Shown here: positions 1 through 62,380 of the stretch, one piece after another
How the letters are laid out: the number at the start of each line of letters is the position of its first letter
Numbering within the stretch: position 1 is the stretch's first letter
Source of the DNA: an uncultured Atopobiaceae bacterium
Lineage (GTDB): Bacteria; Actinomycetota; Coriobacteriia; Coriobacteriales; Atopobiaceae
Reading direction: 5' to 3'
Length of the DNA stretch: 62,380 bases
Assembly: GCA_947625235.1 (NCBI GenBank)
Contig: CANQNP010000003.1
Span: forward strand, 1-62,380
Notes under the pieces: model-generated
The model's database searches: none
What the model saw: only the letters and a program-made list of their open reading frames with translations
Told to the model about the DNA's origin: nothing
Position numbers and translations under genes: made by a program

Positions 1-81
1 ACGAGCGAGCTCGTGTGTGGTGAGCTCAAGCCCGTGGTGATCGATTCCGACGGTCGCCGCTTCGAGCTCCTCGCCGCGTAA
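1..81 (+). CDS. C-terminal tail of an unidentified protein (5' end outside window)
   Basis: An open frame runs from the first base to a TAA at 79-81 and encodes 26 residues ending in VVIDSDGRRFELLAA. Codon choice is GC-rich at third positions, like the genes that follow. A strong terminator follows about 45 bases later, which supports this being a real gene end. Too little is visible to name the product. Confidence 0.6.
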   Translation, partial: TSELVCGELKPVVIDSDGRRFELLAA

Positions 82-126
82 GCGCTATCCGCATGGCTGC
101 CTCGGCAGCCCCGCTTGCCCCCTTCC

Positions 127-154
127 AAAGGACCCGCTCCTGCGGGTCCTTTTT
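127..154 (+). terminator. Rho-independent terminator
   Basis: An 11-bp perfect stem (AAAGGACCCGC pairing with GCGGGTCCTTT) closes a TCCT loop and is followed by a T run. It ends the transcript of the gene whose tail lies at 1-81. Confidence 0.9.
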
Positions 155-264
155 CGTGCGGTGGCTTGGCGGGAGATCGATTTCGGGGGGGGCGAGAAGC
201 TCGCAGCGTCATGTCGTGGTCCGCTGGAAGCTCGCTGGGGGCTTCGGCAGGTTCCTTGATGTTT

Positions 265-530
265 GCGTAGGGTCTTCGGCCGGTTTTCGTGGCGCGTAGG
301 GCCTTGCGCCGGTCGTGGCTCTTGGTTGCATAGGTGCTTCTGCCGGTAAAACCGGCCTCATAGGGCCTTGCGCCGGTCGGATTCAGCACTCACTTCGTTG
401 AATATCGATGCGTTTCGACCGGCCGAAGGCGCTATGCGATGCAAATACCGGCCGAAGGCTCTACGCGACCCGGCGCAAGGCTCTACGCGAAGCAAAACCG
501 GCCGAAGGCTCTACGCGACCCGGCGCAAGG
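265..530. repeat. Mosaic of about nine 22-27 base repeat units in opposing orientation
   Basis: The 400-base gap between the upstream terminator and the MFS stop codon holds no convincing gene. It is built from degenerate units of the form TAGGGCCTTGCGCCGGT or TAGAGCCTTCGGCCGGT. Four units read forward (about 265-380) and five read in reverse complement (about 416-530). TAGGGCCTTGCGCCGGTCG occurs exactly at 297-315 and 361-379, and a 33-base direct repeat lies at 448-480 and 498-530. The whole block can fold into one large cruciform or long hairpin. It lies immediately downstream of the MFS gene, which is read from the other strand. Confidence 0.75.
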
Positions 531-555
531 CCCTCCGTGCCAGGAAGCCCGTGCC

Positions 556-1815
556 TCACGCCTCCGCGCGCTTCCACACGCGGCGGCCGAAGAGGAGCGC
601 GAGGCCGGTGATGGCGCTCGAGAGCACGCAGAACGCGAGCGCGATCGCGGGGATGAAGGCCTTCGAGATGGCGTCGATGAGAAGGCCGCCGAAGAAGGCC
701 GAGCCCGCCTTGCCGATGTCCGCGAAGAAGAAGAGCTCGCCGTTCACGGCGCCCCAGTGCTCCTTGGGGGTCTTCTTCGCGATGAGGGCCTTGATGAGGG
801 GCGACGTGGTGCCCACGGTGATGCCGTAGCCGATGGCGGCGAGGATGAGCGTCCAGAAGCTCGGCCAGATGGCGAAGAAGATGAACCCGACGATCTCCAC
901 CGACTGCAGCGGCAGGAGGAGCCAGGTCTTGTCGCTGTCGAAGACCTTGCCGCCGAGGAGCCGGCAGGCGAGCGTGGCGAGCCCCGTGGCCACGAAGAAC
1001 GCCGCCCCCACCTTGATGCCCGCGTATTTGGCGAAGATGAGGATGAAGGTCACGCAGAAGCCCTTCGGGATGCGCCGCGCGAGCGAGATCACCATGAAGG
1101 GAAGCGCCTCGGGCATGAGGAAGGGCTCGATGAAGCGCTTGAGGGCGCCCTCACGCGGCGCGTCCGCGTCCCCGCGCGCGGGCTTGGGGTCGGCCGGCAT
1201 GGTGGCGAGCGAGTGGCGCCGTCGCTGCAGGAGGAGGATCGCCGCGATCGAGGCCACCATGAGGAGCGCGTAGAAGGCGTAGAACGCGTGGTAGCCGATG
1301 CCGTCGATGAGGCCCGTGGAGATGAGCGCGCCGAACATCGTGCCGAGCGAGGTGCCCGCGCCCTTGATGCCGAGGCGCTTGCCGAACTGCTTCTTCGAGG
1401 ACGAGCCGAGCACCGCCACCGTCATCACGTTCGTGGCGATGGCGAAGGCGCCGCCCTGGAGCACGCGCGCGAACATCGCCATGGCGAAGGTGTCCCAGAT
1501 GGCGGGGAGCGCGGTGCCGACGAACATCACCGCGAGGCTCGCCATGAGCACGCGATAGTGCGAGAAGGAATCGGTGATCTCGCCGCCCACGAGCCGCATG
1601 ACCATGCTCGAGAGCGTGAACACCGCCACGAACGTGCCGCCGACGGCGGCCGAGTAGCCCACGGTGTCGTAGTAGTAGGGGATGCCCGTGTTCAGGCCCT
1701 GCATGTAGAGGTTCGTGAAGAACGTGACGAGCACGAGCACGGCGAGCGTCACGTTCTCCGCGCTCAGGGAGCGCGAAGGCCGCGCGGCCCTTCTCTCATC
1801 CCTCGGCTTCCCCAT
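556..1815 (-). CDS. Major facilitator superfamily transporter
   Basis: A 419-residue polytopic membrane protein with about twelve hydrophobic segments and the usual MFS length. A charged cytoplasmic start (MGKPRDERRAARPSRSLSAE) precedes the first membrane helix. RLVGGEITDSF in the first half and RLLGGKVFDSDK in the second half resemble the paired loop 2-3 and 8-9 motifs of MFS carriers. The start ATG has AGGGG six bases upstream and lies nine bases after the aldehyde dehydrogenase stop, so the two genes are probably one transcript read from 3285 towards 556. The substrate is unknown. A role in efflux or in uptake of a compound related to the dehydrogenase substrate is inference. Confidence 0.85.
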   Translation of the reverse strand: MGKPRDERRAARPSRSLSAENVTLAVLVLVTFFTNLYMQGLNTGIPYYYDTVGYSAAVGGTFVAVFTLSSMVMRLVGGEITDSFSHYRVLMASLAVMFVGTALPAIWDTFAMAMFARVLQGGAFAIATNVMTVAVLGSSSKKQFGKRLGIKGAGTSLGTMFGALISTGLIDGIGYHAFYAFYALLMVASIAAILLLQRRRHSLATMPADPKPARGDADAPREGALKRFIEPFLMPEALPFMVISLARRIPKGFCVTFILIFAKYAGIKVGAAFFVATGLATLACRLLGGKVFDSDKTWLLLPLQSVEIVGFIFFAIWPSFWTLILAAIGYGITVGTTSPLIKALIAKKTPKEHWGAVNGELFFFADIGKAGSAFFGGLLIDAISKAFIPAIALAFCVLSSAITGLALLFGRRVWKRAEA

Positions 1816-1824
1816 GCGTGGCCC

Positions 1825-3285
1825 CTAGTGTGGCATGAGGGCTTTGAGCAGCCAGAACTTGTCGTCGAACGGGGGATTTCGGATGGGGATCTCGCACCAC
1901 GTGCCCTTCGTGAGGACGCTCTTGTAGTGCGTGAAGGTGTCGAACCCGTGCTTGCCGTGGTACTCGCCGAGGCCGGAGTTGCCGAGTCCGCCGAAGCCGA
2001 GCGCGTTGTTCGCGATGTGCGTCACGCAGTCGTTCACGCAGCCGCCGCCATACGGGAGTTCGCGGATGATGCGCCGCGGCACCTCGCGATCCTCGGCGAA
2101 GACGTAGCAGGCGAGGGGGTGCGGCTGGGCCTTCTCCATCGCGAGGACCTCGTCGAGGCTGGTCCAGGTGATGACGGGAAGCACCGGCCCGAAGATCTCC
2201 TGGCCCATGAGCGGGTCGTCGAGCGTGACGCCCGTCACGCAGGTGGGTTCGATCTTCAAGCTCGCCTCGTCGCCGTGCCCGCCGAAGGCGATCCTCGTGC
2301 CCTCGGGGCGGTCGTGGATGAGGCCCATCACGCGCTGCCAGTGGTGGTCGGAGATCATGTGCGGCCACCACGCGCATTCGAGCGCATTGCCGTAGTAGCG
2401 ATGGAAGGTCTCCTCGAGGAGCCCCACGAGCTCGTCCGCCACGTCGGCGTGGACGAGCAGGTGGTCGGGCGCCACGCAGGTCTGCCCGCAGTTCAAGCCC
2501 TTGCCCCAGCAAATGCGCTCCGCGGCCACCTTGAGGTTCGCCGAACGGTCGACGAAGCAGGGGCTCTTGCCGCCGAGCTCGAGCACGACGGGCGTGAGGT
2601 GCTCGGCCGCGGCGCCCATGATCTCCTTGCCCACCCGCGCGCTGCCGGTGAAGAACACGAAGTCGAAGTGCGGCTTCAAGAGCCAGTCGTTCATGTTCGC
2701 CGAGCCCGGGAAGCCGCAGACGAAGCCCGGGTCGAAGATCTCGCCGAGGAGCTCGCAGAGGAGCGTGCCCGTGGCCGCGGAGGTGCGCGAGGGCTTGAGC
2801 GCCACGCAGTTGCCGGCCGCGATGGCGTCCACGAGTGGCACGAGCGCGAGCTGGAGGGGATAGTTCCACGGCGAGAGCACGAGCGCCACGCCAAAGGGCT
2901 CCGGGTAGATCCTCGAGGAGGAGGGGAAATGGTAGAGGGGCGTGGGCACGCGCTTCGGACGCGACCACGCGCTGAGGTGCGCCACGCAGGTGTTGATCTC
3001 GTCGTAGACGAGCGCGAGCTCTGATTCATAGCCCTCGAAGTGCGCCTTGCCGAGGTCCTTCTCGAGGGCGTCCAAAACGCGGTTCTCGTTGGCCTTGAGC
3101 TGCGACTTCAGGCGTCGGAGGGCGGCGATGCGGAAGGCGGGGTCGCGCGTGGCCCCGCGCTCGAACCACGCGCGCATGGCGGCGGCCTGCTCCATCACAT
3201 CCTCGAGGCTCTCGAAGGTCGGACGAGCGATGCTGCCTGGATGCGCGGGCGCGGGGGCTACGCTCGCGGCGAGAGTGCTGGCCAT
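1825..3285 (-). CDS. NAD(P)-dependent aldehyde dehydrogenase, ALDH3-like
   Basis: A 486-residue cytoplasmic oxidoreductase that should oxidise aldehydes to acids. SPWNYPLQLALVPL is the cofactor-binding region, LELGGKSPCFVD carries the general-base Glu, and GLNCGQTCVAPDHLL carries the nucleophilic Cys in the GQTC context typical of the class 3 (fatty or aromatic aldehyde) branch. The C-terminal GGLGNSGLGEYHGKHGFDTF is also class 3-like. Length fits the family. The start at 3285 has AGGAAG about ten bases upstream. It is the first gene of a likely two-gene unit with the MFS transporter and is divergent from the acyltransferase. Family assignment is firm; the natural aldehyde is not known. Confidence 0.92.
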   Translation of the reverse strand: MASTLAASVAPAPAHPGSIARPTFESLEDVMEQAAAMRAWFERGATRDPAFRIAALRRLKSQLKANENRVLDALEKDLGKAHFEGYESELALVYDEINTCVAHLSAWSRPKRVPTPLYHFPSSSRIYPEPFGVALVLSPWNYPLQLALVPLVDAIAAGNCVALKPSRTSAATGTLLCELLGEIFDPGFVCGFPGSANMNDWLLKPHFDFVFFTGSARVGKEIMGAAAEHLTPVVLELGGKSPCFVDRSANLKVAAERICWGKGLNCGQTCVAPDHLLVHADVADELVGLLEETFHRYYGNALECAWWPHMISDHHWQRVMGLIHDRPEGTRIAFGGHGDEASLKIEPTCVTGVTLDDPLMGQEIFGPVLPVITWTSLDEVLAMEKAQPHPLACYVFAEDREVPRRIIRELPYGGGCVNDCVTHIANNALGFGGLGNSGLGEYHGKHGFDTFTHYKSVLTKGTWCEIPIRNPPFDDKFWLLKALMPH

Positions 3286-3322
3286 GGGGGTCTCGCTTCC
3301 TCGTGCACGGGGTGGGGCTGAC

Positions 3323-3328
3323 TACAAT
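3323..3328 (+). promoter_or_regulatory. Candidate -10 element (TACAAT)
   Basis: TACAAT lies in the divergent gap between the aldehyde dehydrogenase and the acyltransferase, about 80 bases before the chosen acyltransferase start. No good -35 hexamer is found at 16-18 bases, so this is only a candidate. Confidence 0.35.
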
Positions 3329-3409
3329 CCCCTTGTACCCCGATCGCGCAGGCGTTTCGGGCTTTCGGGCAGGCGCACGGAACGGGGCGTGAGAGGAGGG
3401 ATGGGGCCC

Positions 3410-5461
3410 ATGGCGATCACGCGACCACGACTCGCGGGGCCTCACGCGCCACGTCGCGCCCCGCGGCCTCCCGCGCCGGCGATGCCCGTCCCTCCCGCGC
3501 CCGCCGCGGTGGCCGCGCCGCGCGAGCGACGCATGCCCTACGTGCCCGCCCTCGATGGCCTCCGCGCGTTCGCCGTCGCCTGCGTCGTGCTCTACCACCT
3601 GAAGACCGTCTGGGCGCCCTGCGGACTGCTCGGCGTGACGATCTTCTTCGTGCTCTCGGGCTACCTCATCACCTCGCTCATCGTCGACGAGTGGCGCCGC
3701 ACGCACGCGCTCGACCTCAGGGTCTTCTGGATGAAGCGCCTGCGGCGCATCATGCCGGCGATCACCTTCCTCTTGCTCGCCCTCGTGCCGCTCTGCGCCA
3801 TCTTCTCGCCGGTGATGCTCACGAAGCTCAGGAACGACTTCCTCCCGAGCCTCCTCTTCTACAACAACTGGTGGCAGATCTTCCAAGACGTGAGCTACTT
3901 CGAGAACCTCGGCTCGCCGAGCCCGGTGACGCACCTCTGGTCGCTCGCCATCGAGGAGCAGTTCTACATCGTGCAGCCGCTCGTGCTCATCGTGCTCTTC
4001 AAGCTTCGCGCGTCGAGGCGCTCCGTCGCGAACGTGCTCGGCGTCATCGCGATCGCCTCCGCGCTCGAGATGGCGATCCTCTATCAGCCAAACGCCGACC
4101 CCTCGCGCGTGTACTACGGCACCGACACGCGGGCGTTCTCGCTCGTCATCGGCGCGTGGTTCGCCATCATGCTCCCCGCGGCGCGCGTGCGATCCCCGCG
4201 CTTCGCGCGCACGCTCGGCCTTCCCGCCGAGGTGGCGGCGCTCGCCTCGCTCGTGGCCATCCTCTGGATGGTCTTCACGGTGAGCGCCTACGAGCCCTTC
4301 CTCTATCGCGGCGGGTTCTTCCTCGTCTCGGTGCTCTCCGGCATCGCCATCGTGGGCCTCTCGTCGGAGCGTGGGCTCCTCGCGCGCGTCTTTTCGTGCG
4401 CGCCCCTCGTGTGGCTCGGGAAGCGCTCCTACGGCCTCTACCTCTGGCACTACCCGCTGCTCCTGCTCATGAACCCGCCGACGAACTTCGAGGAGCCCTC
4501 GCTTGTCCTCATCATCTGCCAGGTGGTGGTGATCCTCCTCGTCACGGAGTTCTCGTATCGCTTCATCGAGACGCCCATCCGCCATGGCGTGATCGGTCGC
4601 GCCTGGCACGCGCTTCGCGAGCGCCGAGCGACCCCGGAGGCGATCGTGCGCGCGCACCCCGCCTACGCCGTCTCGACCGCGGTGCTCGTCGTGGCCGTCG
4701 TCGTGTGTTGGATCGTCGTGCCGCCGACCTTCGCCGCAAACCTCGGCGAGGGCACCGCTCCCCTCGATCCCGCCGCCGTCATCGCCGAGCAGAACGCCGC
4801 GAAGGAGGACGCCGCGAATGAGGAGGACTACGCCACGGCGCAAGCGCGCCTCGCCGCGCTCCCCGCCGACCCTTGGCAGTGGAACGTGCTCCTCGTGGGC
4901 GATTCGGTGGCGGAGACGGCGCACGCGGAGTTCGACGAGTACTTCATCCACGGGGCCATGGACGCCGTCGTGGGCCGCACGCTCGAAGAGGGCACGGCCA
5001 CGCTCCAGGACTGGATGGAGAGTGGCTGGAACGGCGACTGCGTGGTGCTCGTGCTCGGCACGAACACGGTCGTCTCCGCCGGCGAGTTCGAGCGCGAGTA
5101 CACCGAGCTCCTCGATTCCGTGCCCGCGAACGTGCCCGTCTTCGTGCTCACGAACCGCGATCCCCAAATCGAGGGTTCGCCGAATAACGAGATCATCACC
5201 CGGCTCGCGAGCGAGCGCGACAACGTCTACCTCATCGATTGGTACGGCATCACGGCCGACCACAGCGATTGGTTCGAGAAGGACGGCGCGCACGTGACGG
5301 TGGGCTACGGCGCGACGCAGTTCCTCACGACGGTCGTCGACGCCATGGAGGCCGCCCGGGCAGACGCCGTTGCCGAGGTCGAGGCGCAGGCCGACGCGCA
5401 GGCGCAAGCCGATTCTCAGGCCCAGGCAGCGCAATCCAGCGCCGAGACGCCCGCATCGTAG
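3410..5461 (+). CDS. OatA-like acyltransferase: acyltransferase-3 membrane domain plus SGNH domain
   Basis: A 683-residue protein. The N-terminal half is a polytopic acyltransferase-3 domain that starts with YVPALDGLRAFAV and contains the family's FFVLSGYLIT and SLAIEEQFY motifs. A linker and a final membrane helix lead to an extracytoplasmic SGNH esterase-like domain with GDS at about 497-499, LGTNT, and DGAH with Asp 625 and His 628. This two-part design matches peptidoglycan or surface-polysaccharide O-acetyltransferases that confer lysozyme resistance. The tail is rich in Ala, Gln and Asp. The ATG at 3410 is preferred because AGGAGG ends ten bases before it; the ATG at 3401 is only one base from the same motif. 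The acceptor (peptidoglycan or glycan) is inferred. Confidence 0.88.
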   Translation: MAITRPRLAGPHAPRRAPRPPAPAMPVPPAPAAVAAPRERRMPYVPALDGLRAFAVACVVLYHLKTVWAPCGLLGVTIFFVLSGYLITSLIVDEWRRTHALDLRVFWMKRLRRIMPAITFLLLALVPLCAIFSPVMLTKLRNDFLPSLLFYNNWWQIFQDVSYFENLGSPSPVTHLWSLAIEEQFYIVQPLVLIVLFKLRASRRSVANVLGVIAIASALEMAILYQPNADPSRVYYGTDTRAFSLVIGAWFAIMLPAARVRSPRFARTLGLPAEVAALASLVAILWMVFTVSAYEPFLYRGGFFLVSVLSGIAIVGLSSERGLLARVFSCAPLVWLGKRSYGLYLWHYPLLLLMNPPTNFEEPSLVLIICQVVVILLVTEFSYRFIETPIRHGVIGRAWHALRERRATPEAIVRAHPAYAVSTAVLVVAVVVCWIVVPPTFAANLGEGTAPLDPAAVIAEQNAAKEDAANEEDYATAQARLAALPADPWQWNVLLVGDSVAETAHAEFDEYFIHGAMDAVVGRTLEEGTATLQDWMESGWNGDCVVLVLGTNTVVSAGEFEREYTELLDSVPANVPVFVLTNRDPQIEGSPNNEIITRLASERDNVYLIDWYGITADHSDWFEKDGAHVTVGYGATQFLTTVVDAMEAARADAVAEVEAQADAQAQADSQAQAAQSSAETPAS

Positions 5462-5468
5462 TGTGTAA

Positions 5469-5485
5469 ACCCCGCAAGGCGGGGT
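5469..5485. terminator. GC-rich hairpin after the acyltransferase gene
   Basis: ACCCCGC and GCGGGGT pair across a three-base loop, eight bases after the acyltransferase stop. No T run follows, so it may be a weak terminator or a structure in the leader of the downstream hydrolase. Confidence 0.4.
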
Positions 5486-5542
5486 ACCAGCTCGTTGAGG
5501 AAATAAGTCAAGGCGGGGACGCCTCTCCCTCAAGGAGGAGCC

Positions 5543-6574
5543 ATGTGCACTGCTGTCCGTTTCGTTGATAAGGCCGGCAACTTCTACTTCGGTCGCAACC
5601 TCGACTGGGGCTGCGGCTTCGGCGAGCAGGTTTGCATCGTGCCGAGGAACCACCCTTGGAAGAGCGCCTTCTCCGGCGACATGACCACCAAGAGCGCCAT
5701 CGTCGGCTCGGCCGTCGTGATGCCCACCGACGAGATCCCGCCCCTCTTCTTCGACTGCGCGAACGAGGACGGCCTCGCGGTCGGCGGCCTCTCCTTTGCG
5801 GGCTATGCGAAGTACTCCGAGGAAGCCGTGCAAGGCAAGGTCAACGTGGCCACCTACGAGCTCCCGCTCTGGATCCTCACGCAGTTCACCACCGTGGACG
5901 AGGTGGAGGACGTCACGAAGAACATGAACCTCGTCGGCGTGAAGATCGGCGGCATGGATCCCACCCCGATGCACTGGATCGTCACCGACAAGGAGCGCTC
6001 CATCGTCATCGAGCAAACCGAGGCCAACGGCTTCAAGGTCTACCACAACGACTTCGACGTGCTCACGAACCAGCCCACCTTCGACTGGCACATCCAGAAC
6101 CTGCGCAACTACATCAACGTGGACCACGATTGGCACAAGCCCGTCACCTGGACCCGCGGCGAGCTCGCCCCCTACGGCGTCGGCCCCCAGATGCTCGGCC
6201 TTCCCGGCGACACCGGCGCCGTCGCCCGCTTCGTGCGCGCGGCCTACATCAACGCCATGAGCCCGGTCTTCGGCGAGGATGACATCGAGAAGAACGCGAA
6301 CGAGAACATCCTTCGCCTCTTCCACACGCTGAACAACGTGGCGATGGTGAAGGGCATGGGCGCCATGGCCGACGGCTCCTACGAGTACACCGTCTACACC
6401 GGCGGCTACGCGAGCGGCATCAAGACGTACTTCTGGAACACCTACGAGGATCCCACGCTCAACTCCGTCACCATCACTGAGGAGCTCGCCACCGCGAAGG
6501 GCATCCAGACCTTCTCGCCCCGGGATAAGAAGGCTTGGGGCCGTCAGGCTTTCGCGTCGGACGTCTCCCAGTAG
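5543..6574 (+). CDS. Choloylglycine hydrolase family protein (bile salt hydrolase-like)
   Basis: A 343-residue cytoplasmic Ntn hydrolase expected to cleave the amide bond of conjugated bile acids. The nucleophile Cys2 is exposed after removal of Met1 (MCTAVRF). Arg18 and Asp21 lie in FGRNLDW, the oxyanion Asn lies in FDVLTNQPTFDW, and the second Arg lies in ARFVRAAY. DCANEDGLAVGGLSFAGYAKY is very close to bifidobacterial enzymes as I recall them, but the position usually occupied by Asn82 in BSHs (Tyr in penicillin V acylases) is Ser84 here. AAGGAGGAG ends two bases before the ATG at 5543. It ends at a shared terminator facing the acylphosphatase gene. BSH against a related N-acyl amide hydrolase cannot be settled from sequence alone. 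Confidence 0.88.
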   Translation: MCTAVRFVDKAGNFYFGRNLDWGCGFGEQVCIVPRNHPWKSAFSGDMTTKSAIVGSAVVMPTDEIPPLFFDCANEDGLAVGGLSFAGYAKYSEEAVQGKVNVATYELPLWILTQFTTVDEVEDVTKNMNLVGVKIGGMDPTPMHWIVTDKERSIVIEQTEANGFKVYHNDFDVLTNQPTFDWHIQNLRNYINVDHDWHKPVTWTRGELAPYGVGPQMLGLPGDTGAVARFVRAAYINAMSPVFGEDDIEKNANENILRLFHTLNNVAMVKGMGAMADGSYEYTVYTGGYASGIKTYFWNTYEDPTLNSVTITEELATAKGIQTFSPRDKKAWGRQAFASDVSQ

Positions 6575-6598
6575 CAGCCCAGATAAACCGAACTGAAG

Positions 6599-6624
6599 AG
6601 GGCGCCCTTCGGGGCGCCCTTTCT
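6599..6624. terminator. Bidirectional Rho-independent terminator
   Basis: GGGCGCCC pairs perfectly across a TTCG tetraloop and is flanked by an A-rich side and a TTTCT run. It serves the hydrolase on the plus strand and overlaps the stop codon of the acylphosphatase on the minus strand. Confidence 0.88.
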
Positions 6625-7015
6625 AGTACCTCACCTTGAACCCCGTCTCGCCGGGGATGGGGTCCTCGGCGGTGGCCTTGGCGATCTGGAAGGCGAAGCG
6701 GTAGCGCGCATAGGCCGCGAAGAGCTTCTGCATGAAACGGCGGATCCCCGACGAGGAGCCCTGGATCTCGAGCTCCACGGAGCCGTCCATGTGGTTGCGC
6801 ACCCAGCCGGAGAGGCCGAGCGAATCGGCGATGGAGGCGGCGGTGTAGCGGAAGCCCACCCCCTGGCAGCGCCCGGTGAAGGTGGCGTGCAGGCGGTTCA
6901 GGCCGCTTGCGTTCGGCAAGGGGAGGCTGTTCACGTCCACGAGCGGCGCCGCGCCCTGGCCTTGGCCGCCGGAGTTCGATGCCGACTGGCTCGTGAAGCG
7001 GTCGAAGAAGCCCAT
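6623..7015 (-). CDS. Acylphosphatase
   Basis: A 130-residue protein with a 40-residue Gly/Gln/Ser-rich N-terminal extension followed by a complete acylphosphatase domain. GRCQGVGFRYTA carries the phosphate-binding loop and catalytic Arg56. GLSGWVRNHMDG carries catalytic Asn74, and the 18-residue spacing between the two is canonical. The enzyme hydrolyses carboxyl-phosphate anhydrides such as acetyl or carbamoyl phosphate. It starts six bases after the stop of the upstream glycosyltransferase, so it is the last gene of a minus-strand operon. A degenerate paralogue sits at 9559-9891 in the same cluster. The extension is longer than usual for this family. Confidence 0.9.
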   Translation of the reverse strand: MGFFDRFTSQSASNSGGQGQGAAPLVDVNSLPLPNASGLNRLHATFTGRCQGVGFRYTAASIADSLGLSGWVRNHMDGSVELEIQGSSSGIRRFMQKLFAAYARYRFAFQIAKATAEDPIPGETGFKVRY

Positions 7016-7021
7016 GGCGGC

Positions 7022-8308
7022 CTACTCGCTCGCGGGCGCGTCGTCGGCTGCGGGCTCCTCGGCCACCTCGACGTCCAAGAAGGTGGAGAGGCCGGCCTCG
7101 GCGCGGCGCGCGTTCAGCGCATCGAGCGCGAGGGCGAGGGCCTCGGCGCGCTCGGCTTCGCTCTTGAGCTCGTCGCGGGCGCGGAGGACCTCCGGGTCGA
7201 GGTCGGGACGCACGCGCCAGGCGAGGCTCGCGACCCTCTTCGCGGGAGCGCTCGAGAGCACGCGGTTCACGGGACCCTCGATGAAGGGGCGCGGCCCCTC
7301 GTGGACGATCGTGTGGTAGTAGAAGAGGCCCTTGCGCCCGGGGCCCGCGGAGAGCTGGCGGTCGATGAAGACGGCGCGCGCGAAGGCGGCGACGGTCGTC
7401 TTCTCGGCGCACCACTCCTCGATCCGCGCGCGGTCGAGGAACGTCTCGATCGTGCAGGCGAGGTAGACGAGCATCTGGCTGCGCGCGGGGTTCTCGAGCT
7501 TCAGGATGTCGGCCACCGTGAAGTCGATGGCCCAGAAGAAGATCTCGCGGCCCCAGCGCTCGAGGAAGCCCGCGCCCTGCCAATCGCGAAGCACGTGTTC
7601 GACGATGCGCACGTGGTCGTGCGAGCGCAGCGCGAGGTCCTTGAACCGCCCCTCCATGAGCGAGCCGGGCCGCTCCGCGCGGTAGACGTAGGGCTTGGAG
7701 GAGATCACGGAGATGCGACGCGCGCGGGGATAGAGCCCGAGCATGAAGGCCTGGTCCTCGCCGAAGACGAGGTCCTCGTCGAAGCGAAGGCCGCTTGCCA
7801 CGAGGAGCTCGCGCGAGACCACGACGCGCCAGGCGAAGGGGCGCGTGCCCTCGTCGAGGAGGAGTCCCTCGCAGAAGCCCTCGTAGTTGCAGGTGCGCGG
7901 CGAGAGCACGCGATCGAGCCACCAGTAGGAGGCGCCCTCGGGCCACACGCGCGCGCCGAAGACGAGGACGTCGATGTCGCCGGGGGCGAGCGCCTCGAAG
8001 ATCGTCTTCGCGTAGTCGGGCTCCACGAAGTCATCGGAATCGACGAAGGCCACGTAGTCGCCCGTGGCCGCCTCGATGCCGGCGTTGCGCGCCGAGGAGA
8101 GGCCGCCGTTTTCCTTGTCGACGATCACGATGCGCCGATCCACCTCGCCGAAGAGGCCGAGGATCTGCCGCGAGAGGTCCGGCGAGCCGTCGTTCACGCA
8201 GACGATCTCGAGGTCCTCGCCGCCTTCCTGCGAGAGGAGGGAGTGGAGGCACTGCGGGAGGTAGTCCTCCACCTTGTAGACGGGCACGATGACGGACAAG
8301 CGGGGCAC
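7022..8308 (-). CDS. Family 2 glycosyltransferase (GT-A fold)
   Basis: A 428-residue protein beginning with LSVIVPVYKVEDYL, the GT2 nucleotide-binding start. ENGGLSSARNAGI and YVAFVDSDDFVEPD follow, with DSDD as the metal-binding DxD motif. FDEDLVFGEDQAF supplies the catalytic-base region. The second half is helical and less conserved, with an acidic Ala-rich C-terminus. There is no membrane segment, so it should act at the cytoplasmic face on a lipid-linked or surface glycan. A GTG start at 8308 is preceded by AAGGAGG. It lies between another GT2 gene and the acylphosphatase. Donor and acceptor are unknown. Confidence 0.9.
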   Translation of the reverse strand: MPRLSVIVPVYKVEDYLPQCLHSLLSQEGGEDLEIVCVNDGSPDLSRQILGLFGEVDRRIVIVDKENGGLSSARNAGIEAATGDYVAFVDSDDFVEPDYAKTIFEALAPGDIDVLVFGARVWPEGASYWWLDRVLSPRTCNYEGFCEGLLLDEGTRPFAWRVVVSRELLVASGLRFDEDLVFGEDQAFMLGLYPRARRISVISSKPYVYRAERPGSLMEGRFKDLALRSHDHVRIVEHVLRDWQGAGFLERWGREIFFWAIDFTVADILKLENPARSQMLVYLACTIETFLDRARIEEWCAEKTTVAAFARAVFIDRQLSAGPGRKGLFYYHTIVHEGPRPFIEGPVNRVLSSAPAKRVASLAWRVRPDLDPEVLRARDELKSEAERAEALALALDALNARRAEAGLSTFLDVEVAEEPAADDAPASE

Positions 8309-8344
8309 GGTGCCTCCTTCGGGCTCGCGGATCGGGCTAGCGGG

Positions 8345-9427
8345 CTAGCGCGTGATGCGGTCGGACACGGAACGCGCGAGCGCGCGGGCCACGTAGGGCG
8401 CGCCGCCGGCGTCGTAGTAGGCCTTGAAGGTCTTGAGCTTGCCGGGATCTCCCGAGGTCGCGCGCGCGTGCATGACCTCGAAGAGCTCGGGGCTCTCCTC
8501 GATGAAGCGGCGGTAGCGCCAGGCGCCCGAGGCGAAGAGCTCGGGGTCGGCGATGCCGGCCTCGTCCTCGGCCTTGAAGTCCTCCACCATGCGGCGGAGG
8601 AAATCGTGGCGAAGCTCGGGCGCGAGGCGCTCGTAGTTCCAGAGGTAGGTGTCGTAGCGCATGCGGCTCGTCGTCTGACGCAGCCAGCCGCCGAGCTCGG
8701 GATGCCGATCGAGCCACTCGAGCATGCCGGCGTACTCGTCGCACACGCAGAGCGCCTTCGCGGGTGAGTTCACGGAGGAGGCCTCGTTGTCCTGGCGGTA
8801 GTGCACGAACGCGCGGTTCACGAGGAAGACGCGCTCGGCCTTCGCGAAGGCGCGGAAGGAGAATCCCGCGTCTTGGTAGGAGGCGCCGGGGGTGGGCAGG
8901 CAGGCGATGTCGCCTGCCTCGAGGAAGGAGCGGCGGTAGATGGCGCTCCAGATGCTCGGCTTGCGGAAGAAGACCTCGCGGTCGCACTGCGGCCACACGA
9001 GCCCCGAGAGGCACGCGTCGCACCAGCGGAAGCGCCGGTGGTAGGAGCCGAGGGTCCAGGCGAGGAAGAAGTCGGCCTTCACGAGGTCCACGCCGTGCCG
9101 CTCGCCCGCGGCCACCATCACCTCGTAGGCGTCGGGCTCGATGAAGTCGTCGGATTCGAGGATCGCCACCCACTCTCCCCGGGCCCTCGCGATGCCCTTG
9201 TTGAGGGAATCTCCGTAGCCGGAGTTCGGCTTCGAGAGGATGGTGAAGCGATCGTCCGCCTCGGCGTAGCGCTCGAAGATCTCGAGCGTCGAATCGGTGG
9301 AGCCGTCGTTTACGCAGATGACCTCGATGTCCTCGAGCGTCTGCGCGGCAAGCGAGGCGAGGCACTCCTCGAGGAACACCTCCGCGTTGAAGGCGGGCAC
9401 GATCACGGAGACGCGTGGATTTGCCAA
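8345..9427 (-). CDS. Family 2 glycosyltransferase with TTG start
   Basis: A 360-residue GT2 enzyme. VSVIVPAFNAEVFLEECL is the N-terminal nucleotide-binding strand, SGYGDSLNKGIARARGEW follows, and ILESDDFIEPD carries an ESDD version of the DxD motif. PGASYQDAGFSFRAF is the likely catalytic-base region. I chose the TTG at 9427 because AGGAGG lies six bases upstream and the product then starts two residues before the conserved strand; an upstream in-frame ATG at 9583 would add 52 residues with no similarity and would cross a terminator. It probably forms one operon with the next GT2 gene and the acylphosphatase. The acceptor is unknown. Confidence 0.85.
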   Translation of the reverse strand: MANPRVSVIVPAFNAEVFLEECLASLAAQTLEDIEVICVNDGSTDSTLEIFERYAEADDRFTILSKPNSGYGDSLNKGIARARGEWVAILESDDFIEPDAYEVMVAAGERHGVDLVKADFFLAWTLGSYHRRFRWCDACLSGLVWPQCDREVFFRKPSIWSAIYRRSFLEAGDIACLPTPGASYQDAGFSFRAFAKAERVFLVNRAFVHYRQDNEASSVNSPAKALCVCDEYAGMLEWLDRHPELGGWLRQTTSRMRYDTYLWNYERLAPELRHDFLRRMVEDFKAEDEAGIADPELFASGAWRYRRFIEESPELFEVMHARATSGDPGKLKTFKAYYDAGGAPYVARALARSVSDRITR

Positions 9428-9483
9428 GGGAGATCCTCCTCGTGCGAGCCGCGAGTCGGCGCCATGCGAGCGCGCCGCCTGAA

Positions 9484-9513
9484 AAGAACACCCCGGAGAC
9501 GAGGCCTCCGGGG
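9484..9513 (-). terminator. Terminator of the acylphosphatase-like gene (minus strand)
   Basis: On the minus strand CCCCGGAG and CTCCGGGG pair around a six-base loop and are followed by TGTTCTTTTC. It separates the gene at 9559-9891 from the GT2 gene downstream. Confidence 0.75.
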
Positions 9514-9558
9514 CGAGATCGTCGAGATCCAATGATAAGGGGTACGCGCGGCGCGTGT

Positions 9559-9891
9559 TTAGAAGTCCTGGCGCGCGAAGCACGTCTCGTTCTTGATGGG
9601 CTTCAGCTCCTCGAGGTCGGCGAGGTTGTAGAGGACGCCGGACGCCTCGCAGTCCGTCATCGTCTTCTCGTAGTCGCTCACCTTCGAGGCGGGGCCCTGG
9701 ACCACGAGGTCGGCGATGCCGTGGTAGGCGCGGCTGATCCAGCCCGTGAGGCCCAACTTCTCCGCCTCCTGCGTGGCGGTGTAGACGAATTGGCCGCTGT
9801 TTACCTGGCCTGCGTACGAGAGGTGGACACGACGGGTCGGCTCCTTGGCGGCGTGCTTGCTCACCGAGGTCATCGGGCTTGTCTTCTTCAT
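9559..9891 (-). CDS. Degenerate acylphosphatase-fold protein lacking both catalytic residues
   Basis: A 110-residue protein that aligns to the acylphosphatase at 6623-7015 without gaps through the catalytic core. GQVNSGQFVYTA stands against GRCQGVGFRYTA, and GLTGWISRAYHG against GLSGWVRNHMDG. The catalytic Arg is Val36 and the catalytic Asn is Arg54, so normal hydrolysis is unlikely. The frame is intact and codon use is normal, which argues for a retained non-enzymatic or ligand-binding role. The ATG at 9891 has GGAAG seven bases upstream; an in-frame ATG at 9918 lacks a ribosome site. It has its own terminator. Function is unknown. Confidence 0.72.
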   Translation of the reverse strand: MKKTSPMTSVSKHAAKEPTRRVHLSYAGQVNSGQFVYTATQEAEKLGLTGWISRAYHGIADLVVQGPASKVSDYEKTMTDCEASGVLYNLADLEELKPIKNETCFARQDF

Positions 9892-10039
9892 GGCACTACT
9901 TCCGTTCTCGGAGCGCACATTGGAGGAGGTGCGCGCGTTCCTTGCCTGATTTTGAGTTCAACGAGCACGCAAAAATGACGGGAAATTGTGGAGTTCAGGC
10001 GAAAGGGGAGACGTATTCCGAGTGTGGTGGGGAAGGGTC

Positions 10040-10104
10040 GGCGAGCGGCGAGAATGATGGAAAAATGATGGGGAATTCGTTGCAAATTCGTGGCGAGCGG
10101 CGAG
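10040..10104. repeat. 13-base direct repeat in a divergent intergenic region
   Basis: GGCGAGCGGCGAG occurs at 10040-10052 and 10092-10104 in the 309-base gap between the acylphosphatase-like gene and the ABC ATPase. The sequence between the copies is AT-richer than its surroundings and contains TTGCAA at 10080. It could be an operator pair, but I see no convincing -35/-10 pair. I find no other gene or RNA in the gap. Confidence 0.35.
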
Positions 10105-10200
10105 CCGGTCGCCGGAGGCTACGCTTAGCGCACGCATGCGCGCGGGACGGGAGAGGGGCCCGCGCGGGACGCGGCCGCGCTTTGAGGGGGAGGTCCATCG

Positions 10201-10902
10201 GTGGCCTTTATCGAGTTCAGGGACGTGCGCAAGGTCTACACCATGGGCGACGTCGAGGTGAACGCCGTGAACGGCATGGACTTCGACATCGAGGAGGGCG
10301 AGCTCTGCGTGATCGTGGGGCCCTCGGGCGCCGGCAAGACGACCGTCCTCAACATGCTCGGCGGCATGGACCAGGTGACGGCCGGCACCATCAAGCTCGG
10401 CAATCGCGTGGTGAGCGCGATGGACGAGCGCGAGCTCACCCTCTACCGCCGCTACGACATCGGCTTCGTCTTCCAGTTCTACAACCTCGTGGCGAATCTC
10501 ACGGCGCTCGAGAACGTGGAGCTCGCGAGCCAGATCTGCGAAGATCCGCTTCCCGCAGAGGACGTGATGGAGAAGGTGGGGCTCGCGCACCGCATGCACA
10601 ACTTCCCCTCGCAGCTCTCCGGCGGCGAACAGCAGCGCGTGGCCATCGCCCGCGCGCTCGCGAAGAACCCGAAGCTCATGCTCTGCGACGAGCCCACCGG
10701 CGCGCTCGACTACAAGACCGGCAAGCAGATCCTGAAGCTCTTGCAAACCACCTGCCAAACCTACGGCCGCACCGTGGCCATCGTCACGCACAACCTCGCC
10801 TTCACCGAGATCGCGGACCGCGTGATCCACGTGCACGAGGGCCGTGCCAAGAAGATCGAGACGAACGCGCATCCCGCCGACGCGCTCACCGTGGAGTGGT
10901 GA
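10201..10902 (+). CDS. ABC transporter ATP-binding protein (MacB/LolD type)
   Basis: A 233-residue ATPase subunit. Walker A is GPSGAGKT at 40-47, the signature is [15 protein letters not shown] from residue 139, and Walker B is LMLCDEP followed by the D-loop TGALD. The Q-loop lies in [18 protein letters not shown], characteristic of the MacB/LolD/FtsE branch. That branch powers mechanotransmission through a FtsX-like permease and is usually not an importer. A GTG start at 10201 follows GGGGGAGG. The permease begins 12 bases after its stop, so the two are co-transcribed. The exported or processed substrate is unknown. Confidence 0.93.
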
Positions 10903-10914
10903 GGACGCCGCATC

Positions 10915-13900
10915 GTGGGTACGCGCCGCAGCCATAGCCCCTTCGCGATCGAGATCCTGCGCTCGGTGAGCCACTCGCTCGGGCGCTTCTTCGCGATCGT
11001 GGCGATCGTGGCCATCGGCTGCGGCTTCTTCGCGGGCCTCCGCATGACGGGCACCGGCATGCGCAAGGCGGCCGACATCTACTACGACGGCACGGAGCTC
11101 TACGACCTCCAGCTCGTCTCCACGCTCGGCATCACCTCGTCCACGGTGGAGGAGGTGGCCAAGACCCCCGGCATCACCGCGCTCATGCCCTCGCGCTCCG
11201 TGGACGTGATGGCGGCGCTTGGCGACATGCAGATCGCGGCGCGCATCACGAGCTTCCAGGTGGAGGCCGCCAAGGACGCGACCTCGGACGGGCCGCGCGT
11301 GGCCTCGGACGACGACGGCTACCTGAACCGCCTCATCCTCCGCACGGGGCGCTGGCCCGAGAAGCCGAACGAATGCGTGGTGCTCGAGGAGCGCGTGGAG
11401 CACCTCGGCCCCGCGGAGCGCGTGCAGGTGCTCTACGGCGCCACGGACCTCGACGACGTGCTCCTCGTGCGCGACTTCGACATCGTGGGCACCGTGAGCT
11501 CGTCCTACTACGTGCAGTCCACCTCGCTCTCCACGACGACGCTCGGCTCCGGCATGCTCGAGCAGGCGATCTTCGTGCCCGAGGCGGCGTTCGATCCCGA
11601 TTCGCCCTACACGGAACTCTTCATGCGCGTGGGCGACGCCACGCCCGAGGTATCGGCCACCGAGGGCTACCAGGCGAAGGTGGACGAGGTCGAGGAGGCG
11701 CTCGAGGCGAACCTCGATTCCTTCGCCGACGAGCGCCGCGAGGAGGTGCGCGCCGAGGCGCAGGAGACGCTCGACGAGAACCGCGCCGAGTTCGAGCGGG
11801 AGAAGGCGGACGCGCTCCGCGAGCTCGACGACGCGAAGGCCGAGCTCGACGATGCCTACGCGGAGCTCGTGGGCGGTGAGGATGAGTATCGAAGCGGCCT
11901 CGCGAGCTATGAGCGGGGCGAGCGCGAGATCGCGGACGCCGAGGGCGAGATCAGCGCGGGCGAGCGCGAGATCGCGCAAAGCCGCGCGGAGCTCTCGGTC
12001 GCCGAGGCGGAGCTCGAGGCGGGCGAGGCCGAGCTCCAGGCGAACCGTGAGAAGCTCGAGGAGGGCCAGGCGGCCTACGAGGACGCCCTTCGCCAATTCG
12101 AATCCACCTCCGCGCAGCTCGGCTCCGTCGCCGACGGCCTCGAGGCGACGATCTCCGCGCTCGAGGCCCAGCTCGCCGCCATGGCGCCGGATGACCCCGC
12201 GCGCGCCGAGCTCGAGGCGACGATCGCCGGCTACGAGGCGCAAGTCCAATCCATTCGCGACCAGCTCGCACAGGGCCAGGCGCAGCTCGACCAAAGTGCC
12301 GCCGAGCTCAGCGCCGGCTGGGCGGCGCTTCGCGAGGGCGAGGCGAAGCTGGAGGCCTCGCGGGCGGAGGTCGCCGACGGTTGGAAGCAGGTGGAGGCGG
12401 GCGAGGCCGAGCTCGCGAGCGCGCGTACGCGGCTCGCGAGCGCGAAGGCCGAGGCGGCCTTGGGGAAGGCCGAGCTCGAGAGCGCCGAGCGCGAGATTTC
12501 GAGCGGCTGGGCGGACTACGAGGAGGGCCTCGCCACCTACGAGCGCGAGCGCGCGGACGCCCTCGAGAGGCTCGACGACGCCGAGCGAGAGCTCGACGAC
12601 GCGCAGGCGGAGATCGACGACATCGAGCGCCCCGACGTCTTCGTCCTCGATCGCACGAAGAACTACGGCGCCCAGAGCTACGCAAACGATTCCGAGCGCA
12701 TCGACGCCATCGCGAGCGTCTTTCCGTTCTTCTTCTTCATCGTGGCCGCGCTCGTGGCGCTCACCACGATGACGCGCATGGTGGACGACGAGCGCTCGCT
12801 CATCGGCACGTACAAGGCGCTCGGCTACTCCACGCTGCAGATCTCCTCGAAGTACCTCGTCTACGCCGCGAGTGCCTCGGGGCTGGGCGCGGTGATCGGC
12901 ATCGCCTTCATGTCGCAGCTTTTGCCGTGGGTGATCCCGGAGGCCTATGGCATCGTCTACAAGGTGCCGCCGCGGCCGTTCCCGCTCCCCATCGAACCGG
13001 GGCCCGCCGCGTGGGCGCTCCTCCTCGGCATGGGCTGCACGCTCATCGCCACGCTCGCCGCCTGCGTGTCCTCGCTTCGCGAGACGCCGGCCGCGCTCAT
13101 GCAGCCGAAGGCGCCGAAGGTGGGCAAGCGCATCCTCCTCGAGCGCATCGGGCCGCTCTGGCGAAAGATCACGTTCTCGTGGAAGGTGACGCTCCGCAAC
13201 ATCTTCCGCTACAAGCGCCGCTTTTCGATGACGGTGATCGGCATCGCGGGCTGCACGGGGCTCCTCGTCACGGGCTTCGGCGTGCGCGACGCCATCTCGG
13301 ACATCATCGACATCCAGTACACCGACCTCGTGCACCACGACGTGATCGTCGGGCTCGCCGAGGGCTCCACGCAAGGCGAGCTCGATGACGTGGTGGCCTA
13401 CCTCGTAGATGACGGCGACGCGGGGGAGTGCGTCGTCGCCGACACGCAGAACGTGGTGCTCCGCGACGCCTCGGGCGAGGGCGACGACCACGCGACGCAG
13501 CTCCTCTGCCCTAAGGACCTCGAGGAGTTCCGCAACATCCGCACGCTCCGCGATCGCGTGAGCCACGAGGAGATCCCCTTCGAGGCCGATTCGGTCGTGC
13601 TCACGGAGAAGCTCGCGACGGTCCTCGGCGTGGGCCCGGGCGACACCTTCCGCCTCTACGAGCCGAACGCCGTGGGCAACGTGACGGATCTCGGCCACGA
13701 GGTCACCCTCACGGGCGTGACGGAGAACTACATCCAGAGCTACCTCTTCGTGGGGCCCGAGGCCTATCGCGACCTCTTCGGCGAGGCGCCCTCCTACGAT
13801 ACGATCTACACGACGATGCCCGAGGATCCCGAGCTCAGGACCGAGGTCTCCGAGCACCTCCAGGCCATGGACGACGTGGACACGGTGGTCTTCGAGGACG

Positions 13901-14337
13901 AGATGATCGGCACCTACTCCACGATGCTCCACTCGGTGGACCTCGTGATGATCGTGCTCATCGTCTCGGCGGCGGCGCTCGCGTTCGTGGTGCTCTACAA
14001 CCTCGCGAACATCAACATCTCCGAGCGCGTGCGCGAGATCGCGAGCCTGAAGGTGCTCGGCTTCACGCGACGCGAGGTGGACGCCTACGTCTTCCGCGAG
14101 ATCATCCTCATCGTCATCGGCGGTGCGCTCGTGGGGCTCGTGCTCGGCTACTTCTTCGAGGCCTACGTGGTGGTGACGGCCGAGGTGGACGCGGCGATGT
14201 TCGGCCGCACGGTCCATGCGCTGAGCTACGTGTACTCGTTCGCGCTCACGATGGCCTTCTGCGCGCTCGTGCTCCTCGCCATGGCGCCGAAGCTCCGCAA
14301 GATCGACATGGTGGAGAGCCTGAAGTCCGTGGAATAG
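10915..14337 (+). CDS. FtsX-like ABC permease with a long extracytoplasmic coiled coil
   Basis: A 1140-residue permease. One membrane helix near residues 20-40 is followed by a large outside region. Residues about 245-568 are almost entirely Ala/Glu/Arg/Leu heptads (ELDDAKAELDDAYAEL and similar). A Pro-containing break (AAMAPDDPARAEL) near residue 422 suggests an antiparallel helical hairpin. A FtsX domain with three helices spans about 600-720, and a second spans about 975-1135, where LKVLGFTRREVDAYVFRE is the family's cytoplasmic motif. A GTG start follows GAGGA. It pairs with the ATPase upstream. Similar coiled-coil permeases occur widely in Firmicutes and Actinomycetota; what this one moves or regulates is not known. 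Confidence 0.9.
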   Translation: MGTRRSHSPFAIEILRSVSHSLGRFFAIVAIVAIGCGFFAGLRMTGTGMRKAADIYYDGTELYDLQLVSTLGITSSTVEEVAKTPGITALMPSRSVDVMAALGDMQIAARITSFQVEAAKDATSDGPRVASDDDGYLNRLILRTGRWPEKPNECVVLEERVEHLGPAERVQVLYGATDLDDVLLVRDFDIVGTVSSSYYVQSTSLSTTTLGSGMLEQAIFVPEAAFDPDSPYTELFMRVGDATPEVSATEGYQAKVDEVEEALEANLDSFADERREEVRAEAQETLDENRAEFEREKADALRELDDAKAELDDAYAELVGGEDEYRSGLASYERGEREIADAEGEISAGEREIAQSRAELSVAEAELEAGEAELQANREKLEEGQAAYEDALRQFESTSAQLGSVADGLEATISALEAQLAAMAPDDPARAELEATIAGYEAQVQSIRDQLAQGQAQLDQSAAELSAGWAALREGEAKLEASRAEVADGWKQVEAGEAELASARTRLASAKAEAALGKAELESAEREISSGWADYEEGLATYERERADALERLDDAERELDDAQAEIDDIERPDVFVLDRTKNYGAQSYANDSERIDAIASVFPFFFFIVAALVALTTMTRMVDDERSLIGTYKALGYSTLQISSKYLVYAASASGLGAVIGIAFMSQLLPWVIPEAYGIVYKVPPRPFPLPIEPGPAAWALLLGMGCTLIATLAACVSSLRETPAALMQPKAPKVGKRILLERIGPLWRKITFSWKVTLRNIFRYKRRFSMTVIGIAGCTGLLVTGFGVRDAISDIIDIQYTDLVHHDVIVGLAEGSTQGELDDVVAYLVDDGDAGECVVADTQNVVLRDASGEGDDHATQLLCPKDLEEFRNIRTLRDRVSHEEIPFEADSVVLTEKLATVLGVGPGDTFRLYEPNAVGNVTDLGHEVTLTGVTENYIQSYLFVGPEAYRDLFGEAPSYDTIYTTMPEDPELRTEVSEHLQAMDDVDTVVFEDEMIGTYSTMLHSVDLVMIVLIVSAAALAFVVLYNLANINISERVREIASLKVLGFTRREVDAYVFREIILIVIGGALVGLVLGYFFEAYVVVTAEVDAAMFGRTVHALSYVYSFALTMAFCALVLLAMAPKLRKIDMVESLKSVE

Positions 14338-14356
14338 CGGCCAATGGCGCGCAAAG

Positions 14357-14391
14357 CGCCCGCCCGGCCTCCGCGCGGGGCCAAGCGGGCG
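14357..14391. terminator. Convergent GC-rich hairpin
   Basis: CGCCCGC and GCGGGCG pair around an inner GGCC stem between the convergent permease and DegV genes. There is no T run, so termination strength is uncertain. Confidence 0.45.
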
Positions 14392-14415
14392 TCGTGGCGA
14401 GAGCTCGAGGGCGGG

Positions 14416-15444
14416 CTAGTCGGCGGTGGCGTAGCGTCCGTCGTCGCTCGTGACCTCCATGGCGATGCGATCGGGCACCGTCTTCATGTCGTTGTCGCGG
14501 CGATCCGGCCCCCAGAAGCAGCAGCTGATCATCCCCGGCCCCACGTGGCAGCCGATGGTCGGGCCGATGGAGCTCTCGAGGAACGGGATGTCGAAGCCCG
14601 CCGCCTCGCGCAAGAGGCTCTTCAGGTGCTCGAGGTCGCGCGGGCAATCCGCGTTGCCCACCGCGGCGAGGGGCGTGCGGCGGTCGTGGTGCTCGCGGTA
14701 GTAGTCTGCGAGGCGCTGGATGCCCTTCTTGCGGCCGCGCGCCACGCCCGCGAGCGTGAGCTTGCCGTCGAGGTCGATGGAGAGGAGCGGCTTCACGTTG
14801 AGCTTCGTGCCCACGAAGGCCACGCCCTGCGGGATCCTCCCGCCGCGCGCGAGGGCGTCGAGGTCGTCGCACATGAACATCGTGTAGATGTAGTAGTGCA
14901 CCTCCTCGGCCCACGCCACCATCTCCTCGGCCGTGAGGCCGCGATCGCGCTGGCGCACGGCCTCCCAGCAGGCGAGGTACTGGGGAGTCGATTCCTCCTT
15001 GAGGTCCACCACGTAGAGCGGCGTGTCGGCGTCGCGCTCGGCCTTCAGGCGCTCGGCCGCCATGGCCGCCGCCTCGTAGCCGTTCGAGAGGCCCGAGGAG
15101 AAGCACAGGTAGACGACGGGCAGGCCCGCGTCGAGCGCCTGCGTGTACACGCGCTCGAGCGTCATGGGGTCGGCGTAGGCGGTGTGGGGCGTCGCGCCCT
15201 TGCGCATGGCGTCGTAGAACTCCTTGGGCGTGATGGAGGCGTACATGTCGTCCTGCACGACCTCGTCGTGCATGGTGTAGGTGTAGGGCATCACGAACAC
15301 GCCGTGCTTCTTGCAGAAGGAGAGCGGGAGCTCGCAGGGCGAGTCCACGATGAGGTTGCACTTCGCCGTCGCGGGCACGGGATCGGGCGCGTAGTCATCG
15401 AGGGGCGAGGTGGGGTTCGGCACGGTGGCGGCTTCTTGGCTCAT
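14416..15444 (-). CDS. DegV family fatty-acid-binding protein
   Basis: A 342-residue DegV-family protein; members bind a fatty acid and often act with fatty-acid kinase in phospholipid synthesis. NLIVDSPCELPLSFCKKHGV is the N-terminal strand with the usual D-S motif, and YLCFSSGLSNGYEAA corresponds to the ligand-contacting loop. GGRIPQGVAFVGTKLNVKPLL and IGPTIGCHVGPGM are family hallmarks. About 45 extra residues precede the domain. The ATG at 15444 has AAGGAG six bases upstream. A paralogue lies at 44625-45758. It is convergent with the ABC permease and divergent from the Fic gene. Confidence 0.9.
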   Translation of the reverse strand: MSQEAATVPNPTSPLDDYAPDPVPATAKCNLIVDSPCELPLSFCKKHGVFVMPYTYTMHDEVVQDDMYASITPKEFYDAMRKGATPHTAYADPMTLERVYTQALDAGLPVVYLCFSSGLSNGYEAAAMAAERLKAERDADTPLYVVDLKEESTPQYLACWEAVRQRDRGLTAEEMVAWAEEVHYYIYTMFMCDDLDALARGGRIPQGVAFVGTKLNVKPLLSIDLDGKLTLAGVARGRKKGIQRLADYYREHHDRRTPLAAVGNADCPRDLEHLKSLLREAAGFDIPFLESSIGPTIGCHVGPGMISCCFWGPDRRDNDMKTVPDRIAMEVTSDDGRYATAD

Positions 15445-15488
15445 GACTCTCCTTCGGTGACGGGTCTTCAGGGCTCGTCGGACGCGAA

Positions 15489-15501
15489 ACTGTGCCACAG
15501 T
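15489..15501. promoter_or_regulatory. Perfect short palindrome between the degV and fic genes
   Basis: ACTGTGCCACAGT has two perfect six-base half sites around one central base. It lies midway in the 128-base divergent gap and could be an operator. No clear promoter pair is visible on either strand. Confidence 0.3.
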
Positions 15502-15572
15502 ATGAGTGTTCCCTCGGGGAGTGACGGTTGCAAACACAACCAATTTGCACGTGGAACGCAAAGGAGCCGACC

Positions 15573-16334
15573 ATGACGAAGCGCCAGCCGAAGACCTACG
15601 AGGACGTCTGCCTGTGGTGGGAAGGGCTCGATGACGAGACCCGCGCGCAGGAGATCGACGAGTTCGCGCTCGAGTTCGGCTACCACTCCACCAAGCTCGA
15701 GCGCTCCGACGTGCACTTCGAGGAGGCGCGCGAGATCTTCGAGCGCGGCACCGTCACCGCCTACACGGGCGATGTGCGAAGCCTCACCTCGCTCGCGAAC
15801 CAGCAGGTGGCCTTCGACCTCATCCTTCGCAACCTCGCCCGCGCCGAGCGCTTCGACGAGGAGCTCCTCCTGAAGACGCACCGGCTCGTGGCCGGCGGCA
15901 CGTTCTCGAGGCGCCAGCTCGCGGATGGCGAGTTCCCCGGCACCTACAAGCGCTCCGACTACTTCGTGCGCGAGACCAAGGAGGTGGGCGCCCTGCCGGA
16001 GGACTGCCCGACGCTCACGCGCGAGCTCCTCGCCGAGGTGGATGACGAGCTCGACGGCCTCACGCCCGCCCGCGCGCTCACCGTGGCCGCGTACTTCCAC
16101 AACCAGCTCGTGTCGATCCACCCGTTCTCCGAGGGTACGGGCCGTGTGGCGCGCGAACTCTCGAACTACATCCTCCTCTGGGGCGGCCACGCCCCCATCT
16201 GCATCTACAAGGACGATCGCAACGAGTACTTCGGCGAGCTCGAGGCCTTCGACGAGACGGGCGACCTCGAGCCCTTCAAGGCGTTCCTTCGCAAGGAGAC
16301 GGTGAAGTCCTGGGAGACCCGCGTCCGCGGCTAG
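15573..16334 (+). CDS. Fic domain protein with variant active-site motif
   Basis: A 253-residue protein of the Fic family, whose members usually transfer AMP to a protein hydroxyl. The catalytic motif is HPFSEGTGR at 183-191: the catalytic His and terminal Arg are kept, but the usual GNGR is GTGR. GTYKRSDYFV is the beta-hairpin that positions the target. Near the N-terminus, HSTKLERSDVHFEEA resembles the class II inhibitory helix (SxxxE), with Arg after the Glu where Gly or Asn is usual. The start ATG at 15573 is preceded by AAAGGAG at a good distance. No antitoxin gene is adjacent, which fits self-inhibition. The target is unknown. Confidence 0.88.
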   Translation: MTKRQPKTYEDVCLWWEGLDDETRAQEIDEFALEFGYHSTKLERSDVHFEEAREIFERGTVTAYTGDVRSLTSLANQQVAFDLILRNLARAERFDEELLLKTHRLVAGGTFSRRQLADGEFPGTYKRSDYFVRETKEVGALPEDCPTLTRELLAEVDDELDGLTPARALTVAAYFHNQLVSIHPFSEGTGRVARELSNYILLWGGHAPICIYKDDRNEYFGELEAFDETGDLEPFKAFLRKETVKSWETRVRG

Positions 16335-16369
16335 GCATTAAGCTCCTGCACCTCACCTCGAACATCGTC

Positions 16370-16567
16370 ATGGACGAGGTGCGGTTCACCGCGTTTTGCA
16401 ATGAGTTCGCAAGACTCGCCGGTAAGCGCCAACGACCACTCTCGGAAAGGGTTCGGGAACGCCGTCGCGCGCTTCGCAGGCAACTCGGATTGCCACTTGA
16501 CGCGCAAGCTGAACACGACACGACGGTCGTTCCCCTCGAGGCGTACGCGGAGGCAAACGGAAGATGA
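16370..16567 (+). CDS. Possible small hypothetical protein (65 aa)
   Basis: The 291-base gap between the Fic gene and the DUF2142 gene contains one open frame of 65 residues (MDEVRFTAFCNEFARLAGKR onward), basic in the middle and acidic at the end. There is no clear ribosome site and its third-position GC is lower than that of the neighbours. It may be a remnant. I recognise no family and see no terminator in the gap. Confidence 0.25.
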   Translation: MDEVRFTAFCNEFARLAGKRQRPLSERVRERRRALRRQLGLPLDAQAEHDTTVVPLEAYAEANGR

Positions 16568-16625
16568 AGCTTGCGACGGCTCGGCGTGGACGAGCAAATG
16601 CCGTCTGCCAGCCTTCCTCGGCGCG

Positions 16626-18374
16626 CTAGAGGCCCCAGGCGACGAACCACACCACGAAACCCGAGGCCACGAAGGCGATGAGGAGCACGCCCTCGCACGC
16701 GAGGAGGAGCGATCGGGCGCGTGCGTGCTCGCCGAGCCACCACGTGCGCGGCCGCTTCGCGAGCGCCTCGTGCGAACCCTCGAGGCCGAGCGCGCCGCGA
16801 GCACGCGGGCCGAGATGCCGCGCGAGGAAGCGCATCTCGCGAATCGCATCGCCATCGAGCACGAGGCCGAGGATGAGCGGCAGGAACATGAGGTAGTAGC
16901 GCACTTGCATGCCGTTGATGAAGGTGACGCCCACCTCGTTGTAGCTCACGTAGAGCGCCGTGAGGAGCGCCCCGAAGGCGACGACGAAGCCCGAGATGGC
17001 GACCACGCGAAGCTGGCGTCCGCGCCGCGTGCTCGCCCAGGCGTCCGCCTCCGCGCGATCGGCCATGGTCGTCCACGCGAGGAGCAGGAGCTCGCCCGCC
17101 GCGATCACGGGCCCGAGGACGGGCCACGGCAGGTAGCAGAGGTTCACCGGGAGCTCGATGAAGATGCGCACCGGGTTCAGGTAGCTCGCCGTCGTGGTCG
17201 CGAGGCCGAGCGCGTAGTGCCAGGGCTCGCGGACCATGAGCGCGAGCTGCTCCGCGGGGTGCACGTTCGTCGTGGACTGCGTGTCCACGTTCGAGGCGCC
17301 GTTTGAGGACACGAAGGGCGCGAGGAAGCCCCATACGAGGTACGCGAGCATCCCGAGCCACGCCACGCGCCAGAGCCACGCGTTCCTTCGGCTTCGGAAC
17401 TTTCGGGCGGGCAGGCACAAGAAGACGAGCCCCCAGGGGAAGAGGATCGCCTTCACCGAGGTGGAGAGGTAGAAGGGCACGATCATCCAGAGCGCGCCCG
17501 AGATGCCGATCGTCTCGTCGGGCCTTTGGAGGCAGCCGATGAGGCTCGTCGTGGCGATGGCGGCGAAGCCCACCGTCCAGGGGTCGTAGCTCCAGTTCGC
17601 CGCGATGAAGAGCTGCGTGGGCAGGAGGGCGATCACGAGGAAGAGCCACTTGCCCGCCACGAGCCGGCGCATCGCGATCCAGGCGAGCACGCACCAGAGC
17701 GCGTAGTTCGCGATCCTGCCGAGGGCGTAGGTCCCAAGGAGCGGCAACCCCAGCGCGCGACCGAGCGCGAGCCCGCCCGCCATCGGGAGGCGCGCCACGA
17801 GCCCCATGCCGCCCATGCCCACGGCCTCTTCATCGTCTCCCAGGCGCGTGAGGCCCTCGAGGGTGATGCGCGCGCCCGAGGCCTCGGCTTCCTCCAGCGC
17901 CTCCACCTGCCTCTGAAGCCCCTCCTCGGAGAGCGAGAGCCGCCAGTTCGGGTGCCAGTCGTCATCGGAAGTGCCGAAGGGGATGAGTCCCACCTCGTAG
18001 ATGCCGTCGCGATCGTTCATGAGCCGATCGGCGCCGGAATAGGTGGCGTTTCCGCCCTGGGCGAGCACGAGCGAGCTCGAGAAGTGAGTCTGGCCGTCCC
18101 ACGAGACGGAGGCGATCGGCGGCATGAAGGCGACGAGCACGACGCCCATTGGCACGAGGAAGAACCAGAGCGCCGCCTCCGGACTCGCCACGAGCCGCTC
18201 GCGAAGCCAGAGGAAGGTCCACACCGCGCACGCCACGACACCGAGGAAGAGCTGGAAGCGCCAGGACGCGGGCCAGATGAGCCAGCCCACGAGCCAGCCC
18301 ACGAGCGCGAGCGCCGCTGAGCCAAGCGGCCCCGCGGCCACGCGCGCCAAGGTGGTCTTGTGCCCACTGCCCAT
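16626..18374 (-). CDS. DUF2142 family polytopic membrane protein
   Basis: A 582-residue membrane protein with roughly twelve hydrophobic segments. The first outside loop carries SVSWDGQTHF, and a later helix pair contains LLPTQLFIAANWSYDPW; both resemble DUF2142 proteins, which have a GT-C-like architecture and often sit in surface-glycan loci. A large loop rich in Glu and Ala lies at about residues 130-200. The ATG at 18374 is preferred over one at 18455 because it lies just before the first helix, though its ribosome site (GGGGCGAG) is weak. It is alone, upstream of the repeat mosaic and close to the rhamnose locus. A role in glycan transfer is inference. Confidence 0.8.
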   Translation of the reverse strand: MGSGHKTTLARVAAGPLGSAALALVGWLVGWLIWPASWRFQLFLGVVACAVWTFLWLRERLVASPEAALWFFLVPMGVVLVAFMPPIASVSWDGQTHFSSSLVLAQGGNATYSGADRLMNDRDGIYEVGLIPFGTSDDDWHPNWRLSLSEEGLQRQVEALEEAEASGARITLEGLTRLGDDEEAVGMGGMGLVARLPMAGGLALGRALGLPLLGTYALGRIANYALWCVLAWIAMRRLVAGKWLFLVIALLPTQLFIAANWSYDPWTVGFAAIATTSLIGCLQRPDETIGISGALWMIVPFYLSTSVKAILFPWGLVFLCLPARKFRSRRNAWLWRVAWLGMLAYLVWGFLAPFVSSNGASNVDTQSTTNVHPAEQLALMVREPWHYALGLATTTASYLNPVRIFIELPVNLCYLPWPVLGPVIAAGELLLLAWTTMADRAEADAWASTRRGRQLRVVAISGFVVAFGALLTALYVSYNEVGVTFINGMQVRYYLMFLPLILGLVLDGDAIREMRFLARHLGPRARGALGLEGSHEALAKRPRTWWLGEHARARSLLLACEGVLLIAFVASGFVVWFVAWGL

Positions 18375-18605
18375 CTCGCCCCATCGCCATGCCCGTTTCG
18401 ACCATTGTGACGCAAGCCGCCTGCTGCCCTCGGGGGGCAGTCCGCCGCATCCCAAGATTGCGCAGATGGCCTGCGGGCGTGCGCCATCTGCGCCCCCGCG
18501 TCGAGCGGGGCCTTGCGGCGCACGAGACCCTTCCGCGGGTGTGCGTGCGGTGCATGCGATCGTCGCTCAGCGGCTTATGGTGTACGCGGCCATGCCACGG
18601 GAGGG

Positions 18606-18756
18606 CTTGCGGTGCATCCCGTGGCACGGGTGGCCTTCGGGTGTGGCGACACGGGGCCAAAACGCCCGATTTCGCATGGTTTCGCACACCCTAAGCGCCT
18701 GTCTGGCACCTCTCGCTACACCCGAAGCGATCCCGTGCCACGGGATGCACCGCAAG
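18606..18756. repeat. Large inverted repeat inside a second repeat mosaic (about 18500-18860)
   Basis: Arms 18606-18644 and 18718-18756 are 39 bases each, match at 35 positions when one is reverse-complemented, and enclose a 73-base loop. The core is CCGTGCCACGGGATGCACC. Shorter related units (CACCGCAAGCGC, GCGGTGCAT) continue on both sides, from about 18500 to 18860. The block fills most of the 680-base gap between the DUF2142 start and the RiPP precursor and can form a long hairpin. I see no gene in the gap; the open frames across it only translate the repeats. Confidence 0.75.
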
Positions 18757-18992
18757 GGAGCCCGCGCCGCGGTTCCGCGCACCGCAAGCGCATCCGTGCC
18801 ATGGCGCTCCACCGCAAGCGCCCCTGCGCCATATGGCAACACCGCAGGGATGCCAGTGCGAGCGCCGCCTGGATAGGGAGCGATGCGCCATTCGCGTGGG
18901 ACGCGCGTGTGCACGAAAGGCGGGTGAGGATGCCCGCGTGCCTTCGCGTGCGCGCGTGGGCGGCCCGTCAACGCGGTCGCGTCGAAGATGGG

Positions 18993-18998
18993 GATAAT
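18993..18998 (+). promoter_or_regulatory. Candidate -10 element (GATAAT) of the RiPP precursor gene
   Basis: GATAAT matches the consensus at five of six bases, 57 bases before the precursor ATG and outside the repeat block. No good -35 hexamer is present, which could mean an activator is needed. Confidence 0.4.
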
Positions 18999-19006
18999 GG
19001 CCCCTA

Positions 19007-19034
19007 CGCATGCCCATCGGCGTCGGCGCATGCG
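19007..19034 (+). promoter_or_regulatory. Hairpin in the predicted 5' leader of the RiPP precursor
   Basis: CGCATGC and GCATGCG form a perfect seven-base stem, with two further G-C pairs possible inside. It ends about nine bases before the GAAGGGAA ribosome site and could influence translation. Confidence 0.35.
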
Positions 19035-19054
19035 ATCGATCGAAGGGAACGACC

Positions 19055-19441
19055 ATGGACGAGAAGATGACGAAGTTCTACGAGGCGTTGTCGGCTGACG
19101 AGGAGCTGCGAGCAGAACTCGTGCGTCTCACCGATAGCGTGGTCGTCGAGGGCGTCACCGAGGAGGAGGCCCGCCATCTCGTGGCCGAAGTCGTCGCCGT
19201 CTTCGCCGTCGAGCATGGCTTCGACCTCTCCCAGGAGGACATCCTCGCGGCGCGCTCGGACGCCGAGAGCGAGCTCTCCGAGGCCGAGCTCGCGGCGGTG
19301 GCGGGCGGAGGCGGCGCGAGCATCTGCTTCTGCGTCATCATCGGGGCCCTCAAGGGCTGCGGCTGCTTCTTCATGGGCGGGGACAATAGCGAGAATATGG
19401 GCGTCATCTGCGCGTTCGGCGGAGGCGGCATCGGCGACTAG
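19055..19441 (+). CDS. Nif11-type RiPP precursor with double-glycine leader and Cys-rich core
   Basis: A 128-residue protein. Residues 1-70 (KFYEALSADEELRAELVRL, then EHGFDLSQEDILA) match the Nif11-like leader pattern used by many ribosomally made, modified peptides. ELSEAELAAVAGG at 73-85 is a textbook double-glycine processing site. The predicted core (about residues 86-128) is hydrophobic and Gly-rich, with five Cys at 91, 93, 102, 104 and 119 arranged as CFC, CGC and a lone Cys, only two Ser and no Thr. The ATG at 19055 follows GAAGGGAA. I find no LanM, YcaO, radical SAM or peptidase-ABC gene within the window, so it is an orphan here. Cys-based chemistry or disulfides are more likely than Ser/Thr-Cys thioether rings, but this is inference. 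Confidence 0.85.
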   Translation: MDEKMTKFYEALSADEELRAELVRLTDSVVVEGVTEEEARHLVAEVVAVFAVEHGFDLSQEDILAARSDAESELSEAELAAVAGGGGASICFCVIIGALKGCGCFFMGGDNSENMGVICAFGGGGIGD

Positions 19442-19472
19442 GAGCTATTCCCGAGACACCAACTACGTTGAA

Positions 19473-19570
19473 CCGCCTGGCAAGGCCCCAGTTGGCCGTG
19501 GTCTTCGGCCGTCTGGACCGCAGCCATGCGGAAAGCGCACAAGCGGCTCAAGGCCTAAGCCTTGAGCCGC
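19473..19570 (+). ncRNA. Structured intergenic RNA element, copy A
   Basis: It begins 31 bases after the RiPP precursor stop. The order is a conserved CCGCNTGGCAAGGCC block, an 11-position stem (19488-19498 with 19506-19516) around the loop TGGTCTT, a conserved ACCGCAG, and a perfect 12-bp hairpin (GCGGCTCAAGGC with GCCTTGAGCCGC, loop CTAA). Copy B at 40159-40255 has the same order and element lengths with compensatory base changes. No T run follows the last hairpin. It may be a regulatory leader for rmlD, a 3' element or a mobile repeat. The orientation is assumed from the flanking genes. The remaining 160 bases to rmlD hold no other clear feature. Confidence 0.65.
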
Positions 19571-19733
19571 CACAGTGTTGGTTGTGATGCGAGAGGCGAC
19601 GGGCCTCCCACAGCGCTCCGGAAAAGAGCCAGTCCAGATACGAGCGAGGGCCCAAAGCGCAGGGCCAAGGATTGGCGAGGCAACAGGCCTGATACCATAC
19701 GAGCGTCATGTCCCCTGCGGCGACGGAGGCACG

Positions 19734-20663
19734 GTGAGGCTGCTCATCACGGGTGCGAAGGGCCAGCTTGGCGAAGAGCTCACGCGCGTGCTGCGCACGG
19801 GCCGGGCGGACATCGCGCCGGTGAACGCGCGCTGGACCGACGTCGAGTTCCTTCGCACGGACGTGGCGGCGGACGGGTCCACCGAGACGCTCGCGCTCGA
19901 CATCACGGATGCCGCCGCGGTGGATGCCTTCCTCGCCGAGCACGCGATCGATTGGGTGGTGAACTGCGCGGCGGCCACGAACGTGGACGGTTGCGAGGCG
20001 AATCCGGACCTCGCGCGGCGCCTGAACGCCGACGGTCCCGCGAACCTTGCGCGCGCGTGCGAGGCGTTTGGCACGCGGCTCCTCCACGTCTCGACGGACT
20101 ACGTGCTCGCGGGCGACGACCCGCTTCCGCAGGCGGAAGACGCCGAGCCCAACCCCAAGACCGTCTACGGCAAGACGAAGCTCGAGGGCGAGCGCCTCGT
20201 GGCCGCCCTCGCGCCGAGCAGCGTCATCGTGCGCACGGCCTGGCTCTACGCAAGCCACGGCAAGAACTTCGTCTTCACGATGAGCCGCCTCGGCCGCGAG
20301 CATGAGAGCGTGCGCGTGGTGGACGACCAGCACGGAAGCCCCACGAACGCGAACGACCTCGCCTGGGAGATCCTCGAGATCATGGCCTGGGCGGACGAGG
20401 TGGGAGACGAGGCCTCCGGCATCTGGCACGCCACGGGTGCCGGCACCACCACCTGGGACGCCTTCGCGAGGAAGATCTTCGAGCTCGAGGGGCTCACCTC
20501 AGAGGTGAGAGGCGTCTCCACCGAGGAGTGGGGCGCGCCCGCGCCGCGCCCGGCGTGGTCGGTGCTCGACAATCGACGCCTTCGGGAGACGATCGGCGAT
20601 GCGATGCGTCCCTGGGAAGAGGCGCTCGCGTCATTTGTGGCCGAGGAGGGCCTCGGCGCCTGA
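19734..20663 (+). CDS. rmlD: dTDP-4-dehydrorhamnose reductase
   Basis: A 309-residue NAD(P)H-dependent reductase that makes dTDP-L-rhamnose in the last step of the pathway. LLITGAKGQLGEEL is the nucleotide-binding loop, NCAAATNVDGCE is the family's substrate-side motif, STDYVLAG carries the catalytic Thr region, and YGKTKLEGE is the YxxxK catalytic pair. The GTG at 19734 is chosen because GGAGG sits four bases upstream and the protein then starts at the first strand. It opens the rhamnose-glycan locus and is followed by rmlB. A weak promoter (TTGGCG at 19672, TACCAT at 19693, spacing only 15) lies in the gap. Confidence 0.95.
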   Translation: MRLLITGAKGQLGEELTRVLRTGRADIAPVNARWTDVEFLRTDVAADGSTETLALDITDAAAVDAFLAEHAIDWVVNCAAATNVDGCEANPDLARRLNADGPANLARACEAFGTRLLHVSTDYVLAGDDPLPQAEDAEPNPKTVYGKTKLEGERLVAALAPSSVIVRTAWLYASHGKNFVFTMSRLGREHESVRVVDDQHGSPTNANDLAWEILEIMAWADEVGDEASGIWHATGAGTTTWDAFARKIFELEGLTSEVRGVSTEEWGAPAPRPAWSVLDNRRLRETIGDAMRPWEEALASFVAEEGLGA

Positions 20664-20708
20664 GCGGCGTTGGGCGCAGAGGCCCTACGAGAGGAGATCG
20701 CACGTCCC

Positions 20709-21791
20709 ATGAAGCGCTACCTCGTGACCGGCGGCGCCGGCTTCATCGGTTCGAACTTCGTGCTGCACCTGCTGCGCGCGCACGACGACGTGCGCGTGGT
20801 GAACGTGGACGCGCTCACCTACGCCGGCAACCTCGAGAACCTTCGCGAGGTGGAGGGCGATCCTCGCTACGCGTTTTGCCAGGCGGACATTCGCGACGCC
20901 GAGGCCATGGCCGCCGTCGTCGCGGCCGAGGAGCCGGACTACGTGGTGAACTTCGCCGCGGAGAGCCACGTGGATCGCTCGATCGAGGATCCGGGCATCT
21001 TCGAATCCACGAACGTCGGCGGCACGGTGAACCTGCTGAACGTGTGCCGCGCTGCGTGGGAGAGGCCAGGGGGCGGCGTCGGCGAGCACCGCTACCTGCA
21101 GGTTTCCACCGATGAGGTCTACGGGACGCTCTCGCTCGACGAGCCGGACACGTTCTTTCGCGAGACGACGCCGCTCTCTGCGCATTCGCCCTACTCGGCC
21201 TCGAAGGCCTCGGCCGACCTCTTCTGCCGTGCCTACGGCGACACCTTCGACTTTCCCGTGCTCATCACGCGCTGCTCGAACAACTACGGGCCGTATCAAT
21301 TCCCCGAGAAGCTCATCCCGCTCATGATCCACAACGCGGTGCACCACGAGCCGCTGCCCGTCTACGGCGATGGCCTGAACGTGCGCGATTGGCTCTACGT
21401 GGAGGACCACTGCGCGGCCATCGACCTCGTCCTTCGCAAGGGGAGGATCGGCGAGGTCTACAACGTGGGCGGCCATAACGAGCGCGCGAACCTCGACATC
21501 GTGGAGACGATCATCCGCCTCGTCTCGGAGCGGCTCGACGACCCCGAGATCAACGATGGGCTCATCACCTTCGTCGAGGATCGCAAGGGCCACGACCGCC
21601 GCTATGGCATCGACGCGGGAAAGATCGCCGCGGAGCTCGGCTGGGAGCCCAAGACCCCCTTCGAGGAGGGCATCGAGAAGACGATCGACTGGTACCTCGC
21701 GCACGCCGACTGGGTGGAGCGCGTGACGAGTGGCGCCTATAAGGCCTACTACGAAGAGATGTACGGCCACCGCGGCGCGGCGAGGGCCTAG
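20709..21791 (+). CDS. rmlB: dTDP-glucose 4,6-dehydratase
   Basis: A 360-residue short-chain dehydrogenase-type enzyme that converts dTDP-glucose to dTDP-4-keto-6-deoxyglucose. YLVTGGAGFIGSNFV binds NAD. QVSTDEVYGTL carries the catalytic Thr/Asp/Glu region, YSASKASAD is the YxxxK pair, and RCSNNYGPYQFPEKLIPL is diagnostic of RmlB. The ATG at 20709 lies two residues before the first strand; GAGGAG is about 13 bases upstream, a little far. It follows rmlD by 45 bases. rmlA, needed to make dTDP-glucose, is not in the window. Confidence 0.97.
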   Translation: MKRYLVTGGAGFIGSNFVLHLLRAHDDVRVVNVDALTYAGNLENLREVEGDPRYAFCQADIRDAEAMAAVVAAEEPDYVVNFAAESHVDRSIEDPGIFESTNVGGTVNLLNVCRAAWERPGGGVGEHRYLQVSTDEVYGTLSLDEPDTFFRETTPLSAHSPYSASKASADLFCRAYGDTFDFPVLITRCSNNYGPYQFPEKLIPLMIHNAVHHEPLPVYGDGLNVRDWLYVEDHCAAIDLVLRKGRIGEVYNVGGHNERANLDIVETIIRLVSERLDDPEINDGLITFVEDRKGHDRRYGIDAGKIAAELGWEPKTPFEEGIEKTIDWYLAHADWVERVTSGAYKAYYEEMYGHRGAARA

Positions 21792-21813
21792 GCGCTAAGC
21801 GAGGTCAGCGGCC

Positions 21814-22953
21814 ATGCGCATCGCCATCTTCTCCGCGCTCTACCCGCCGCACTTGGGCGGGGTCGAGCGCTTCACGCAAAGCCTCGCGCGCCACCTCGCC
21901 GCCCGCGGCGACGAGGTGCGGGTGGTGACGAGCGCGCTTGCGGGCGAGGATGCGGGCGAGGAGCGCGACGAGGCGGGCTTCACCATCACGCGACTCGCGT
22001 CGCGGGTGTTGCTCGACGGCAGGCTGCCGCTCGTGCGCCTCACCGATTCCGTGCGCGACGAGCTCGCGGATCTCGCCATGTGGAAGCCCGAGCGCATCCT
22101 CGTGAACACGCGCTTCTACCCGCTCTCGCTCGCGGGGGCTGCGCTCGGGAGCCGCGAGGGTGCGGACACGCTCGTCCTCGACCACGGCTCGGACTACCTC
22201 ACGATCGACAATCCCTCGCTCGACGTGGCGATTCGCGGCTACGAGCGCGCCGTTACCCGCCACCTCGTGAAGGGCGGGGCACGCTTCGCGGGCATCTCCG
22301 CCAAGAGCGCCGAGTGGCTTGCCGAGTTCGGCATCACATGCGACCTCGTGGTGCCGAACGCGATCGACGCCGCGGCCTTCCGCGCGGAGCGGACGCCACG
22401 GGGCTTCCGCCGCGAGCTGGGGATCTCCGAGGTCGCGCCGCTCGTGGCGTACGTGGGCCGCTTCACCGCGGCGAAGGGCGCGGACATCGCGCTCGAGGCC
22501 GCGAGGATGCTCCCGAGCACGCGGTTCGTCCTCGCGGGCTCGGGCGCGCTCGAGGAGGAGCTCCGCGAGCGCGCGCCGAAGAACCTCGCGGTCTTAGGGC
22601 CGCTTTCCCACGGCGACCTCTCCGCGCTCCTCGCCGAGGCCACGATCCTCGCGCTTCCGAGCGAGAGCGAGGGCTTCGCCACCGTGCTCCTCGAGGCGGG
22701 CGCCTGGGGCGTGCCCATCGTCGCCACCGAGGTGGGCGGCGTGGACGAGGTGCTCGCGAACCCAGAGTGGGGCGTCGTCCTCGACAGGCGGACGCCGCTC
22801 GCGCTCGCCGAGGGCATCGATCGCGTGCTCGCCTGGGGCCCCGGCGAGCGCGAACGGCGCGGCGAGGCGCTGAAAGCCCACGTGGGGGCCTCGTGTGGCT
22901 GGGATGCGACGCTCGCGGCGCTTGACGCGGCCTTCGCTCGCGGCGAGGGCTGA
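21814..22953 (+). CDS. Family 4 glycosyltransferase (GT-B fold)
   Basis: A 379-residue retaining glycosyltransferase. The N-terminal domain starts IFSALYPPHLGGVERF, typical of GT4 enzymes. The C-terminal domain has VAYVGRFTAAKGADIALEA for nucleotide-sugar phosphate contact, and LALPSESEGFATVLLEA containing the EX7E motif. It sits between rmlB and the large GT2 proteins, separated from rmlB by 22 bases, so it probably adds a sugar during assembly of the rhamnose-containing glycan on a lipid carrier. The sugar and linkage cannot be read from the sequence. Confidence 0.92.
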   Translation: MRIAIFSALYPPHLGGVERFTQSLARHLAARGDEVRVVTSALAGEDAGEERDEAGFTITRLASRVLLDGRLPLVRLTDSVRDELADLAMWKPERILVNTRFYPLSLAGAALGSREGADTLVLDHGSDYLTIDNPSLDVAIRGYERAVTRHLVKGGARFAGISAKSAEWLAEFGITCDLVVPNAIDAAAFRAERTPRGFRRELGISEVAPLVAYVGRFTAAKGADIALEAARMLPSTRFVLAGSGALEEELRERAPKNLAVLGPLSHGDLSALLAEATILALPSESEGFATVLLEAGAWGVPIVATEVGGVDEVLANPEWGVVLDRRTPLALAEGIDRVLAWGPGERERRGEALKAHVGASCGWDATLAALDAAFARGEG

Positions 22954-23026
22954 ATAGTTGTGGGGGGTGGCTGGTATCCTTGCCGAGGGAGGGCCCGCGA
23001 GCAGGCCCTCGCGAAGGGAAGGATCG

Positions 23027-25474
23027 GTGGGCGTGGCGCTTCACCTCGCATTCGAGGATCGCGGGTTCGGGCGGGCCTATGTGGCCGTCTTCCCCGAGCT
23101 CGCGGAGGGTGCGAGGCTCGAGGCCACGGCCGCGCTCCCGGGAAGCCGGCGCGTGCCGACCTCCCTCGTGCGCGCCCCGAAGGCGGGCGTGTGGGTCCTC
23201 ATCGCGCCACTTCTGAGTGAGAGCTATCCCGTCGAGCTTCGCGTCGTGGACGAGGCGGGGGAGGAGCTCGACCACGCGCGCTACACGGTGGATGCCGGCG
23301 AGCCCGTGCTCGGCCTCCCGCCCTCCCAGCTCCTCGCCACCGGCACGGACGACATTCGCTACCTCGACCTTCGTCCCACGCCCGACGCCACGTGGCTCTC
23401 CGTGGAGCGCCTCATCGACTACGAGGACGGCACGGACGTGGTCCACGCGGACGCGGTGGTGCTCGCGCCCGCGGAGGTGCGCGTCGACATGCCCCGGCTC
23501 GAGGTGCTCGATCAAGCGGGCGAGCGCGTGGACATCGCGAACGCGCTCGAGCTCGATCGCGAGCGCGAGGAGGTGCCGGGGGAGGGCGTCGTCTGGCGCC
23601 TCCACCTCTCTTTGCGCATCCCGCGCGCGCTCGACTACTTCGTCCTCTCCGCCACGTGGGATGACGCGCGCCTCGCGAGCGGGTTTTGCGTGGCGGAGCC
23701 GTGGCTTCTCGAGAAGCTCCGCGGCGAATGGCGCCACATCGCCGAGGACGACAGCAACAAGGGCGACTACCATTCGTGGTTTCTCGAGAACGGCCGCGCG
23801 AGCGATCGCGAGCTCCGCGTGCAGGCGGGCACGCAGCTCGACGGCCCGTCGTTTTCGGTGATCGTGCCCTGCTTCCACACGCCGATCGCCTACCTCAGGG
23901 AGTGCGTGGATTCCGTCGCGCGGCAGACCTACGCGGACTGGGAGCTCGTGCTCGTGAACGCCTCGCCTGAGGACCCCGAGATGAGCGCGGCGCTCCTCGG
24001 TGCCGCGAGCTCCGACCCGAGGATCTCCACCGTCACGCTCCCCACGAACCTCGGCATCGCGCGCAACACCCGCGCCGGCATCGAGGCGGCGACGGGGGAG
24101 TACCTCTGCTTCCTCGACCACGACGATTTCCTCGAGCCGAACGCGCTCTTCGAGTACGCGAGGGCCATCGAGCGCCATCCGGACATCGACCTCCTCTATT
24201 CGGACGAGGACCTCTGGCGAGACGGCCGCTATGCGCAGGGCTACTTCAAGCCGGACTTCAACCTCCGCCTGCTCCTCGCGAGGAACTACATCACGCACTT
24301 CCTCTGCGTGAGCCGCCGCGCCGTCGACGAGCTCGCGCGCGCGGGGCGCCTGCCGGGCAAGGAGCTCGACGGCGCGCAGGACTACGACCTCACGCTCGGG
24401 GTCTCCTCGCTCGGACGGCGCGTGTGGCACGTGCGGAAGTTCCTCTACCACTGGCGCGCCCACGAGGGATCCACCTCGGTGAGCCTCTCGGCGAAGACGT
24501 GGACCGATGACGCCGGGGCCCGCGCAATCGAGCGCTACCTCGCCGATGCGGGCGTGGGCGCGCATGTGGAGCCGGGGATCGAGGCGAACCTCTACGAGGT
24601 GGCCTACGACGCGCCGACGGGCGAGCTCGTCTCGGTGGTCGTGAGTCGCACCTGCGAAGGCGAACGCTGCCTGGACGCCGTGGAGGCGCTGCTCGGCACG
24701 TGCACGTATCCCGAGCTCGAGGTGCTCGTGGTGAACGCGGGCGAGTCGCTCGCGAACGCGCTTCCCGGCGATGCGCGGGTGCGCGAGGTGCGCGCGGACG
24801 CCTCGCTCACCCCCGCGGCGAGGAAGAACCTCGGCGCGCGCGAGGCGAGGGGGCGCTTCCTCCTCTTCCTCGACGACCGCTGCCTCGTGCGGACGTCCGA
24901 CTTCGTGGAGCGCCTCCTCGGGCCCTTCGCGCACGGCGACGTGGGTGCCACGGGCGCCGGCCTCGTCTACGCCGACGGCCTCGTGCGCTCCGTGGGACTC
25001 TGCCTGCCGATGGGCCAGCCGCGCTTCGTGAACCACTTCATCCCCGCGGCCTCCACCGACGCGGACTACTACCGCCGGATGTCGTGGTTCACCCGCGATG
25101 TGACGGCGGTCTCGGGCTCGGCGATGCTCGTCGATGCGCAGGCGTTTTGCGAGCTCGGAGGCTTCGAGGAGGACTATCGCTTCGGCCTCGAGGATGCCGA
25201 TCTCTGCCTTCGCCTTCGCGAGCGGGGGAAGGCGTCGGTCGAGGTGCCCTCGGCACGCGCCATCTACCTCGGCTGGGCGCCGAACGGGCGCGCGCTCCCG
25301 TTTTCCTACCACGGCGAGCCCGCCTCGCCGGATGACCTCGCCACCTGCGAGGACATCGCCTACGACCAGGGGCTCTTCCGCGTGCGTTGGAGCCGCTTTT
25401 GGGGCGAGGGGGATCCGCTCTACAATCCCCAGCTCGCCAAGGAGAAGAGCCACTACCAGCTCACCCGCTGGTAG
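23027..25474 (+). CDS. Large tandem GT2 protein 1 (first domain intact, second degenerate)
   Basis: An 815-residue protein with a beta-rich N-terminal domain (about 1-255) and two GT2 modules. The first starts FSVIVPCFHTPIAYL and has an intact metal motif, CFLDHDDFLEPNALFEYA, plus LLYSDEDLW. The second (about 520-800) keeps the fold and the VTAVSGSAMLV and LGGFEEDYRFGLEDADLCLR regions, but its metal motif reads LFLDDRCLV and its start (LVSVVVSRTCEGERC) is poor. The GTG at 23027 is placed after AAGGGAAGG and lines up with the starts of its two downstream paralogues. It is probably one of the rhamnan-type chain-building enzymes. No membrane segment is evident. Confidence 0.85.
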   Translation: MGVALHLAFEDRGFGRAYVAVFPELAEGARLEATAALPGSRRVPTSLVRAPKAGVWVLIAPLLSESYPVELRVVDEAGEELDHARYTVDAGEPVLGLPPSQLLATGTDDIRYLDLRPTPDATWLSVERLIDYEDGTDVVHADAVVLAPAEVRVDMPRLEVLDQAGERVDIANALELDREREEVPGEGVVWRLHLSLRIPRALDYFVLSATWDDARLASGFCVAEPWLLEKLRGEWRHIAEDDSNKGDYHSWFLENGRASDRELRVQAGTQLDGPSFSVIVPCFHTPIAYLRECVDSVARQTYADWELVLVNASPEDPEMSAALLGAASSDPRISTVTLPTNLGIARNTRAGIEAATGEYLCFLDHDDFLEPNALFEYARAIERHPDIDLLYSDEDLWRDGRYAQGYFKPDFNLRLLLARNYITHFLCVSRRAVDELARAGRLPGKELDGAQDYDLTLGVSSLGRRVWHVRKFLYHWRAHEGSTSVSLSAKTWTDDAGARAIERYLADAGVGAHVEPGIEANLYEVAYDAPTGELVSVVVSRTCEGERCLDAVEALLGTCTYPELEVLVVNAGESLANALPGDARVREVRADASLTPAARKNLGAREARGRFLLFLDDRCLVRTSDFVERLLGPFAHGDVGATGAGLVYADGLVRSVGLCLPMGQPRFVNHFIPAASTDADYYRRMSWFTRDVTAVSGSAMLVDAQAFCELGGFEEDYRFGLEDADLCLRLRERGKASVEVPSARAIYLGWAPNGRALPFSYHGEPASPDDLATCEDIAYDQGLFRVRWSRFWGEGDPLYNPQLAKEKSHYQLTRW

Positions 25475-25501
25475 GGGAGGGGCTTTAAGGGAAGGGGGAT
25501 C

Positions 25502-27976
25502 GTGGACGCGGTGCGCTTCAGCGATCTCTTGAGCCAAGGCGGCAAGACCTACGTGCTCGTGCGCGCGTGGGTGCCCGCGGACGGCTCGATTCGCGTGAGC
25601 GCGCGCACGACGGGCGGCCATCCCGTGCCCGCGAAGATCCTCGCTCCCTGGGGCCACGACGAGCGCGTGCTCGTGGTACCCGCCCTCCTCGCCACCATCC
25701 GCGCGAGCGTGCTCGTGCGCGACGCGGCGGGAGAGGCGGTGGCGCGCGGCGTGACCACGATCCGCCCCTCGCTCGCCTTCCTCTCCTCCGCGCTTCGCGA
25801 GCGCCAGTGCGACGCGCGCACCCTCTGGCACAGGGGGATCGACGACGCGCCGTGCGGCAGGGCGACCTTCGTGGACCTCGAGCGCCTCTACACGGACGGC
25901 AGCGAGGTGGACGTGCTCCACGGCTCGATCGAGTTCACGGGGATCGACCCCGCCATCGTCTCGCGCGGGTTCTCCTCCACGCTGATCGACGCCTACGGGC
26001 GCCCGGTCTCGGCGAAGCCGCTCGTGATATGGCGAGACGAGCTCATCGAGCTCTCGGACGGAAGCGCCCTTCGAAGCATCCGCTATTCGAAGGAGATCCC
26101 CCACGCCCAGCGTTCCTGCACGCTTTGGATCAAGCACGACGACCACCGCGTGCAGGACGGCTTCCTCAGCCTCGACGCGCCGAGCCTCGCGTGGCATCGC
26201 GGGCTCGACCAGGGGAGGTTCTGGTCGCGTCCGGATGGCGACGGCTACCACGACTGGTACGTGCACCACGACCAACCGAGCGCCCTCGACCTCGAGCTCG
26301 CGCGAAGGCGCGCCGGGAAGGACGCTCTGCACGTCTCGCTCCTCGTCGACCTCTCGCGCGCGAGCGTGGCGGGGCTCGAGGAGACGCTGCGCACCCTCGA
26401 GGACCAAGCCCATGGGGCATGGGAGCTTCTCGGCTACGGCGGCCGGGGGGCGAAGGATTGCTGGCGCTGGCGAGGGCCCGCGTGGGGCGATGCGATGGCG
26501 GGAGATGCGGCGGGCGAGGCGGCGGGCGAGGCCATGCCCGCAAGCCCCGCCGAGGCGCTCGAGCGCGCGAAGGGAGAGCTCATCGGCGTGGTGGCCGCGG
26601 GCGACACGCTCGAGCCGACCGTGCTCGGAGAGCTCGCGGAGGCCGCGCTGGCGAAGGACGCCGCGATGGCCTACTGCGATCAAGACCTCCGCGCGAAGGG
26701 CGACGGCGGTCACGCGTACTTCCTCAAGGGAACCCTCAAGACGGACTTCGATCGCGATCTCCTCTACGCCACGGGGGGTACGGGGAGGCTCGCCCTCGTG
26801 CGGCGCGACGCGCTCGGCGACGCGCGCATCGCGGGCATCGCCGCGCGGAACTGCCGCGGCCTCGCCTTCGAGCTCGAGCTCGCCCTCGCCGCCATGGAGG
26901 ACGGCCGAGGCGTCGCGCACGTGGCGAAGGTGCTCTACCACCGCGCCTGGGAGGGCGGCGAGATCCCCGCGAGCCAGACGGCGCCCGAGGTGCGCGGCGC
27001 CGAGGAGCGGGATGCGGAGGCGGCGCTCGCGGCGCATCTCACGAGGGTCGGCGTCGAGGCGAGGATCGCGCCCGACGTGGAGGCGGGAGGCGGGCGCACC
27101 GTGCGCTACGCGCTCGCGGGAAATCCCCTCATCTCGATCGTCATCCCGAACAAAGATTGCGTGCCCTTCCTCGTGCGATGCCTCACCTCCATCGCCGAGC
27201 TCAGCACCTATCGAAACTTCGAGATCGTGATCGTGGAGAACAACTCGGAAGATCCGCTCACCTTCGAGCTCTACGATGCCATCGGCGGTCCGCGCGTGCG
27301 CATCGCGCGCTACGAGGGGCCGTTCAACTTCTCCGCCATCGCGAACCTCGGCGCGCGCGAGGCAAAGGGCGACATCCTCCTCTTCCTGAACAACGACACC
27401 GAGGTGCTCGAGCCGCGCTGGCTTGAGCTCCTCGCGGGCCCGCTCCAGAGGCCCGACGTGGGCGCGGTGGGCGCGCGCCTGCTCTATCCCGATTCGCTCC
27501 TTCAGCACGGCGGCGCCATCGTGCAGGCCGAGGGACCGCTCCACATCGAGCTCTTCACCCCCACGACCTACCCCGCCTACCTCGCCCTTTCCCGCTACCA
27601 CACGCACCAGCTCACCGCCGTCACCGGCGCCTGCCTCGCCACGCCGAGGCGCATCTTCGAGGCGCTCGGCGGCTTCGACGAGCGCATGCCCGTGACCGCG
27701 AACGACGTGCAGTACTGCGTGAGCGTGCGCGAGGCCGGCCTCGGCGTGGTGATGGAGCCGCGCGCCGTGCTCAGGCACTTCGAATCGCTCAGCCGCGGAC
27801 TCGACTTCAGCGACCGCGCGCGCGAGATCCGCCTCGTCGCCGAGATCGGCGAGACGATGCGCCGCTGGCCCACGCTCTACGCCAAGGGCGACCCCTACTA
27901 CGACCACCGCTACGCCTACCACAACAACTTCTACACGCTGGGCTGGAGCCCCTCGCTCGGCGCCGTGGAAGACTGA
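25502..27976 (+). CDS. Large tandem GT2 protein 2 (first domain degenerate, second intact)
   Basis: An 824-residue paralogue of the upstream gene with the same layout. The N-terminal beta-rich domain begins VRFSDLLSQGGKTYVLV. The first GT2 module (about 275-500) has lost its metal motif (VVAAGDTLEPTVL where LDHDD is expected), although AYCDQDLRA remains. The second module starts ISIVIPNKDCVPFLVRCL and has an intact LLFLNNDTEVLEPRWLELL motif, VTGACLATPRRIFEALGGFDE and a late His-rich tail. GTG start after GGAAGGGGGATC. The AGDAAGEAAGEAM stretch is a local Ala/Gly expansion. The intact domain resembles rhamnosyltransferases with LNNDT motifs. Confidence 0.85.
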   Translation: MDAVRFSDLLSQGGKTYVLVRAWVPADGSIRVSARTTGGHPVPAKILAPWGHDERVLVVPALLATIRASVLVRDAAGEAVARGVTTIRPSLAFLSSALRERQCDARTLWHRGIDDAPCGRATFVDLERLYTDGSEVDVLHGSIEFTGIDPAIVSRGFSSTLIDAYGRPVSAKPLVIWRDELIELSDGSALRSIRYSKEIPHAQRSCTLWIKHDDHRVQDGFLSLDAPSLAWHRGLDQGRFWSRPDGDGYHDWYVHHDQPSALDLELARRRAGKDALHVSLLVDLSRASVAGLEETLRTLEDQAHGAWELLGYGGRGAKDCWRWRGPAWGDAMAGDAAGEAAGEAMPASPAEALERAKGELIGVVAAGDTLEPTVLGELAEAALAKDAAMAYCDQDLRAKGDGGHAYFLKGTLKTDFDRDLLYATGGTGRLALVRRDALGDARIAGIAARNCRGLAFELELALAAMEDGRGVAHVAKVLYHRAWEGGEIPASQTAPEVRGAEERDAEAALAAHLTRVGVEARIAPDVEAGGGRTVRYALAGNPLISIVIPNKDCVPFLVRCLTSIAELSTYRNFEIVIVENNSEDPLTFELYDAIGGPRVRIARYEGPFNFSAIANLGAREAKGDILLFLNNDTEVLEPRWLELLAGPLQRPDVGAVGARLLYPDSLLQHGGAIVQAEGPLHIELFTPTTYPAYLALSRYHTHQLTAVTGACLATPRRIFEALGGFDERMPVTANDVQYCVSVREAGLGVVMEPRAVLRHFESLSRGLDFSDRAREIRLVAEIGETMRRWPTLYAKGDPYYDHRYAYHNNFYTLGWSPSLGAVED

Positions 27977-27995
27977 GCGCGAAGGAGGAAGCGCC

Positions 27996-30359
27996 ATGGC
28001 CATTCGCTTCGGACAATCCCAGCGAGGCGGCGGCAAGATCTACGTCTCGCTCACCTGCGAGGTGCCGGCAGGCGGCTCCCTGCACGCGCGCTCCACCGCG
28101 GGAAACGGCCAGGAGCTGCCCGCGCAGGTGGTGTCCACGCCGAAGAGGGGCGCCTACGTGCTCGTGGTGCCGCAGCTTCGCCTCGAGCAGGTGGTGAGCG
28201 TCTTTGCCGAGGACGCCTTCGGGCAGGTGGTGGCCGCGGAGACCTATCGCGTGGACGCGCGCGTGAGCTCGCTCTCCACGTGGCAGGGCGCGAGGCGGCA
28301 GATCGGCCTCGAGGACGCGCGCAACTGCGACCGCATTCCCTGCGTGGACACCGCGTGGGTGAGCGTCGAGCGCCTCTTCGGCACGGCGGGCGGCATCGAC
28401 GTCATCCACGGCGTCGTGGAGGCCTACGTGCCGAAGGGCATCCCCGAGGGCACCGTGGACATCACCGTCCTCGACGGCATGGGCCAGCCGGCGCTCCAGG
28501 AGCCCTTCATCCTCCTCGACACCGAGCGCGAGCCGCTCTCGAACGGCGCCACCATCTGGCGCATCCAATACTCCGCGAAGGTGCCGCGCGCCCTCGGGCA
28601 CTTCATCGTGTGGGCGCAGTTCTCCGAGCGCTTCGTGCGCGACGGCTTCTGCTGCGTGGAGCCGGGCCGGGCGCTCGCGCTTCGCGACGAGTGGTCGCGC
28701 ACCGTCTATTCCTCCGGCACGAGCCCGGCCTACCACGAGTGGTTCCTCGAGCGCGGCCGGGCGAGCGATCGCACGCTCGCCATCCAGCGCGGCACCGAGC
28801 TCGCCGTGCAGCCCACCTTCTCCATCGTCGTGCCGCTCTTCCACACGAAGGCCGACGTCTTCGACGAGATGGCCGATTCGGTCTTCTCGCAGACGTACCC
28901 TCACTGGGAGCTCATCTTCGTGAACGCGACGCCCGAGGAGGAGCGCCTCGCGAGGCAGGTGGCCGAGCGCGCCGCCGACCGTCGTGTGAAGGTGATCGAC
29001 CTCGAGGAGAACGGGGGCATCGCCGAGAACACGAACACGGGCATCCGCGCCGCGACGGGCGACTTCGTGGGGCTCCTCGACCACGACGACCTGCTCACCC
29101 CGGACTGCCTCTACCGCTACGCGCAGGGCCTCGCGCAGCGTCCCGAGACCGACCTCTTCTACTGCGACGAGGACATGTTCCTCCACGGGCGCTACTCGCA
29201 GGGCTTCCTCAAGCCCGACTACGACCACGAGTACCTCATGGCGAGGGACTACATCCGCCACTTCCTCTGCGTGAGGCGCGACCTCCTCGCCGAGATGGAC
29301 GCCGAGGGCGAGCTTCCCGGCGCGTCGATGGACGCGGCCTATGGCCACGCGCTCTGCCTGAAGGTGACGGAGCGCGCGAGGAACGTCTTCCACGTGCGCT
29401 CGATCCTCTACCACACGCGCCTCCACGAGAGGGACGAGGTGTCCACGCGCCCGCCGCGCGCGGAATGGGAGATCGCCGAGCTCGCGTGCGTGCGGGAGCA
29501 CGTGGAGCGCGTGGGCCTGCCGGTGACGGTGGAGCGCATGGGAGAGGTGGGCGCGAACCTCGCGCACTACCACGCCGATCCCGAGCGCACCGTCTCCCTC
29601 ATCGTGGCCCACGAGGGAAACCCCGAGCGGCTCTCCGCCTGCCTCGAGGCGCTCGAGCCCACGCTCGGGCCGAACGTGGCGCTCTCGGTGGTGGACACGA
29701 AGGGCCAGGGCTGGGGCGCCGCGCGCAATTCCGCCGCGCGCGAGACCTCGGGCGAGATCCTCGTCTTCTTCGACGCCACGTGCACCCCGCTCGTGGAGGA
29801 CTGGCTCGCCAACCTCACGGGTCCGCTCGAGCGGCGCGACGTGGCCGTGACGGGCGCGAAGATCCTCTACGCGGACGGCCTCATCCACCACTCCGGCATC
29901 TGCATCCCGAAGAGCGCGCCGCGCTACACGAGCCACCTCTTCCCGAACACGCTCCCCGGCGTCTACGGCCTCATCCACCTTCCGCACGGCGTGAGTGCCG
30001 TCACGGGCGCGTGCCTCGCGGTGAAGCGCGAGGACTTCGAGCGCGTGGGCGGCTTCGACGAGGACTTCACGCTCGGCCTCGGCGACGTGGACTTCTGCCT
30101 GCGCCTTCGCGAGGAGAAACGCGACATCGTGATGTCGCCCGAGGCCGTGCTCGAGATCGAGATGGCGGCGCGCCACGGTCGCGTGATGCCGCACGCGCGC
30201 TATGGCCGCCCCGACGCGCCGGAGGATCCGAAGGTGTGCGAGCGCCTCCGCCTCGAGGAGGGCATCTTCATGGGGCGCTGGACGGACTACCTCTCCAAGG
30301 GAGACCGCTTCTACAACCCGAACTTCCTGCCCGCCCACTGCCACTACCAAATCGTCTAG
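27996..30359 (+). CDS. Large tandem GT2 protein 3 (first domain intact, second degenerate)
   Basis: A 787-residue paralogue. The first GT2 module is complete: FSIVVPLFHTKADVF, then GLLDHDDLLTPDCLYRYA, then LFYCDEDMFLHGRYSQGFLK. The second module starts VSLIVAHEGNPERLSACLEA and retains VTGACLAVKREDFERVGGFD, but its metal motif is LVFFDATCTPL, lacking a DxD pair. So it follows the pattern of protein 1. The ATG has GAAGGAGGAAG just upstream, 19 bases after the previous stop. The C-terminus (NPNFLPAHCHYQ) matches the end of protein 1 (NPQLAKEKSHYQ), which supports recent common ancestry. It should act on the same glycan. Confidence 0.85.
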   Translation: MAIRFGQSQRGGGKIYVSLTCEVPAGGSLHARSTAGNGQELPAQVVSTPKRGAYVLVVPQLRLEQVVSVFAEDAFGQVVAAETYRVDARVSSLSTWQGARRQIGLEDARNCDRIPCVDTAWVSVERLFGTAGGIDVIHGVVEAYVPKGIPEGTVDITVLDGMGQPALQEPFILLDTEREPLSNGATIWRIQYSAKVPRALGHFIVWAQFSERFVRDGFCCVEPGRALALRDEWSRTVYSSGTSPAYHEWFLERGRASDRTLAIQRGTELAVQPTFSIVVPLFHTKADVFDEMADSVFSQTYPHWELIFVNATPEEERLARQVAERAADRRVKVIDLEENGGIAENTNTGIRAATGDFVGLLDHDDLLTPDCLYRYAQGLAQRPETDLFYCDEDMFLHGRYSQGFLKPDYDHEYLMARDYIRHFLCVRRDLLAEMDAEGELPGASMDAAYGHALCLKVTERARNVFHVRSILYHTRLHERDEVSTRPPRAEWEIAELACVREHVERVGLPVTVERMGEVGANLAHYHADPERTVSLIVAHEGNPERLSACLEALEPTLGPNVALSVVDTKGQGWGAARNSAARETSGEILVFFDATCTPLVEDWLANLTGPLERRDVAVTGAKILYADGLIHHSGICIPKSAPRYTSHLFPNTLPGVYGLIHLPHGVSAVTGACLAVKREDFERVGGFDEDFTLGLGDVDFCLRLREEKRDIVMSPEAVLEIEMAARHGRVMPHARYGRPDAPEDPKVCERLRLEEGIFMGRWTDYLSKGDRFYNPNFLPAHCHYQIV

Positions 30360-30367
30360 GAGGTCCC

Positions 30368-30826
30368 ATGTACGGGCTCATCGTCGAGGGGCACTTCGAT
30401 TCGTCGCACTTCTTGGCCGACTACCAGGGCAAATGCGAGAACCTCCACGGGCATCGCTGGCACGTGGTGGCCACGCTCACCTCCATGGCGCTCAAGGCCG
30501 AAGGCGACGAGCGCGACATGGTGATGGACTTCTCCGCCGCGAAGGCCGCGGTGGCGAAGGCGTGTGCTGCGCTCGACCATCGCCTCCTCGTGGAGGAGGG
30601 CACGCTCGCCGAGGAAACGCTCGCGGCGCTTGCGCGCGAGGGCTTCAGCGTGCTCGCGCTGCCCTTCCGCACGACCGCGGAGAACCTCGCGCACCACCTC
30701 TTCTACGAGCTCAAGCGCGCCGGCCTCCCCGTCGCCTGCGTCGAGGTCGACGAAACCCCGAACAATCGCGCTTTTTATCAAGAGACTCCGCACTCAACGA
30801 GGACGCTCTACTCTCGCTATTCGTGA
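30368..30826 (+). CDS. queD: 6-carboxytetrahydropterin synthase / PTPS family protein
   Basis: A 152-residue member of the 6-pyruvoyl-tetrahydropterin synthase family. Zinc ligands are His14 (FDSSHFL), His27 and His29, and Cys23 in CENLHGH is the catalytic Cys. VMDFSAAK, ALDHRLL, TTAENLAHHLFYEL and VEVDETPNN complete the family pattern. AGGAGG precedes the ATG by six bases. In bacteria the enzyme normally feeds queuosine synthesis from dihydroneopterin triphosphate. Here it is the last plus-strand gene of a glycosyltransferase run, with no queC or queE nearby, and its 3' end overlaps the convergent DUF2304 gene by 10 bases. The family is firm; QueD activity is likely, not proven. Confidence 0.85.
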   Translation: MYGLIVEGHFDSSHFLADYQGKCENLHGHRWHVVATLTSMALKAEGDERDMVMDFSAAKAAVAKACAALDHRLLVEEGTLAEETLAALAREGFSVLALPFRTTAENLAHHLFYELKRAGLPVACVEVDETPNNRAFYQETPHSTRTLYSRYS

Positions 30827-31158
30827 TCCTCCTCGTCTTCGTCGAGGGCGAGGTGGCTTGAGAGTTCCTCGACCTTGGCGCAGAGGCGCGAGATCTTCGC
30901 GCTCGAGGCCATGTCGATGAGGATGAGGATCGCGATGATCACCGCGAAGACGAGGTTCGAGGGCGACTGCACGCCCACGAGGCCGGAGAGCCAGTAGGCC
31001 ACCTGCGGGAAGAGCGCGAAGAAGATGATGACGAGCGAGAACACGACCCAGAAGGCCGAATCCGCCACGCGGATGCGCTCGCGCCGCACCGCCGCGCAGA
31101 CGATGGCGAAGAGCACGACCGCGCCGATGATGAGCCAGATGCGCAAGGTGCCGGACAT
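30817..31158 (-). CDS. DUF2304 family small membrane protein
   Basis: A 113-residue protein with three hydrophobic helices (LRIWLIIGAVVLFAIVCAAV, FWVVFSLVIIFFALFPQVAYW, LVFAVIIAILILIDM) and a short acidic cytoplasmic tail predicted to be helical. DUF2304 proteins typically lie next to DPM-like family 2 glycosyltransferases, as here, where the GT2 gene ends 39 bases upstream. It may anchor or assist that enzyme at the membrane. It overlaps the end of the queD gene on the opposite strand. Confidence 0.82.
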   Translation of the reverse strand: MSGTLRIWLIIGAVVLFAIVCAAVRRERIRVADSAFWVVFSLVIIFFALFPQVAYWLSGLVGVQSPSNLVFAVIIAILILIDMASSAKISRLCAKVEELSSHLALDEDEEDHE

Positions 31159-31197
31159 GGTCCACCCGATCCTCTCAGCGCCGCCTGCCGTGCGCCC

Positions 31198-31887
31198 TCA
31201 GCGGCGAATCCACTGGAACACGAGGATATTCAAACACGTCCGCACCATGTAGGCCACGGACGAGAACCCATTGAGATACGAGCGTCCGCCCTGGCGCTCG
31301 GCCATCTCGCAGGGGATTTCGGCCACCTTCGCGCCTTGGCGAATGAGCCAGGCGAGGGAGTCTGGCTCGGGTCCGATGTCGAAGCCGTCCGCGAACGCGT
31401 CGAAGAGCGCAGAGCCGAAGAGCCGGTAGCCGCTCGTGGGATCGGCGATGCGCACGCCGGTGGTGAGGCGGATGAGCGAGGAGATGAGCGAGGACCCGAG
31501 GCCGCGCGCGCCGTGCACGCCCTGCGCGTCCTCGCCGAGCTTGCGGCTCGCGATCACCACGTCGGCGTCGCCCTCCTCCATGGCGCAGACCATCGTCGGC
31601 AGGTAGCGAGCCTCGTGCTGGCCGTCGGCGTCGAACTGGCACACCGCGTCGAAGCCCCGCTCGCGGGCATAGCGCACGCCGGTGGCGAAGGCGCAGGCGA
31701 GCCCGCAGTTCACGGGGAGGCTCACGCAGTGGTAGCCGGCGTCTGCCACGAGCGCGGCGGTGGCGTCGGCCGAGCCGTCGTTCACCACGAGGATCTCGAC
31801 GTCGGGGCAGGTGGCGGCGAGCTCCGCGAGCGTCGTGAGGATCACGTCCTCCTCGTTGAAGGCGGGCACCACGGCAAGCACCCTCAC
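31198..31887 (-). CDS. DPM-like family 2 glycosyltransferase
   Basis: A 229-residue compact GT2 enzyme of the dolichyl-phosphate mannosyltransferase type. VLAVVPAFNEEDVILTTL, ILVVNDGSADATAAL, NCGLACAFATGVRYA and CQFDADGQHEARYL (DAD metal motif) are all present. IADPTSGYRLFG and AERQGGRSYLNG are typical of enzymes that load a sugar onto polyprenyl phosphate. The GTG start at 31887 is preceded by a plausible GGGCGG site. With the DUF2304 gene it forms a minus-strand pair embedded between plus-strand glycan genes. It probably makes a lipid-linked monosaccharide for the locus; which sugar is unknown. Confidence 0.9.
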   Translation of the reverse strand: MRVLAVVPAFNEEDVILTTLAELAATCPDVEILVVNDGSADATAALVADAGYHCVSLPVNCGLACAFATGVRYARERGFDAVCQFDADGQHEARYLPTMVCAMEEGDADVVIASRKLGEDAQGVHGARGLGSSLISSLIRLTTGVRIADPTSGYRLFGSALFDAFADGFDIGPEPDSLAWLIRQGAKVAEIPCEMAERQGGRSYLNGFSSVAYMVRTCLNILVFQWIRR

Positions 31888-32018
31888 CGCGCATCACCGC
31901 CCTTCGCCAAGGAGCCGTCGAGCCGAAGACGATTGTGCCACGGAGGGAGGCATCCCTCGCCCCGCGAGCGTGCTCGGCTACCATGGAAACGACGGCCCAT
32001 CTCGAGGGAGGAGCCCGC

Positions 32019-32669
32019 ATGGCGAAGCTGGACCCCGCGCTCCAGACCGCGCTCGACGGCAAGGCGCCTCAGCAGGTGCAGAGGGCGCTCACCTCGGGGA
32101 ACTTCACCTTCGTGGAGACGTCGATCCCCGGGCTCACGATCATCGACGCGAAGGTGTTCGCAGACGAGCGCGGGAGCTTTCGCGAGACGTACAAGCGCCC
32201 GGACTTCGCGCGCGCGGGCATCGACTGCGAGTTCGTGCAGCTGAACCAGTCGAGCTCCGTGCGCGGCGTGCTCCGCGGCCTCCACTTCCAGATCGACCAT
32301 CCGCAGGCGAAGCTCGTGCGCGTGGTGGCGGGCGAGGTCTTCGACGTGGCGGTGGACCTGCGCCTTGGCAGCCCGACTTTCGGCAGGTGGGAGGGCGTGG
32401 TGCTCTCCGAGGAGAACGGCCGACAGCTCTTCGTGCCGCGCGGCTTCGCCCATGGCTTCCTCACGCTCTCCGATGAGGCCACCTTCGTCTACCAGTGCGA
32501 TGACGTCTACCACCCCGGCGACGAGGGCGGCATCGCCTGGGACGACCCGGACCTCGCCATCGCGTGGCCGAGCGTGCGCGCGCTCGGGCTCGAGGAGCCG
32601 ATCCTCTCCGAGAAGGATCGCCACCACCTGAGCTTCGCCGCGTGGAAGTCCGCGCGCGGCCTTGGCTGA
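32019..32669 (+). CDS. rmlC: dTDP-4-dehydrorhamnose 3,5-epimerase
   Basis: A 216-residue cupin enzyme that epimerises dTDP-4-keto-6-deoxyglucose before RmlD reduces it. FADERGSFRETYKRPDF, QLNQSSSVRGVLRGLHFQ (catalytic His), VRVVAGEVFDVAVDLRLGSP, FVPRGFAHGFLTL and YQCDDVYHPGDEGGIAWDDP are all diagnostic. About 30 residues precede the canonical start. GAGGGAGGAG lies before the ATG at 32019. It is separated from rmlD and rmlB by 11 kb of glycosyltransferase genes and is followed closely by a fourth large GT2 gene. Confidence 0.96.
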   Translation: MAKLDPALQTALDGKAPQQVQRALTSGNFTFVETSIPGLTIIDAKVFADERGSFRETYKRPDFARAGIDCEFVQLNQSSSVRGVLRGLHFQIDHPQAKLVRVVAGEVFDVAVDLRLGSPTFGRWEGVVLSEENGRQLFVPRGFAHGFLTLSDEATFVYQCDDVYHPGDEGGIAWDDPDLAIAWPSVRALGLEEPILSEKDRHHLSFAAWKSARGLG

Positions 32670-32707
32670 CTCCGCGCGACTCGCCCCTAGGCTTCGAGGA
32701 GGAACCG

Positions 32708-35344
32708 ATGATCTGCGATTTGGTGCTCGACGGATTTCGCGACGAATACGACTTCGCCGTCGTGCGCGTGCGCGGGGTGGATCGCGTACCGCGCGTGAAC
32801 GCCTTCCTCTGGGGAAACCCGATCCCGGTGGTCGTGGTGTCCGAGGGCGTGCGCGAGATCCTCGAGGCGAACGCGGTGGCGCTTCCCGATGGCCCGCGGG
32901 GCAAGGGCGGCGAGGGCGAGCGCTTCCTGCTCATCGCCACGCCGGTCTTCGACGCGGTGGCCGAGATCACGATCATCGACGACGACGGCGCGGCGGAAGA
33001 CGAGCAGATCTATTGGATGGGCGGCAAGCGCACCGGCCTCGGCGACGAGCCGTCGTCGGTCCTCGCGCAGCCGGACCTCTTCCAGGCGCTCCACGACGCC
33101 GTGGCGCGCGAGGTGGGCGAGCGCGACTGCCGCGCGTGGGATTCGGGCGTCTATCCCGCGGGGCCGAGCGTGGTCATCCGCTACCGCGTGGTGCTCGCCG
33201 CGAGGGGCGCCGAGGAGGCGGCGCGCCTTGAGGCCGAGAAGCTCCTCGTGTGCCGCCTGAACCACGTGGGCGAGCGCCAGAGGGCCGGGGTCGAGGTGCT
33301 CGAGGACGCGATGGTGGAGCGCCCCGGCGGCGAGCGCGCCCGCGAGCTCACCGTGAGCGTGACGATCCCGCGCACGGAGGCCACCGGGTGCCTCTGGGTG
33401 TGGAGTCGCGTGCTCGGCACCGGCGCCTTCCGGCCGCTCGCGAGCTGGATGCTCGCCCCGAGGCTCGCGTGGTTCGCCTCGGTGGCCGCCTCCCCGGAGG
33501 TGGACCCGGGCTACGACGCGTGGGCACGCGAGCAGGGCGTTGCCGAGGCACTCGCGGATGAGCGCGAGGTCGAGGCGCTCGAGGGCGCTCCCGACGCATC
33601 CGACGCCGAGGCGGCCGAGGAGCTCGCCGAGGGCGAGGACCTCTCGGCGGCTGGCTTGGCCGAGGAGACGCCTGACGGGGCGGAAGAGGCGGCGCAGATC
33701 GCCGCGGAGGACGCGGAGCTCGGCCTTCCGCACCTCACGGTCCTCATCGCCGAGGATCCCGCGGACGAACGCGGCCATGCCCCGACGAAGCTCGCCGACC
33801 TTCCCAAGCCCTCGCCGCTCGAGGCGCTTCGCCCGCACCACGCGAACGAGGCCCTCATTCGCACGATTTCCTCCTTGAAGGAGCAGAGCTTCCAGGACTT
33901 CGACGTCGTGTGGGTGCCCGCGGGGAGGTCGCTTGGCGAGGCAGGGGCGCAAAACGGCACGTGGCGCGTGGTCGTGGGCTCGGGCGACGTGCTCGAACCC
34001 TCGGCGCTCGAGCGCATCGCGTGCGCCGCGGCCACCGAAGGCACTTGGCTCGTCTACGGCGACGAGGACGTCTACGCGCTCGAGGAAGGGCTAAGCGTCC
34101 TCGGCGCCGCGCGCCTGAAGCCGCGGTTTTCCGTGGACGAACTCTACTGGGGAAACGGCGTCGGCCTCCCCGTCGCCGTCTCGCCCGCGCTCGACGCGCC
34201 CTACGCGAAGAGCGCCTACGACCTCGCCCTCGCCGCGGTGGAACAGGGTGGCGCCGAGGGCGTCGCGCAGCTCGAGGGCGTGCTCCTGCACGCGGTGCGG
34301 CAGCGTCCGTTCGCGATCGGCGCCTCCGTGGCCTCGCTCCAGCGCCATCTCGACGCCCGCGGCATCGCGGCCGACGTGGCCTACGTGGAGACGAACGTCG
34401 ATGACGATCCCCTGCGCGTGCCGGGCGGCTTCTTGCGCGTGCGCTACCTGCGCCCGGACCCCTGCCCGCTCGTGTCGATCATCATCCCGAACAAAGACCA
34501 CGCCGACTACCTGCGCCCGTGCGTGGAATCGATCCTCGAGAAGACCGTCTGGCCGGCCTTCGAGATCGTGGTCGTGGAAAACGGCAGCACCGACGAGGAC
34601 ATCCTCGCCCTCTACGCCGAGCTCCAGGAGCGCGATCCACGCGTGCACGTGGTGAGCTGGATGGGCAGGGAGTTCAACTACTCCGCCGTGGTGAACCGCG
34701 GCGTGGCGAAGGCGCGGGGAAGCGTCATCTGCCTCCTCAACAACGACACCGTGGTGCTCGATGGCGAATGGCTGGACGAGCTCGTGGGGCCGCTCGCCCG
34801 CGAGGAGGTGGGCATCACCGGCGCGCTCCTCACCTTCGCCGACGGACTCGTGCAGCACGCGGGCATGGTGGCGGCCTCCTCGGGCGGCTTCGGCCACATG
34901 CAGCAGAACCTCTGGCCCGGGGAGGTGGGGAGCTCGGCCGCCGAGGGCGCGGACGGCTACCTCATGAGCCTCAAGCGGCCGGTGGCCTATCCCATGGTGA
35001 CGGGCGCCTGCCAGGCGATGGGCCGCGCGCTCTTCGAGGAGCTCGGCGGCTACGACGAGGAGCTCGCCGTGGGCTTCAACGACGGCGACTTCTGCCTGCG
35101 CGCGGCGGCGCTCGGCAAGTCGACGCTCTTCGTGCCCTACGCTCGGCTCCGGCACAAGGAGTTCGGCACGCGCCATCGCGAGAGCGATACGGCGCGCGAG
35201 GCCGAGCGCGGCGCGCGCGAGATGGCGATCATGCACGAGCGCTACCCGGCGATCTTCGAGCGCGATCCGTTCCTCAACGCCGGGCTCGATCCCGACAGCC
35301 GCTACTTCCGCCTGAACCGCCCCTACGAGGAGTGGGACCTCTAG
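32708..35344 (+). CDS. Large tandem GT2 protein 4 (first domain degenerate, second intact)
   Basis: An 878-residue protein, the most divergent of the four large paralogues. The beta-rich N-terminal domain (about 1-270) is followed by an acidic Glu/Ala insert (about 275-340) and a weak first GT2 module with VVVGSGDVLEPSAL and YGDEDVYALEEG but no DxD. The second module is complete: VSIIIPNKDHADYLRPCVES, VENGSTDEDIL, ICLLNNDTVVLDGEWLDEL, and VTGACQAMGRALFEELGGYDE. GAGGAGGAAC precedes the ATG at 32708. It follows rmlC by 38 bases and converges on larC with only 10 bases between stops. It is probably a rhamnosyltransferase of the same glycan. Confidence 0.85.
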   Translation: MICDLVLDGFRDEYDFAVVRVRGVDRVPRVNAFLWGNPIPVVVVSEGVREILEANAVALPDGPRGKGGEGERFLLIATPVFDAVAEITIIDDDGAAEDEQIYWMGGKRTGLGDEPSSVLAQPDLFQALHDAVAREVGERDCRAWDSGVYPAGPSVVIRYRVVLAARGAEEAARLEAEKLLVCRLNHVGERQRAGVEVLEDAMVERPGGERARELTVSVTIPRTEATGCLWVWSRVLGTGAFRPLASWMLAPRLAWFASVAASPEVDPGYDAWAREQGVAEALADEREVEALEGAPDASDAEAAEELAEGEDLSAAGLAEETPDGAEEAAQIAAEDAELGLPHLTVLIAEDPADERGHAPTKLADLPKPSPLEALRPHHANEALIRTISSLKEQSFQDFDVVWVPAGRSLGEAGAQNGTWRVVVGSGDVLEPSALERIACAAATEGTWLVYGDEDVYALEEGLSVLGAARLKPRFSVDELYWGNGVGLPVAVSPALDAPYAKSAYDLALAAVEQGGAEGVAQLEGVLLHAVRQRPFAIGASVASLQRHLDARGIAADVAYVETNVDDDPLRVPGGFLRVRYLRPDPCPLVSIIIPNKDHADYLRPCVESILEKTVWPAFEIVVVENGSTDEDILALYAELQERDPRVHVVSWMGREFNYSAVVNRGVAKARGSVICLLNNDTVVLDGEWLDELVGPLAREEVGITGALLTFADGLVQHAGMVAASSGGFGHMQQNLWPGEVGSSAAEGADGYLMSLKRPVAYPMVTGACQAMGRALFEELGGYDEELAVGFNDGDFCLRAAALGKSTLFVPYARLRHKEFGTRHRESDTAREAERGAREMAIMHERYPAIFERDPFLNAGLDPDSRYFRLNRPYEEWDL

Positions 35345-35354
35345 CTCGAGCTCG

Positions 35355-36662
35355 CTAGTGCCCTGCGCCGGCGTTCACGCAGGCGGCGAGCGCGGCTTGC
35401 CACACCAGCTGGTAGGAGAGGTCGCGCTTCTTCGAGAGCGCCGCCACGGCGTCCGCCTCGGGCATCGTGCGCTGCGTGGAATCGGGAAGCGTCACGCGCT
35501 TGGCCTCGATCTCGGCCGTGGAGCCGTCCGGGAGGGTGAGCGTGAGGCGCACGGCCTCGCGCGGGAGCACCGTGCGATCCATGAGCTGGCGGCGAATGCC
35601 GATGGTCGTGGTGGTGCGGAAGACCTCGAGCTCGAGGGTCTCGGCGTCATCGGGAAGGCAGATGACCTGGAGCTGCCAGGCGGGGCGCCCCTTCTTCGTG
35701 CCGAGGGGGATCCAATGCGCCTCGCGCGCGCCGGCCGCGAGGAGGCGCTCGATCGCCTCGCCCATGGCCTCGCCGGTGACGTCGTCGATCTCGCACTCGA
35801 GCTTGCAGATCTTGCCCTCGCTCGCCGCCTCGGCCGCACCCACCGCGGCGCGCACGAAATTCGCCCAGGGATAGCTGCGCTTCCCCGCGCCGTAGCCGGT
35901 CTTGGAAATGGCGATGCCGCCGGGCGAGGCGAAGGTGGGGGAGAGGGCCGCGAGGAGGGCCGCGCCGGTGGGGGTGATGAGCTCGCCCTGGCGCTCGGAG
36001 ACGCGGACGGGCAGCTCGTGGGCCCGGCAGATCTCGGCTACGGCGGGCACGGGCACGGGGAGGACGTCGTGGGCCGTGCGCACGGTGCCGGTGCCCTCGG
36101 TGAGGTTCGTCACGTAGACGGCGTCCGGGGCGAGGCTCTCGAGGAGCACCGAGGCCGCCACGACGTCGACGATGGAATCGATGGCACCCACCTCATGGAA
36201 GAGCACCGTCTCGCGGGTTGCGCCGTGGGCTACCGCCTCCGCGTCGGCGAGGATCGTGAAGGCGCGTTTTGCGAGGTCGCGCGCCCCGTCCGTGAGCTTG
36301 GCGGCGGCGAGGATCTCGAGCACCTCGCCGAGCGTGCGGTGGTGGTGCCCGTGTGCGTGGTTGTGGCTGTGATCGTGCCCGTGGCCATGCTCGTGCTCGT
36401 GCGCCAGCTCCGCATCATCGCCATAGAGGTAGGCCATGTCGTGGTCGTGGGTCGCGAGCTCGGGCGAGAGCACCACGTCGAAGTCCACGCAGCGCACGCC
36501 CGAGACCTCCACGTGGCTCACGCAGATGGAGAAGTCCTTCTCGGGAAGGCTCGCGAGCGCGCGCTCCATCGCCATGCGATCCCCGCCGGCGTCGATGAGC
36601 GCGGCCACGAGCATGTCGCCGGCGATGCCCGCCGAGCAGTCGAGCCAGAGCACCTTTTCCAT
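35355..36662 (-). CDS. larC: Nickel insertion protein LarC
   Basis: A 435-residue LarC (DUF111) protein, the CTP-dependent cyclometallase that inserts nickel into the pincer nucleotide cofactor of lactate racemase and related enzymes. WLDCSAGIAGDMLVAALID is the conserved N-terminus. A His-rich loop (HEHEHGHGHDHSHNHAHGHH) at about 89-108 probably binds nickel. FHEVGAIDSIVDVV, LITPTGAALL and ECEIDDVTGEAMGEAIERLL are family motifs. It is one continuous frame, unlike the lactobacillar gene with its programmed frameshift. It follows larB by three bases. No larA or larE is in the window. Confidence 0.95.
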   Translation of the reverse strand: MEKVLWLDCSAGIAGDMLVAALIDAGGDRMAMERALASLPEKDFSICVSHVEVSGVRCVDFDVVLSPELATHDHDMAYLYGDDAELAHEHEHGHGHDHSHNHAHGHHHRTLGEVLEILAAAKLTDGARDLAKRAFTILADAEAVAHGATRETVLFHEVGAIDSIVDVVAASVLLESLAPDAVYVTNLTEGTGTVRTAHDVLPVPVPAVAEICRAHELPVRVSERQGELITPTGAALLAALSPTFASPGGIAISKTGYGAGKRSYPWANFVRAAVGAAEAASEGKICKLECEIDDVTGEAMGEAIERLLAAGAREAHWIPLGTKKGRPAWQLQVICLPDDAETLELEVFRTTTTIGIRRQLMDRTVLPREAVRLTLTLPDGSTAEIEAKRVTLPDSTQRTMPEADAVAALSKKRDLSYQLVWQAALAACVNAGAGH

Positions 36663-36665
36663 GGT

Positions 36666-37403
36666 TCAGCTCCTTGTCTTGCCGGGAAGGTGGTTGATTG
36701 CCGAGGCCTGGAAGCCCGCGCCGAAGCCGTTGTCGATCCCCACGACCGAGACGCCGCTCGCGCACGAGCTCATCATCGCGAGAAGCGCGGTGATGCCCTC
36801 GAAGGCCGACCCGTAGCCCACGCTCGTGGGCACGGCGATCACGGGCTGGGGGATGAGCCCGGCGACGACGCTCGCGAGCGCCCCCTCCATGCCGGCGACG
36901 ACGATGGCCACCTGGCAGCTCCTGAGCGCGTCCTCCTTCGCGAGGAGGCGATGGATCCCCGCCACGCCCACGTCGTAGAGGCGCGTGACGTCGTTTCCGA
37001 GGAACTCGGCCGTGAGCGCGGCCTCATCCGCCACGCCCTCGTCGGAGGTGCCGGCCGTGACCACGCAGATGGTGCCGTTGCCGGAGACCTCGCCCGTGTC
37101 CTCGCCCACGAAGGCGAGCCGGGCCCGCTCGTGGTAGGCGAAGGGGGCGCCGGCGTCGAGCTCGCCGAGCGCGGCGCGGCAGAGCTCGGCCTTTTCCGCG
37201 TCGAGGCGCGTCACGAGGACGCGCGGCTGGCCGCTCTCGAGAAGCGCATGCGTGATGCCGACGATCTCCTCGGCCGTCTTGCCGGCGCCGAAGATCACCT
37301 CTCCCGCGCCCGTGCGACGCGCGCGGTCGGTGTCGACGGTGGCGTAGCCAAGCTCCTCGAAGCCGTCGTCCCTGCGCTCGGCGTGCGCTCCCTCGTGCTC
37401 CAT
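36666..37403 (-). CDS. larB: Pyridinium-3,5-bisthiocarboxylic acid mononucleotide synthesis protein LarB
   Basis: A 245-residue PurE-like carboxylase that carboxylates and hydrolyses nicotinic acid adenine dinucleotide in the first step of nickel-pincer cofactor synthesis. [51 protein letters not shown] and [10 protein letters not shown] are characteristic. The first 20 residues are unconserved. It is the first gene of a larBC pair and diverges from metG across 154 bases. Adjacent LarB and LarC without LarE suggests the sulfur-transfer step is encoded elsewhere. Confidence 0.94.
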
Positions 37404-37512
37404 GGCATCTCCTCGAGCCGCTCTCGAACCTCGCGGGATCGCGTGCGATCGCGAAACCGCGAACCTCCACTATCGCACCCCGCGCCTGCCAATTGTCGTT
37501 GAGTTCGGCGAT

Positions 37513-37518
37513 TAGAAT
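37513..37518 (+). promoter_or_regulatory. Candidate -10 element for metG (TAGAAT)
   Basis: GATTAGAAT lies 40 bases before the metG start in the larB-metG gap. TTGTCG occurs upstream but only 14 bases away, so the -35 is unclear. No riboswitch or T-box motif is visible in this short gap. Confidence 0.35.
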
Positions 37519-37557
37519 GGGCGCGAGACGAAGGACCCCAGAGCGCGAGGAGCGTCG

Positions 37558-39258
37558 ATGCAGGATCGCCCCAGCTACTACATCACCACCCCGATCTACT
37601 ACGTGAACGCCGCGCCGCACCTCGGCACGGCCTACTCCACCGTGATGGCCGACGTCCAGGCGCGCTTTCGCCGCCGCACGGGCTACGACGTCATGTTCCT
37701 CACCGGCCTCGACGAGCACGGCGAGAAGGTGGCGCAGGCGGCCGAGGAGCACGGCATGACCCCGCAAGCGTGGTGCGATTCCCTCGTGGGCGCCTTCAAG
37801 GACCTCTGGAAGTACCTGAACATCACGAACGACGACTTCATCCGCACCACCGAGGATCGCCAAACCGCGAGCGTGCAGCACCTTTGGCGCGTCCTCAAGG
37901 AGAACGGCTCCATCTACAAGGGCACCTACGACGGCTGGTACTGCCAGCCCGAGGAGACCTACTTCACGGACACGCAGGTGCGCCACGCGAACCTCGAGAT
38001 GAACAAGAAGATGGTGGACGTCGCCCACGAGAAGGTGGTCGAGGAGGTCAAGCACCACCACGGCGATACGCCGCTTTGCCCCGATTGCGGCCGCCCGCTC
38101 AAGCGCGTGCAGGAGGAGAGCTGGTTCTTCAAGCTCTCCGAGTTCCAGGAGCCGCTGCTCAAGCTCTATCGAGAGCACCCGCACTTCGTGGAGCCGGAGA
38201 TCCGCCGAAACGAGGTCGTGAGCTTCGTGGAGGGCGGCCTCAAGGACCTCTCCATCTCGCGCACGAGCTTCGACTGGGGGATCCCGCTTCCCTTCGACGA
38301 GAAGCACGTGACGTACGTGTGGTTCGACGCGCTCATCAACTACCTCACGGCCGTGGGCTACGGCGTGGACGAGGAGCGCTTCCGCCGCCGCTGGCCCACG
38401 CAGGTGCACATCGTGGGCAAGGACATCATCCGCTTCCACTGCGTGATCTGGCCGGCCATGCTCATGGCCGCGGGCCTCGAGGTGCCCGAGGAGGTCTTCG
38501 CCCACGGGTTCCTCATGGTGCGCTCGGACGAGGGCGCGGACGTGAAGATGTCGAAGAGCCTCGGCAACGCCATCTCCCCCGAGAGCGTGTGCGAGCTCCT
38601 CGGCGTGGATGGCTATCGCTACTACTTCATGACGGACGTGCGCCCCGGCACGGACGGCTCCATCAGCTGGGGTCGCATGGAGCAGGTCTACGACGCGGAC
38701 CTCGCGAATTCCTGGGGAAACCTCGTCTCGCGCGCCATCTCCATGAGCGCGAAGTACTTCGACGGTGCCACGCCGCCGCTCGGCAATGGCTGGGCCGAGG
38801 AGGAGAACGAGCTCAAGGCCATCGTCTCCGGGACCGCGGGCGAGGGCGCCCGGCATGTGCGCGAGGACGGTGCTCCGATGGGGCTCGTGGAGCGCTACGA
38901 CCTCCTCATGGGCTCCTTCGCCTACGACGAGGCGGCGGGCGCGGTGATGGAGCTCATCCATGCCGCGAACCACTTCATCGAGGCGAGCGAGCCGTGGGCG
39001 CTCGCGAAGGATCCCGCGAAGGCGGGCGAGCTCGCGCAGGTGATCGGCGCCGTGCTCGAGGCCATTCGCATCTCGGCGCACCTGCTCGAGCCCTTCATGC
39101 CCGAGACCTCCGCCGAGGTCCTGCGCCGCCTCTCCGCCGAGGACGAGCTCGAGACCACCGACCTCGCGGGCGTGTGCGCGTGGGGCGGCCTCGCGCCGAG
39201 CGCGCCCGTGGTGAAGGGCGCCGCGCTCTTCCCGCGCCTCGCGCAGGCAAAGGGCTAG
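37558..39258 (+). CDS. metG: Methionyl-tRNA synthetase
   Basis: A 566-residue class I synthetase that charges tRNA-Met. YYITTPIYYVNAAPHLGTAY holds the HIGH-type motif as HLGT, and VKMSKSLGN at about residue 330 is the KMSKS motif. FLTGLDEHGEKV, WFFKLSEFQ and VWFDALINYLT line the methionine pocket. One Cys pair (CPDCGRP) and a lone Cys in DGWYCQPEE suggest a reduced zinc knuckle. An anticodon-binding helical domain follows, and the C-terminal tRNA-binding dimerisation domain of longer enzymes is absent. It is followed by rsmA and tatD, a common bacterial arrangement. Confidence 0.96.
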   Translation: MQDRPSYYITTPIYYVNAAPHLGTAYSTVMADVQARFRRRTGYDVMFLTGLDEHGEKVAQAAEEHGMTPQAWCDSLVGAFKDLWKYLNITNDDFIRTTEDRQTASVQHLWRVLKENGSIYKGTYDGWYCQPEETYFTDTQVRHANLEMNKKMVDVAHEKVVEEVKHHHGDTPLCPDCGRPLKRVQEESWFFKLSEFQEPLLKLYREHPHFVEPEIRRNEVVSFVEGGLKDLSISRTSFDWGIPLPFDEKHVTYVWFDALINYLTAVGYGVDEERFRRRWPTQVHIVGKDIIRFHCVIWPAMLMAAGLEVPEEVFAHGFLMVRSDEGADVKMSKSLGNAISPESVCELLGVDGYRYYFMTDVRPGTDGSISWGRMEQVYDADLANSWGNLVSRAISMSAKYFDGATPPLGNGWAEEENELKAIVSGTAGEGARHVREDGAPMGLVERYDLLMGSFAYDEAAGAVMELIHAANHFIEASEPWALAKDPAKAGELAQVIGAVLEAIRISAHLLEPFMPETSAEVLRRLSAEDELETTDLAGVCAWGGLAPSAPVVKGAALFPRLAQAKG

Positions 39259-39270
39259 GAGCGAGGCGCG

Positions 39271-40152
39271 ATGCCCGAAGCGGGGTCGTTTGGCGAGGAG
39301 CCCAACCTCACCTCGCCCGCGGTCGTGCGTTCGCTCGTGGAATCGCTCGGCCTCTCCCCGAAGAGGAGTCGTGGCCAGAACTTCCTCGTGAGCCGCGCGG
39401 TGCTCGAGCGCATCGTGGCGCGAGCCGAGCTCTCGGAAGACGACGTCGTGCTCGAGGTGGGGCCGGGGCTCGGCGTGCTCACGCGCGAGCTCGTGAGCCG
39501 CGTGCGCGCCGTCGTGGCCGTGGAGCTCGAGCCGGCGTTCGCGGAGGTCCTCGGCAGCACGTGCGCGGGCGCGGAGGACAGGCTCGCCGTCGTCCTCGGC
39601 GATGCCGCGCACCTCGATCCGTCGATGCTCGCGAGCGCACTCCGCGAGGTGGGAGGTGCCGAGGGCCCCACGAAGCTCGTGGCGAACCTCCCGTACTCCG
39701 TGGCGGCGACGGTGCTCCTTCGCGCCTTCGAGCGCTTCGGGAGCCTCGAGCGCGCGACGGTGATGGTGCAGCGTGAGGTGGCCGACCGCATCTCCGCACG
39801 TCCTTCGACGAAGGACTACGGGGCCTACACCGTGAAGCTCGCGCTCCGTGCGCGCGTGGTGAACCGCTTCGAGGTGGGGCGTGAGCACTTCTGGCCGCAG
39901 CCGCACGTGGATTCGGCGGTCGTTTCCCTCGAGCGCGATGCGCAGGCGAGCGAGGAGGAGCTTGCGCGCGTCTCCACGCTCGTGGACGCCGCCTTCGCCC
40001 AGCGCCGAAAGACCTTGGCGAACAACCTCGTCGCGGCGGGCATCGAGCGCGACCTCGCGGAGGCGGCGATCATAGGGCTCGGCCTCGACCCCCGCGTGCG
40101 CGCCGAGGCCCTCGCGCCCGCCGACTTCTTGGAACTAGGCAAGCGGCTCTGA
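39271..40152 (+). CDS. rsmA: 16S rRNA dimethyladenosine transferase
   Basis: A 293-residue SAM-dependent methyltransferase (KsgA) that dimethylates two adjacent adenosines near the 3' end of 16S rRNA. RSRGQNFLVSRAVLERIV is the N-terminal signature, VLEVGPGLGVLTREL binds SAM, KLVANLPYSVAA contains the catalytic NLPY motif, and QREVADRISARPSTKDYGAY is typical. The start is 12 bases after the metG stop, so the two are co-transcribed. Length is normal. Directly after its stop begins copy B of the structured intergenic element. Confidence 0.96.
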   Translation: MPEAGSFGEEPNLTSPAVVRSLVESLGLSPKRSRGQNFLVSRAVLERIVARAELSEDDVVLEVGPGLGVLTRELVSRVRAVVAVELEPAFAEVLGSTCAGAEDRLAVVLGDAAHLDPSMLASALREVGGAEGPTKLVANLPYSVAATVLLRAFERFGSLERATVMVQREVADRISARPSTKDYGAYTVKLALRARVVNRFEVGREHFWPQPHVDSAVVSLERDAQASEEELARVSTLVDAAFAQRRKTLANNLVAAGIERDLAEAAIIGLGLDPRVRAEALAPADFLELGKRL

Positions 40153-40158
40153 TTTGCC

Positions 40159-40255
40159 CCGCATGGCAAGGCCTCGGATGCGCGCGCTCTTCGCGCGTCC
40201 GCACCGCAGTCCATGTGAAGAGCTCAAAGCAGCTCAGGGCATGCGCCTTGAGCTG
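40159..40255 (+). ncRNA. Structured intergenic RNA element, copy B
   Basis: Homologous to 19473-19570. CCGCATGGCAAGGCC is followed by an 11-position stem around the loop CGCTCTT (40174-40184 with 40192-40202), then ACCGCAG, then a terminal hairpin CAGCTCAGGGC/GCCTTGAGCTG with loop ATGC. The two copies have equal element lengths through ACCGCAG, but stem bases differ in paired fashion (for example G-C to C-G and C-G to G-C next to each other). It begins six bases after the rsmA stop and ends 24 bases before the tatD start, so it would lie in the tatD leader if transcribed forwards. Confidence 0.65.
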
Positions 40256-40278
40256 ACGGATTTCATAGGAGTGTCACT

Positions 40279-41310
40279 ATGAACCTCGAACCTTGCAGAG
40301 AGAGGATGGCCCACATGAGCTCGTGGATTGATGGGGCGCTCGAGGCGGGAACGCTCTTCTTCAACGCGAAGGGCAAGCCCGCCATGCTCGAGCCGCCCGC
40401 GGCACCCGTGGTCGACACGCACGCGCACCTCTCGATGGCGGCGCCGAAGGACGCGAGTCCCGATGAGCGGCGCGCCGCCGCGGCCGAGTGGCTTGCCCGC
40501 GCGTGGCTTGCGGGGGTCACGTGGGTCGTGTGCATCGTCGATGCGAGCGAGGACGGCCGCGACGCGCGGGCCTTCCTCTCGTGGCTCTCCGAGACGGAGG
40601 ATGCGGCGCAGCGGGAGATCGACGTGGCGCTCTCCGCGGGCCTCGTCCCCGCCTTTCCCCATGAGCCGCTTCGCGTGGGCCTCTCGGCGGGCGTGCACCC
40701 CTATGGGGCCGCTGAGCTCGAGGGATGCCTCGATTCCCTGAAGACGCTCCTCGCAAGCCCCCGCGTCGTGGCCCTCGGCGAATGCGGGCTCGACTATCAC
40801 TGCGAGCTTCCGCACGAGGTGCAGCGCGCGGCGTTCGTCCGCCAGCTCGAGCTTGCGAAGGAGTTTGGCCTGCCGCTCGAGCTCCACGTGCGCGACGAGG
40901 TGGGCGATGCCTTCTACGAGGCGCATCGCGAGGCCTTGGAGATCGTCACGGCGGCCGACGCGGCATCGCTCGGCATCGACCTCCACTGCTACACCCTCGG
41001 CCCCGAGCCCATGGAGGGATGGCTCGCGCTCGGAGCGAAGGTGGCCTTCGGCGGTGCCATGACCTTCAAGCGCTCGGACGAGATCCGCGACGCCGCGGCC
41101 GCATGCCCCGCGGATGCGCTCCTCACGGAGACCGACAGCCCCTACATGGCGCCCGAGCCCCTGCGGGGCCGCACCTGCGAGCCCGCCTTCACCCTCGCGA
41201 CGGCGGACCTCCTCGCCGAGGTGCGCGGCGAGTTCCTCGGCGAGCCGAGGCGCGCACCCTTCGAGGCGGCCTGGCGAAACGCGCACGCGCTCTTCGACCC
41301 GAAGCCGTAA
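40279..41310 (+). CDS. TatD family metal-dependent hydrolase
   Basis: A 343-residue TIM-barrel hydrolase; TatD proteins are metal-dependent DNases or esterases linked to DNA repair and quality control. The five metal ligands are visible in VVDTHAHL, GECGLDYH, LELHVRDE, DLHCYTLG and ETDSPYMA. A 40-residue extension precedes the first barrel strand, and there is an insertion after it compared with the usual 260-residue enzymes. AGGAG is seven bases before the ATG at 40279; a second ATG at 40306 is possible. It is the third gene of the metG-rsmA-tatD run. Confidence 0.92.
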   Translation: MNLEPCRERMAHMSSWIDGALEAGTLFFNAKGKPAMLEPPAAPVVDTHAHLSMAAPKDASPDERRAAAAEWLARAWLAGVTWVVCIVDASEDGRDARAFLSWLSETEDAAQREIDVALSAGLVPAFPHEPLRVGLSAGVHPYGAAELEGCLDSLKTLLASPRVVALGECGLDYHCELPHEVQRAAFVRQLELAKEFGLPLELHVRDEVGDAFYEAHREALEIVTAADAASLGIDLHCYTLGPEPMEGWLALGAKVAFGGAMTFKRSDEIRDAAAACPADALLTETDSPYMAPEPLRGRTCEPAFTLATADLLAEVRGEFLGEPRRAPFEAAWRNAHALFDPKP

Positions 41311-41357
41311 AACCTCGCACCTGATCGGCCGAGCCGCCCGAACCGCAGTCCAAGTCG

Positions 41358-41425
41358 CAAGACGAAAGAACCGTCCCTTTCGTCTTGTCCCGGCGCAAGA
41401 CAAAAGGGACGGTTCTTTTGTCTTG
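41358..41425. repeat. Paired hairpins with CCGTCCC/GGGACGG cores in mirror orientation
   Basis: Hairpin 1 (41358-41387) has a 10-bp stem CAAGACGAAA/TTTCGTCTTG. Hairpin 2 (41396-41425) has an 11-bp stem CAAGACAAAAG/CTTTTGTCTTG. Each is nearly the reverse complement of the other, so the whole unit is also a larger inverted repeat around an eight-base spacer. It follows tatD and can act as a terminator with T-rich sides. Just upstream, ACCGCAGTCCA at 41342-41352 repeats a block of copy B. I recall GGGACGGTTC palindromes in other bacterial genomes but cannot check it here. Confidence 0.7.
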
Positions 41426-41543
41426 TCGGAACCAGCCCTTCCGGCTCGTCAGCCCCATTTGGGATTCCAACACCGTGTTGGGCGGTTTTCGCGTGCGCCG
41501 AGCGCCGTGCGCGTCGCGGGGCGCGAGCGCCTACCGTGGGGCC

Positions 41544-42272
41544 ATGTCCTTGCTCCTCGAGAGATCGCCCCGGCTCGCCCGGTTCGTGGAGGGAGCGCTC
41601 GAGTTCCTCTGGCCCGCGCGCTGCGTGGGCTGCGACGAACCGGGAACGCTCCTCTGCGAGGCGTGCGCGGCGAGCCTTCCGGTGATCGACCAGCGCTACG
41701 CGTGCCCGCATTGCGGCGCGCCCTTCGGTTGGCTCGTCTGCACGAACTGCGCCGAGCCCGCCCCCGAGCTCGAACGCGTGGCCTCGGCCTTCGCCTACGA
41801 GGGCGTGGCGGAGCGCCTCGTGAAGGTCTACAAGGACGACCACGAGCGACGCCTCGCGCCGGTGCTCGCGGAGGCCCTGCGCTTCGCGCTCGAGAACCTC
41901 GCGGCGAGCGCGCCGGAAGCGCTTCCCTCCCTCGACGCGATCGCCTTCATCCCCGCCACCGAGGAGGCGTACCTGCGGCGCGGCTTCGACCACATGGAGC
42001 TCGTGGCGCGCGAGCTCTCGAAGCGGCTCGACGTCCCAGTGGCGGACGTCCTCATCCACCATCGCTCGGGCGACCAACGAGAGCTCGGTGGCGAGGAACG
42101 AGCGGAGAACGTGCGCGGGTCCTTCGAGGTCGCGGGGGATGTGTGGGGAAGCCGCCTCCTGCTCGTGGACGACGTCATCACCACCGGCGCGTCGCTTCGG
42201 GAGTCCGCGCGCTCGCTCGTGGCGCGCGGCGCGACGGTGCCCCTTGCGGCGTCCGTCGCCCGCGTGTGGTAG
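41544..42272 (+). CDS. ComF family phosphoribosyltransferase-like protein
   Basis: A 242-residue ComF/GntX-type protein. The N-terminal zinc knuckle has CVGCDEPGTLLCEAC and CPHCGAPFGWLVCTNC. The phosphoribosyltransferase domain follows, with FAYEGVAERLVKVYKDDHER, FIPATEEAYLRRGFDHMEL and the PRPP-binding loop LLLVDDVITTGAS. In naturally competent bacteria ComF helps DNA uptake; in others its role is unclear. The ATG at 41544 has only a weak GTGGGG site. The preceding 230 bases contain the paired hairpins and no other gene. Confidence 0.9.
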   Translation: MSLLLERSPRLARFVEGALEFLWPARCVGCDEPGTLLCEACAASLPVIDQRYACPHCGAPFGWLVCTNCAEPAPELERVASAFAYEGVAERLVKVYKDDHERRLAPVLAEALRFALENLAASAPEALPSLDAIAFIPATEEAYLRRGFDHMELVARELSKRLDVPVADVLIHHRSGDQRELGGEERAENVRGSFEVAGDVWGSRLLLVDDVITTGASLRESARSLVARGATVPLAASVARVW

Positions 42273-42278
42273 CGCCCC

Positions 42279-42308
42279 CGCAACGCGGCGTTGCGCCGCC
42301 TGCGGCGC
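42279..42308. terminator. Nested GC-rich hairpins after comF
   Basis: CGCAA/TTGCG with inner GC pairs (42279-42295) is followed directly by GCGCCGC/GCGGCGC (42293-42308); the two are mutually exclusive. No T run. It may end the comF transcript. Confidence 0.45.
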
Positions 42309-42342
42309 CTGTGGCCAGCCCATGTGGCCCCAAAGCCGTTGG

Positions 42343-42348
42343 TATACT
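42343..42348 (+). promoter_or_regulatory. Candidate -10 element (TATACT) upstream of the structured leader
   Basis: TATACT matches the consensus at five of six bases in an otherwise GC-rich gap. No good -35 is seen at 16-18 bases. A transcript from here would carry about 340 bases before the lipoprotein gene. Confidence 0.45.
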
Positions 42349-42353
42349 TCAGG

Positions 42354-42660
42354 GGTCCCTTGCCAGGTCTGTGGTTGCGGGCGGGTCGGGCGCGAGCCTT
42401 CCCGTCCAAGTCCATGGCAGACGAGGCCCAACGGACCCACGTAAATCCGGGTGCGCGCATCCGGATGATCACGGCTCGTTCTAGACGTAAGTCGCACCTC
42501 CCTTCGCGAGAGGGACGCCGTTCCTCGGGGAGAGAGGACCAACCGTGGGGGCGCCGCGGCGCCCGAAGCGACGGTCCCGGTGCGCGGGTGTGGGGTCGAA
42601 GACCAGGTCAGCTGGGAAGGGGCTCTCGCTCGGCGGCGCCAGCTGGCGCCCGCCCGAGCG
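42354..42660 (+). ncRNA. Long structured leader or non-coding RNA upstream of a solute-binding lipoprotein
   Basis: This 350-base gap lacks a convincing gene but folds strongly on inspection. GGGTCC (about 42354) can pair with GGACCC (about 42433). Inside, TGCCA pairs with TGGCA and a GC helix closes on a GCGA tetraloop. Further on, ACCGT...ACGGT encloses a GGCGCC hairpin (42537-42575), then GGTCGAAGACC forms a small hairpin. Finally GCTCGG...CCGAGC (42628-42660) encloses the 16-base palindrome GGCGCCAGCTGGCGCC. The last hairpin lies about 20 bases before the ribosome site and could be an attenuator or sequestrator. It does not match riboswitch, SRP, RNase P or tmRNA signatures I know. Confidence 0.4.
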
Positions 42661-42697
42661 CGAAGGCAAGAAAGGCAGCCGAAAGGAAGCCGGCGCA

Positions 42698-43813
42698 ATG
42701 TTCTCCACCTCGTCCACCACCGCTTCGCGCGGGAGGCGCACGCGACCCTTCGCCACGCTCGCAGCCCTTGCGGCCGTGCTCGTCTGCGGGGCCATCTGCC
42801 TCGCCGGATGCGATTTCATCGACAACCTGAATCCCTTCACCACCACCTCGGTGGCCGAGGCCGAGGCCGCGCGCCTCGCCGCGCGCGAGCCGAGGGTGCA
42901 ATCGCCGGACATCATCGAGGACGGCGTGCTCACGGTTGGCCTCGTCACGAGCGAGGGCGCGCCCTCGGTCTTCAAGACCTCCACCGGCTACAACGGCATC
43001 GACGTCGACGTGGCCGCGGCCCTCGCAGCCGAGCTCGGCCTCGGCGTGAAGTTCGTGCCCCTCCAAGACGACGCGACGATGGCCCTCACGCCGGTGGACG
43101 TGGTGATGGGCGTGCCCAGCACCGAGGCGGGCGGGCTCATGGTGGCCTCGGACTACATGGAGGAGGCGATCGGCTTCTTCACGCTCGGCGACGCGCCCAC
43201 GACGCTCTCCGCGTCCGAGCTCGAGGGGCAGACGGTGGGGGTGCAGAGCGCCTCGGCGAGCTCGCAGCTCCTCGCGACCTCGAACCTCACGATGACGGAG
43301 CAGAGCTACGGCAACATCGACGAGGCCATGGAGGCCCTCGTCGCGGGCCAGGTGGCCTACGTGCTCTGCCCGGTGTATCCCGGAGCGTTCCTCGCGAACG
43401 AGATCGGCGGCATCTGCTTCTGCGGCACGCTCGACGTCCCCGTCAACGTGGGCGTGGGCGTCTCCGCGCAGAACACCGCGCTCACCGACGCCGTGCAGGG
43501 CGCCATGTCCGATATCCGCGACAACGGCGTCCTCGCGCTCATCCTCTCGAAGTGGGTGGGCGACCTCCCGCGCCTCACGGCCGCATCGCAGGTCTCGGGC
43601 GTCGAGCTCGCCAGCCCCACGCAACAGACGACCACGCCAAACGGCGATGCGGGAAGCAACGCCGTGAGCGGCGACGATCTCCCGCAGCAGAGCGCCCCCG
43701 AGGGCACCGAGGGCGAGGGCACCGAGGACGTGGGCACGCAAGGCGAGGGCACGCAAGGCGAGGACGGAGGCGAGGGCGCCGAGGGCTCCGAGGGCGCGAT
43801 CATGCCCATCTAG
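42698..43813 (+). CDS. Extracellular solute-binding lipoprotein (family 3-like)
   Basis: A 371-residue lipoprotein. A basic N-terminus and hydrophobic stretch end in the lipobox LAGC with Cys38. The mature part matches family 3 amino-acid-binding proteins: DGVLTVGLVTSEGAPSVF, YNGIDVDVAAALAAELGL, LEGQTVGVQSASASSQLL and VAYVLCPVYPGAF. The last 70 residues are low-complexity Gly/Glu/Thr/Gln (EGTEGEGTEDVGTQGEGT), unusual for this family. No permease or ATPase gene is adjacent, so it may be a sensor or an orphan component. AAAGGAAG precedes the ATG at 42698. The ligand is unknown; an amino acid is likely. Confidence 0.87.
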   Translation: MFSTSSTTASRGRRTRPFATLAALAAVLVCGAICLAGCDFIDNLNPFTTTSVAEAEAARLAAREPRVQSPDIIEDGVLTVGLVTSEGAPSVFKTSTGYNGIDVDVAAALAAELGLGVKFVPLQDDATMALTPVDVVMGVPSTEAGGLMVASDYMEEAIGFFTLGDAPTTLSASELEGQTVGVQSASASSQLLATSNLTMTEQSYGNIDEAMEALVAGQVAYVLCPVYPGAFLANEIGGICFCGTLDVPVNVGVGVSAQNTALTDAVQGAMSDIRDNGVLALILSKWVGDLPRLTAASQVSGVELASPTQQTTTPNGDAGSNAVSGDDLPQQSAPEGTEGEGTEDVGTQGEGTQGEDGGEGAEGSEGAIMPI

Positions 43814-43978
43814 ATCGGCGGATTTGGGGATTTCGTGACGCGCGCGTCCCGCGTGCCGCCAGCCTGATGCCCCGCGCTCGTTCGCCCCTTCATCGCCCCA
43901 CTGGAGCGCGCTTTCGGGTACGAAGCTATTTCAGGACCATGCACGATGAGGCCATCCACCTACGATATGGAGGTTCCC

Positions 43979-44575
43979 ATGGACATCAAGGTAACGGGAC
44001 GCAAGATCCGCGTGACGGATGCGCTGTACGACCGCGTGATCTCGAAGATCGGCGATGCGCTCAAGGTCTTCGACATCCAGCCGATGACGGCTGACGTCGT
44101 GCTTCGCGTTGCGAACTACAAGGGGACCAAGGAACGCACCATCTGCGAGGTCACGGTGCGCGTGCGCGGCACGGTCGTGCGCGTCACCGCCACCAAGGAC
44201 GATGCCGAGGCCGCGATCGACGAGGCCGCGCGCATGGTCGGTCGGCAGCTCCGCAAGTACAAGACGAAGGTCATCGACAGGCGCCATCGCCCGCACGGCG
44301 AGGGCCTCGCGCCGGTGGAGCCGGGCACCGAGCTCGGGGAGATCGTGGAGAAGGGAGAGGAGGAAGCCGAGGAGGACGACGATCGCCTCGTGCGCACGAA
44401 GTACATCGAGTACACGCGCCTCACGGAAGAGGACGCGCTCGTGCAGGCGGATCTCCTCGGCCACGACTTCTACGTCTTCCGCGACATGCAGACCGGCAAC
44501 GTCCACGTGATCTACCACCGCAAGGACGGCGGCTACGGCATCCTCAAGCCCGAAGAGGAGAACGCCGAGGCGTAA
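43979..44575 (+). CDS. hpf: Ribosome hibernation promoting factor, long form
   Basis: A 198-residue protein that binds the 30S decoding region and, through its C-terminal domain, dimerises ribosomes into 100S particles in stationary phase. The N-terminal domain has MDIKVTGRKIRVTDALYDRV and the usual beta-alpha pattern. The C-terminal domain has TKYIEYTRLTEEDALVQADL, GHDFYVFRD and NVHVIYHRKDGGYGIL. GGAGG precedes the ATG at 43979. The 165-base gap upstream holds no recognisable gene; I see no firm promoter there. Confidence 0.95.
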   Translation: MDIKVTGRKIRVTDALYDRVISKIGDALKVFDIQPMTADVVLRVANYKGTKERTICEVTVRVRGTVVRVTATKDDAEAAIDEAARMVGRQLRKYKTKVIDRRHRPHGEGLAPVEPGTELGEIVEKGEEEAEEDDDRLVRTKYIEYTRLTEEDALVQADLLGHDFYVFRDMQTGNVHVIYHRKDGGYGILKPEEENAEA

Positions 44576-44624
44576 GGGCAAGCGCCCGCACACCGCACGT
44601 TTCGCACGAAGGAAGGGGAGGCCC

Positions 44625-45758
44625 ATGGCCGACACGAATGCCGAGCGCACGGATGCCACGCCCGCACCAGACGAGGTCATCAACCCCGAGGCGCTCTCTC
44701 CGGACGCGCCGAAGGCCGAGGTAGAGGACGAGGAGGCGCGCTCCGGCGTCCACGAATCCGAATCGAACTACGTCCAGCCGATCTACCACAACCAGCGGCA
44801 GGTCAACATCATCGTGGACAGCTGCGGCGACTTCGATCCGCTCGTCGCCCACGCGCTCGACATCACGATCATCGGCTTCCCCTACGTCGTCGATGGCAAG
44901 GAGTACATCGACGACCTCTGGGAATCGCTCTCCGCGCACGACTTCTACGAGGCCATGCGCAAGGGCGCGGACGTCTCCACCTCGGCGGTGACGCCGGGCC
45001 GCTACCTCGAGATCTTCAAGGAGGCGGCCAAGAAGGGCACGCCCACGGTCTACCTCGGCTTCACGGCGGGCCTCTCCTCGTCGATCCACGCCGCCGAGGA
45101 GGCGGCGCGGCTCCTGAAGGAGGACTATCCCGACTTCGAGATCTACGTCGTGGACAACAAGTGCCCCTCGGCCGCGGCCGAGCTCCTCGCCATCGAGGCC
45201 GTGCACCAGGCCGACCTCGGCGCCTCGGCGAAGGACCTCGTGGCATGGGCGAAGGAGGCGCGCTACTACATCCAGGGCTACTTCACGCTCGACAACTTCG
45301 ACGCGCTCGCCAAGGGCGGCCGCATCCCGCCGCAGGCCGCGGCCATCGGCGGCAAGCTCGACATCAAGCCCGAGCTCTCCTACGACACGATGGGCGCCCT
45401 CTCGCTGAAGCGCATGTGCCGCGGCCGCAAGAAGGCCATCCGCGCGATGATGGACGACTTCCGCGACCAGTTCACCGGCGAGTACAACCTGCCCATCGCC
45501 ATCGTCTCGGCCGACGCCGAGAAGGACGCGGACTTCCTCGAGGGGCTCGTGCGCCACGAGCCGGGCTGCGAGGACATCGCCGTGGTGCGGAGCTCCATCT
45601 CGCCCGTCATCGGCTCGCACGTGGGGCCGGGCATGGTGGCGCTCATCTTCTGGGGCAAGGATCGTCGCGAGAAGACGAGCCTCGCCGATCGCATCGCGCG
45701 CAAGGTGGGCGGCAAGACCGCAAAGGCGCAGGACTCAGGCGCGAGCGCCAGCGCCTAG
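44625..45758 (+). CDS. DegV family fatty-acid-binding protein, second copy
   Basis: A 377-residue DegV protein, paralogous to the one at 14416-15444. A 55-residue acidic N-terminal extension (EALSPDAPKAEVEDEEARSG) precedes NIIVDSCGDFDPLVAHAL. YLGFTAGLSSSIHAAEEA, GYFTLDNFDALAKGGRIPP, IGGKLDIKPELSYD and SPVIGSHVGPGM are the family motifs. GGAAGGGGAGG is just before the ATG. It lies 49 bases after hpf. The two paralogues differ in extension and ligand-pocket residues, which may reflect different fatty acids. Confidence 0.9.
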   Translation: MADTNAERTDATPAPDEVINPEALSPDAPKAEVEDEEARSGVHESESNYVQPIYHNQRQVNIIVDSCGDFDPLVAHALDITIIGFPYVVDGKEYIDDLWESLSAHDFYEAMRKGADVSTSAVTPGRYLEIFKEAAKKGTPTVYLGFTAGLSSSIHAAEEAARLLKEDYPDFEIYVVDNKCPSAAAELLAIEAVHQADLGASAKDLVAWAKEARYYIQGYFTLDNFDALAKGGRIPPQAAAIGGKLDIKPELSYDTMGALSLKRMCRGRKKAIRAMMDDFRDQFTGEYNLPIAIVSADAEKDADFLEGLVRHEPGCEDIAVVRSSISPVIGSHVGPGMVALIFWGKDRREKTSLADRIARKVGGKTAKAQDSGASASA

Positions 45759-45800
45759 CGCGGCGCGCGCACGCCACTCTCTTCGGGAAAGCGGGTCTTC

Positions 45801-46208
45801 GTGGGCTACGTGTCCGTCTTCATCGTGAGCCTCCTCTTGGCGATCCTCGGGATCGTCATCGGCTTTCGCATCGGGCAGGAGCTCGCCGTGCACTGCGAGA
45901 CGAAGCGGCAGTACTGGACCGCGAACGCCGTCTGCTACGTGGTGTGCATCGTGGCCTCGGCCTTCATCTGGGCACTCGGGCTCGTGGTGCTCTCCTTCGC
46001 CACGATCGGGCTCCTCGGCGGGGCCATCGCGGGGCTGAAGTTCGGCTTCGGCTCCGAGGGCCCGTGGAAGAAGGTCGACCAGTGGATGGGCGTGAAGAAC
46101 AAGCACTTGGAAAACAAGCCGCGTCCCGAGGGCGAGGAGGAGCCAGAGCTCATGAGCGTCGCCGACCCGGGACCCGTGCAGGACCGCAAGACACGAAGGG
46201 GCAAGTAG
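45801..46208 (+). CDS. Small membrane protein of unknown function
   Basis: A 135-residue protein with two or three membrane helices (VFIVSLLLAILGIVIGFRI, ANAVCYVVCIVASAFIWALG, LSFATIGLLGGAIAGL) and a charged cytoplasmic tail ending in DRKTRRGK. GFGSEGPWKKVDQWMGVKNK after the last helix is amphipathic. GTG start at 45801. It ends three bases before the NYN gene, so the two are probably translated together. I do not recognise the family. Confidence 0.75.
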   Translation: MGYVSVFIVSLLLAILGIVIGFRIGQELAVHCETKRQYWTANAVCYVVCIVASAFIWALGLVVLSFATIGLLGGAIAGLKFGFGSEGPWKKVDQWMGVKNKHLENKPRPEGEEEPELMSVADPGPVQDRKTRRGK

Positions 46209-46211
46209 CCC

Positions 46212-47012
46212 ATGGCTGAATCCTCGATCGCCGTCCTCATCGACTACGAGAACCTCGCGAGGGGGATGGCAGACGACGACCACGCGCAAAAGCAAGGCGG
46301 CCGCGCAAGGGGTCGCGGCAGGAGCCGGCAGAAGACGCCGGCTCCGAACGTGCGCGCCATCCTCGAGCGCCTCGTGGAGATCGGGCGCATCGTCTCGAAG
46401 CGCGCCTACTGCGACTGGCAGCTCTTCACCGATTCCATCCAGCCTCTCCATGAGCTCGGTATCGAGCTCATCGAGATCCCCGATCGCCAGTACACCGGCA
46501 AGAACTCCGCCGACATACGCCTCGTGGCGGACGCGGTGGAGATGTGCCTCACGCGCGACCACATCGGCACCTTCGCCATCCTCTCCGGCGATTCGGACTT
46601 CACGCCGCTCGTGGCGAAGCTGAAGGAGTACGGCAAGGACGTGATCGGCGTGGGCATGAAGGGCTCCACGAGCCAGCTCCTCGTGGAGAACTGCGACCAG
46701 TTCATCTACTACGAGGACATCGTGGCCAAGGCGGGCCTGCCGAACTACGAGGACCGCGTGCCGCAGGAGCGCCACGCCTGCTTCGAGCTTTTGCTGCAGA
46801 CGATCGACGCGATCCTGCGCGAGAACGAGGGCCCCATCCTCGCCTCGCGCCTGAAGGAGACGATGCGCCGCAAGCAGCCCTCCTTCACCGAGCGCAGCTA
46901 TGGCTACAAGAACTTCACCGCGCTGCTTCGCGACGCGGCCGAACTCCACCTGATCGATGTGCACACTGATCCCCGCTCCGGCACCGTCACGGTCGACGGC
47001 TTCGCGGAGTAG
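46212..47012 (+). CDS. NYN domain nuclease with C-terminal LOTUS/OST-HTH domain
   Basis: A 266-residue protein. The N-terminal NYN (LabA/DUF88) domain of the PIN-like nuclease fold has acidic residues in VLIDYENLAR, NSADIRLVADAVEM and ILSGDSDFTPLV, placed as in RNA-cleaving relatives. A basic, Arg/Gly-rich loop (GGRARGRGRSRQK) interrupts it after the first strand. Residues about 195-266 (ELLLQTIDAILRENEGPI onward, RSYGYKNFTALLRDA) match a LOTUS/OST-HTH RNA-binding domain. This NYN-LOTUS pairing is known in bacteria and in eukaryotic MARF1. It likely cleaves RNA; targets are unknown. Confidence 0.88.
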   Translation: MAESSIAVLIDYENLARGMADDDHAQKQGGRARGRGRSRQKTPAPNVRAILERLVEIGRIVSKRAYCDWQLFTDSIQPLHELGIELIEIPDRQYTGKNSADIRLVADAVEMCLTRDHIGTFAILSGDSDFTPLVAKLKEYGKDVIGVGMKGSTSQLLVENCDQFIYYEDIVAKAGLPNYEDRVPQERHACFELLLQTIDAILRENEGPILASRLKETMRRKQPSFTERSYGYKNFTALLRDAAELHLIDVHTDPRSGTVTVDGFAE

Positions 47013-47042
47013 GGACGGCAAGCGAACGTGGAAGGGCATTGG

Positions 47043-47843
47043 ATGATGAGTGACAACACCGTATCTCCCGAGGAAGAGGCCGTCGTCGCCGCCGAGAGCG
47101 CGGCCGCGGACGAGGCGCCGGGCGATGTCGTGGCGCCCGTGGCGGACGCGATGGTGGGCGAGGAAGAGGCCGAGGGAGGCGTAGCCGACGCCACGGTCGC
47201 GCCGGCATCGAGCTCCGCCGCCAACGCGGCGGCTGCCGTGGCCGCGGTCGCAGAGGACTTCGGCGAGGAGGATCCCGATGGCGACTTGAGGCCGCTCATC
47301 GAGGCGCTCTCCATGGAAAGCCGCCTTCGCCGCCAGGAGGCCGCGCGCCGGCTCTCGCTCTTCGCCGAGCATCGCAAGGACGACCTCAAGGCGCACGTGG
47401 CCGAGCTCGTGGACGCGATGGATCGTCCCGAGGAGCAAACCCGCTGGCAGATCCTCGACACGCTCATGGTCGTGGGCGCCGATGATCCCGAGCTCGTGGC
47501 CGGCGCCTTCGAGGCCGCCGAGAACGCGCTCTTCGAGGAGGGCGCCCGTGCGGCGTTTTCGCGCTTGGCCGCCTTCCGCTACTTCGTGATGCTCGGCAAG
47601 TCCTCGCCGGAGCGCTCGGACGAGGTGTGGCCGCTCCTCGACGAGGCCGCGCAGGTCTACCACGGGCTTCCCGAGTATCGCGAGATGCTCGTGGCGCTCG
47701 CGGACTTCGCCGGCGGATCCATCTCCGACGCCTCGCGCAGGGCCGTGGCGGATCGCGTGCGCTTCGACGCGCAGGGCAAGACCGGCGGTTTCCTGAAGAG
47801 CTATTCCCAGCGGGTGCTCGCCGTCGCCGAGGGCGACGCGTAG
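47043..47843 (+). CDS. HEAT-repeat-like protein with acidic N-terminus
   Basis: A 266-residue soluble protein. The first 75 residues are Ala/Glu/Val-rich and probably disordered. The rest is all-helical with HEAT-like pairs: LIEALSMESRLRRQEAARRL, VAELVDAMDRPEEQTRWQIL and VLAGAF-type segments. It looks like a scaffold or binding protein. AAGGG lies eight bases before the ATG at 47043. It sits between the NYN-LOTUS gene and an anchored SurA-like gene with short gaps, so an operon is likely. No catalytic motif is visible. Confidence 0.7.
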   Translation: MMSDNTVSPEEEAVVAAESAAADEAPGDVVAPVADAMVGEEEAEGGVADATVAPASSSAANAAAAVAAVAEDFGEEDPDGDLRPLIEALSMESRLRRQEAARRLSLFAEHRKDDLKAHVAELVDAMDRPEEQTRWQILDTLMVVGADDPELVAGAFEAAENALFEEGARAAFSRLAAFRYFVMLGKSSPERSDEVWPLLDEAAQVYHGLPEYREMLVALADFAGGSISDASRRAVADRVRFDAQGKTGGFLKSYSQRVLAVAEGDA

Positions 47844-47868
47844 GCCGACGAGACGCAAGGAGGCGCGC

Positions 47869-48789
47869 GTGCCGTCCCACATGCAGATGCCCGAGGAGCC
47901 GATGGTCCCCGCGAGGGGCCGTCCGCAGGCGCGACGGCCAGAGCGCACGGGCGTTCCCGTCTGGGTGTTCATCGTCACGCTCGTCTTCTGCCTCGCCGCG
48001 GGCGGGCTCGCGGGCTACTTCTTCCCGAAGGGGGAGGAGATCGCCTACCTCCAGGGCAAGGTGGCGATCACCGACGAGGAGCTCGATTCCATCGTGGGGA
48101 GCTACCTCGTCGACGGCAAGCCGCACGAGATCACCGCGCGCCAGGCGCTCGAGGCCACCGCGAGCCTCGAGAGCCAGAGGAACGAGGACGGCAGCTATCC
48201 CATGCCCTCCGCCGAGACGGTGCTGAACGTCGCGCGCAACCAGCTCCTCCAGCGGGCGGTCGCCGACGAGGGCATCGAGGTCTCCGAGGAGCAGATCGAG
48301 GCCTATAGGCAGCAGGTCTTCGGCTCGGAGGACGTGGCGACGCTCGCCGCGAACTACTCGATGACCGAGGACCAGTTTCACCAGATGCTCGCCGAGGGCG
48401 CGGCGGTGGAGCAGCTCTACGAGAAGGTGACGGGCGCGGGCGCCAAGGTGGGCGGCGAGGCGAGCGTGCCGGAGCTGCCACCCCTGCCCGCGGAGGGCGA
48501 GCAGGACACGCCGACCTCCGAGTACGGCGCCTACATCGTGGGCCTCCTCGGCGAGAACTGGGACACCACCACCGACACCTGGGCGAACCACGACAATCCG
48601 TACTACGACGCGATGGCCGACGACGTCTTCTCCATCGAGGGCGCCACGTACGATCAGGCGATGGAGGCCTACTACGTGGCCTACGAGGTGGGGAGCGAGG
48701 CGAACGCCGAGGGGCTCGAGGCCTGGGACGCCTACATGACGGAGCTCCTCGCGAGCGCCCAGGTGACGATCGCCGAGATGGTGCAATAG
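47869..48789 (+). CDS. Membrane-anchored SurA-like N-terminal domain protein
   Basis: A 306-residue protein with a basic cytoplasmic start, one helix (VPVWVFIVTLVFCLAAGGLAG) and a large outside part. ETVLNVARNQLLQRAVADEG followed by VSEEQIEAYRQQVFG and YSMTEDQFHQML resembles the SurA/trigger-factor-type N-terminal helical domain of secreted foldases. No parvulin PPIase domain follows; instead there is an acidic linker and a helical tail. GTG start after AAGGAGG. A chaperone role at the membrane is inference. Confidence 0.72.
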   Translation: MPSHMQMPEEPMVPARGRPQARRPERTGVPVWVFIVTLVFCLAAGGLAGYFFPKGEEIAYLQGKVAITDEELDSIVGSYLVDGKPHEITARQALEATASLESQRNEDGSYPMPSAETVLNVARNQLLQRAVADEGIEVSEEQIEAYRQQVFGSEDVATLAANYSMTEDQFHQMLAEGAAVEQLYEKVTGAGAKVGGEASVPELPPLPAEGEQDTPTSEYGAYIVGLLGENWDTTTDTWANHDNPYYDAMADDVFSIEGATYDQAMEAYYVAYEVGSEANAEGLEAWDAYMTELLASAQVTIAEMVQ

Positions 48790-48806
48790 CCGCCAGGAGC
48801 TGGGCT

Positions 48807-49319
48807 TTGACCGTGGCGGAACATCCTCCTTCGCGCGTGCGGCTCTGCGTGAGCGATTGCCTGCTCGGCACGCCGTGCCGCTACGACGCGGGGTCGAAGC
48901 CGAACGCCGCCGTGAGGGAGCTTGCGGCAAATCCCGAGGTGGAGGTCGTGCGCTTCTGCCCCGAGCGCGCCTCCGGGCTCCCCATCCCGAGGCCGCCCGC
49001 CGAGCAGCGCGATGGCCGCGTGGTGCTCGAGACGGGGGAGGACGTGACGGACGCCTTCGTCGTAGGTGCCGAGCGCGAGGTGCGGCGCGCGCTCGCGGCG
49101 GACTGCACGCACGCGGTGCTCAAGGCGAAGAGCCCGAGCTGCGGCACGGGGCGCGTCTACGACGGCACGTTCACCGGGACGCTTCGCGACGGCTGGGGCG
49201 TGGCGGCCGCGATGCTTCGCGATGCGGGCGTGGCGTGCGCGTCCGAAGAAACCGTGGAGACGGCCGGTGCGGCCGCTTTCCTCGCCCAAAGCCTTGAAAG
49301 CGCGAGCTCGGCACGGTAG
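48807..49319 (+). CDS. DUF523 family protein
   Basis: A 170-residue protein matching DUF523 in full: CVSDCLLGTPCRYD near the N-terminus, FCPERASGLPIPRPPAE, AVLKAKSPSCGTGRVYDG and a short helical end. The conserved Cys residues suggest metal or sulfur chemistry; some DUF523 proteins are linked to 2-thiouracil desulfurisation. A TTG start at 48807 is chosen because AGGAG lies seven bases upstream; a GTG at 48813 is the alternative. It ends 21 bases before tRNA-Thr. Confidence 0.85.
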   Translation: MTVAEHPPSRVRLCVSDCLLGTPCRYDAGSKPNAAVRELAANPEVEVVRFCPERASGLPIPRPPAEQRDGRVVLETGEDVTDAFVVGAEREVRRALAADCTHAVLKAKSPSCGTGRVYDGTFTGTLRDGWGVAAAMLRDAGVACASEETVETAGAAAFLAQSLESASSAR

Positions 49320-49340
49320 GCTAAGCCTCGCTCGAAGCGC

Positions 49341-49416
49341 GCCAGCTTAGCTCAGTCGGTAGAGCACCGCTCTCGTAAAGCGGGGGTCATCAGTTCGAGT
49401 CTGATAGCTGGCTCCA
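49341..49416 (+). tRNA. tRNA-Thr (anticodon CGT)
   Basis: A complete 76-base cloverleaf with a seven-pair acceptor stem (GCCAGCT/AGCTGGC), D arm AGCTCAGTCGGTAGAGC, anticodon loop CTCGTAA, T arm with TTCGAGT and an encoded CCA. It ends the upstream transcript just before a strong terminator. Confidence 0.97.
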
Positions 49417-49426
49417 CGAGAACCCG

Positions 49427-49468
49427 CAGGCCAGTCGCCCCGAATGGCGTCTGGCCTGTTTGCGTTTT
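49427..49468 (+). terminator. Rho-independent terminator after tRNA-Thr
   Basis: CAGGCCAG and CTGGCCTG pair, with an inner CGCC/GGCG stem, and are followed by TTTGCGTTTT. It separates the tRNA from the tryptophan operon. Confidence 0.88.
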
Positions 49469-49581
49469 CGCCTCGAGAAGAGGTCGTTTGGGTGGAATTG
49501 GGGTGCAATTCGGGCACCTCTCGGCGATGTCGACGGCGCCCTGTGCCACACGCTGCGCTCGATGCGACCGTCGCCTTGGCG

Positions 49582-49609
49582 TTGCCAGTGGGGTGTGGAG
49601 CGCTATCAT
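49582..49609 (+). promoter_or_regulatory. Promoter of the tryptophan operon
   Basis: TTGCCA (49582-49587) and TATCAT (49604-49609) are each one base from consensus, with a 16-base spacer. Transcription would start near 49616, about 26 bases before trpE. That leader is too short for a leader peptide or T-box. The 110 bases between the tRNA terminator and this promoter hold only a small hairpin, GAATTG/CAATTC (49495-49511). Confidence 0.6.
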
Positions 49610-49641
49610 CAACGAATCTTCGATGAGGGGAGAGGTGGGGC

Positions 49642-51108
49642 GTGCAGTTCGAGCCGAGTTTGGACGAGGTGCGCCGTCTGGCGGCCACGGGCGACTATGA
49701 CGTTGCGCCGGTGAGCGCGGAAATACTCTCGGACTTCATCACGCCCATCGAGGCGCTCCGCGTGCTCAAGGGCGTCTCTGAGCACTGCTACCTCCTCGAA
49801 TCGGCTACGTCGAACGAGACATGGGGCCGCTACACGTTCCTCGGCTACGACCCCGATCTCCTCATCACCTGCAAGGCGGGGAAGATGAGCGTCGGCGGCG
49901 TCACGTTCGAGACGGACGACCCCGCGCGCCACATCCGGCAGGTGCTCGCAGAGCACCGAAGCCCGCGATTCGACTACCTGCCGAGCTTCACGGGCGGGCT
50001 CGTGGGCTACTTCGCCTTCGAGTACCTTGGCTACGCCGAGCCGTCCATCCGCACCGCCGAGCGCGACGTCGAGGGCTTCAACGACCTCGACCTCATGCTC
50101 TTCGACAAGGTCATCGCCTTCGACCACATCCGCCAGAAGATCGTCCTCATCGCCCACGTCGACCTCTCCCATCCCGAGAGCGGCTACCGCAAGGCGACGC
50201 TCGAGCTCGAGCAGCTGGCGGCGCTCCTTAAGACAGGCGAGCGCTGGGACGAGCCGGGTGGGCGCCTTCTGGGCGAGGTGGAGCCGCTCTTCAGCGAGGA
50301 GCGCTTCTGCGAGATGGTGGAGCGCGGGCAACACCACATCCATGAGGGCGACGTCTTCCAAGTCGTGCTCTCCAACCGCCTCTCCGCGCCCTTCGAGGGG
50401 AGCCTCCTCAACACCTACCGCATGCTCCGGACCATCAACCCGTCTCCCTACATGTTCTATCTCTCGGGCTCGGACGTGGAGGTGGCCGGGGCCTCGCCGG
50501 AGACGTTGGTGAAGCTCGAGGACGGCGTACTCCACACCTTCCCACTCGCGGGCACGCGACCGCGCGGGGCGACTTTCGCCGAGGACGCTGCGCTGGAGGC
50601 CGAGCTCCTCGCCGACGAGAAGGAGCTCTCGGAGCACGACATGCTCGTGGACCTCGGGCGAAACGACCTCGGGCGCATCAGCCGCTTCGGGAGCGTCCGG
50701 GTGGAGCGGCTCCACACCATCGAGCGCTTCTCCCATGTGATGCACATCGGCTCCACCGTCCGCGGCGAGATCGACGACGGCCACGATGCCCTGGACGCCA
50801 TCTCCGCCGTGCTGCCGGCGGGGACGCTCTCCGGGGCGCCGAAGATCCGCGCGTGCCAACTCATCGGCGAGCTGGAGGGCGAGCGCCGCGGCCTCTATGG
50901 AGGCGCCATCGGCTACCTCGACTTCACCGGCAACATGGACACGTGCATCGCCATCCGCATCGCCTATCGCAAGAATGGCCGCGTGGCCGTGCGCAGCGGT
51001 GCCGGCATCGTGGCGGACTCCGTGCCGGAGCGCGAGTATAGGGAGTGCCTGAACAAGGCCCGCTCCTCGCTCGCGGCGCTCAGGCTCGCGCAGGAGGCGG
51101 ACCTGTGA
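49642..51108 (+). CDS. trpE: Anthranilate synthase component I
   Basis: A 488-residue chorismate-utilising enzyme that makes anthranilate with the TrpG glutaminase. The N-terminal half carries the tryptophan-feedback region (YLLESATSNETWGRYTFLGY). The catalytic half has DVFQVVLSNRLSAPF, INPSPYMFYL, GASPETLVKLEDG, PLAGTRPRG, LGRNDLGRIS, HIGSTVRGE and SGAPKIRACQLIGELE. GTG start at 49642 after GGGGAGAGGTGGGG. The stop overlaps the trpG start. It is first in a seven-gene operon. Confidence 0.97.
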   Translation: MQFEPSLDEVRRLAATGDYDVAPVSAEILSDFITPIEALRVLKGVSEHCYLLESATSNETWGRYTFLGYDPDLLITCKAGKMSVGGVTFETDDPARHIRQVLAEHRSPRFDYLPSFTGGLVGYFAFEYLGYAEPSIRTAERDVEGFNDLDLMLFDKVIAFDHIRQKIVLIAHVDLSHPESGYRKATLELEQLAALLKTGERWDEPGGRLLGEVEPLFSEERFCEMVERGQHHIHEGDVFQVVLSNRLSAPFEGSLLNTYRMLRTINPSPYMFYLSGSDVEVAGASPETLVKLEDGVLHTFPLAGTRPRGATFAEDAALEAELLADEKELSEHDMLVDLGRNDLGRISRFGSVRVERLHTIERFSHVMHIGSTVRGEIDDGHDALDAISAVLPAGTLSGAPKIRACQLIGELEGERRGLYGGAIGYLDFTGNMDTCIAIRIAYRKNGRVAVRSGAGIVADSVPEREYRECLNKARSSLAALRLAQEADL

Positions 51109-51695
51109 TCGCGCTCATCGACAACTACGACAGCTTCTCCTACAACCTCTACCAGCTTTTGGGAGAGCTTGATCCCGACGTCCGCGTCTTTCGAAACGAC
51201 GACGTGACGCTGGAGGGGCTCCGCGAGCTCGCGCCGGACCGCATCGTCATCTCGCCGGGGCCGGGAAGGCCCGAGGACGCCGGCATCTCCATGGAGGTGC
51301 CCGTCGCGCTCGGCGCCGAGTTCCCGATCCTCGGCGTCTGCCTCGGCCATCAGGCCATCTGCGCCGCCTTCGGGGCCACCGTCACCTACGCGCGCCGTCT
51401 CATGCACGGCAAGCGATCGCAAATCACCGTGGACACGGAATCCGCGCTCTTCCGCGGCCTTCCGGCGGAGCTCACCGTCGGCCGCTACCACTCCCTCGCC
51501 GTCGAGGAGCCCACGCTGCCCCGCGAGCTCGCCGTCACCGCCCGCGCCGCCGACGGCGAGGTCATGGCCGTCGAGCATCGCGAGCTCCCCATCTACGGCG
51601 TGCAGTTCCACCCCGAGTCCATCCTCACGCCCGATGGCCGGGCGATGCTGGGCAATTTCCTATCCGAATCCGCAGCCAAGGGGGCCAAGCGATGA
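51105..51695 (+). CDS. trpG: Anthranilate synthase component II (glutamine amidotransferase)
   Basis: A 196-residue class I glutaminase subunit. [18 protein letters not shown] is the N-terminus, [12 protein letters not shown] binds at the oxyanion loop, GVCLGHQAI carries the nucleophilic Cys, and VQFHPESI carries the His-Glu pair. GTG start at 51105 within the GTGA overlap with the trpE stop, with AGGAGG upstream. It is separate from trpD, unlike the fused enterobacterial form. Confidence 0.96.
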
Positions 51696-52714
51696 TCAAG
51701 GAAGCCATCGAGAAGATCGTCGACAAGGGCGACCTCACCTACGACGAGGCCTTCGCCGTGATGAACGAGATCATGGACGGCGACACCACGCCCACCCAGA
51801 ACGCCGCCTTCCTCGCCGCGCTCTCCACCAAGAGCGCCCGCGCGGAGACGACCGACGAGATCGCCGGCTGCGCGGCGGCCATGCGCGCCCACGCGCTCCC
51901 CGTCGAAACCGACCTCGACCTCTTCGAGATCGTGGGCACGGGCGGAGACAACGCCCACAGCTTCAACATTTCCACGACCTCGGCCCTCGTCGCCGCGGCG
52001 GCCGGCATGAAGGTGGCCAAGCACGGCAATCGCGCCGCCTCCTCGAAGTGCGGCGCCGCCGACGTGCTCGAGGCGCTCGGCGTGAACATCGACGAGGATC
52101 CGGAGCTCTGCAAGAGGCTCCTCGACGAGGTGGGTATGTGCTTCTTCTTCGCGCAGAAGTACCACACCTCCATGCGCTACGTCGGCGCCATCAGGAAGGA
52201 GCTCGGCTTCCGCACGGTCTTCAACATCCTCGGGCCGCTCACGAACCCCGGCCACCCGAAGCGCCAACTCCTCGGCGTCTACGACGGCTACCTCGTGGAG
52301 CCGCTCGCCCAGGTGCTCATCGACCTCGGCGTGGAGCGCGGCATGGTGGTCTTCGGCGAGGACAAGCTGGACGAGATCTCGCTCTCCGCGCCCACCAAAG
52401 TCTGCGAGTTCAAGGACGGCTGGTACAGGAGCTACGAGGTGCGTCCGGAGGACTTCGGGCTCTCGCGCTGCCACAAGGGCGACCTCGTGGGCGGCACGCC
52501 CGAGGAGAACGCGCAGATCACGCGCGCCATCCTCGCGGGCGAGAAGGGGCCCAAGCGCGACGCCGTGCTCATGAACGCCGGCGCGGCGCTCGTGATCGGC
52601 GAGAAGGCCGCCTGCTGGGCCGAGGGCATCGCGCTCGCCGCGGACCTCATCGACTCCGGCGCCGCGGCCAAGACGCTCGAGGCGCTCGTCGAGGCCTCCA
52701 ATCGCCCCGAGTAG
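51692..52714 (+). CDS. trpD: Anthranilate phosphoribosyltransferase
   Basis: A 340-residue enzyme that joins anthranilate to [23 protein letters not shown] is the PRPP-binding loop, [20 protein letters not shown] is the anthranilate channel, and [19 protein letters not shown] completes the signature. The ATG overlaps the trpG stop by four bases, indicating translational coupling. Length and motifs are complete. Confidence 0.97.
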
Positions 52715-52732
52715 CGCGAACGGGGAAGCGCG

Positions 52733-53563
52733 ATGACTATCTTGGACGACCTCGCGAGCCACGCCCGTGCGCGGGTGGAGACGGCCAAGCGCCTCCACCC
52801 GCTCGACGAGCTCAAGGCCCTCTGCGCGGCCAAGGGCAAGGCCGATCGCGGCGAGCGCCCCTTCGAGGCGGCGCTCGCCAAGCCCGACCTCTCCTTCATT
52901 TGCGAGGTCAAACGGGCGAGCCCCTCCAAGGGCCTCATTGCCGAGGACTTCCCCTACGTCAAGATCGCCGAGGACTACGAGGCCGCGGGGGCGGACGCCA
53001 TCTCCTGCCTCACCGAGCCGAAGTGGTTCCTCGGGTCCGACGAGGTCTTCATCGAGATCCACCACGCCCAAGACTTGCCGATGCTTCGCAAGGACTTCAC
53101 GGTGGACGAATACCAACTCTACGAGGCGCACCTCATGGGCGCGAGCTGCGTGCTGCTCATCTGCGCGCTCCTCGACCCCGCGACCATCGAGCGCTACCTC
53201 GGGATCTGCGACGAGCTCGCTCTGAGCGCGCTCGTGGAGGCCCATGACGCGGACGAGGTGCGCCGCGCCGTGGCGGCCGGTGCGCGGATCGTCGGCGTGA
53301 ACAATCGCAATCTCAAGGACTTCTCCGTCGACTTCGAGAACGCGAGGCGGCTTCGCGAGCTCATCCCGAGCGACGTGATCTACGTCGCGGAGAGCGGCGT
53401 CACGGGGCCCGCCGACGTGGCCGAGGTGCGGGCCATGGGAGCCGACGCCGTGCTCGTGGGCGAGGCGCTCATGCGGGCGCGCGACAAGCGGGCGCTGCTC
53501 GAAGCCATGCGGACAGCGGCGCTGGACGTCTCGCCCGGAGGGGCGACGGGGGAGGGGCGATGA
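52733..53563 (+). CDS. trpC: Indole-3-glycerol phosphate synthase
   Basis: A 276-residue TIM-barrel enzyme that decarboxylates and closes the ring of carboxyphenylaminodeoxyribulose phosphate. FICEVKRASPSKGLI (catalytic Lys and Glu), AISCLTEPKWFLGS, LPMLRKDFTVDEYQLYEA, IVGVNNRNLKDF, VAESGV and AVLVGEALMRA are present. It is not fused to TrpF. The stop overlaps the trpF start by four bases. Confidence 0.97.
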   Translation: MTILDDLASHARARVETAKRLHPLDELKALCAAKGKADRGERPFEAALAKPDLSFICEVKRASPSKGLIAEDFPYVKIAEDYEAAGADAISCLTEPKWFLGSDEVFIEIHHAQDLPMLRKDFTVDEYQLYEAHLMGASCVLLICALLDPATIERYLGICDELALSALVEAHDADEVRRAVAAGARIVGVNNRNLKDFSVDFENARRLRELIPSDVIYVAESGVTGPADVAEVRAMGADAVLVGEALMRARDKRALLEAMRTAALDVSPGGATGEGR

Positions 53564-54222
53564 CGAAGATCAAGCTCTGCGGCCTCTCGCGTCCCGAGGA
53601 CATCCAGGTGGCAAACGAGCTCGCCCCGGACTACGTCGGCTTCGTCTTCTGGCCTCGCAGCTCGCGCCACGTGACGCGCGAGAGGGCTCGGGAGCTCCGT
53701 GGCCTGCTCGATCCCGCGATCCTTTCCGTGGGCGTCTTCGTCGACGAGGACGCGCGGGTGGTGGCCGGCCTGCTGAGAGACGGGATCATCGACATCGCCC
53801 AGCTCCACGGCACCGAGGACGAGGCCTACCTCGCAAAGCTCAGGAAGCGCACGGACAAGCCGATTATCCAGGCCTTCAAGGTGCGGAGCGCCGAGGACGC
53901 CGCGCGGGCCGAGCGCAGTCGCGCCGAGCTCGTGCTCCTCGACGCCGGCATGGGCTCGGGAGAGCGCTTCGACTGGAGCCTCGTGGCCGACGTCGAGCGT
54001 CCCTACCTCCTCGCCGGAGGGCTCTCGGCCGAGAACGTCGCCGACGCGATCTCCCAGCTCCACCCCTACGGCCTTGACGTGAGCTCCGCCGTCGAGACCG
54101 GCGGCGTGAAGGATCCGGACAAGATGCGCGCGTTCGTCGCGAGCGTGAGGGGCACCGCGGGGGGAGCGCGGCGGGGGACGTGCGAGAAGCGACGTCCCGT
54201 CCCGCCATCCAGGCACGTCTGA
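53560..54222 (+). CDS. trpF: Phosphoribosylanthranilate isomerase
   Basis: A 220-residue TIM-barrel isomerase. [13 protein letters not shown] holds the catalytic Cys near the N-terminus, [15 protein letters not shown] follows, [14 protein letters not shown] contains the catalytic Asp, and [19 protein letters not shown] binds phosphate. The last 30 residues are an Arg/Gly-rich extension not needed for the fold. It overlaps trpC by four bases and precedes trpB by 14. Confidence 0.95.
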
Positions 54223-54236
54223 GAGAGGAAGGCAGC

Positions 54237-55437
<1,201 letters not shown>

Positions 55438-55445
<8 letters not shown>

Positions 55446-56208
55446 CCTCGCCCGGGCCTTCGACCACGGCAAGGCCTTCATCCCCTTCGTCACCTGCGGC
55501 GACCCCGACCTCGAGACCACGGCGAAGGTGGTCCGCGCCATGGCTGCGAATGGCGCCGACCTCGTCGAGCTCGGCATACCCTTCTCCGACCCGACGGCCG
55601 AGGGGCCGGTCATCCAAGGCGCCAACGTGCGGGCGCTCAGGGCGGGCACGACCACCGACAAGGTGTTCGACCTCGTGCGCAGCCTCCGCGAGGACGTGAC
55701 GATCCCGCTCGTCTTCATGACCTACGCGAACGTCGTCTACTCCTATGGCTCCGAGCGCTTCCTCGGCAAGTGCGAGGAGGTCGGCATCGACGGGCTCATC
55801 CTGCCGGACGTGCCCTACGAGGAGAAGGGCGAGTTCCTCGACGTCTGCCGCTCGCACGGCGTGGATCTCGTGTCCTTCGTGGCGCCGACCTCCGAGGACC
55901 GCATCCAGATGATCGCGAGGGAGGCCGAGGGCTTCATCTACGTCGTCTCGAGCCTCGGCGTGACGGGCGTGAGGAGCCGGATCACGACCGACCTCGCCAG
56001 CATCGTGGAGGTCATTCGCGAGGCGACCGACGTGCCGTGCGCCATCGGCTTCGGCATCTCAACGCCCGAGCAGGCGAGGCAGATGTGCGAGGTGGCCGAC
56101 GGCGCCATCGTTGGCTCGGCGATCATCAAGCTCCTCGAGCGATACGGACGCGACGCGGCGGGCCCCGTCGGCGAGTACGTGAGGACGATGAAGGACGCCA
56201 TCCGCTGA
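55438..56208 (+). CDS. trpA: Tryptophan synthase alpha subunit
   Basis: A 256-residue TIM-barrel lyase that releases indole to Trp[21 protein letters not shown] contains catalytic Glu44, but the position of the second acid (Asp60 in E. coli) is Glu55 here. [45 protein letters not shown] and [10 protein letters not shown] are all present. It is the last gene of the operon and is followed by a 12-bp terminator stem. Confidence 0.96.
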
Positions 56209-56242
56209 TCGCCGAGCCTGCGCGTGCGTGATCGTAGGCCAC

Positions 56243-56271
56243 CGCGAGGCCGGGTTGCCCCCGGCCTCGCG
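56243..56271. terminator. Terminator hairpin shared by trpA and the aldo/keto reductase gene
   Basis: CGCGAGGCCGGG and CCCGGCCTCGCG form a perfect 12-bp stem with a five-base loop between the convergent genes. There is no long T run, but position and stability support termination in both directions. Confidence 0.75.
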
Positions 56272-56323
56272 CGTGTGTGGCGCGGTGGCGTCCTTCCCTT
56301 GGGGTGCCGCCCAAGCCCTATCG

Positions 56324-57247
56324 CTACGGCAGCGGGTGGCCGGCCGCGAGGTAGAGGCGATACCACTCCTCGCGACTGAGCTCGACGTCCGTGGCGCGGG
56401 CGATCTCCTCGAGGCGCTCGATGCGGCTCGTGCCGGCCACGACCTGCATCTTCGCCGGGTGGCGAAGGATCCACGCAGCGGCCACGGCGGTGGGCGTCGT
56501 GCCGTGCGCCTCGGCCACGGCGTCGATCGCGTCGTTCAGCTTCGCGAAGCGCGCGCGATCGCCGAGGAAGACGCCCTGCCAGTTCGCCGACTGGAACGGC
56601 GACCACGCCTGGATCGTCATGCGGTGGATGCGCGAGTAGTCGAGCACGCTGCCATCGCGATCGCAGGCACCGTCGGTGTCCATGTTCACCTCGAGGCCGT
56701 TTGCCACCATGTTCGCCACGGCGAGGGAGAACTGCAGCTGGTTCGCGAGAAGTGGCTGCTCCACGGCCGTCTTCAGGAGCTCGATCTGCATCGGCTTGTG
56801 GTTCGACACGCCGAAGTGGCGCACCTTGCCCGCCTGCTCGAGGACGTCGAACGCCTCGGCCACCTCCTCGGGCTCCACGAGCGCGTCCGGGCGGTGGAGA
56901 AGCAGCACGTCGAGGTAGTCGGTGCGCAGGCGCGCGAGGATCTCGTCCACGGACTTCAGGATGTAGTCCTTCGAGAAGTCGTAGAAGCCGTGGCGGATGC
57001 CGAGCTTGGACTGGATGATGAGGTCCTCGCGCTTGATCGAGCCATCCGCCGAGAGCGCCTCGCCGAAGTGCGCCTCGCACTCGCCGCCGCCGTAGATGTC
57101 GGCGTGGTCGAAGTAATTCACGCCGAGCTCGAGCGCGCGGTGGATGAAGCGGGTGAGCTCGCTTTGCGAGAGGCCACCGAGGCGCATCGCGCCCACGACG
57201 ACCACGGGGACTTCGAGGTGGCTCTTCCCGAGGCGAATGGTTTTCAT
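56324..57247 (-). CDS. Aldo/keto reductase
   Basis: A 307-residue NADPH-dependent TIM-barrel reductase of the YdhF-like group. The catalytic tetrad is visible: Asp47 and Tyr52 in FDHADIYGGGE, Lys81 in IIQSKLGIR and His118 in LLLHRPDAL. HFGVSNHKP and the C-terminal VAGTSRIERLEEI (cofactor binding) complete the pattern. It is transcribed alone from the shared gap at 57248-57542. The substrate, probably a small carbonyl compound, is not predictable. Confidence 0.92.
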   Translation of the reverse strand: MKTIRLGKSHLEVPVVVVGAMRLGGLSQSELTRFIHRALELGVNYFDHADIYGGGECEAHFGEALSADGSIKREDLIIQSKLGIRHGFYDFSKDYILKSVDEILARLRTDYLDVLLLHRPDALVEPEEVAEAFDVLEQAGKVRHFGVSNHKPMQIELLKTAVEQPLLANQLQFSLAVANMVANGLEVNMDTDGACDRDGSVLDYSRIHRMTIQAWSPFQSANWQGVFLGDRARFAKLNDAIDAVAEAHGTTPTAVAAAWILRHPAKMQVVAGTSRIERLEEIARATDVELSREEWYRLYLAAGHPLP

Positions 57248-57435
57248 GGCGGCTCCCTTCCGTGCGGTTGCCCTAGCCTAGCCCTCGCCGCATGGGATGA
57301 GCCGACGCCGCCCTCAGACGAGCTCCCTCGCCTGCTTGCCGGTCGCGCGCGAGCTCGCCGCCTTCGCTGGCGCGCTCGCGCTTGTTGGGCTTGTGTGGAA
57401 ATCGCTGGTTGGAGGGCATGCGCGGCATCGGCCCA

Positions 57436-57441
57436 TATAAT
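57436..57441 (+). promoter_or_regulatory. Perfect -10 element (TATAAT) for the secreted repeat protein
   Basis: TATAAT lies about 100 bases before the GTG start. The nearest -35-like hexamer, TTGGAG at 57409-57414, is 21 bases away, longer than usual, so an activator may be needed. The rest of the 295-base divergent gap (57248-57542) shows no gene or RNA that I recognise. Confidence 0.5.
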
Positions 57442-57542
57442 CCCTTCGAGGAGACGCCGCCGTGGCGCGCGCCCCTTCGGCACTGCGCGCCGGCGGCATG
57501 CCCGCTTGGGCCGCGACGTCACGACGATCAGGAGGAGCGATC

Positions 57543-58874
57543 GTGAATCTTCTGAAGAGGAATTGGAAACGCCTTGCGTGCGGCTTGCTCGCCTTGGGAG
57601 TGGTCCTCGCTGCGGTCGTGATGGCCGCCCCGACGCCCGCGCTGGCGGAGGGCGAGGATGAACCGTACGTCCTCACCCCCGACACCCATTGGTTCATCGG
57701 CCAATCGCACCACCGCCAGCCCTGGCCGAACGAAGAAGGTTCGCCTGTGGAGTATCCCTTCACCGTGCAAGAGGAGCGCATGGTGGTCTGGTTCCTCATG
57801 GAGGCGGATGATTCGGACGCGCCCAAGGGCTACGTGCTCTGGCAGCTCTTCAACGAGAGCGGCAAGGAGGTCTTCTCGGCCTACCTCATGGGGTTCGGGT
57901 ACGGCTACGCCACCCAATACTTCGGCTACACCCTCGATCAAGGCACCTACACCCAGAGGCTCACGCAGGTGGGCTGCGAGGGAACGGTGTGCAGCATCGC
58001 CCTCGGGGCCTACACCGATCCGGATGCGTGGATCCCAAGGTGGCCTCCCAAGGCCCAGCAGGTGGGCTTGGATGCCACGGTCACGGGCAAGTTCGACGAG
58101 AGCCATGAGGCCACGGTGGACGGCGAGGCGGCCACGAAGTACTCCAAGCTCTTCAGCTTCGACGTCGACGAGCCCACGAACGTGAAGTTCTCCGCCCCGC
58201 CCTTCTTCGGCGCGACGCAGCTCTCCCTGCTCGACTCCGGGGGCACCACGATCGCGGGCACCACGAGCCCGCATGACGGGTCGCAGAACGCCTACCAAAG
58301 CCTCAGCCTCGACTGCGGCAGGCTCGAGCCGGGCACGTACTACCTGAGCTACGAGACCATCGAGGAGCCCGGCACCAACCTGAACGCCCTCTCCCGCGGG
58401 TTCACCATCTCCGTGAAGACGGGCCACGAGATGTATCGGCTGTACAACCCTTGGTCGGGCGAGCACCTCTACACGCAGGACAGCGCCGAGCGCGACACCA
58501 TGGTTTCGAACGGCTGGAACTACGAGGGCGTCGCATGGTACGCGCCGCTCACCTCGGATTACCCGGTCTATCGCTTCTATAACCCGAACAACGGCGACCA
58601 CATGTACGCGTCCTCTCAGGACGAGTGCGAGAGCCTCGAGGCGAGCGGCTGGCAGAGGGAGGAGGGCGTCGCCTTCTACTCCAACGACGATCCCGAGAGC
58701 ATCGTGCGCGGTGGCGGCGTGACCATCGGCAGGTTCTTCAACCCCTATAACGAGGGCCCCGGCACCCACCACTTCGTGCGCATCGACGCCGAGGGCAAGG
58801 CCGAGTTCTCGCAGATGATGAAGGACGGCTGGAACTACGAGGGCAAGGGCTGGAGCGGCGTCTTCTGGGGGTGA
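57543..58874 (+). CDS. Secreted protein with PPC-like domain and three DUF5648-type repeats
   Basis: A 443-residue exported protein. A basic start and hydrophobic core end at a signal peptidase site after APTPALA. The middle (about 180-285) contains VKFSAPPFFGATQLSLLDSG and LEPGTYYLSYETI, like bacterial pre-peptidase C-terminal beta domains. Residues about 294-443 are three repeats with YRLYNPWSGEHLYT, YRFYNPNNGDHMYA and GRFFNPYNEGPGTHHF, each ending in a GW motif (NGWNYEGVAWYA). Such repeats occur on secreted cell-wall or host-facing proteins. GTG start after AGGAGGAG. There is no enzyme domain or LPXTG anchor. Confidence 0.82.
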   Translation: MNLLKRNWKRLACGLLALGVVLAAVVMAAPTPALAEGEDEPYVLTPDTHWFIGQSHHRQPWPNEEGSPVEYPFTVQEERMVVWFLMEADDSDAPKGYVLWQLFNESGKEVFSAYLMGFGYGYATQYFGYTLDQGTYTQRLTQVGCEGTVCSIALGAYTDPDAWIPRWPPKAQQVGLDATVTGKFDESHEATVDGEAATKYSKLFSFDVDEPTNVKFSAPPFFGATQLSLLDSGGTTIAGTTSPHDGSQNAYQSLSLDCGRLEPGTYYLSYETIEEPGTNLNALSRGFTISVKTGHEMYRLYNPWSGEHLYTQDSAERDTMVSNGWNYEGVAWYAPLTSDYPVYRFYNPNNGDHMYASSQDECESLEASGWQREEGVAFYSNDDPESIVRGGGVTIGRFFNPYNEGPGTHHFVRIDAEGKAEFSQMMKDGWNYEGKGWSGVFWG

Positions 58875-58925
58875 GCCCGCAAGCGGAAGAGCTCGGCGAG
58901 CCTTCTCGCGAGGACAGTGACTGAA

Positions 58926-58962
58926 CGGGGCGGTGCCGGACGCGAATTCCGGTACCGCCCCG
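58926..58962. terminator. Terminator hairpin after the secreted repeat protein
   Basis: CGGGGCGGTGCCGG pairs with CCGGTACCGCCCCG (14 pairs, one G-T) around a nine-base loop containing GAATT. Only a short T-containing tail follows. It also faces the convergent minus-strand gene. Confidence 0.7.
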
Positions 58963-58983
58963 CATTCGTGTGCCGAGCGCGCC

Positions 58984-59026
58984 GCGCCGTGCGGGAGGGC
59001 TCCACCGCGCGCCGTGCGGGAGGGCT
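58984..59026. repeat. 25-base tandem duplication at a gene end
   Basis: GCGCCGTGCGGGAGGGCT occurs at 58984-59001 and 59009-59026, a period of 25 bases. The second copy overlaps the stop codon of the minus-strand hydrolase. It looks like a replication-slippage duplication. Confidence 0.6.
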
Positions 59027-60248
59027 ACACCGAGAGGACCTGCCAGTAGAGCGGTTCCTCGAAGTGCTCGTTCGGCACCCACCACGCCTTGCGGTTCTTG
59101 AGGTCGAACACCACGGAGTGCACCGTCACCACGCCGGGCTCGAGGTCGCCGTGCGTGGCGTTGTAGAGCCGCTGCCCCACGGACTGGAGGATCTCCAGCG
59201 CCGCGCCCTCGTCTGCCACGATGCCATCCGTGGCATCGAGCTCCTCCTGCATGGTGCGGTAGCGCTCGATGCCGAGCATCTCGCTCGTGCTCGTGTAGTA
59301 GCGCGGCTCGCAGAGGATGAAGTTCGTGATGAGCTGGAAGCGCTCCTCACGCTCCTCCTCGCCGAGCACGTAGACCGGGTCCCCGAGGGAGATGACCTTG
59401 AGCTCGCGGTTTGCGTTCACCTTGTCCTCTTCGAGCGTGGGGCTCGTCCACTCGAGGATCGCGCTCTTCCCCGAGGCGTCGGCCACCATGTAGTGGAACG
59501 AGTTGTGCGCCGAATCATGCAGGTCGTAGCGGCCGACGAGCTCGATGGCCTCGTCCACGGTGCTCGCGTAGTCGAGGATGAGGCGAAGCATCGTCGTGGA
59601 GGTGAGCGAGGGCTTGCCCGTGCTCTGCTCGGTGGGCACGGAGTACATCTCGTGGTGCTCGTCCACGCCGCCGCCCTGGAGGCTCATGTAGATGCCGCAG
59701 GCGAGGCCCGCGTCGTTGATGCCGTCGAGCGGCGCGTACGGCGCGGCGAGGATGTTCATGCGATCCATGGGGCCCCGCACGCCCTTCGCGGGATCCACGC
59801 CAAGGAACTGCAGGTCGACGGTGGAAACCGACGCATGGCGGCCGCCGCCGGGATTCGTGCGCACGATGCAGGTGTTCGTGCGCTTGAAGTCGTAGTTGCG
59901 CCCGAAGATCGGCCGACCGTCTTGTGCGCGCGCCATGAAGGACGAGCACGTAATGTCGGATTCCTCGATCGTGGTGGGGATGATGCCCTTGCCGATCTTG
60001 CGGGTGATGAAGGAGATGAGCTCGGCGTCGTTCGACGCGCCGCCCGCTTCGAGGAACTCATCGAAGTAGTACCCGCCGGCGACGTCCATCGTCCACACCT
60101 CGCCGTCATCATGGGAGGGGTTCGCCGGGAAGAGGCGCTTCAGCGTGAAGAGCGATTTGAGTTCGTTGCCGAAGAGCTGCCAGATGGCGGCCGCACCTGC
60201 GGCGACGGTGCCGAGGGCGAGGAACTTGATGAGGGGATGCTTGGCCAT
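59025..60248 (-). CDS. Membrane-anchored choloylglycine hydrolase-related Ntn amidase
   Basis: A 407-residue protein. A single N-terminal hydrophobic helix (LIKFLALGTVAAGAAAIWQL) is followed by a propeptide-like region and then an Ntn hydrolase domain starting at Cys101 (SDITCSSFMARAQDG). Arg117 and Asp120 in FGRNYDF lie 16 and 19 residues after Cys101, the same spacing as Cys2-Arg18-Asp21 in the bile salt hydrolase at 5543. The Cys must be freed by cleavage after Thr100, probably autocatalytic. DLQFLGVDPAKGVRGPMDRM and LACGIYMSLQGG resemble linear-amide C-N hydrolases. It is probably anchored outside the cell and may act on N-acyl amides or bile conjugates; the substrate is unknown. Confidence 0.82.
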   Translation of the reverse strand: MAKHPLIKFLALGTVAAGAAAIWQLFGNELKSLFTLKRLFPANPSHDDGEVWTMDVAGGYYFDEFLEAGGASNDAELISFITRKIGKGIIPTTIEESDITCSSFMARAQDGRPIFGRNYDFKRTNTCIVRTNPGGGRHASVSTVDLQFLGVDPAKGVRGPMDRMNILAAPYAPLDGINDAGLACGIYMSLQGGGVDEHHEMYSVPTEQSTGKPSLTSTTMLRLILDYASTVDEAIELVGRYDLHDSAHNSFHYMVADASGKSAILEWTSPTLEEDKVNANRELKVISLGDPVYVLGEEEREERFQLITNFILCEPRYYTSTSEMLGIERYRTMQEELDATDGIVADEGAALEILQSVGQRLYNATHGDLEPGVVTVHSVVFDLKNRKAWWVPNEHFEEPLYWQVLSV

Positions 60249-60316
60249 GGATGCCTCCGAATGCGCGATGGTGCTCGCGACCGCACGGCGATCGCCCGCC
60301 CTATTGTGGCGCGCGC

Positions 60317-61696
60317 CTACGCGGTGAGCCAGAGGTCGCGGATGAGGGAGTACCAGGGATCGTAGGCCTCGCTCGTGAGGTGGAGGCCGTCCTCGGTGTC
60401 ATTCTCGTCGAGGAGGCCGTCGCTTCCCACGTAGCGCTCGTAAAGGCCGAGGTAGGCGGTGTGGCCACCGAGCTCGGCGGCAAGCTCGGCGAGGTCGCGG
60501 TCGAGCGTGAGGATCGCGGTGTTCTTCCCCGCGTCGCTCGTGGGAAGCACGCTCTCAATCACCACGGTGGCGTCGGGCAGCGCCTCCTCGAGCTTAGTCA
60601 CGATGTCGCGCACGTTGGCCACGACGTGTTCCACGATCGTGCTCGCGGGAGCCGCGTCGTCGTCCAAGTCGTTCGTGCCGACCATCAGGAACACGATCGC
60701 CGGATCCGCGGCGACGACCTCGTCCACGCGCTGCCGCACGCCGGCCGACGTGTCGCCGATGACGCCGAAGTTCCGCACGTCGTAGCTCGGGAAGGCCGCC
60801 TCGAAGTCGCCGCCCTCGGTGATGCTGTCGCCGAGGAAGGCGACGGTCGAGCCCGCGGGCACCTCCTTCACGGCATCGGAGCCGTCGACGAGCGCGGGGT
60901 CGTGGCCTCCGGAGGCAAGCGCGTTCGCCCCCGCGGCATTCGCGTCGGCTGAGCCGCCCGCGCCGCCCGCATCCTCGAGGTCGTCCGTGGCGAGCCCCTC
61001 CGCCACGCCCGCGCCCTCGCCGGCCTCGAGCCCCGCCTCCTCGTTCGTAGGCAGGTTGTTCAGCGGATTCGGCACGTAGGAGAGCACCGTCGCGAGCGCA
61101 AATGCCGCGCTTGCCACCACGAACAGGATGTTCGCGCGCTTCTCCCCGAGCTTTTCGAGCCCGATGGAGATGAGCGGATAGGCGAGCCACACGTAGACGA
61201 CGCACATGACGCCCATCACGAGGTCGTTCACGATCCAGCCCTGGCCGAGGATGTTGCCGGGCAGCTGGGAGTTGTCCCAGAACGGATACACGCCGTTCTC
61301 GTCGGGCTGGTTGCAGATGAAGCCGAAGGCCGTCTCCATGACGGCCGCGAGCGCCGTCGCGATGGCGAACGTCTCGAGCGCCGGGGCCCAGAGGCTCTTG
61401 TGGCGCTTCATCATGTATTCCTTGAGCGGCTCGATGACGAGCGTCATCACCACCACGCCCGAGCCGTAGACCCAGTACGGCTTGAACCACGGGTCGGTCC
61501 AGAGCTCGTAGTTCTCGTCGACGATCCCGAAGAAGCGGTCCATGAACGTGCAGTAGGGGATCTCGGCCCAGTGCCCGAGGATGTTGAAGAGGTAGAAGTT
61601 CACGAAGAGCGAGCGCCAGAAGTCCCACCTGAAGAGGTGGTAGAACCCGTGGGAGTTGATCCCGCGTATCCACTGGCGAAAGCTCATGGTGGCCAT
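60317..61696 (-). CDS. CmpB-like membrane domain fused to an SGNH/GDSL hydrolase
   Basis: A 459-residue protein. Residues 1-210 form about five membrane helices with LFNILGHWAEIPYCTF and WGPALET-like segments resembling the putative type IV ABC-transporter domain (CmpB family). Residues 215-280 are a low-complexity Ala/Gly/Glu linker. Residues 284-459 are an SGNH hydrolase: GDS at 289-291 (nucleophile Ser291), GVIGD, VGTND at 339-343 and DGLHLT with Asp436 and His439. The hydrolase should lie outside the cell. The ATG at 61696 has GAGG only three bases upstream, and 61687 is an alternative start. Deacetylation of a surface glycan or lipid is a reasonable guess only. Confidence 0.82.
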   Translation of the reverse strand: MATMSFRQWIRGINSHGFYHLFRWDFWRSLFVNFYLFNILGHWAEIPYCTFMDRFFGIVDENYELWTDPWFKPYWVYGSGVVVMTLVIEPLKEYMMKRHKSLWAPALETFAIATALAAVMETAFGFICNQPDENGVYPFWDNSQLPGNILGQGWIVNDLVMGVMCVVYVWLAYPLISIGLEKLGEKRANILFVVASAAFALATVLSYVPNPLNNLPTNEEAGLEAGEGAGVAEGLATDDLEDAGGAGGSADANAAGANALASGGHDPALVDGSDAVKEVPAGSTVAFLGDSITEGGDFEAAFPSYDVRNFGVIGDTSAGVRQRVDEVVAADPAIVFLMVGTNDLDDDAAPASTIVEHVVANVRDIVTKLEEALPDATVVIESVLPTSDAGKNTAILTLDRDLAELAAELGGHTAYLGLYERYVGSDGLLDENDTEDGLHLTSEAYDPWYSLIRDLWLTA

Positions 61697-61732
61697 CTAC
61701 CTCGTCGCGATCGGGCGCGCGCTCGCGGGGCG

Positions 61733-62380
61733 CTAGTCGCCGCTTTCGTAGAACTTGATGAGCGCCTGCGTGCCGTTCGCGCCCATGCCGCGGAGGATGA
61801 GGTTCTCGTAGTTGAGGAGCACCTGGCGCATCATGTCGAGGTCGAGGTGGGCGCCCTCTGCCTCGCTCCTCGCGATGCGAAGGTCCTTCACGAAGTGCTC
61901 GATTTTGAAGCCAGGCGCCCAGTCGTCCTTGATGATGCGCGGCGCGTAGCCCGAGAGCTGCGTGCCCGCGGCCGAGCCCTCCTTCACCGCGTCGAAGATC
62001 TTCTGGAGCTCGATGCCCTTCGCCTTGGCGTAAGAGAGCCCCTCGCAGACGCCCGCCATGGCGCCCGCGATCATGATCTGGTTCGCCATCTTGGTGTGCT
62101 GGCCGAAGCCCGGGCCGCCCATGTAGCTGATGCTCGTGCCCATCGTCTTGAAGAGCGGAAGGCACGCCTCGAAGTCCTCCTCGGCGCCGCCCACCATGAT
62201 GGAGAGGGTGCCGTTTTGCGCGCCGGTGTCGCCGCCGGTGACGGGCGCGTCGAGGGCGTGGAGGCTGCGCGCGGTGGCGGCCGCCTCGATCTTTTGCGCG
62301 AGAGTGGGGCTCGAGGTCGTCATGTCGATCACGTACGTGCCGCTCGCCGCGTTCGCCACGATGCCGCCCTCGCCGAGGTA
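61733..62380 (-). CDS. Beta-hydroxyacid dehydrogenase (3-hydroxyisobutyrate dehydrogenase family), 5' end outside window
   Basis: An open frame continues to the window edge, so only the last 215 residues are seen. YLGEGGIVANAASGTYVIDM and TTSSPTLAQKI match the end of the NAD(P)-binding domain. ALDAPVTGGDTGAQNGTLSIM is the diagnostic substrate motif, and KMANQIMIAGAMAGVCEGLS carries the catalytic Lys. The family reduces 2-hydroxy-3-oxopropionate or oxidises 3-hydroxyisobutyrate and similar acids. It lies 36 bases upstream of the CmpB-SGNH gene on the same strand. The exact substrate is not decided by the visible part. Confidence 0.9.
   Translation of the reverse strand, partial: YLGEGGIVANAASGTYVIDMTTSSPTLAQKIEAAATARSLHALDAPVTGGDTGAQNGTLSIMVGGAEEDFEACLPLFKTMGTSISYMGGPGFGQHTKMANQIMIAGAMAGVCEGLSYAKAKGIELQKIFDAVKEGSAAGTQLSGYAPRIIKDDWAPGFKIEHFVKDLRIARSEAEGAHLDLDMMRQVLLNYENLILRGMGANGTQALIKFYESGD

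Follow-up and report, generated by a model that had tools for sequence, protein, structure and literature searches.

A small open reading frame in the window (the whole stretch of 62,380 nucleotides analysed here, from an uncultured Atopobiaceae bacterium) raises two questions: (i) whether it encodes the precursor of a RiPP; and (ii) which proteins could modify, cleave and export a product whose gene stands apart from any recognisable enzyme. The sequence-only reading had noted that no modification enzyme or peptidase transporter lies nearby, and our searches agree, the window contig (C3) having no C39, radical SAM, LanC or YcaO match. The comparisons below use the draft genome that contains the window (G000; 1.73 Mb in 148 contigs, 91% complete) and its congeners.

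The window gene encodes a Nif11-type precursor

The features of the gene are collected in Table 1. Its product scores 36.6 bits against the NCBIfam leader model TIGR03798 (leader_Nif11; cut-off 32.3), which bears out the Nif11-like leader proposed earlier, while the Pfam Nif11 model PF07862 alone stays below its own cut-off (19.3 against 23.8 bits); a paralogue at C80:1869 reaches 30.8 bits with the latter. The proposed double-glycine cleavage site corresponds to residues 84-85, and G84-G85 is invariant in homologues (13 and 25 aligned sequences). The core that follows has the composition first described: its 43 residues include five Cys and two Ser, and Thr is absent. An AlphaFold model built with 25 related sequences gives a confidently helical leader (pLDDT ~90-96 for residues 1-60) and a core without structure (pLDDT <50 for residues 84-128), as expected for a precursor. 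The profile match, the GG site in homologues and a core conserved among relatives were the three points on which the RiPP reading had been staked; all three were found, and they confirm, at the level of sequence, that the window gene is a Nif11-type RiPP precursor.

Table 1. Features of the precursor gene and its flanks, in window coordinates
Feature	Position	Strand	Basis or remark
Distal operator box CACGAAAG, first of direct-repeat pair	18912..18919	+	Paralogue comparison
-10 box ATAAT, predicted	18994..18998	+	76 bp after distal box; 77/78 in paralogues
Ribosome-binding site AAGGGAA	19043..19049	+	Sequence upstream of ATG 19055
Precursor ORF, 128 aa	ATG 19055-19057 to TAG 19439-19441	+	
Nif11-type leader, residues 1-85, ending ELSEAELAAVAGG	19055..19309	+	TIGR03798, paralogue alignment, predicted helical domain
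Core peptide, residues 86-128, GGASICFCVIIGALKGCGCFFMGGDNSENMGVICAFGGGGIGD	19310..19438	+	Family motif CxC-x8-CxC...C
Dispersed ~107-bp two-hairpin repeat	19464..19574		Many copies in G000, G011, G014

A dispersed family of precursors

The gene had been called an orphan, and it is not one. A search of G000 with the window precursor gives 15 matching places, itself included (E 4e-79 to 5e-4), so the reading frame is not a chance one. Thirteen of these have a close leader, with a mean column identity of 58% in alignment, and two are divergent Nif11 types; TIGR03798 matches 12 of the 13 close paralogues at E<=1e-3. The search for further Nif11 precursors that had been proposed thus revealed a family, and the exporter of G000 and the maturase linkage in relatives, described below, likewise speak against the orphan label. 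With the divergent types counted in, the congeners have 11 (G011), 7 (G012), 15 (G013) and 6 (G014) matches. The named relatives are Atopobiaceae and Eggerthellaceae MAGs with the sample label 'Lapin', which we read as rabbit gut. A literature search, whose coverage leaves out most subscription journals, found no description of this dispersed precursor family.

The alignment of the 13 paralogues defines a core motif, GG-x-C-x-C-[VIF]-x-x-G-A-x-K-G-C-x-C...C, of which the CxC-x8-CxC part is present in most paralogues and the five Cys are kept in most family members. Between orthologous pairs, pN/pS is 0.20 for the leader and 0.24 for the core, the latter value being biased low because the pairs were picked by core similarity. 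The orthologous cores are under purifying selection.

A shared promoter and operator

Positions 18350-19800 gave nothing in a simple scan for sigma-70 promoters and terminators, and the promoter signature was derived from comparison of the paralogues. Most of these have an upstream ATAAT -10 box, usually 34-38 bases ahead of the start codon, preceded by two CRYGAAWG direct repeats that are 21 bp apart and lie 77 and 56 bp from the -10 box; AAAGGAA or a similar sequence is the ribosome-binding site of most of them, at the position seen in the window gene. Family members without the operator are mostly the second genes of tandem pairs. The window gene retains the -10 box and one clean operator box, the distal one; the other box, 21 bp further along, is degenerate (CCCGCGTG), and the gene's 5′ leader is longer than in the paralogues.

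The paired repeat, with at most one mismatch, was sought in 443 kb of sequence from six genomes, made up of individual loci that had been picked mostly for holding precursors or exporter genes. The scan gave 34 sites with duplicates and 30 distinct ones, against 0-2 sites in six order-2 random sequences and none in the reversed sequence. Eighteen of the 30 were assigned automatically to precursors, and a further six precede a family precursor, two Nif11 peptides, a GG peptide, the maturase operon of G012 and the exporter operon of G013 (here with a shorter spacer to the -10 box); the remaining six have no assigned gene. The DNA therefore suggests that precursors, maturases and exporter would be regulated together.

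The 21-bp spacing of the repeats is that used by LytTR regulators, and for this reason a LytTR-type response regulator is suggested as the partner of the operator. Direct repeats in pairs, with a spacing of about 21 bp, are also found in class II bacteriocin regulons under LytTR control, for example that of plantaricin PlnC/D. The family studied here resembles these regulons in having many peptide operons under such pairs, set at a fixed distance from the -10 box, and differs from them in the sequence of the box.

The same operator also precedes a Cys-free Nif11 peptide, NIFSDIWSGIKKGFDDLGDTLSKVGQDIYGGVKKLLKK (contig C67; loci L028 6380-6718 and L151 9755-10096), which looks like an unmodified helical bacteriocin.

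A cleaving exporter

The C39-peptidase ABC genes that the sequence-only reading proposed to look for across the genome do occur: two C39 transporters were found in G000. The one on contig C104 matches TIGR03796 with 911.7 bits (cut-off 853.3). The partner gene is cut by the end of that contig, and the rest of it lies on C56 (common sequence KIKLAGAEKRGFS), where this part of the exporter adjoins a sister precursor. The gene order is identical in G013, where it lies on a single contig and TIGR03797 is matched with 728.5 bits (cut-off 709.4). The HlyD-like model TIGR03794 gives 35 bits in G000 against a cut-off of 156.2, the gene being cut by the contig end. Judged by the TIGR03796 and TIGR03797 matches and by gene order, the C104/C56 genes are an NHLM-type C39-peptidase ABC exporter. 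The second transporter, on C90 (L043), is probably a binning contaminant, having a Bacteroidetes-like neighbour and codon use to match. Between exporter and precursor, G013 has a gene for a SpoIIE-type phosphatase with a hydrophobic N-terminal stretch (L148 10112-12025), which is a possible regulator of the peptide system.

Radical SAM maturases in relatives

Candidates for the modifying enzymes come from G013, a congener with a better assembly than G000. On its contig C9, two radical SAM/SPASM genes in tandem, encoding 474 and 466 aa, lie 16 bp downstream of a precursor gene whose core is DCICPVIGAANGCGCFFYG. G011 has an orthologous pair (the first gene 92% identical), as does G012 (74%), and homologues were found in G015. 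A maturase is encoded together with a precursor in G013, in G011 and in distant relatives; beside the maturase operon of G012 no precursor was recognised. Homologous radical SAM genes lie near Nif11 precursors, several with CxC-repeat cores, at another 14 loci, in Synergistales, Lachnospiraceae, Clostridiales, Subdoligranulum, Olsenella and others. Gene neighbourhood, then, ties the CxC family to radical SAM maturases.

The maturases have the CxxxCxxC motif, the SPASM cysteines and a predicted beta-rich/helical N-terminal domain of the peptide recognition-element type. In a fold search the nearest solved structures are those of two RiPP maturases, SkfB and SuiB. Sactipeptide, ranthipeptide and related maturases (SkfB, SuiB, PapB; TIGR04103 rSAM_nif11_3) share with the present pair the CxxxCxxC motif and SPASM region, an N-terminal domain of the recognition type and Cys-rich substrates; the present pair differs from the SkfB/SuiB type in its low identity (14-18%) and falls far under every NCBIfam equivalog cut-off. 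The modification would most likely consist of thioether cross-links from the CxC cysteines.

Two further kinds of Nif11 peptide were seen in these comparisons. Precursors at L067, L069, L072 and L094 (from Synergistales, an Atopobiaceae genome, Subdoligranulum and a same-family genome) have three CxC-repeat motifs in the core, and radical SAM homologues adjoin the first three. A divergent Nif11 peptide, GGMGLPGDQCSLFGAEDEPMILWY, has a core nearly identical in G000 and G013 (L022 8169-10031, L150 8241-10100), its own radical SAM protein without the first SPASM cysteines, and the common operator upstream.

Modification enzymes in the genome of the window

The earlier proposal to search the full genome for LanM, YcaO and radical SAM genes leads to a mixed result. 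Neither LanC (PF05147) nor YcaO (PF02624) gives a match in G000, and control genomes did give matches with both. Taken with the two Ser and no Thr of the core, this upholds the view that a conventional lanthipeptide is unlikely. The maturase pair is absent from the G000 assembly (91% complete), in which there are only two divergent homologues, one of them lacking the first SPASM cysteines. The remaining radical SAM genes of G000 are mostly, by our reading of their sequences, of housekeeping types (MiaB, MtaB, RimO, RlmN, HemN and NrdG-like).

The gene order in G013 offers a possible reason. There, malG is followed by malQ, malK, the precursor and both maturases, the precursor lying ~3 kb further on, whereas the G000 contig C94 (4515 bases) stops just after malG. 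Because C94 ends before the place of the maturases in G013, their absence from G000 cannot be concluded, and the maturase locus may well lie in the missing part of the genome. On the far side of the locus, contig C89 of G000 keeps one flanking gene and has otherwise different neighbours, which points to some rearrangement at that flank.

Proposed pathway and alternatives

The reading that we favour, with a probability of about 0.68, is that some 15 dispersed Nif11 precursors are served in trans by radical SAM maturases and a cleaving exporter, under a common promoter switch. The two tandem maturases would bind the leader through their N-terminal peptide-recognition domain and modify the Cys-rich core, the NHLM-type exporter would cut after GG and secrete the core, and the promoter with its two CRYGAAWG repeats would switch precursors, maturases and exporter together. 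A distant enzyme acting in trans had been one of two options offered at the outset, and the linkage of maturases to the family elsewhere makes it the probable one. Points against the favoured reading are that the maturase pair is missing from the G000 assembly and that only one precursor of the genus was seen right beside the maturases. A stronger form, a radical SAM counterpart of the prochlorosins, is held more tentatively, at somewhat short of even odds: two promiscuous maturases would act in trans on at least 12 dispersed and individually conserved CxC precursors, one operator would switch the whole set, and a mixture of cross-linked peptides would be released together in the gut.

The other option offered at the outset, a peptide held by disulfides, belongs to a wider scenario in which the peptides are exported and cut without enzymatic modification, as GG-leader bacteriocins or signals with free or disulfide-paired Cys. 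This scenario is unlikely but not negligible. In its favour, the G000 assembly has the exporter and lacks the dedicated maturase pair, and the Cys-free peptide on C67, amphipathic, cationic and under the same operator, resembles a plain helical peptide. Against it, most cores carry an odd number of Cys (five), family members of several phyla have radical SAM genes beside them, and the operator itself precedes one maturase operon. It is quite improbable that another class of enzyme (a multinuclear iron oxidase, a flavoprotein or a glycosyltransferase) modifies the CxC motifs, possibly to give a metal-binding peptide; such motifs would fit metal binding, but no gene of this kind was recognised beside any precursor read, whereas radical SAM genes recur.

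Hardly any weight falls on a lanthionine or thiazole/oxazole peptide whose LanM or YcaO is missing from the draft. Elsewhere, LanM and YcaO enzymes do take substrates with Nif11 leaders (PMC2887384, PMC10783134); against this stand the negative searches of G000 with positive controls, the lack of any such gene recognised near relatives, and the few hydroxyl residues (two Ser, no Thr) of the core. It is also very improbable that the window reading frame is a relic without function. The locus is unstable, with a remnant containing an internal stop in G014 and no precursor in G012 and G011, but the frame in the window is intact and has kept its leader, GG site, core motif, -10 box and one operator box.

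Among known systems, the favoured pathway of radical SAM maturases acting in trans comes closest to that of the prochlorosins and synechococsins, in which a single promiscuous LanM, ProcM or SyncM, modifies peptides with a Nif11 leader (PMC10783134). The leader, the GG site, the scattered precursors with a common leader and the few common enzymes that would act in trans are alike. The prochlorosins differ in having LanM and hypervariable cores; here no LanM/LanC synthetase was found, the CxC-x8-CxC pattern is conserved, and there are radical SAM maturases and a repeat operator. Haft and co-workers tie NHLM exporters to Nif11 and NHLP leaders and name Eggerthella lenta (PMC2887384). In the curated models such systems combine TIGR03798 with TIGR03794/03796/03797, and the leader family (TIGR03798) and cleaving exporter (TIGR03796, and TIGR03797 in G013) described here agree with them; the enzymes linked to the leaders in that paper are YcaO and LanM, with radical SAM not mentioned, whereas here they are radical SAM proteins. 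We therefore regard the system as one of a known kind, a Nif11 RiPP with dispersed precursors, set apart by its link to radical SAM maturases and by the common operator.

RiPP discovery relies on the proximity of precursor and enzyme, and most of this family would consequently pass as orphans; a common operator provides a way to gather the scattered parts of such a pathway. No curated model covers the linked maturase family, whose CxC-repeat substrates recur in several phyla. If the maturases act on all members, the family would be a natural experiment on how much substrate variation radical SAM peptide enzymes tolerate, and in a gut setting secreted peptide cocktails could shape competition.

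Turnover and repeats around the gene

The flanking genes of the window precursor are conserved in congeners and the precursor is not. In G012 the flanking genes are separated by 110 bp, the G011 locus has no match to the precursor, and the G014 remnant starts exactly at the leader/core junction and has its stop within the core. These comparisons indicate that precursor genes come and go.

The sequence-only reading had found the company of the gene, a repeat mosaic before it and a structured RNA after it, unusual. Both proved to be dispersed repeats, and the company is ordinary. The 3′ element folds well (z -5.35); it was rejected as a structured RNA of the gene, recurring as it does at many sites, and Rfam found nothing at the precursor locus. 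This ~107-bp repeat, whose second stem is perfect and GC-rich, has another window copy at 40159-40253. Upstream, the ~190-bp repeat at 18570-18798 is likewise dispersed, G013 and G014 also having copies, and the mosaic contains an inverted partial copy of it. A ~33-bp element (L149 15121-15153), present at more than 12 places in G000 at ~90%, is another interspersed repeat of the genus. Elsewhere in the window there are a tRNA at 49341-49413 and, at 42358-42620 on the plus strand, a conserved structured RNA, raiA (Rfam RF03072, 134.6 bits, cut-off 101.3).

Follow-up and report, generated by a model that had tools for sequence, protein, structure and literature searches.

A conserved gene from an uncultured Atopobiaceae bacterium encodes a probable exported Ntn-hydrolase proenzyme akin to C45/AAT proenzymes

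The gene at 59025-60248 (minus strand) in the window, by which we mean the whole stretch of 62,380 nucleotides analysed from an uncultured Atopobiaceae bacterium, raises the question of whether it encodes a surface-anchored relative of the bile salt hydrolases (BSHs) with a buried nucleophile, as a first-pass annotation had proposed, and if so which substrates such an enzyme would act on. Translation confirms the proposed reading frame, i.e. 407 amino acids with Thr100, Cys101, Arg117 and Asp120, and the frame starts with ATG, preceded by GGAGG five bases to the 5' side. A longer antisense frame (58917-60365, plus strand) is unsupported, and both Pfam and the relatives agree with the minus strand. 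A start codon beside the Cys, as in cytoplasmic BSHs, was rejected because codon 100 is ACG and because residues 27-100 are under purifying selection. The features are as follows, with the supporting data in parentheses.

59025-60248, minus strand: open reading frame for a predicted Ntn-hydrolase proenzyme of the AAT(C45)/CBAH superfamily, 407 amino acids (PF03417, PF02275, C45_proenzyme, AlphaFold2 model, PDB matches)
60171-60224, minus strand: hydrophobic export/anchor segment, approximately residues 9-26, predicted signal anchor or signal peptide (hydropathy, model, relatives)
59949-60170, minus strand: conserved pro-domain, approximately residues 27-100, putative future alpha-subunit (ten-sequence alignment A1, dN/dS, model)
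59946-59948, minus strand: codon for Cys101, predicted nucleophile and predicted self-cleavage point Thr100/Cys101 (invariant in A1, alignment with PVA and BSH, start of the CBAH match)
59028-59948, minus strand: predicted catalytic Ntn domain, residues 101-407, putative future beta-subunit, with C101, R117, D120, N309 and R329 (invariant columns of A1, VIA-align)
5543-6574, plus strand: cytoplasmic choloylglycine-hydrolase-type protein used for comparison, 343 amino acids, no pro-domain (PF02275, 4.2e-84)

The relationship to BSH-type enzymes had been proposed from the spacing of Cys101, Arg117 and Asp120 (+16 and +19), which equals that of Cys2, Arg18 and Asp21 in the 5543-6574 protein, and the residues were verified in both proteins. 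The same pattern arose by chance in 1169 of 100000 shuffles of the 407-residue protein (1.2%) and is present in 5 of the 183 open frames of at least 150 amino acids within the window, too high a frequency for the spacing to serve as proof, and hence the relationship rests on family models, alignment and fold. The comparison protein scores 342.6 bits on the bile_salt_hydro model, just under the cut-off of 350, and carries C2, R18, D21, N176 and R229; its own bile specificity is uncertain since the position of the BSH residue Asn81 (see below) is occupied by Ser, which is neither Asn nor aromatic.

Family models provide decisive evidence for superfamily membership of the 407-residue protein. It matches Pfam AAT (PF03417) with 41.9 bits (gathering score 23.2; E 1.2e-10) and CBAH (PF02275) with 36.9 bits (gathering score 20.4; E 4.2e-9), the latter over residues 101-269 on profile positions 1-159, such that the match begins exactly at the nucleophile Cys101. 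The best NCBIfam model is C45_proenzyme (NF040521), with 79.1 bits (E 3.8e-22) and a cut-off of 85 that is not reached, and the same model is matched at E<=0.001 by all ten members of A1, an alignment of ten relatives used both as a profile and for AlphaFold2. The score on the BSH equivalog NF038245 is 11.7 bits, against a cut-off of 350. A single-sequence search of the PDB revealed no credible relative (best match a sperm protein at 0.0072, a BSH only at 0.29). The A1 profile matches the PVA structure 3pva (E 1.9e-11) and the BSH structure 2bjf (E 6.8e-10), where its Cys column pairs with residue 1 or 2 of the mature PVA and BSH chains, and its sequence similarity to the NAAA beta chain is not significant (E 0.45).

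The AlphaFold2 model generated from the ten-row alignment (pLDDT 86.5, pTM 0.88) comprises a helix at residues 5-35, strands at 37-40 and 51-55, helices at 62-67 and 74-84, and a strand at 100-108 that holds Cys101. As modelled, the protein has the alpha-beta-beta-alpha fold of a Cys-type Ntn hydrolase with the Cys at the start of a core strand. Superposition of the model using VIA-align gave Z values of 20-24 to PVA, BSH, IAT and NAAA structures. The top match was the precursor of isopenicillin N acyltransferase, 2x1c (Z 24.5, 3.3 Å, 267 residues aligned, residues 51-407), effectively tied with the PVA precursor 2iwm (Z 23.9, 2.4 Å, 235 aligned), followed by the NAAA precursor 6dxw (Z 20.7, residues 47-395) and uncleaved acid ceramidase, 5u81 (Z 19.9, residues 43-398). 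The Ntn fold suggested for the protein is thus borne out by the predicted model and its superposition on Ntn structures. Residues 1-100 match no Pfam family at E<=1, and the overlap of the model with the acid ceramidase and NAAA structures starts at residue 43-47.

Six residues, C101, R117, N118, D120, N309 and R329, are invariant in all ten A1 sequences, and among the distinct relatives at the fetched loci the Cys-Arg-Asp motif is kept in 41 of 44, many of the 41 being near-identical sequences from one genus (g40). The exceptions are L015, with Leu for Arg, and L016/L017, in which the N-terminal half including the Cys is absent, and some copies of the family are therefore variant or broken. 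In 40 of the 41, all but L012, which is interrupted by a stop, 63-78 residues separate the end of the hydrophobic stretch from the Cys; the interval from helix to Cys in the 407-residue protein is 75 residues (26-100). Immediately before the Cys, 40 of 41 have a small residue (Ala 26, Gly 10, Thr 3, Ser 1) and the remaining one has Lys. The pro-domain is conserved and of near-fixed length across the relatives, and comparison with the 85% identical orthologue gave dN/dS values of 0.16 for residues 27-100, 0.27 for residues 101-407 and 0.71 for residues 1-26, which indicates that the pro-domain is conserved as strictly as the enzyme. The proposal of an anchored proenzyme whose Cys would have to be freed by a cut after Thr100 is accordingly well supported by family, predicted fold and conservation, with the cleavage itself predicted from sequence and model.

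The proposed membrane helix holds in part, in that a hydrophobic segment is present and a helix (5-35) is predicted, although the segment might instead be a cleaved signal peptide. It is weakly hydrophobic (Kyte-Doolittle mean 1.59 over residues 5-23), AxA-like triplets lie close to its end, and the flanking charges leave the topology unsettled; judging from the weak hydrophobicity and the AxA-like triplets, anchoring is less certain than export. In two relatives, L018 and L073, the hydrophobic stretch terminates in LSGC or LAGC, which we take to be lipoprotein signals (lipobox motif), and these ends support a location outside the membrane.

With respect to bile salts, PMC8066178 gives the BSH set as Cys2, Arg18, Asp21, Asn81, Asn175 and Arg228; in PVA the Asn81 position is aromatic. 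In a profile alignment the Asn81 position (CpBSH) corresponds to Met188 of the 407-residue protein and is Thr in 27, Met in 10 and Leu in 4 of 41 relatives; Asn was found in 0/41, as were Phe, Tyr or Trp. The description as a relative of BSH thus stands as distant homology at the superfamily level, and goes no further given the score on the BSH model and the missing Asn81. Bile-acid specificity is unsupported, the C45/AAT proenzyme models fitting better, and nothing links the protein to bile salts in particular. The protein is well conserved and of a familiar type, common among gut bacteria of the class, and it sits better with the C45/AAT proenzymes than under the label of BSH relative.

The gene stands alone. 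Among the 24 loci examined, its SGNH, dehydrogenase, DUF5648 and aldo/keto reductase neighbours were present only in one near-identical contig (L004, same as L070), and they were not kept at the locus of the 85% orthologue (L005, same as L054) nor at the others. Since no neighbour is conserved, gene neighbourhood was rejected as a clue to the substrate. All-against-all comparison of 22 neighbourhoods gave no neighbour family of note, and neighbours may have been missed because ORF picking dropped the target itself in 8 of the 22 in favour of longer overlapping frames. The upstream gene (60317-61696, minus strand) encodes a membrane domain, PF06541 (ABC_trans_CmpB), fused to a GDSL/SGNH hydrolase, PF13472, to our knowledge an unusual pairing, and the convergent neighbour (57462-58874, plus strand) carries a DUF5648 domain (2e-36).

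On contig C18 the genome encodes a second anchored paralogue (L003 1090-2424; 52-53% identity), with Lys instead of a small residue before the Cys. By protein search, 11 of the 140 genomes from the taxonomic family contain the anchored family, and the A1 profile has matches in 61 of 396 genomes of the class, 53 of them with E<=1e-50 and many from one genus; the eight weak matches were left out, one of which (G272) sits inside a BSH-type gene. A strong CBAH match (E<=1e-40) is present in 179 of the 396 genomes and in 48 of the 53 with a strong anchored-family match, related genomes not being independent and both cut-offs (1e-50 and 1e-40) having been chosen after the lists were seen. It had been suggested that a genome with both enzymes could process conjugated bile acids or N-acyl amino acids on both sides of the membrane: the gene does coexist with that for a cytoplasmic BSH-type enzyme, but the pairing is common in the class and not peculiar to this genome. 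Outside the class, homologues were detected in Catonella morbi (49% identity), a Clostridia MAG (53%) and Enterococcus raffinosus replicons (27-28%), and the public names of relatives are "carcinine hydrolase/isopenicillin-N N-acyltransferase family protein" and "linear amide C-N hydrolase". A 55% identical homologue (L074 5141-5998) lies at the end of an unverified "Bacteriophage sp." record from human faeces (MT837906.1), possibly a bacterial fragment. Among the open-access papers searched, we recognised none that deals with an anchored proenzyme of the C45/CBAH type from Coriobacteriia.

Taken together, we consider it probable, with good confidence, that the gene encodes an exported and probably membrane-tethered Ntn-hydrolase proenzyme that would cleave itself between Thr100 and Cys101 and would act on N-acyl amides outside the cell, either by hydrolysis or by transfer of their acyl group. 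The hydrophobic N-terminal segment would take the chain through the cytoplasmic membrane and probably hold it there, and residues ~27-100 would form a pro-domain that resembles an alpha-subunit and packs on the Ntn core. Cys101, aided by Arg117 and Asp120, would then attack the Thr100-Cys101 peptide bond, and the freed N-terminal Cys would act as both nucleophile and base, with Asn309 as the putative oxyanion-hole residue and Arg329 in support. The cleaved alpha part is expected to remain bound to the catalytic part, so that the enzyme would remain tethered while acting on its substrates. Our best guess as to these, weakly held, is N-acyl amides of a lipid-like or aromatic character, and not bile salts in particular.

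Alternatives that differ in location or chemistry have some data in their favour. A secreted enzyme, with its hydrophobic segment removed as a signal peptide, nothing anchored, and processing and catalysis as above, would account for the AxA-like triplets and the low hydrophobicity of the segment; it is nevertheless rather unlikely, as the segments of several relatives are long and strongly hydrophobic (2.6-3.4) and contain few AxA-like sites, two relatives are lipoprotein-like, and helix 5-35 is unbroken in the model. Some BSHs amidate bile acids, and the protein might, like these or like fungal isopenicillin N acyltransferase, be an acyltransferase and not a hydrolase in life. The first structural rank of the IAT precursor, tied with PVA, and the higher score of AAT than of CBAH among the Pfam matches are consistent with this; we regard it as decidedly unlikely given that the loci examined hold no partner gene or acyl-CoA context and that acyl-CoA would hardly be available to an enzyme whose site is extracellular.

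An extracellular BSH or penicillin V acylase (PVA), which would use the same chemistry but be dedicated to conjugated bile acids or penicillin V, would agree with the A1 profile matches to PVA and BSH structures, with the predicted fold shared with both, and with the gut source suggested by the isolate name, starting with Lapin, of a MAG that holds a 99% match. The low score on the BSH equivalog and the Thr, Met or Leu in 41/41 at the Asn81 position, neither the BSH Asn nor the PVA aromatic by the rule in PMC8066178, make this very unlikely. Least probable is a relative that has an Ntn-like fold but is neither cleaved nor an enzyme: cleavage is something we infer from sequence and model, and single natural variants exist without the Arg or without the N-terminal half, yet the five catalytic residues are invariant in 10/10 and the gene is under purifying selection.

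Activity outside the cell, if the exported proenzyme has it, could allow the family to modify bile conjugates, N-acyl amino acids or signalling lipid amides of the gut. Surveys of BSHs that rely on the CBAH model would group the family with the bile salt hydrolases. A bolder proposal, which we hold to be unlikely, is that the family constitutes a widespread, self-activating, membrane-tethered surface lipid amidase of gut Coriobacteriia, a bacterial counterpart of NAAA and acid ceramidase with a cytoplasmic BSH-type partner inside; if so, host or dietary N-acyl amides would be hydrolysed outside and the BSH-type enzyme would act inside.

Compared with known systems, the protein shares with the C45 family (NF040521; PF03417; isopenicillin N acyltransferase), its best NCBIfam match, a pro-domain followed by the Cys, and differs in falling 6 bits under the NCBIfam cut-off and in having a predicted export helix. 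A distant C45-type relative by name, WP_270225920.1 of Collinsella aerofaciens ("carcinine hydrolase/isopenicillin-N N-acyltransferase family protein"), has 29% identity over 82% of the query. With the choloylglycine hydrolases (PF02275: BSH, PVA) it has in common the Ntn core, the identical Cys/Arg/Asp spacing and the later Asn and Arg, whereas the ~100 residues before the Cys, the predicted export and the Met at the Asn81 position set it apart. According to PMC5915598, acid ceramidase undergoes self-cleavage before Cys143, after which the two subunits remain associated, and it has a helical domain and an alpha-subunit linker that inserts two short strands. The model of the 407-residue protein shows the same layout in outline, two short strands and then helices, and superposes overall on the mammalian lysosomal lipid amidases acid ceramidase and NAAA (Z 19.9-20.7), part of the pro-domain included. 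An alpha-subunit before the Cys and the predicted self-cleavage would be common to them, while the bacterial protein has a shorter alpha part, a predicted membrane helix and no significant sequence similarity to these enzymes.
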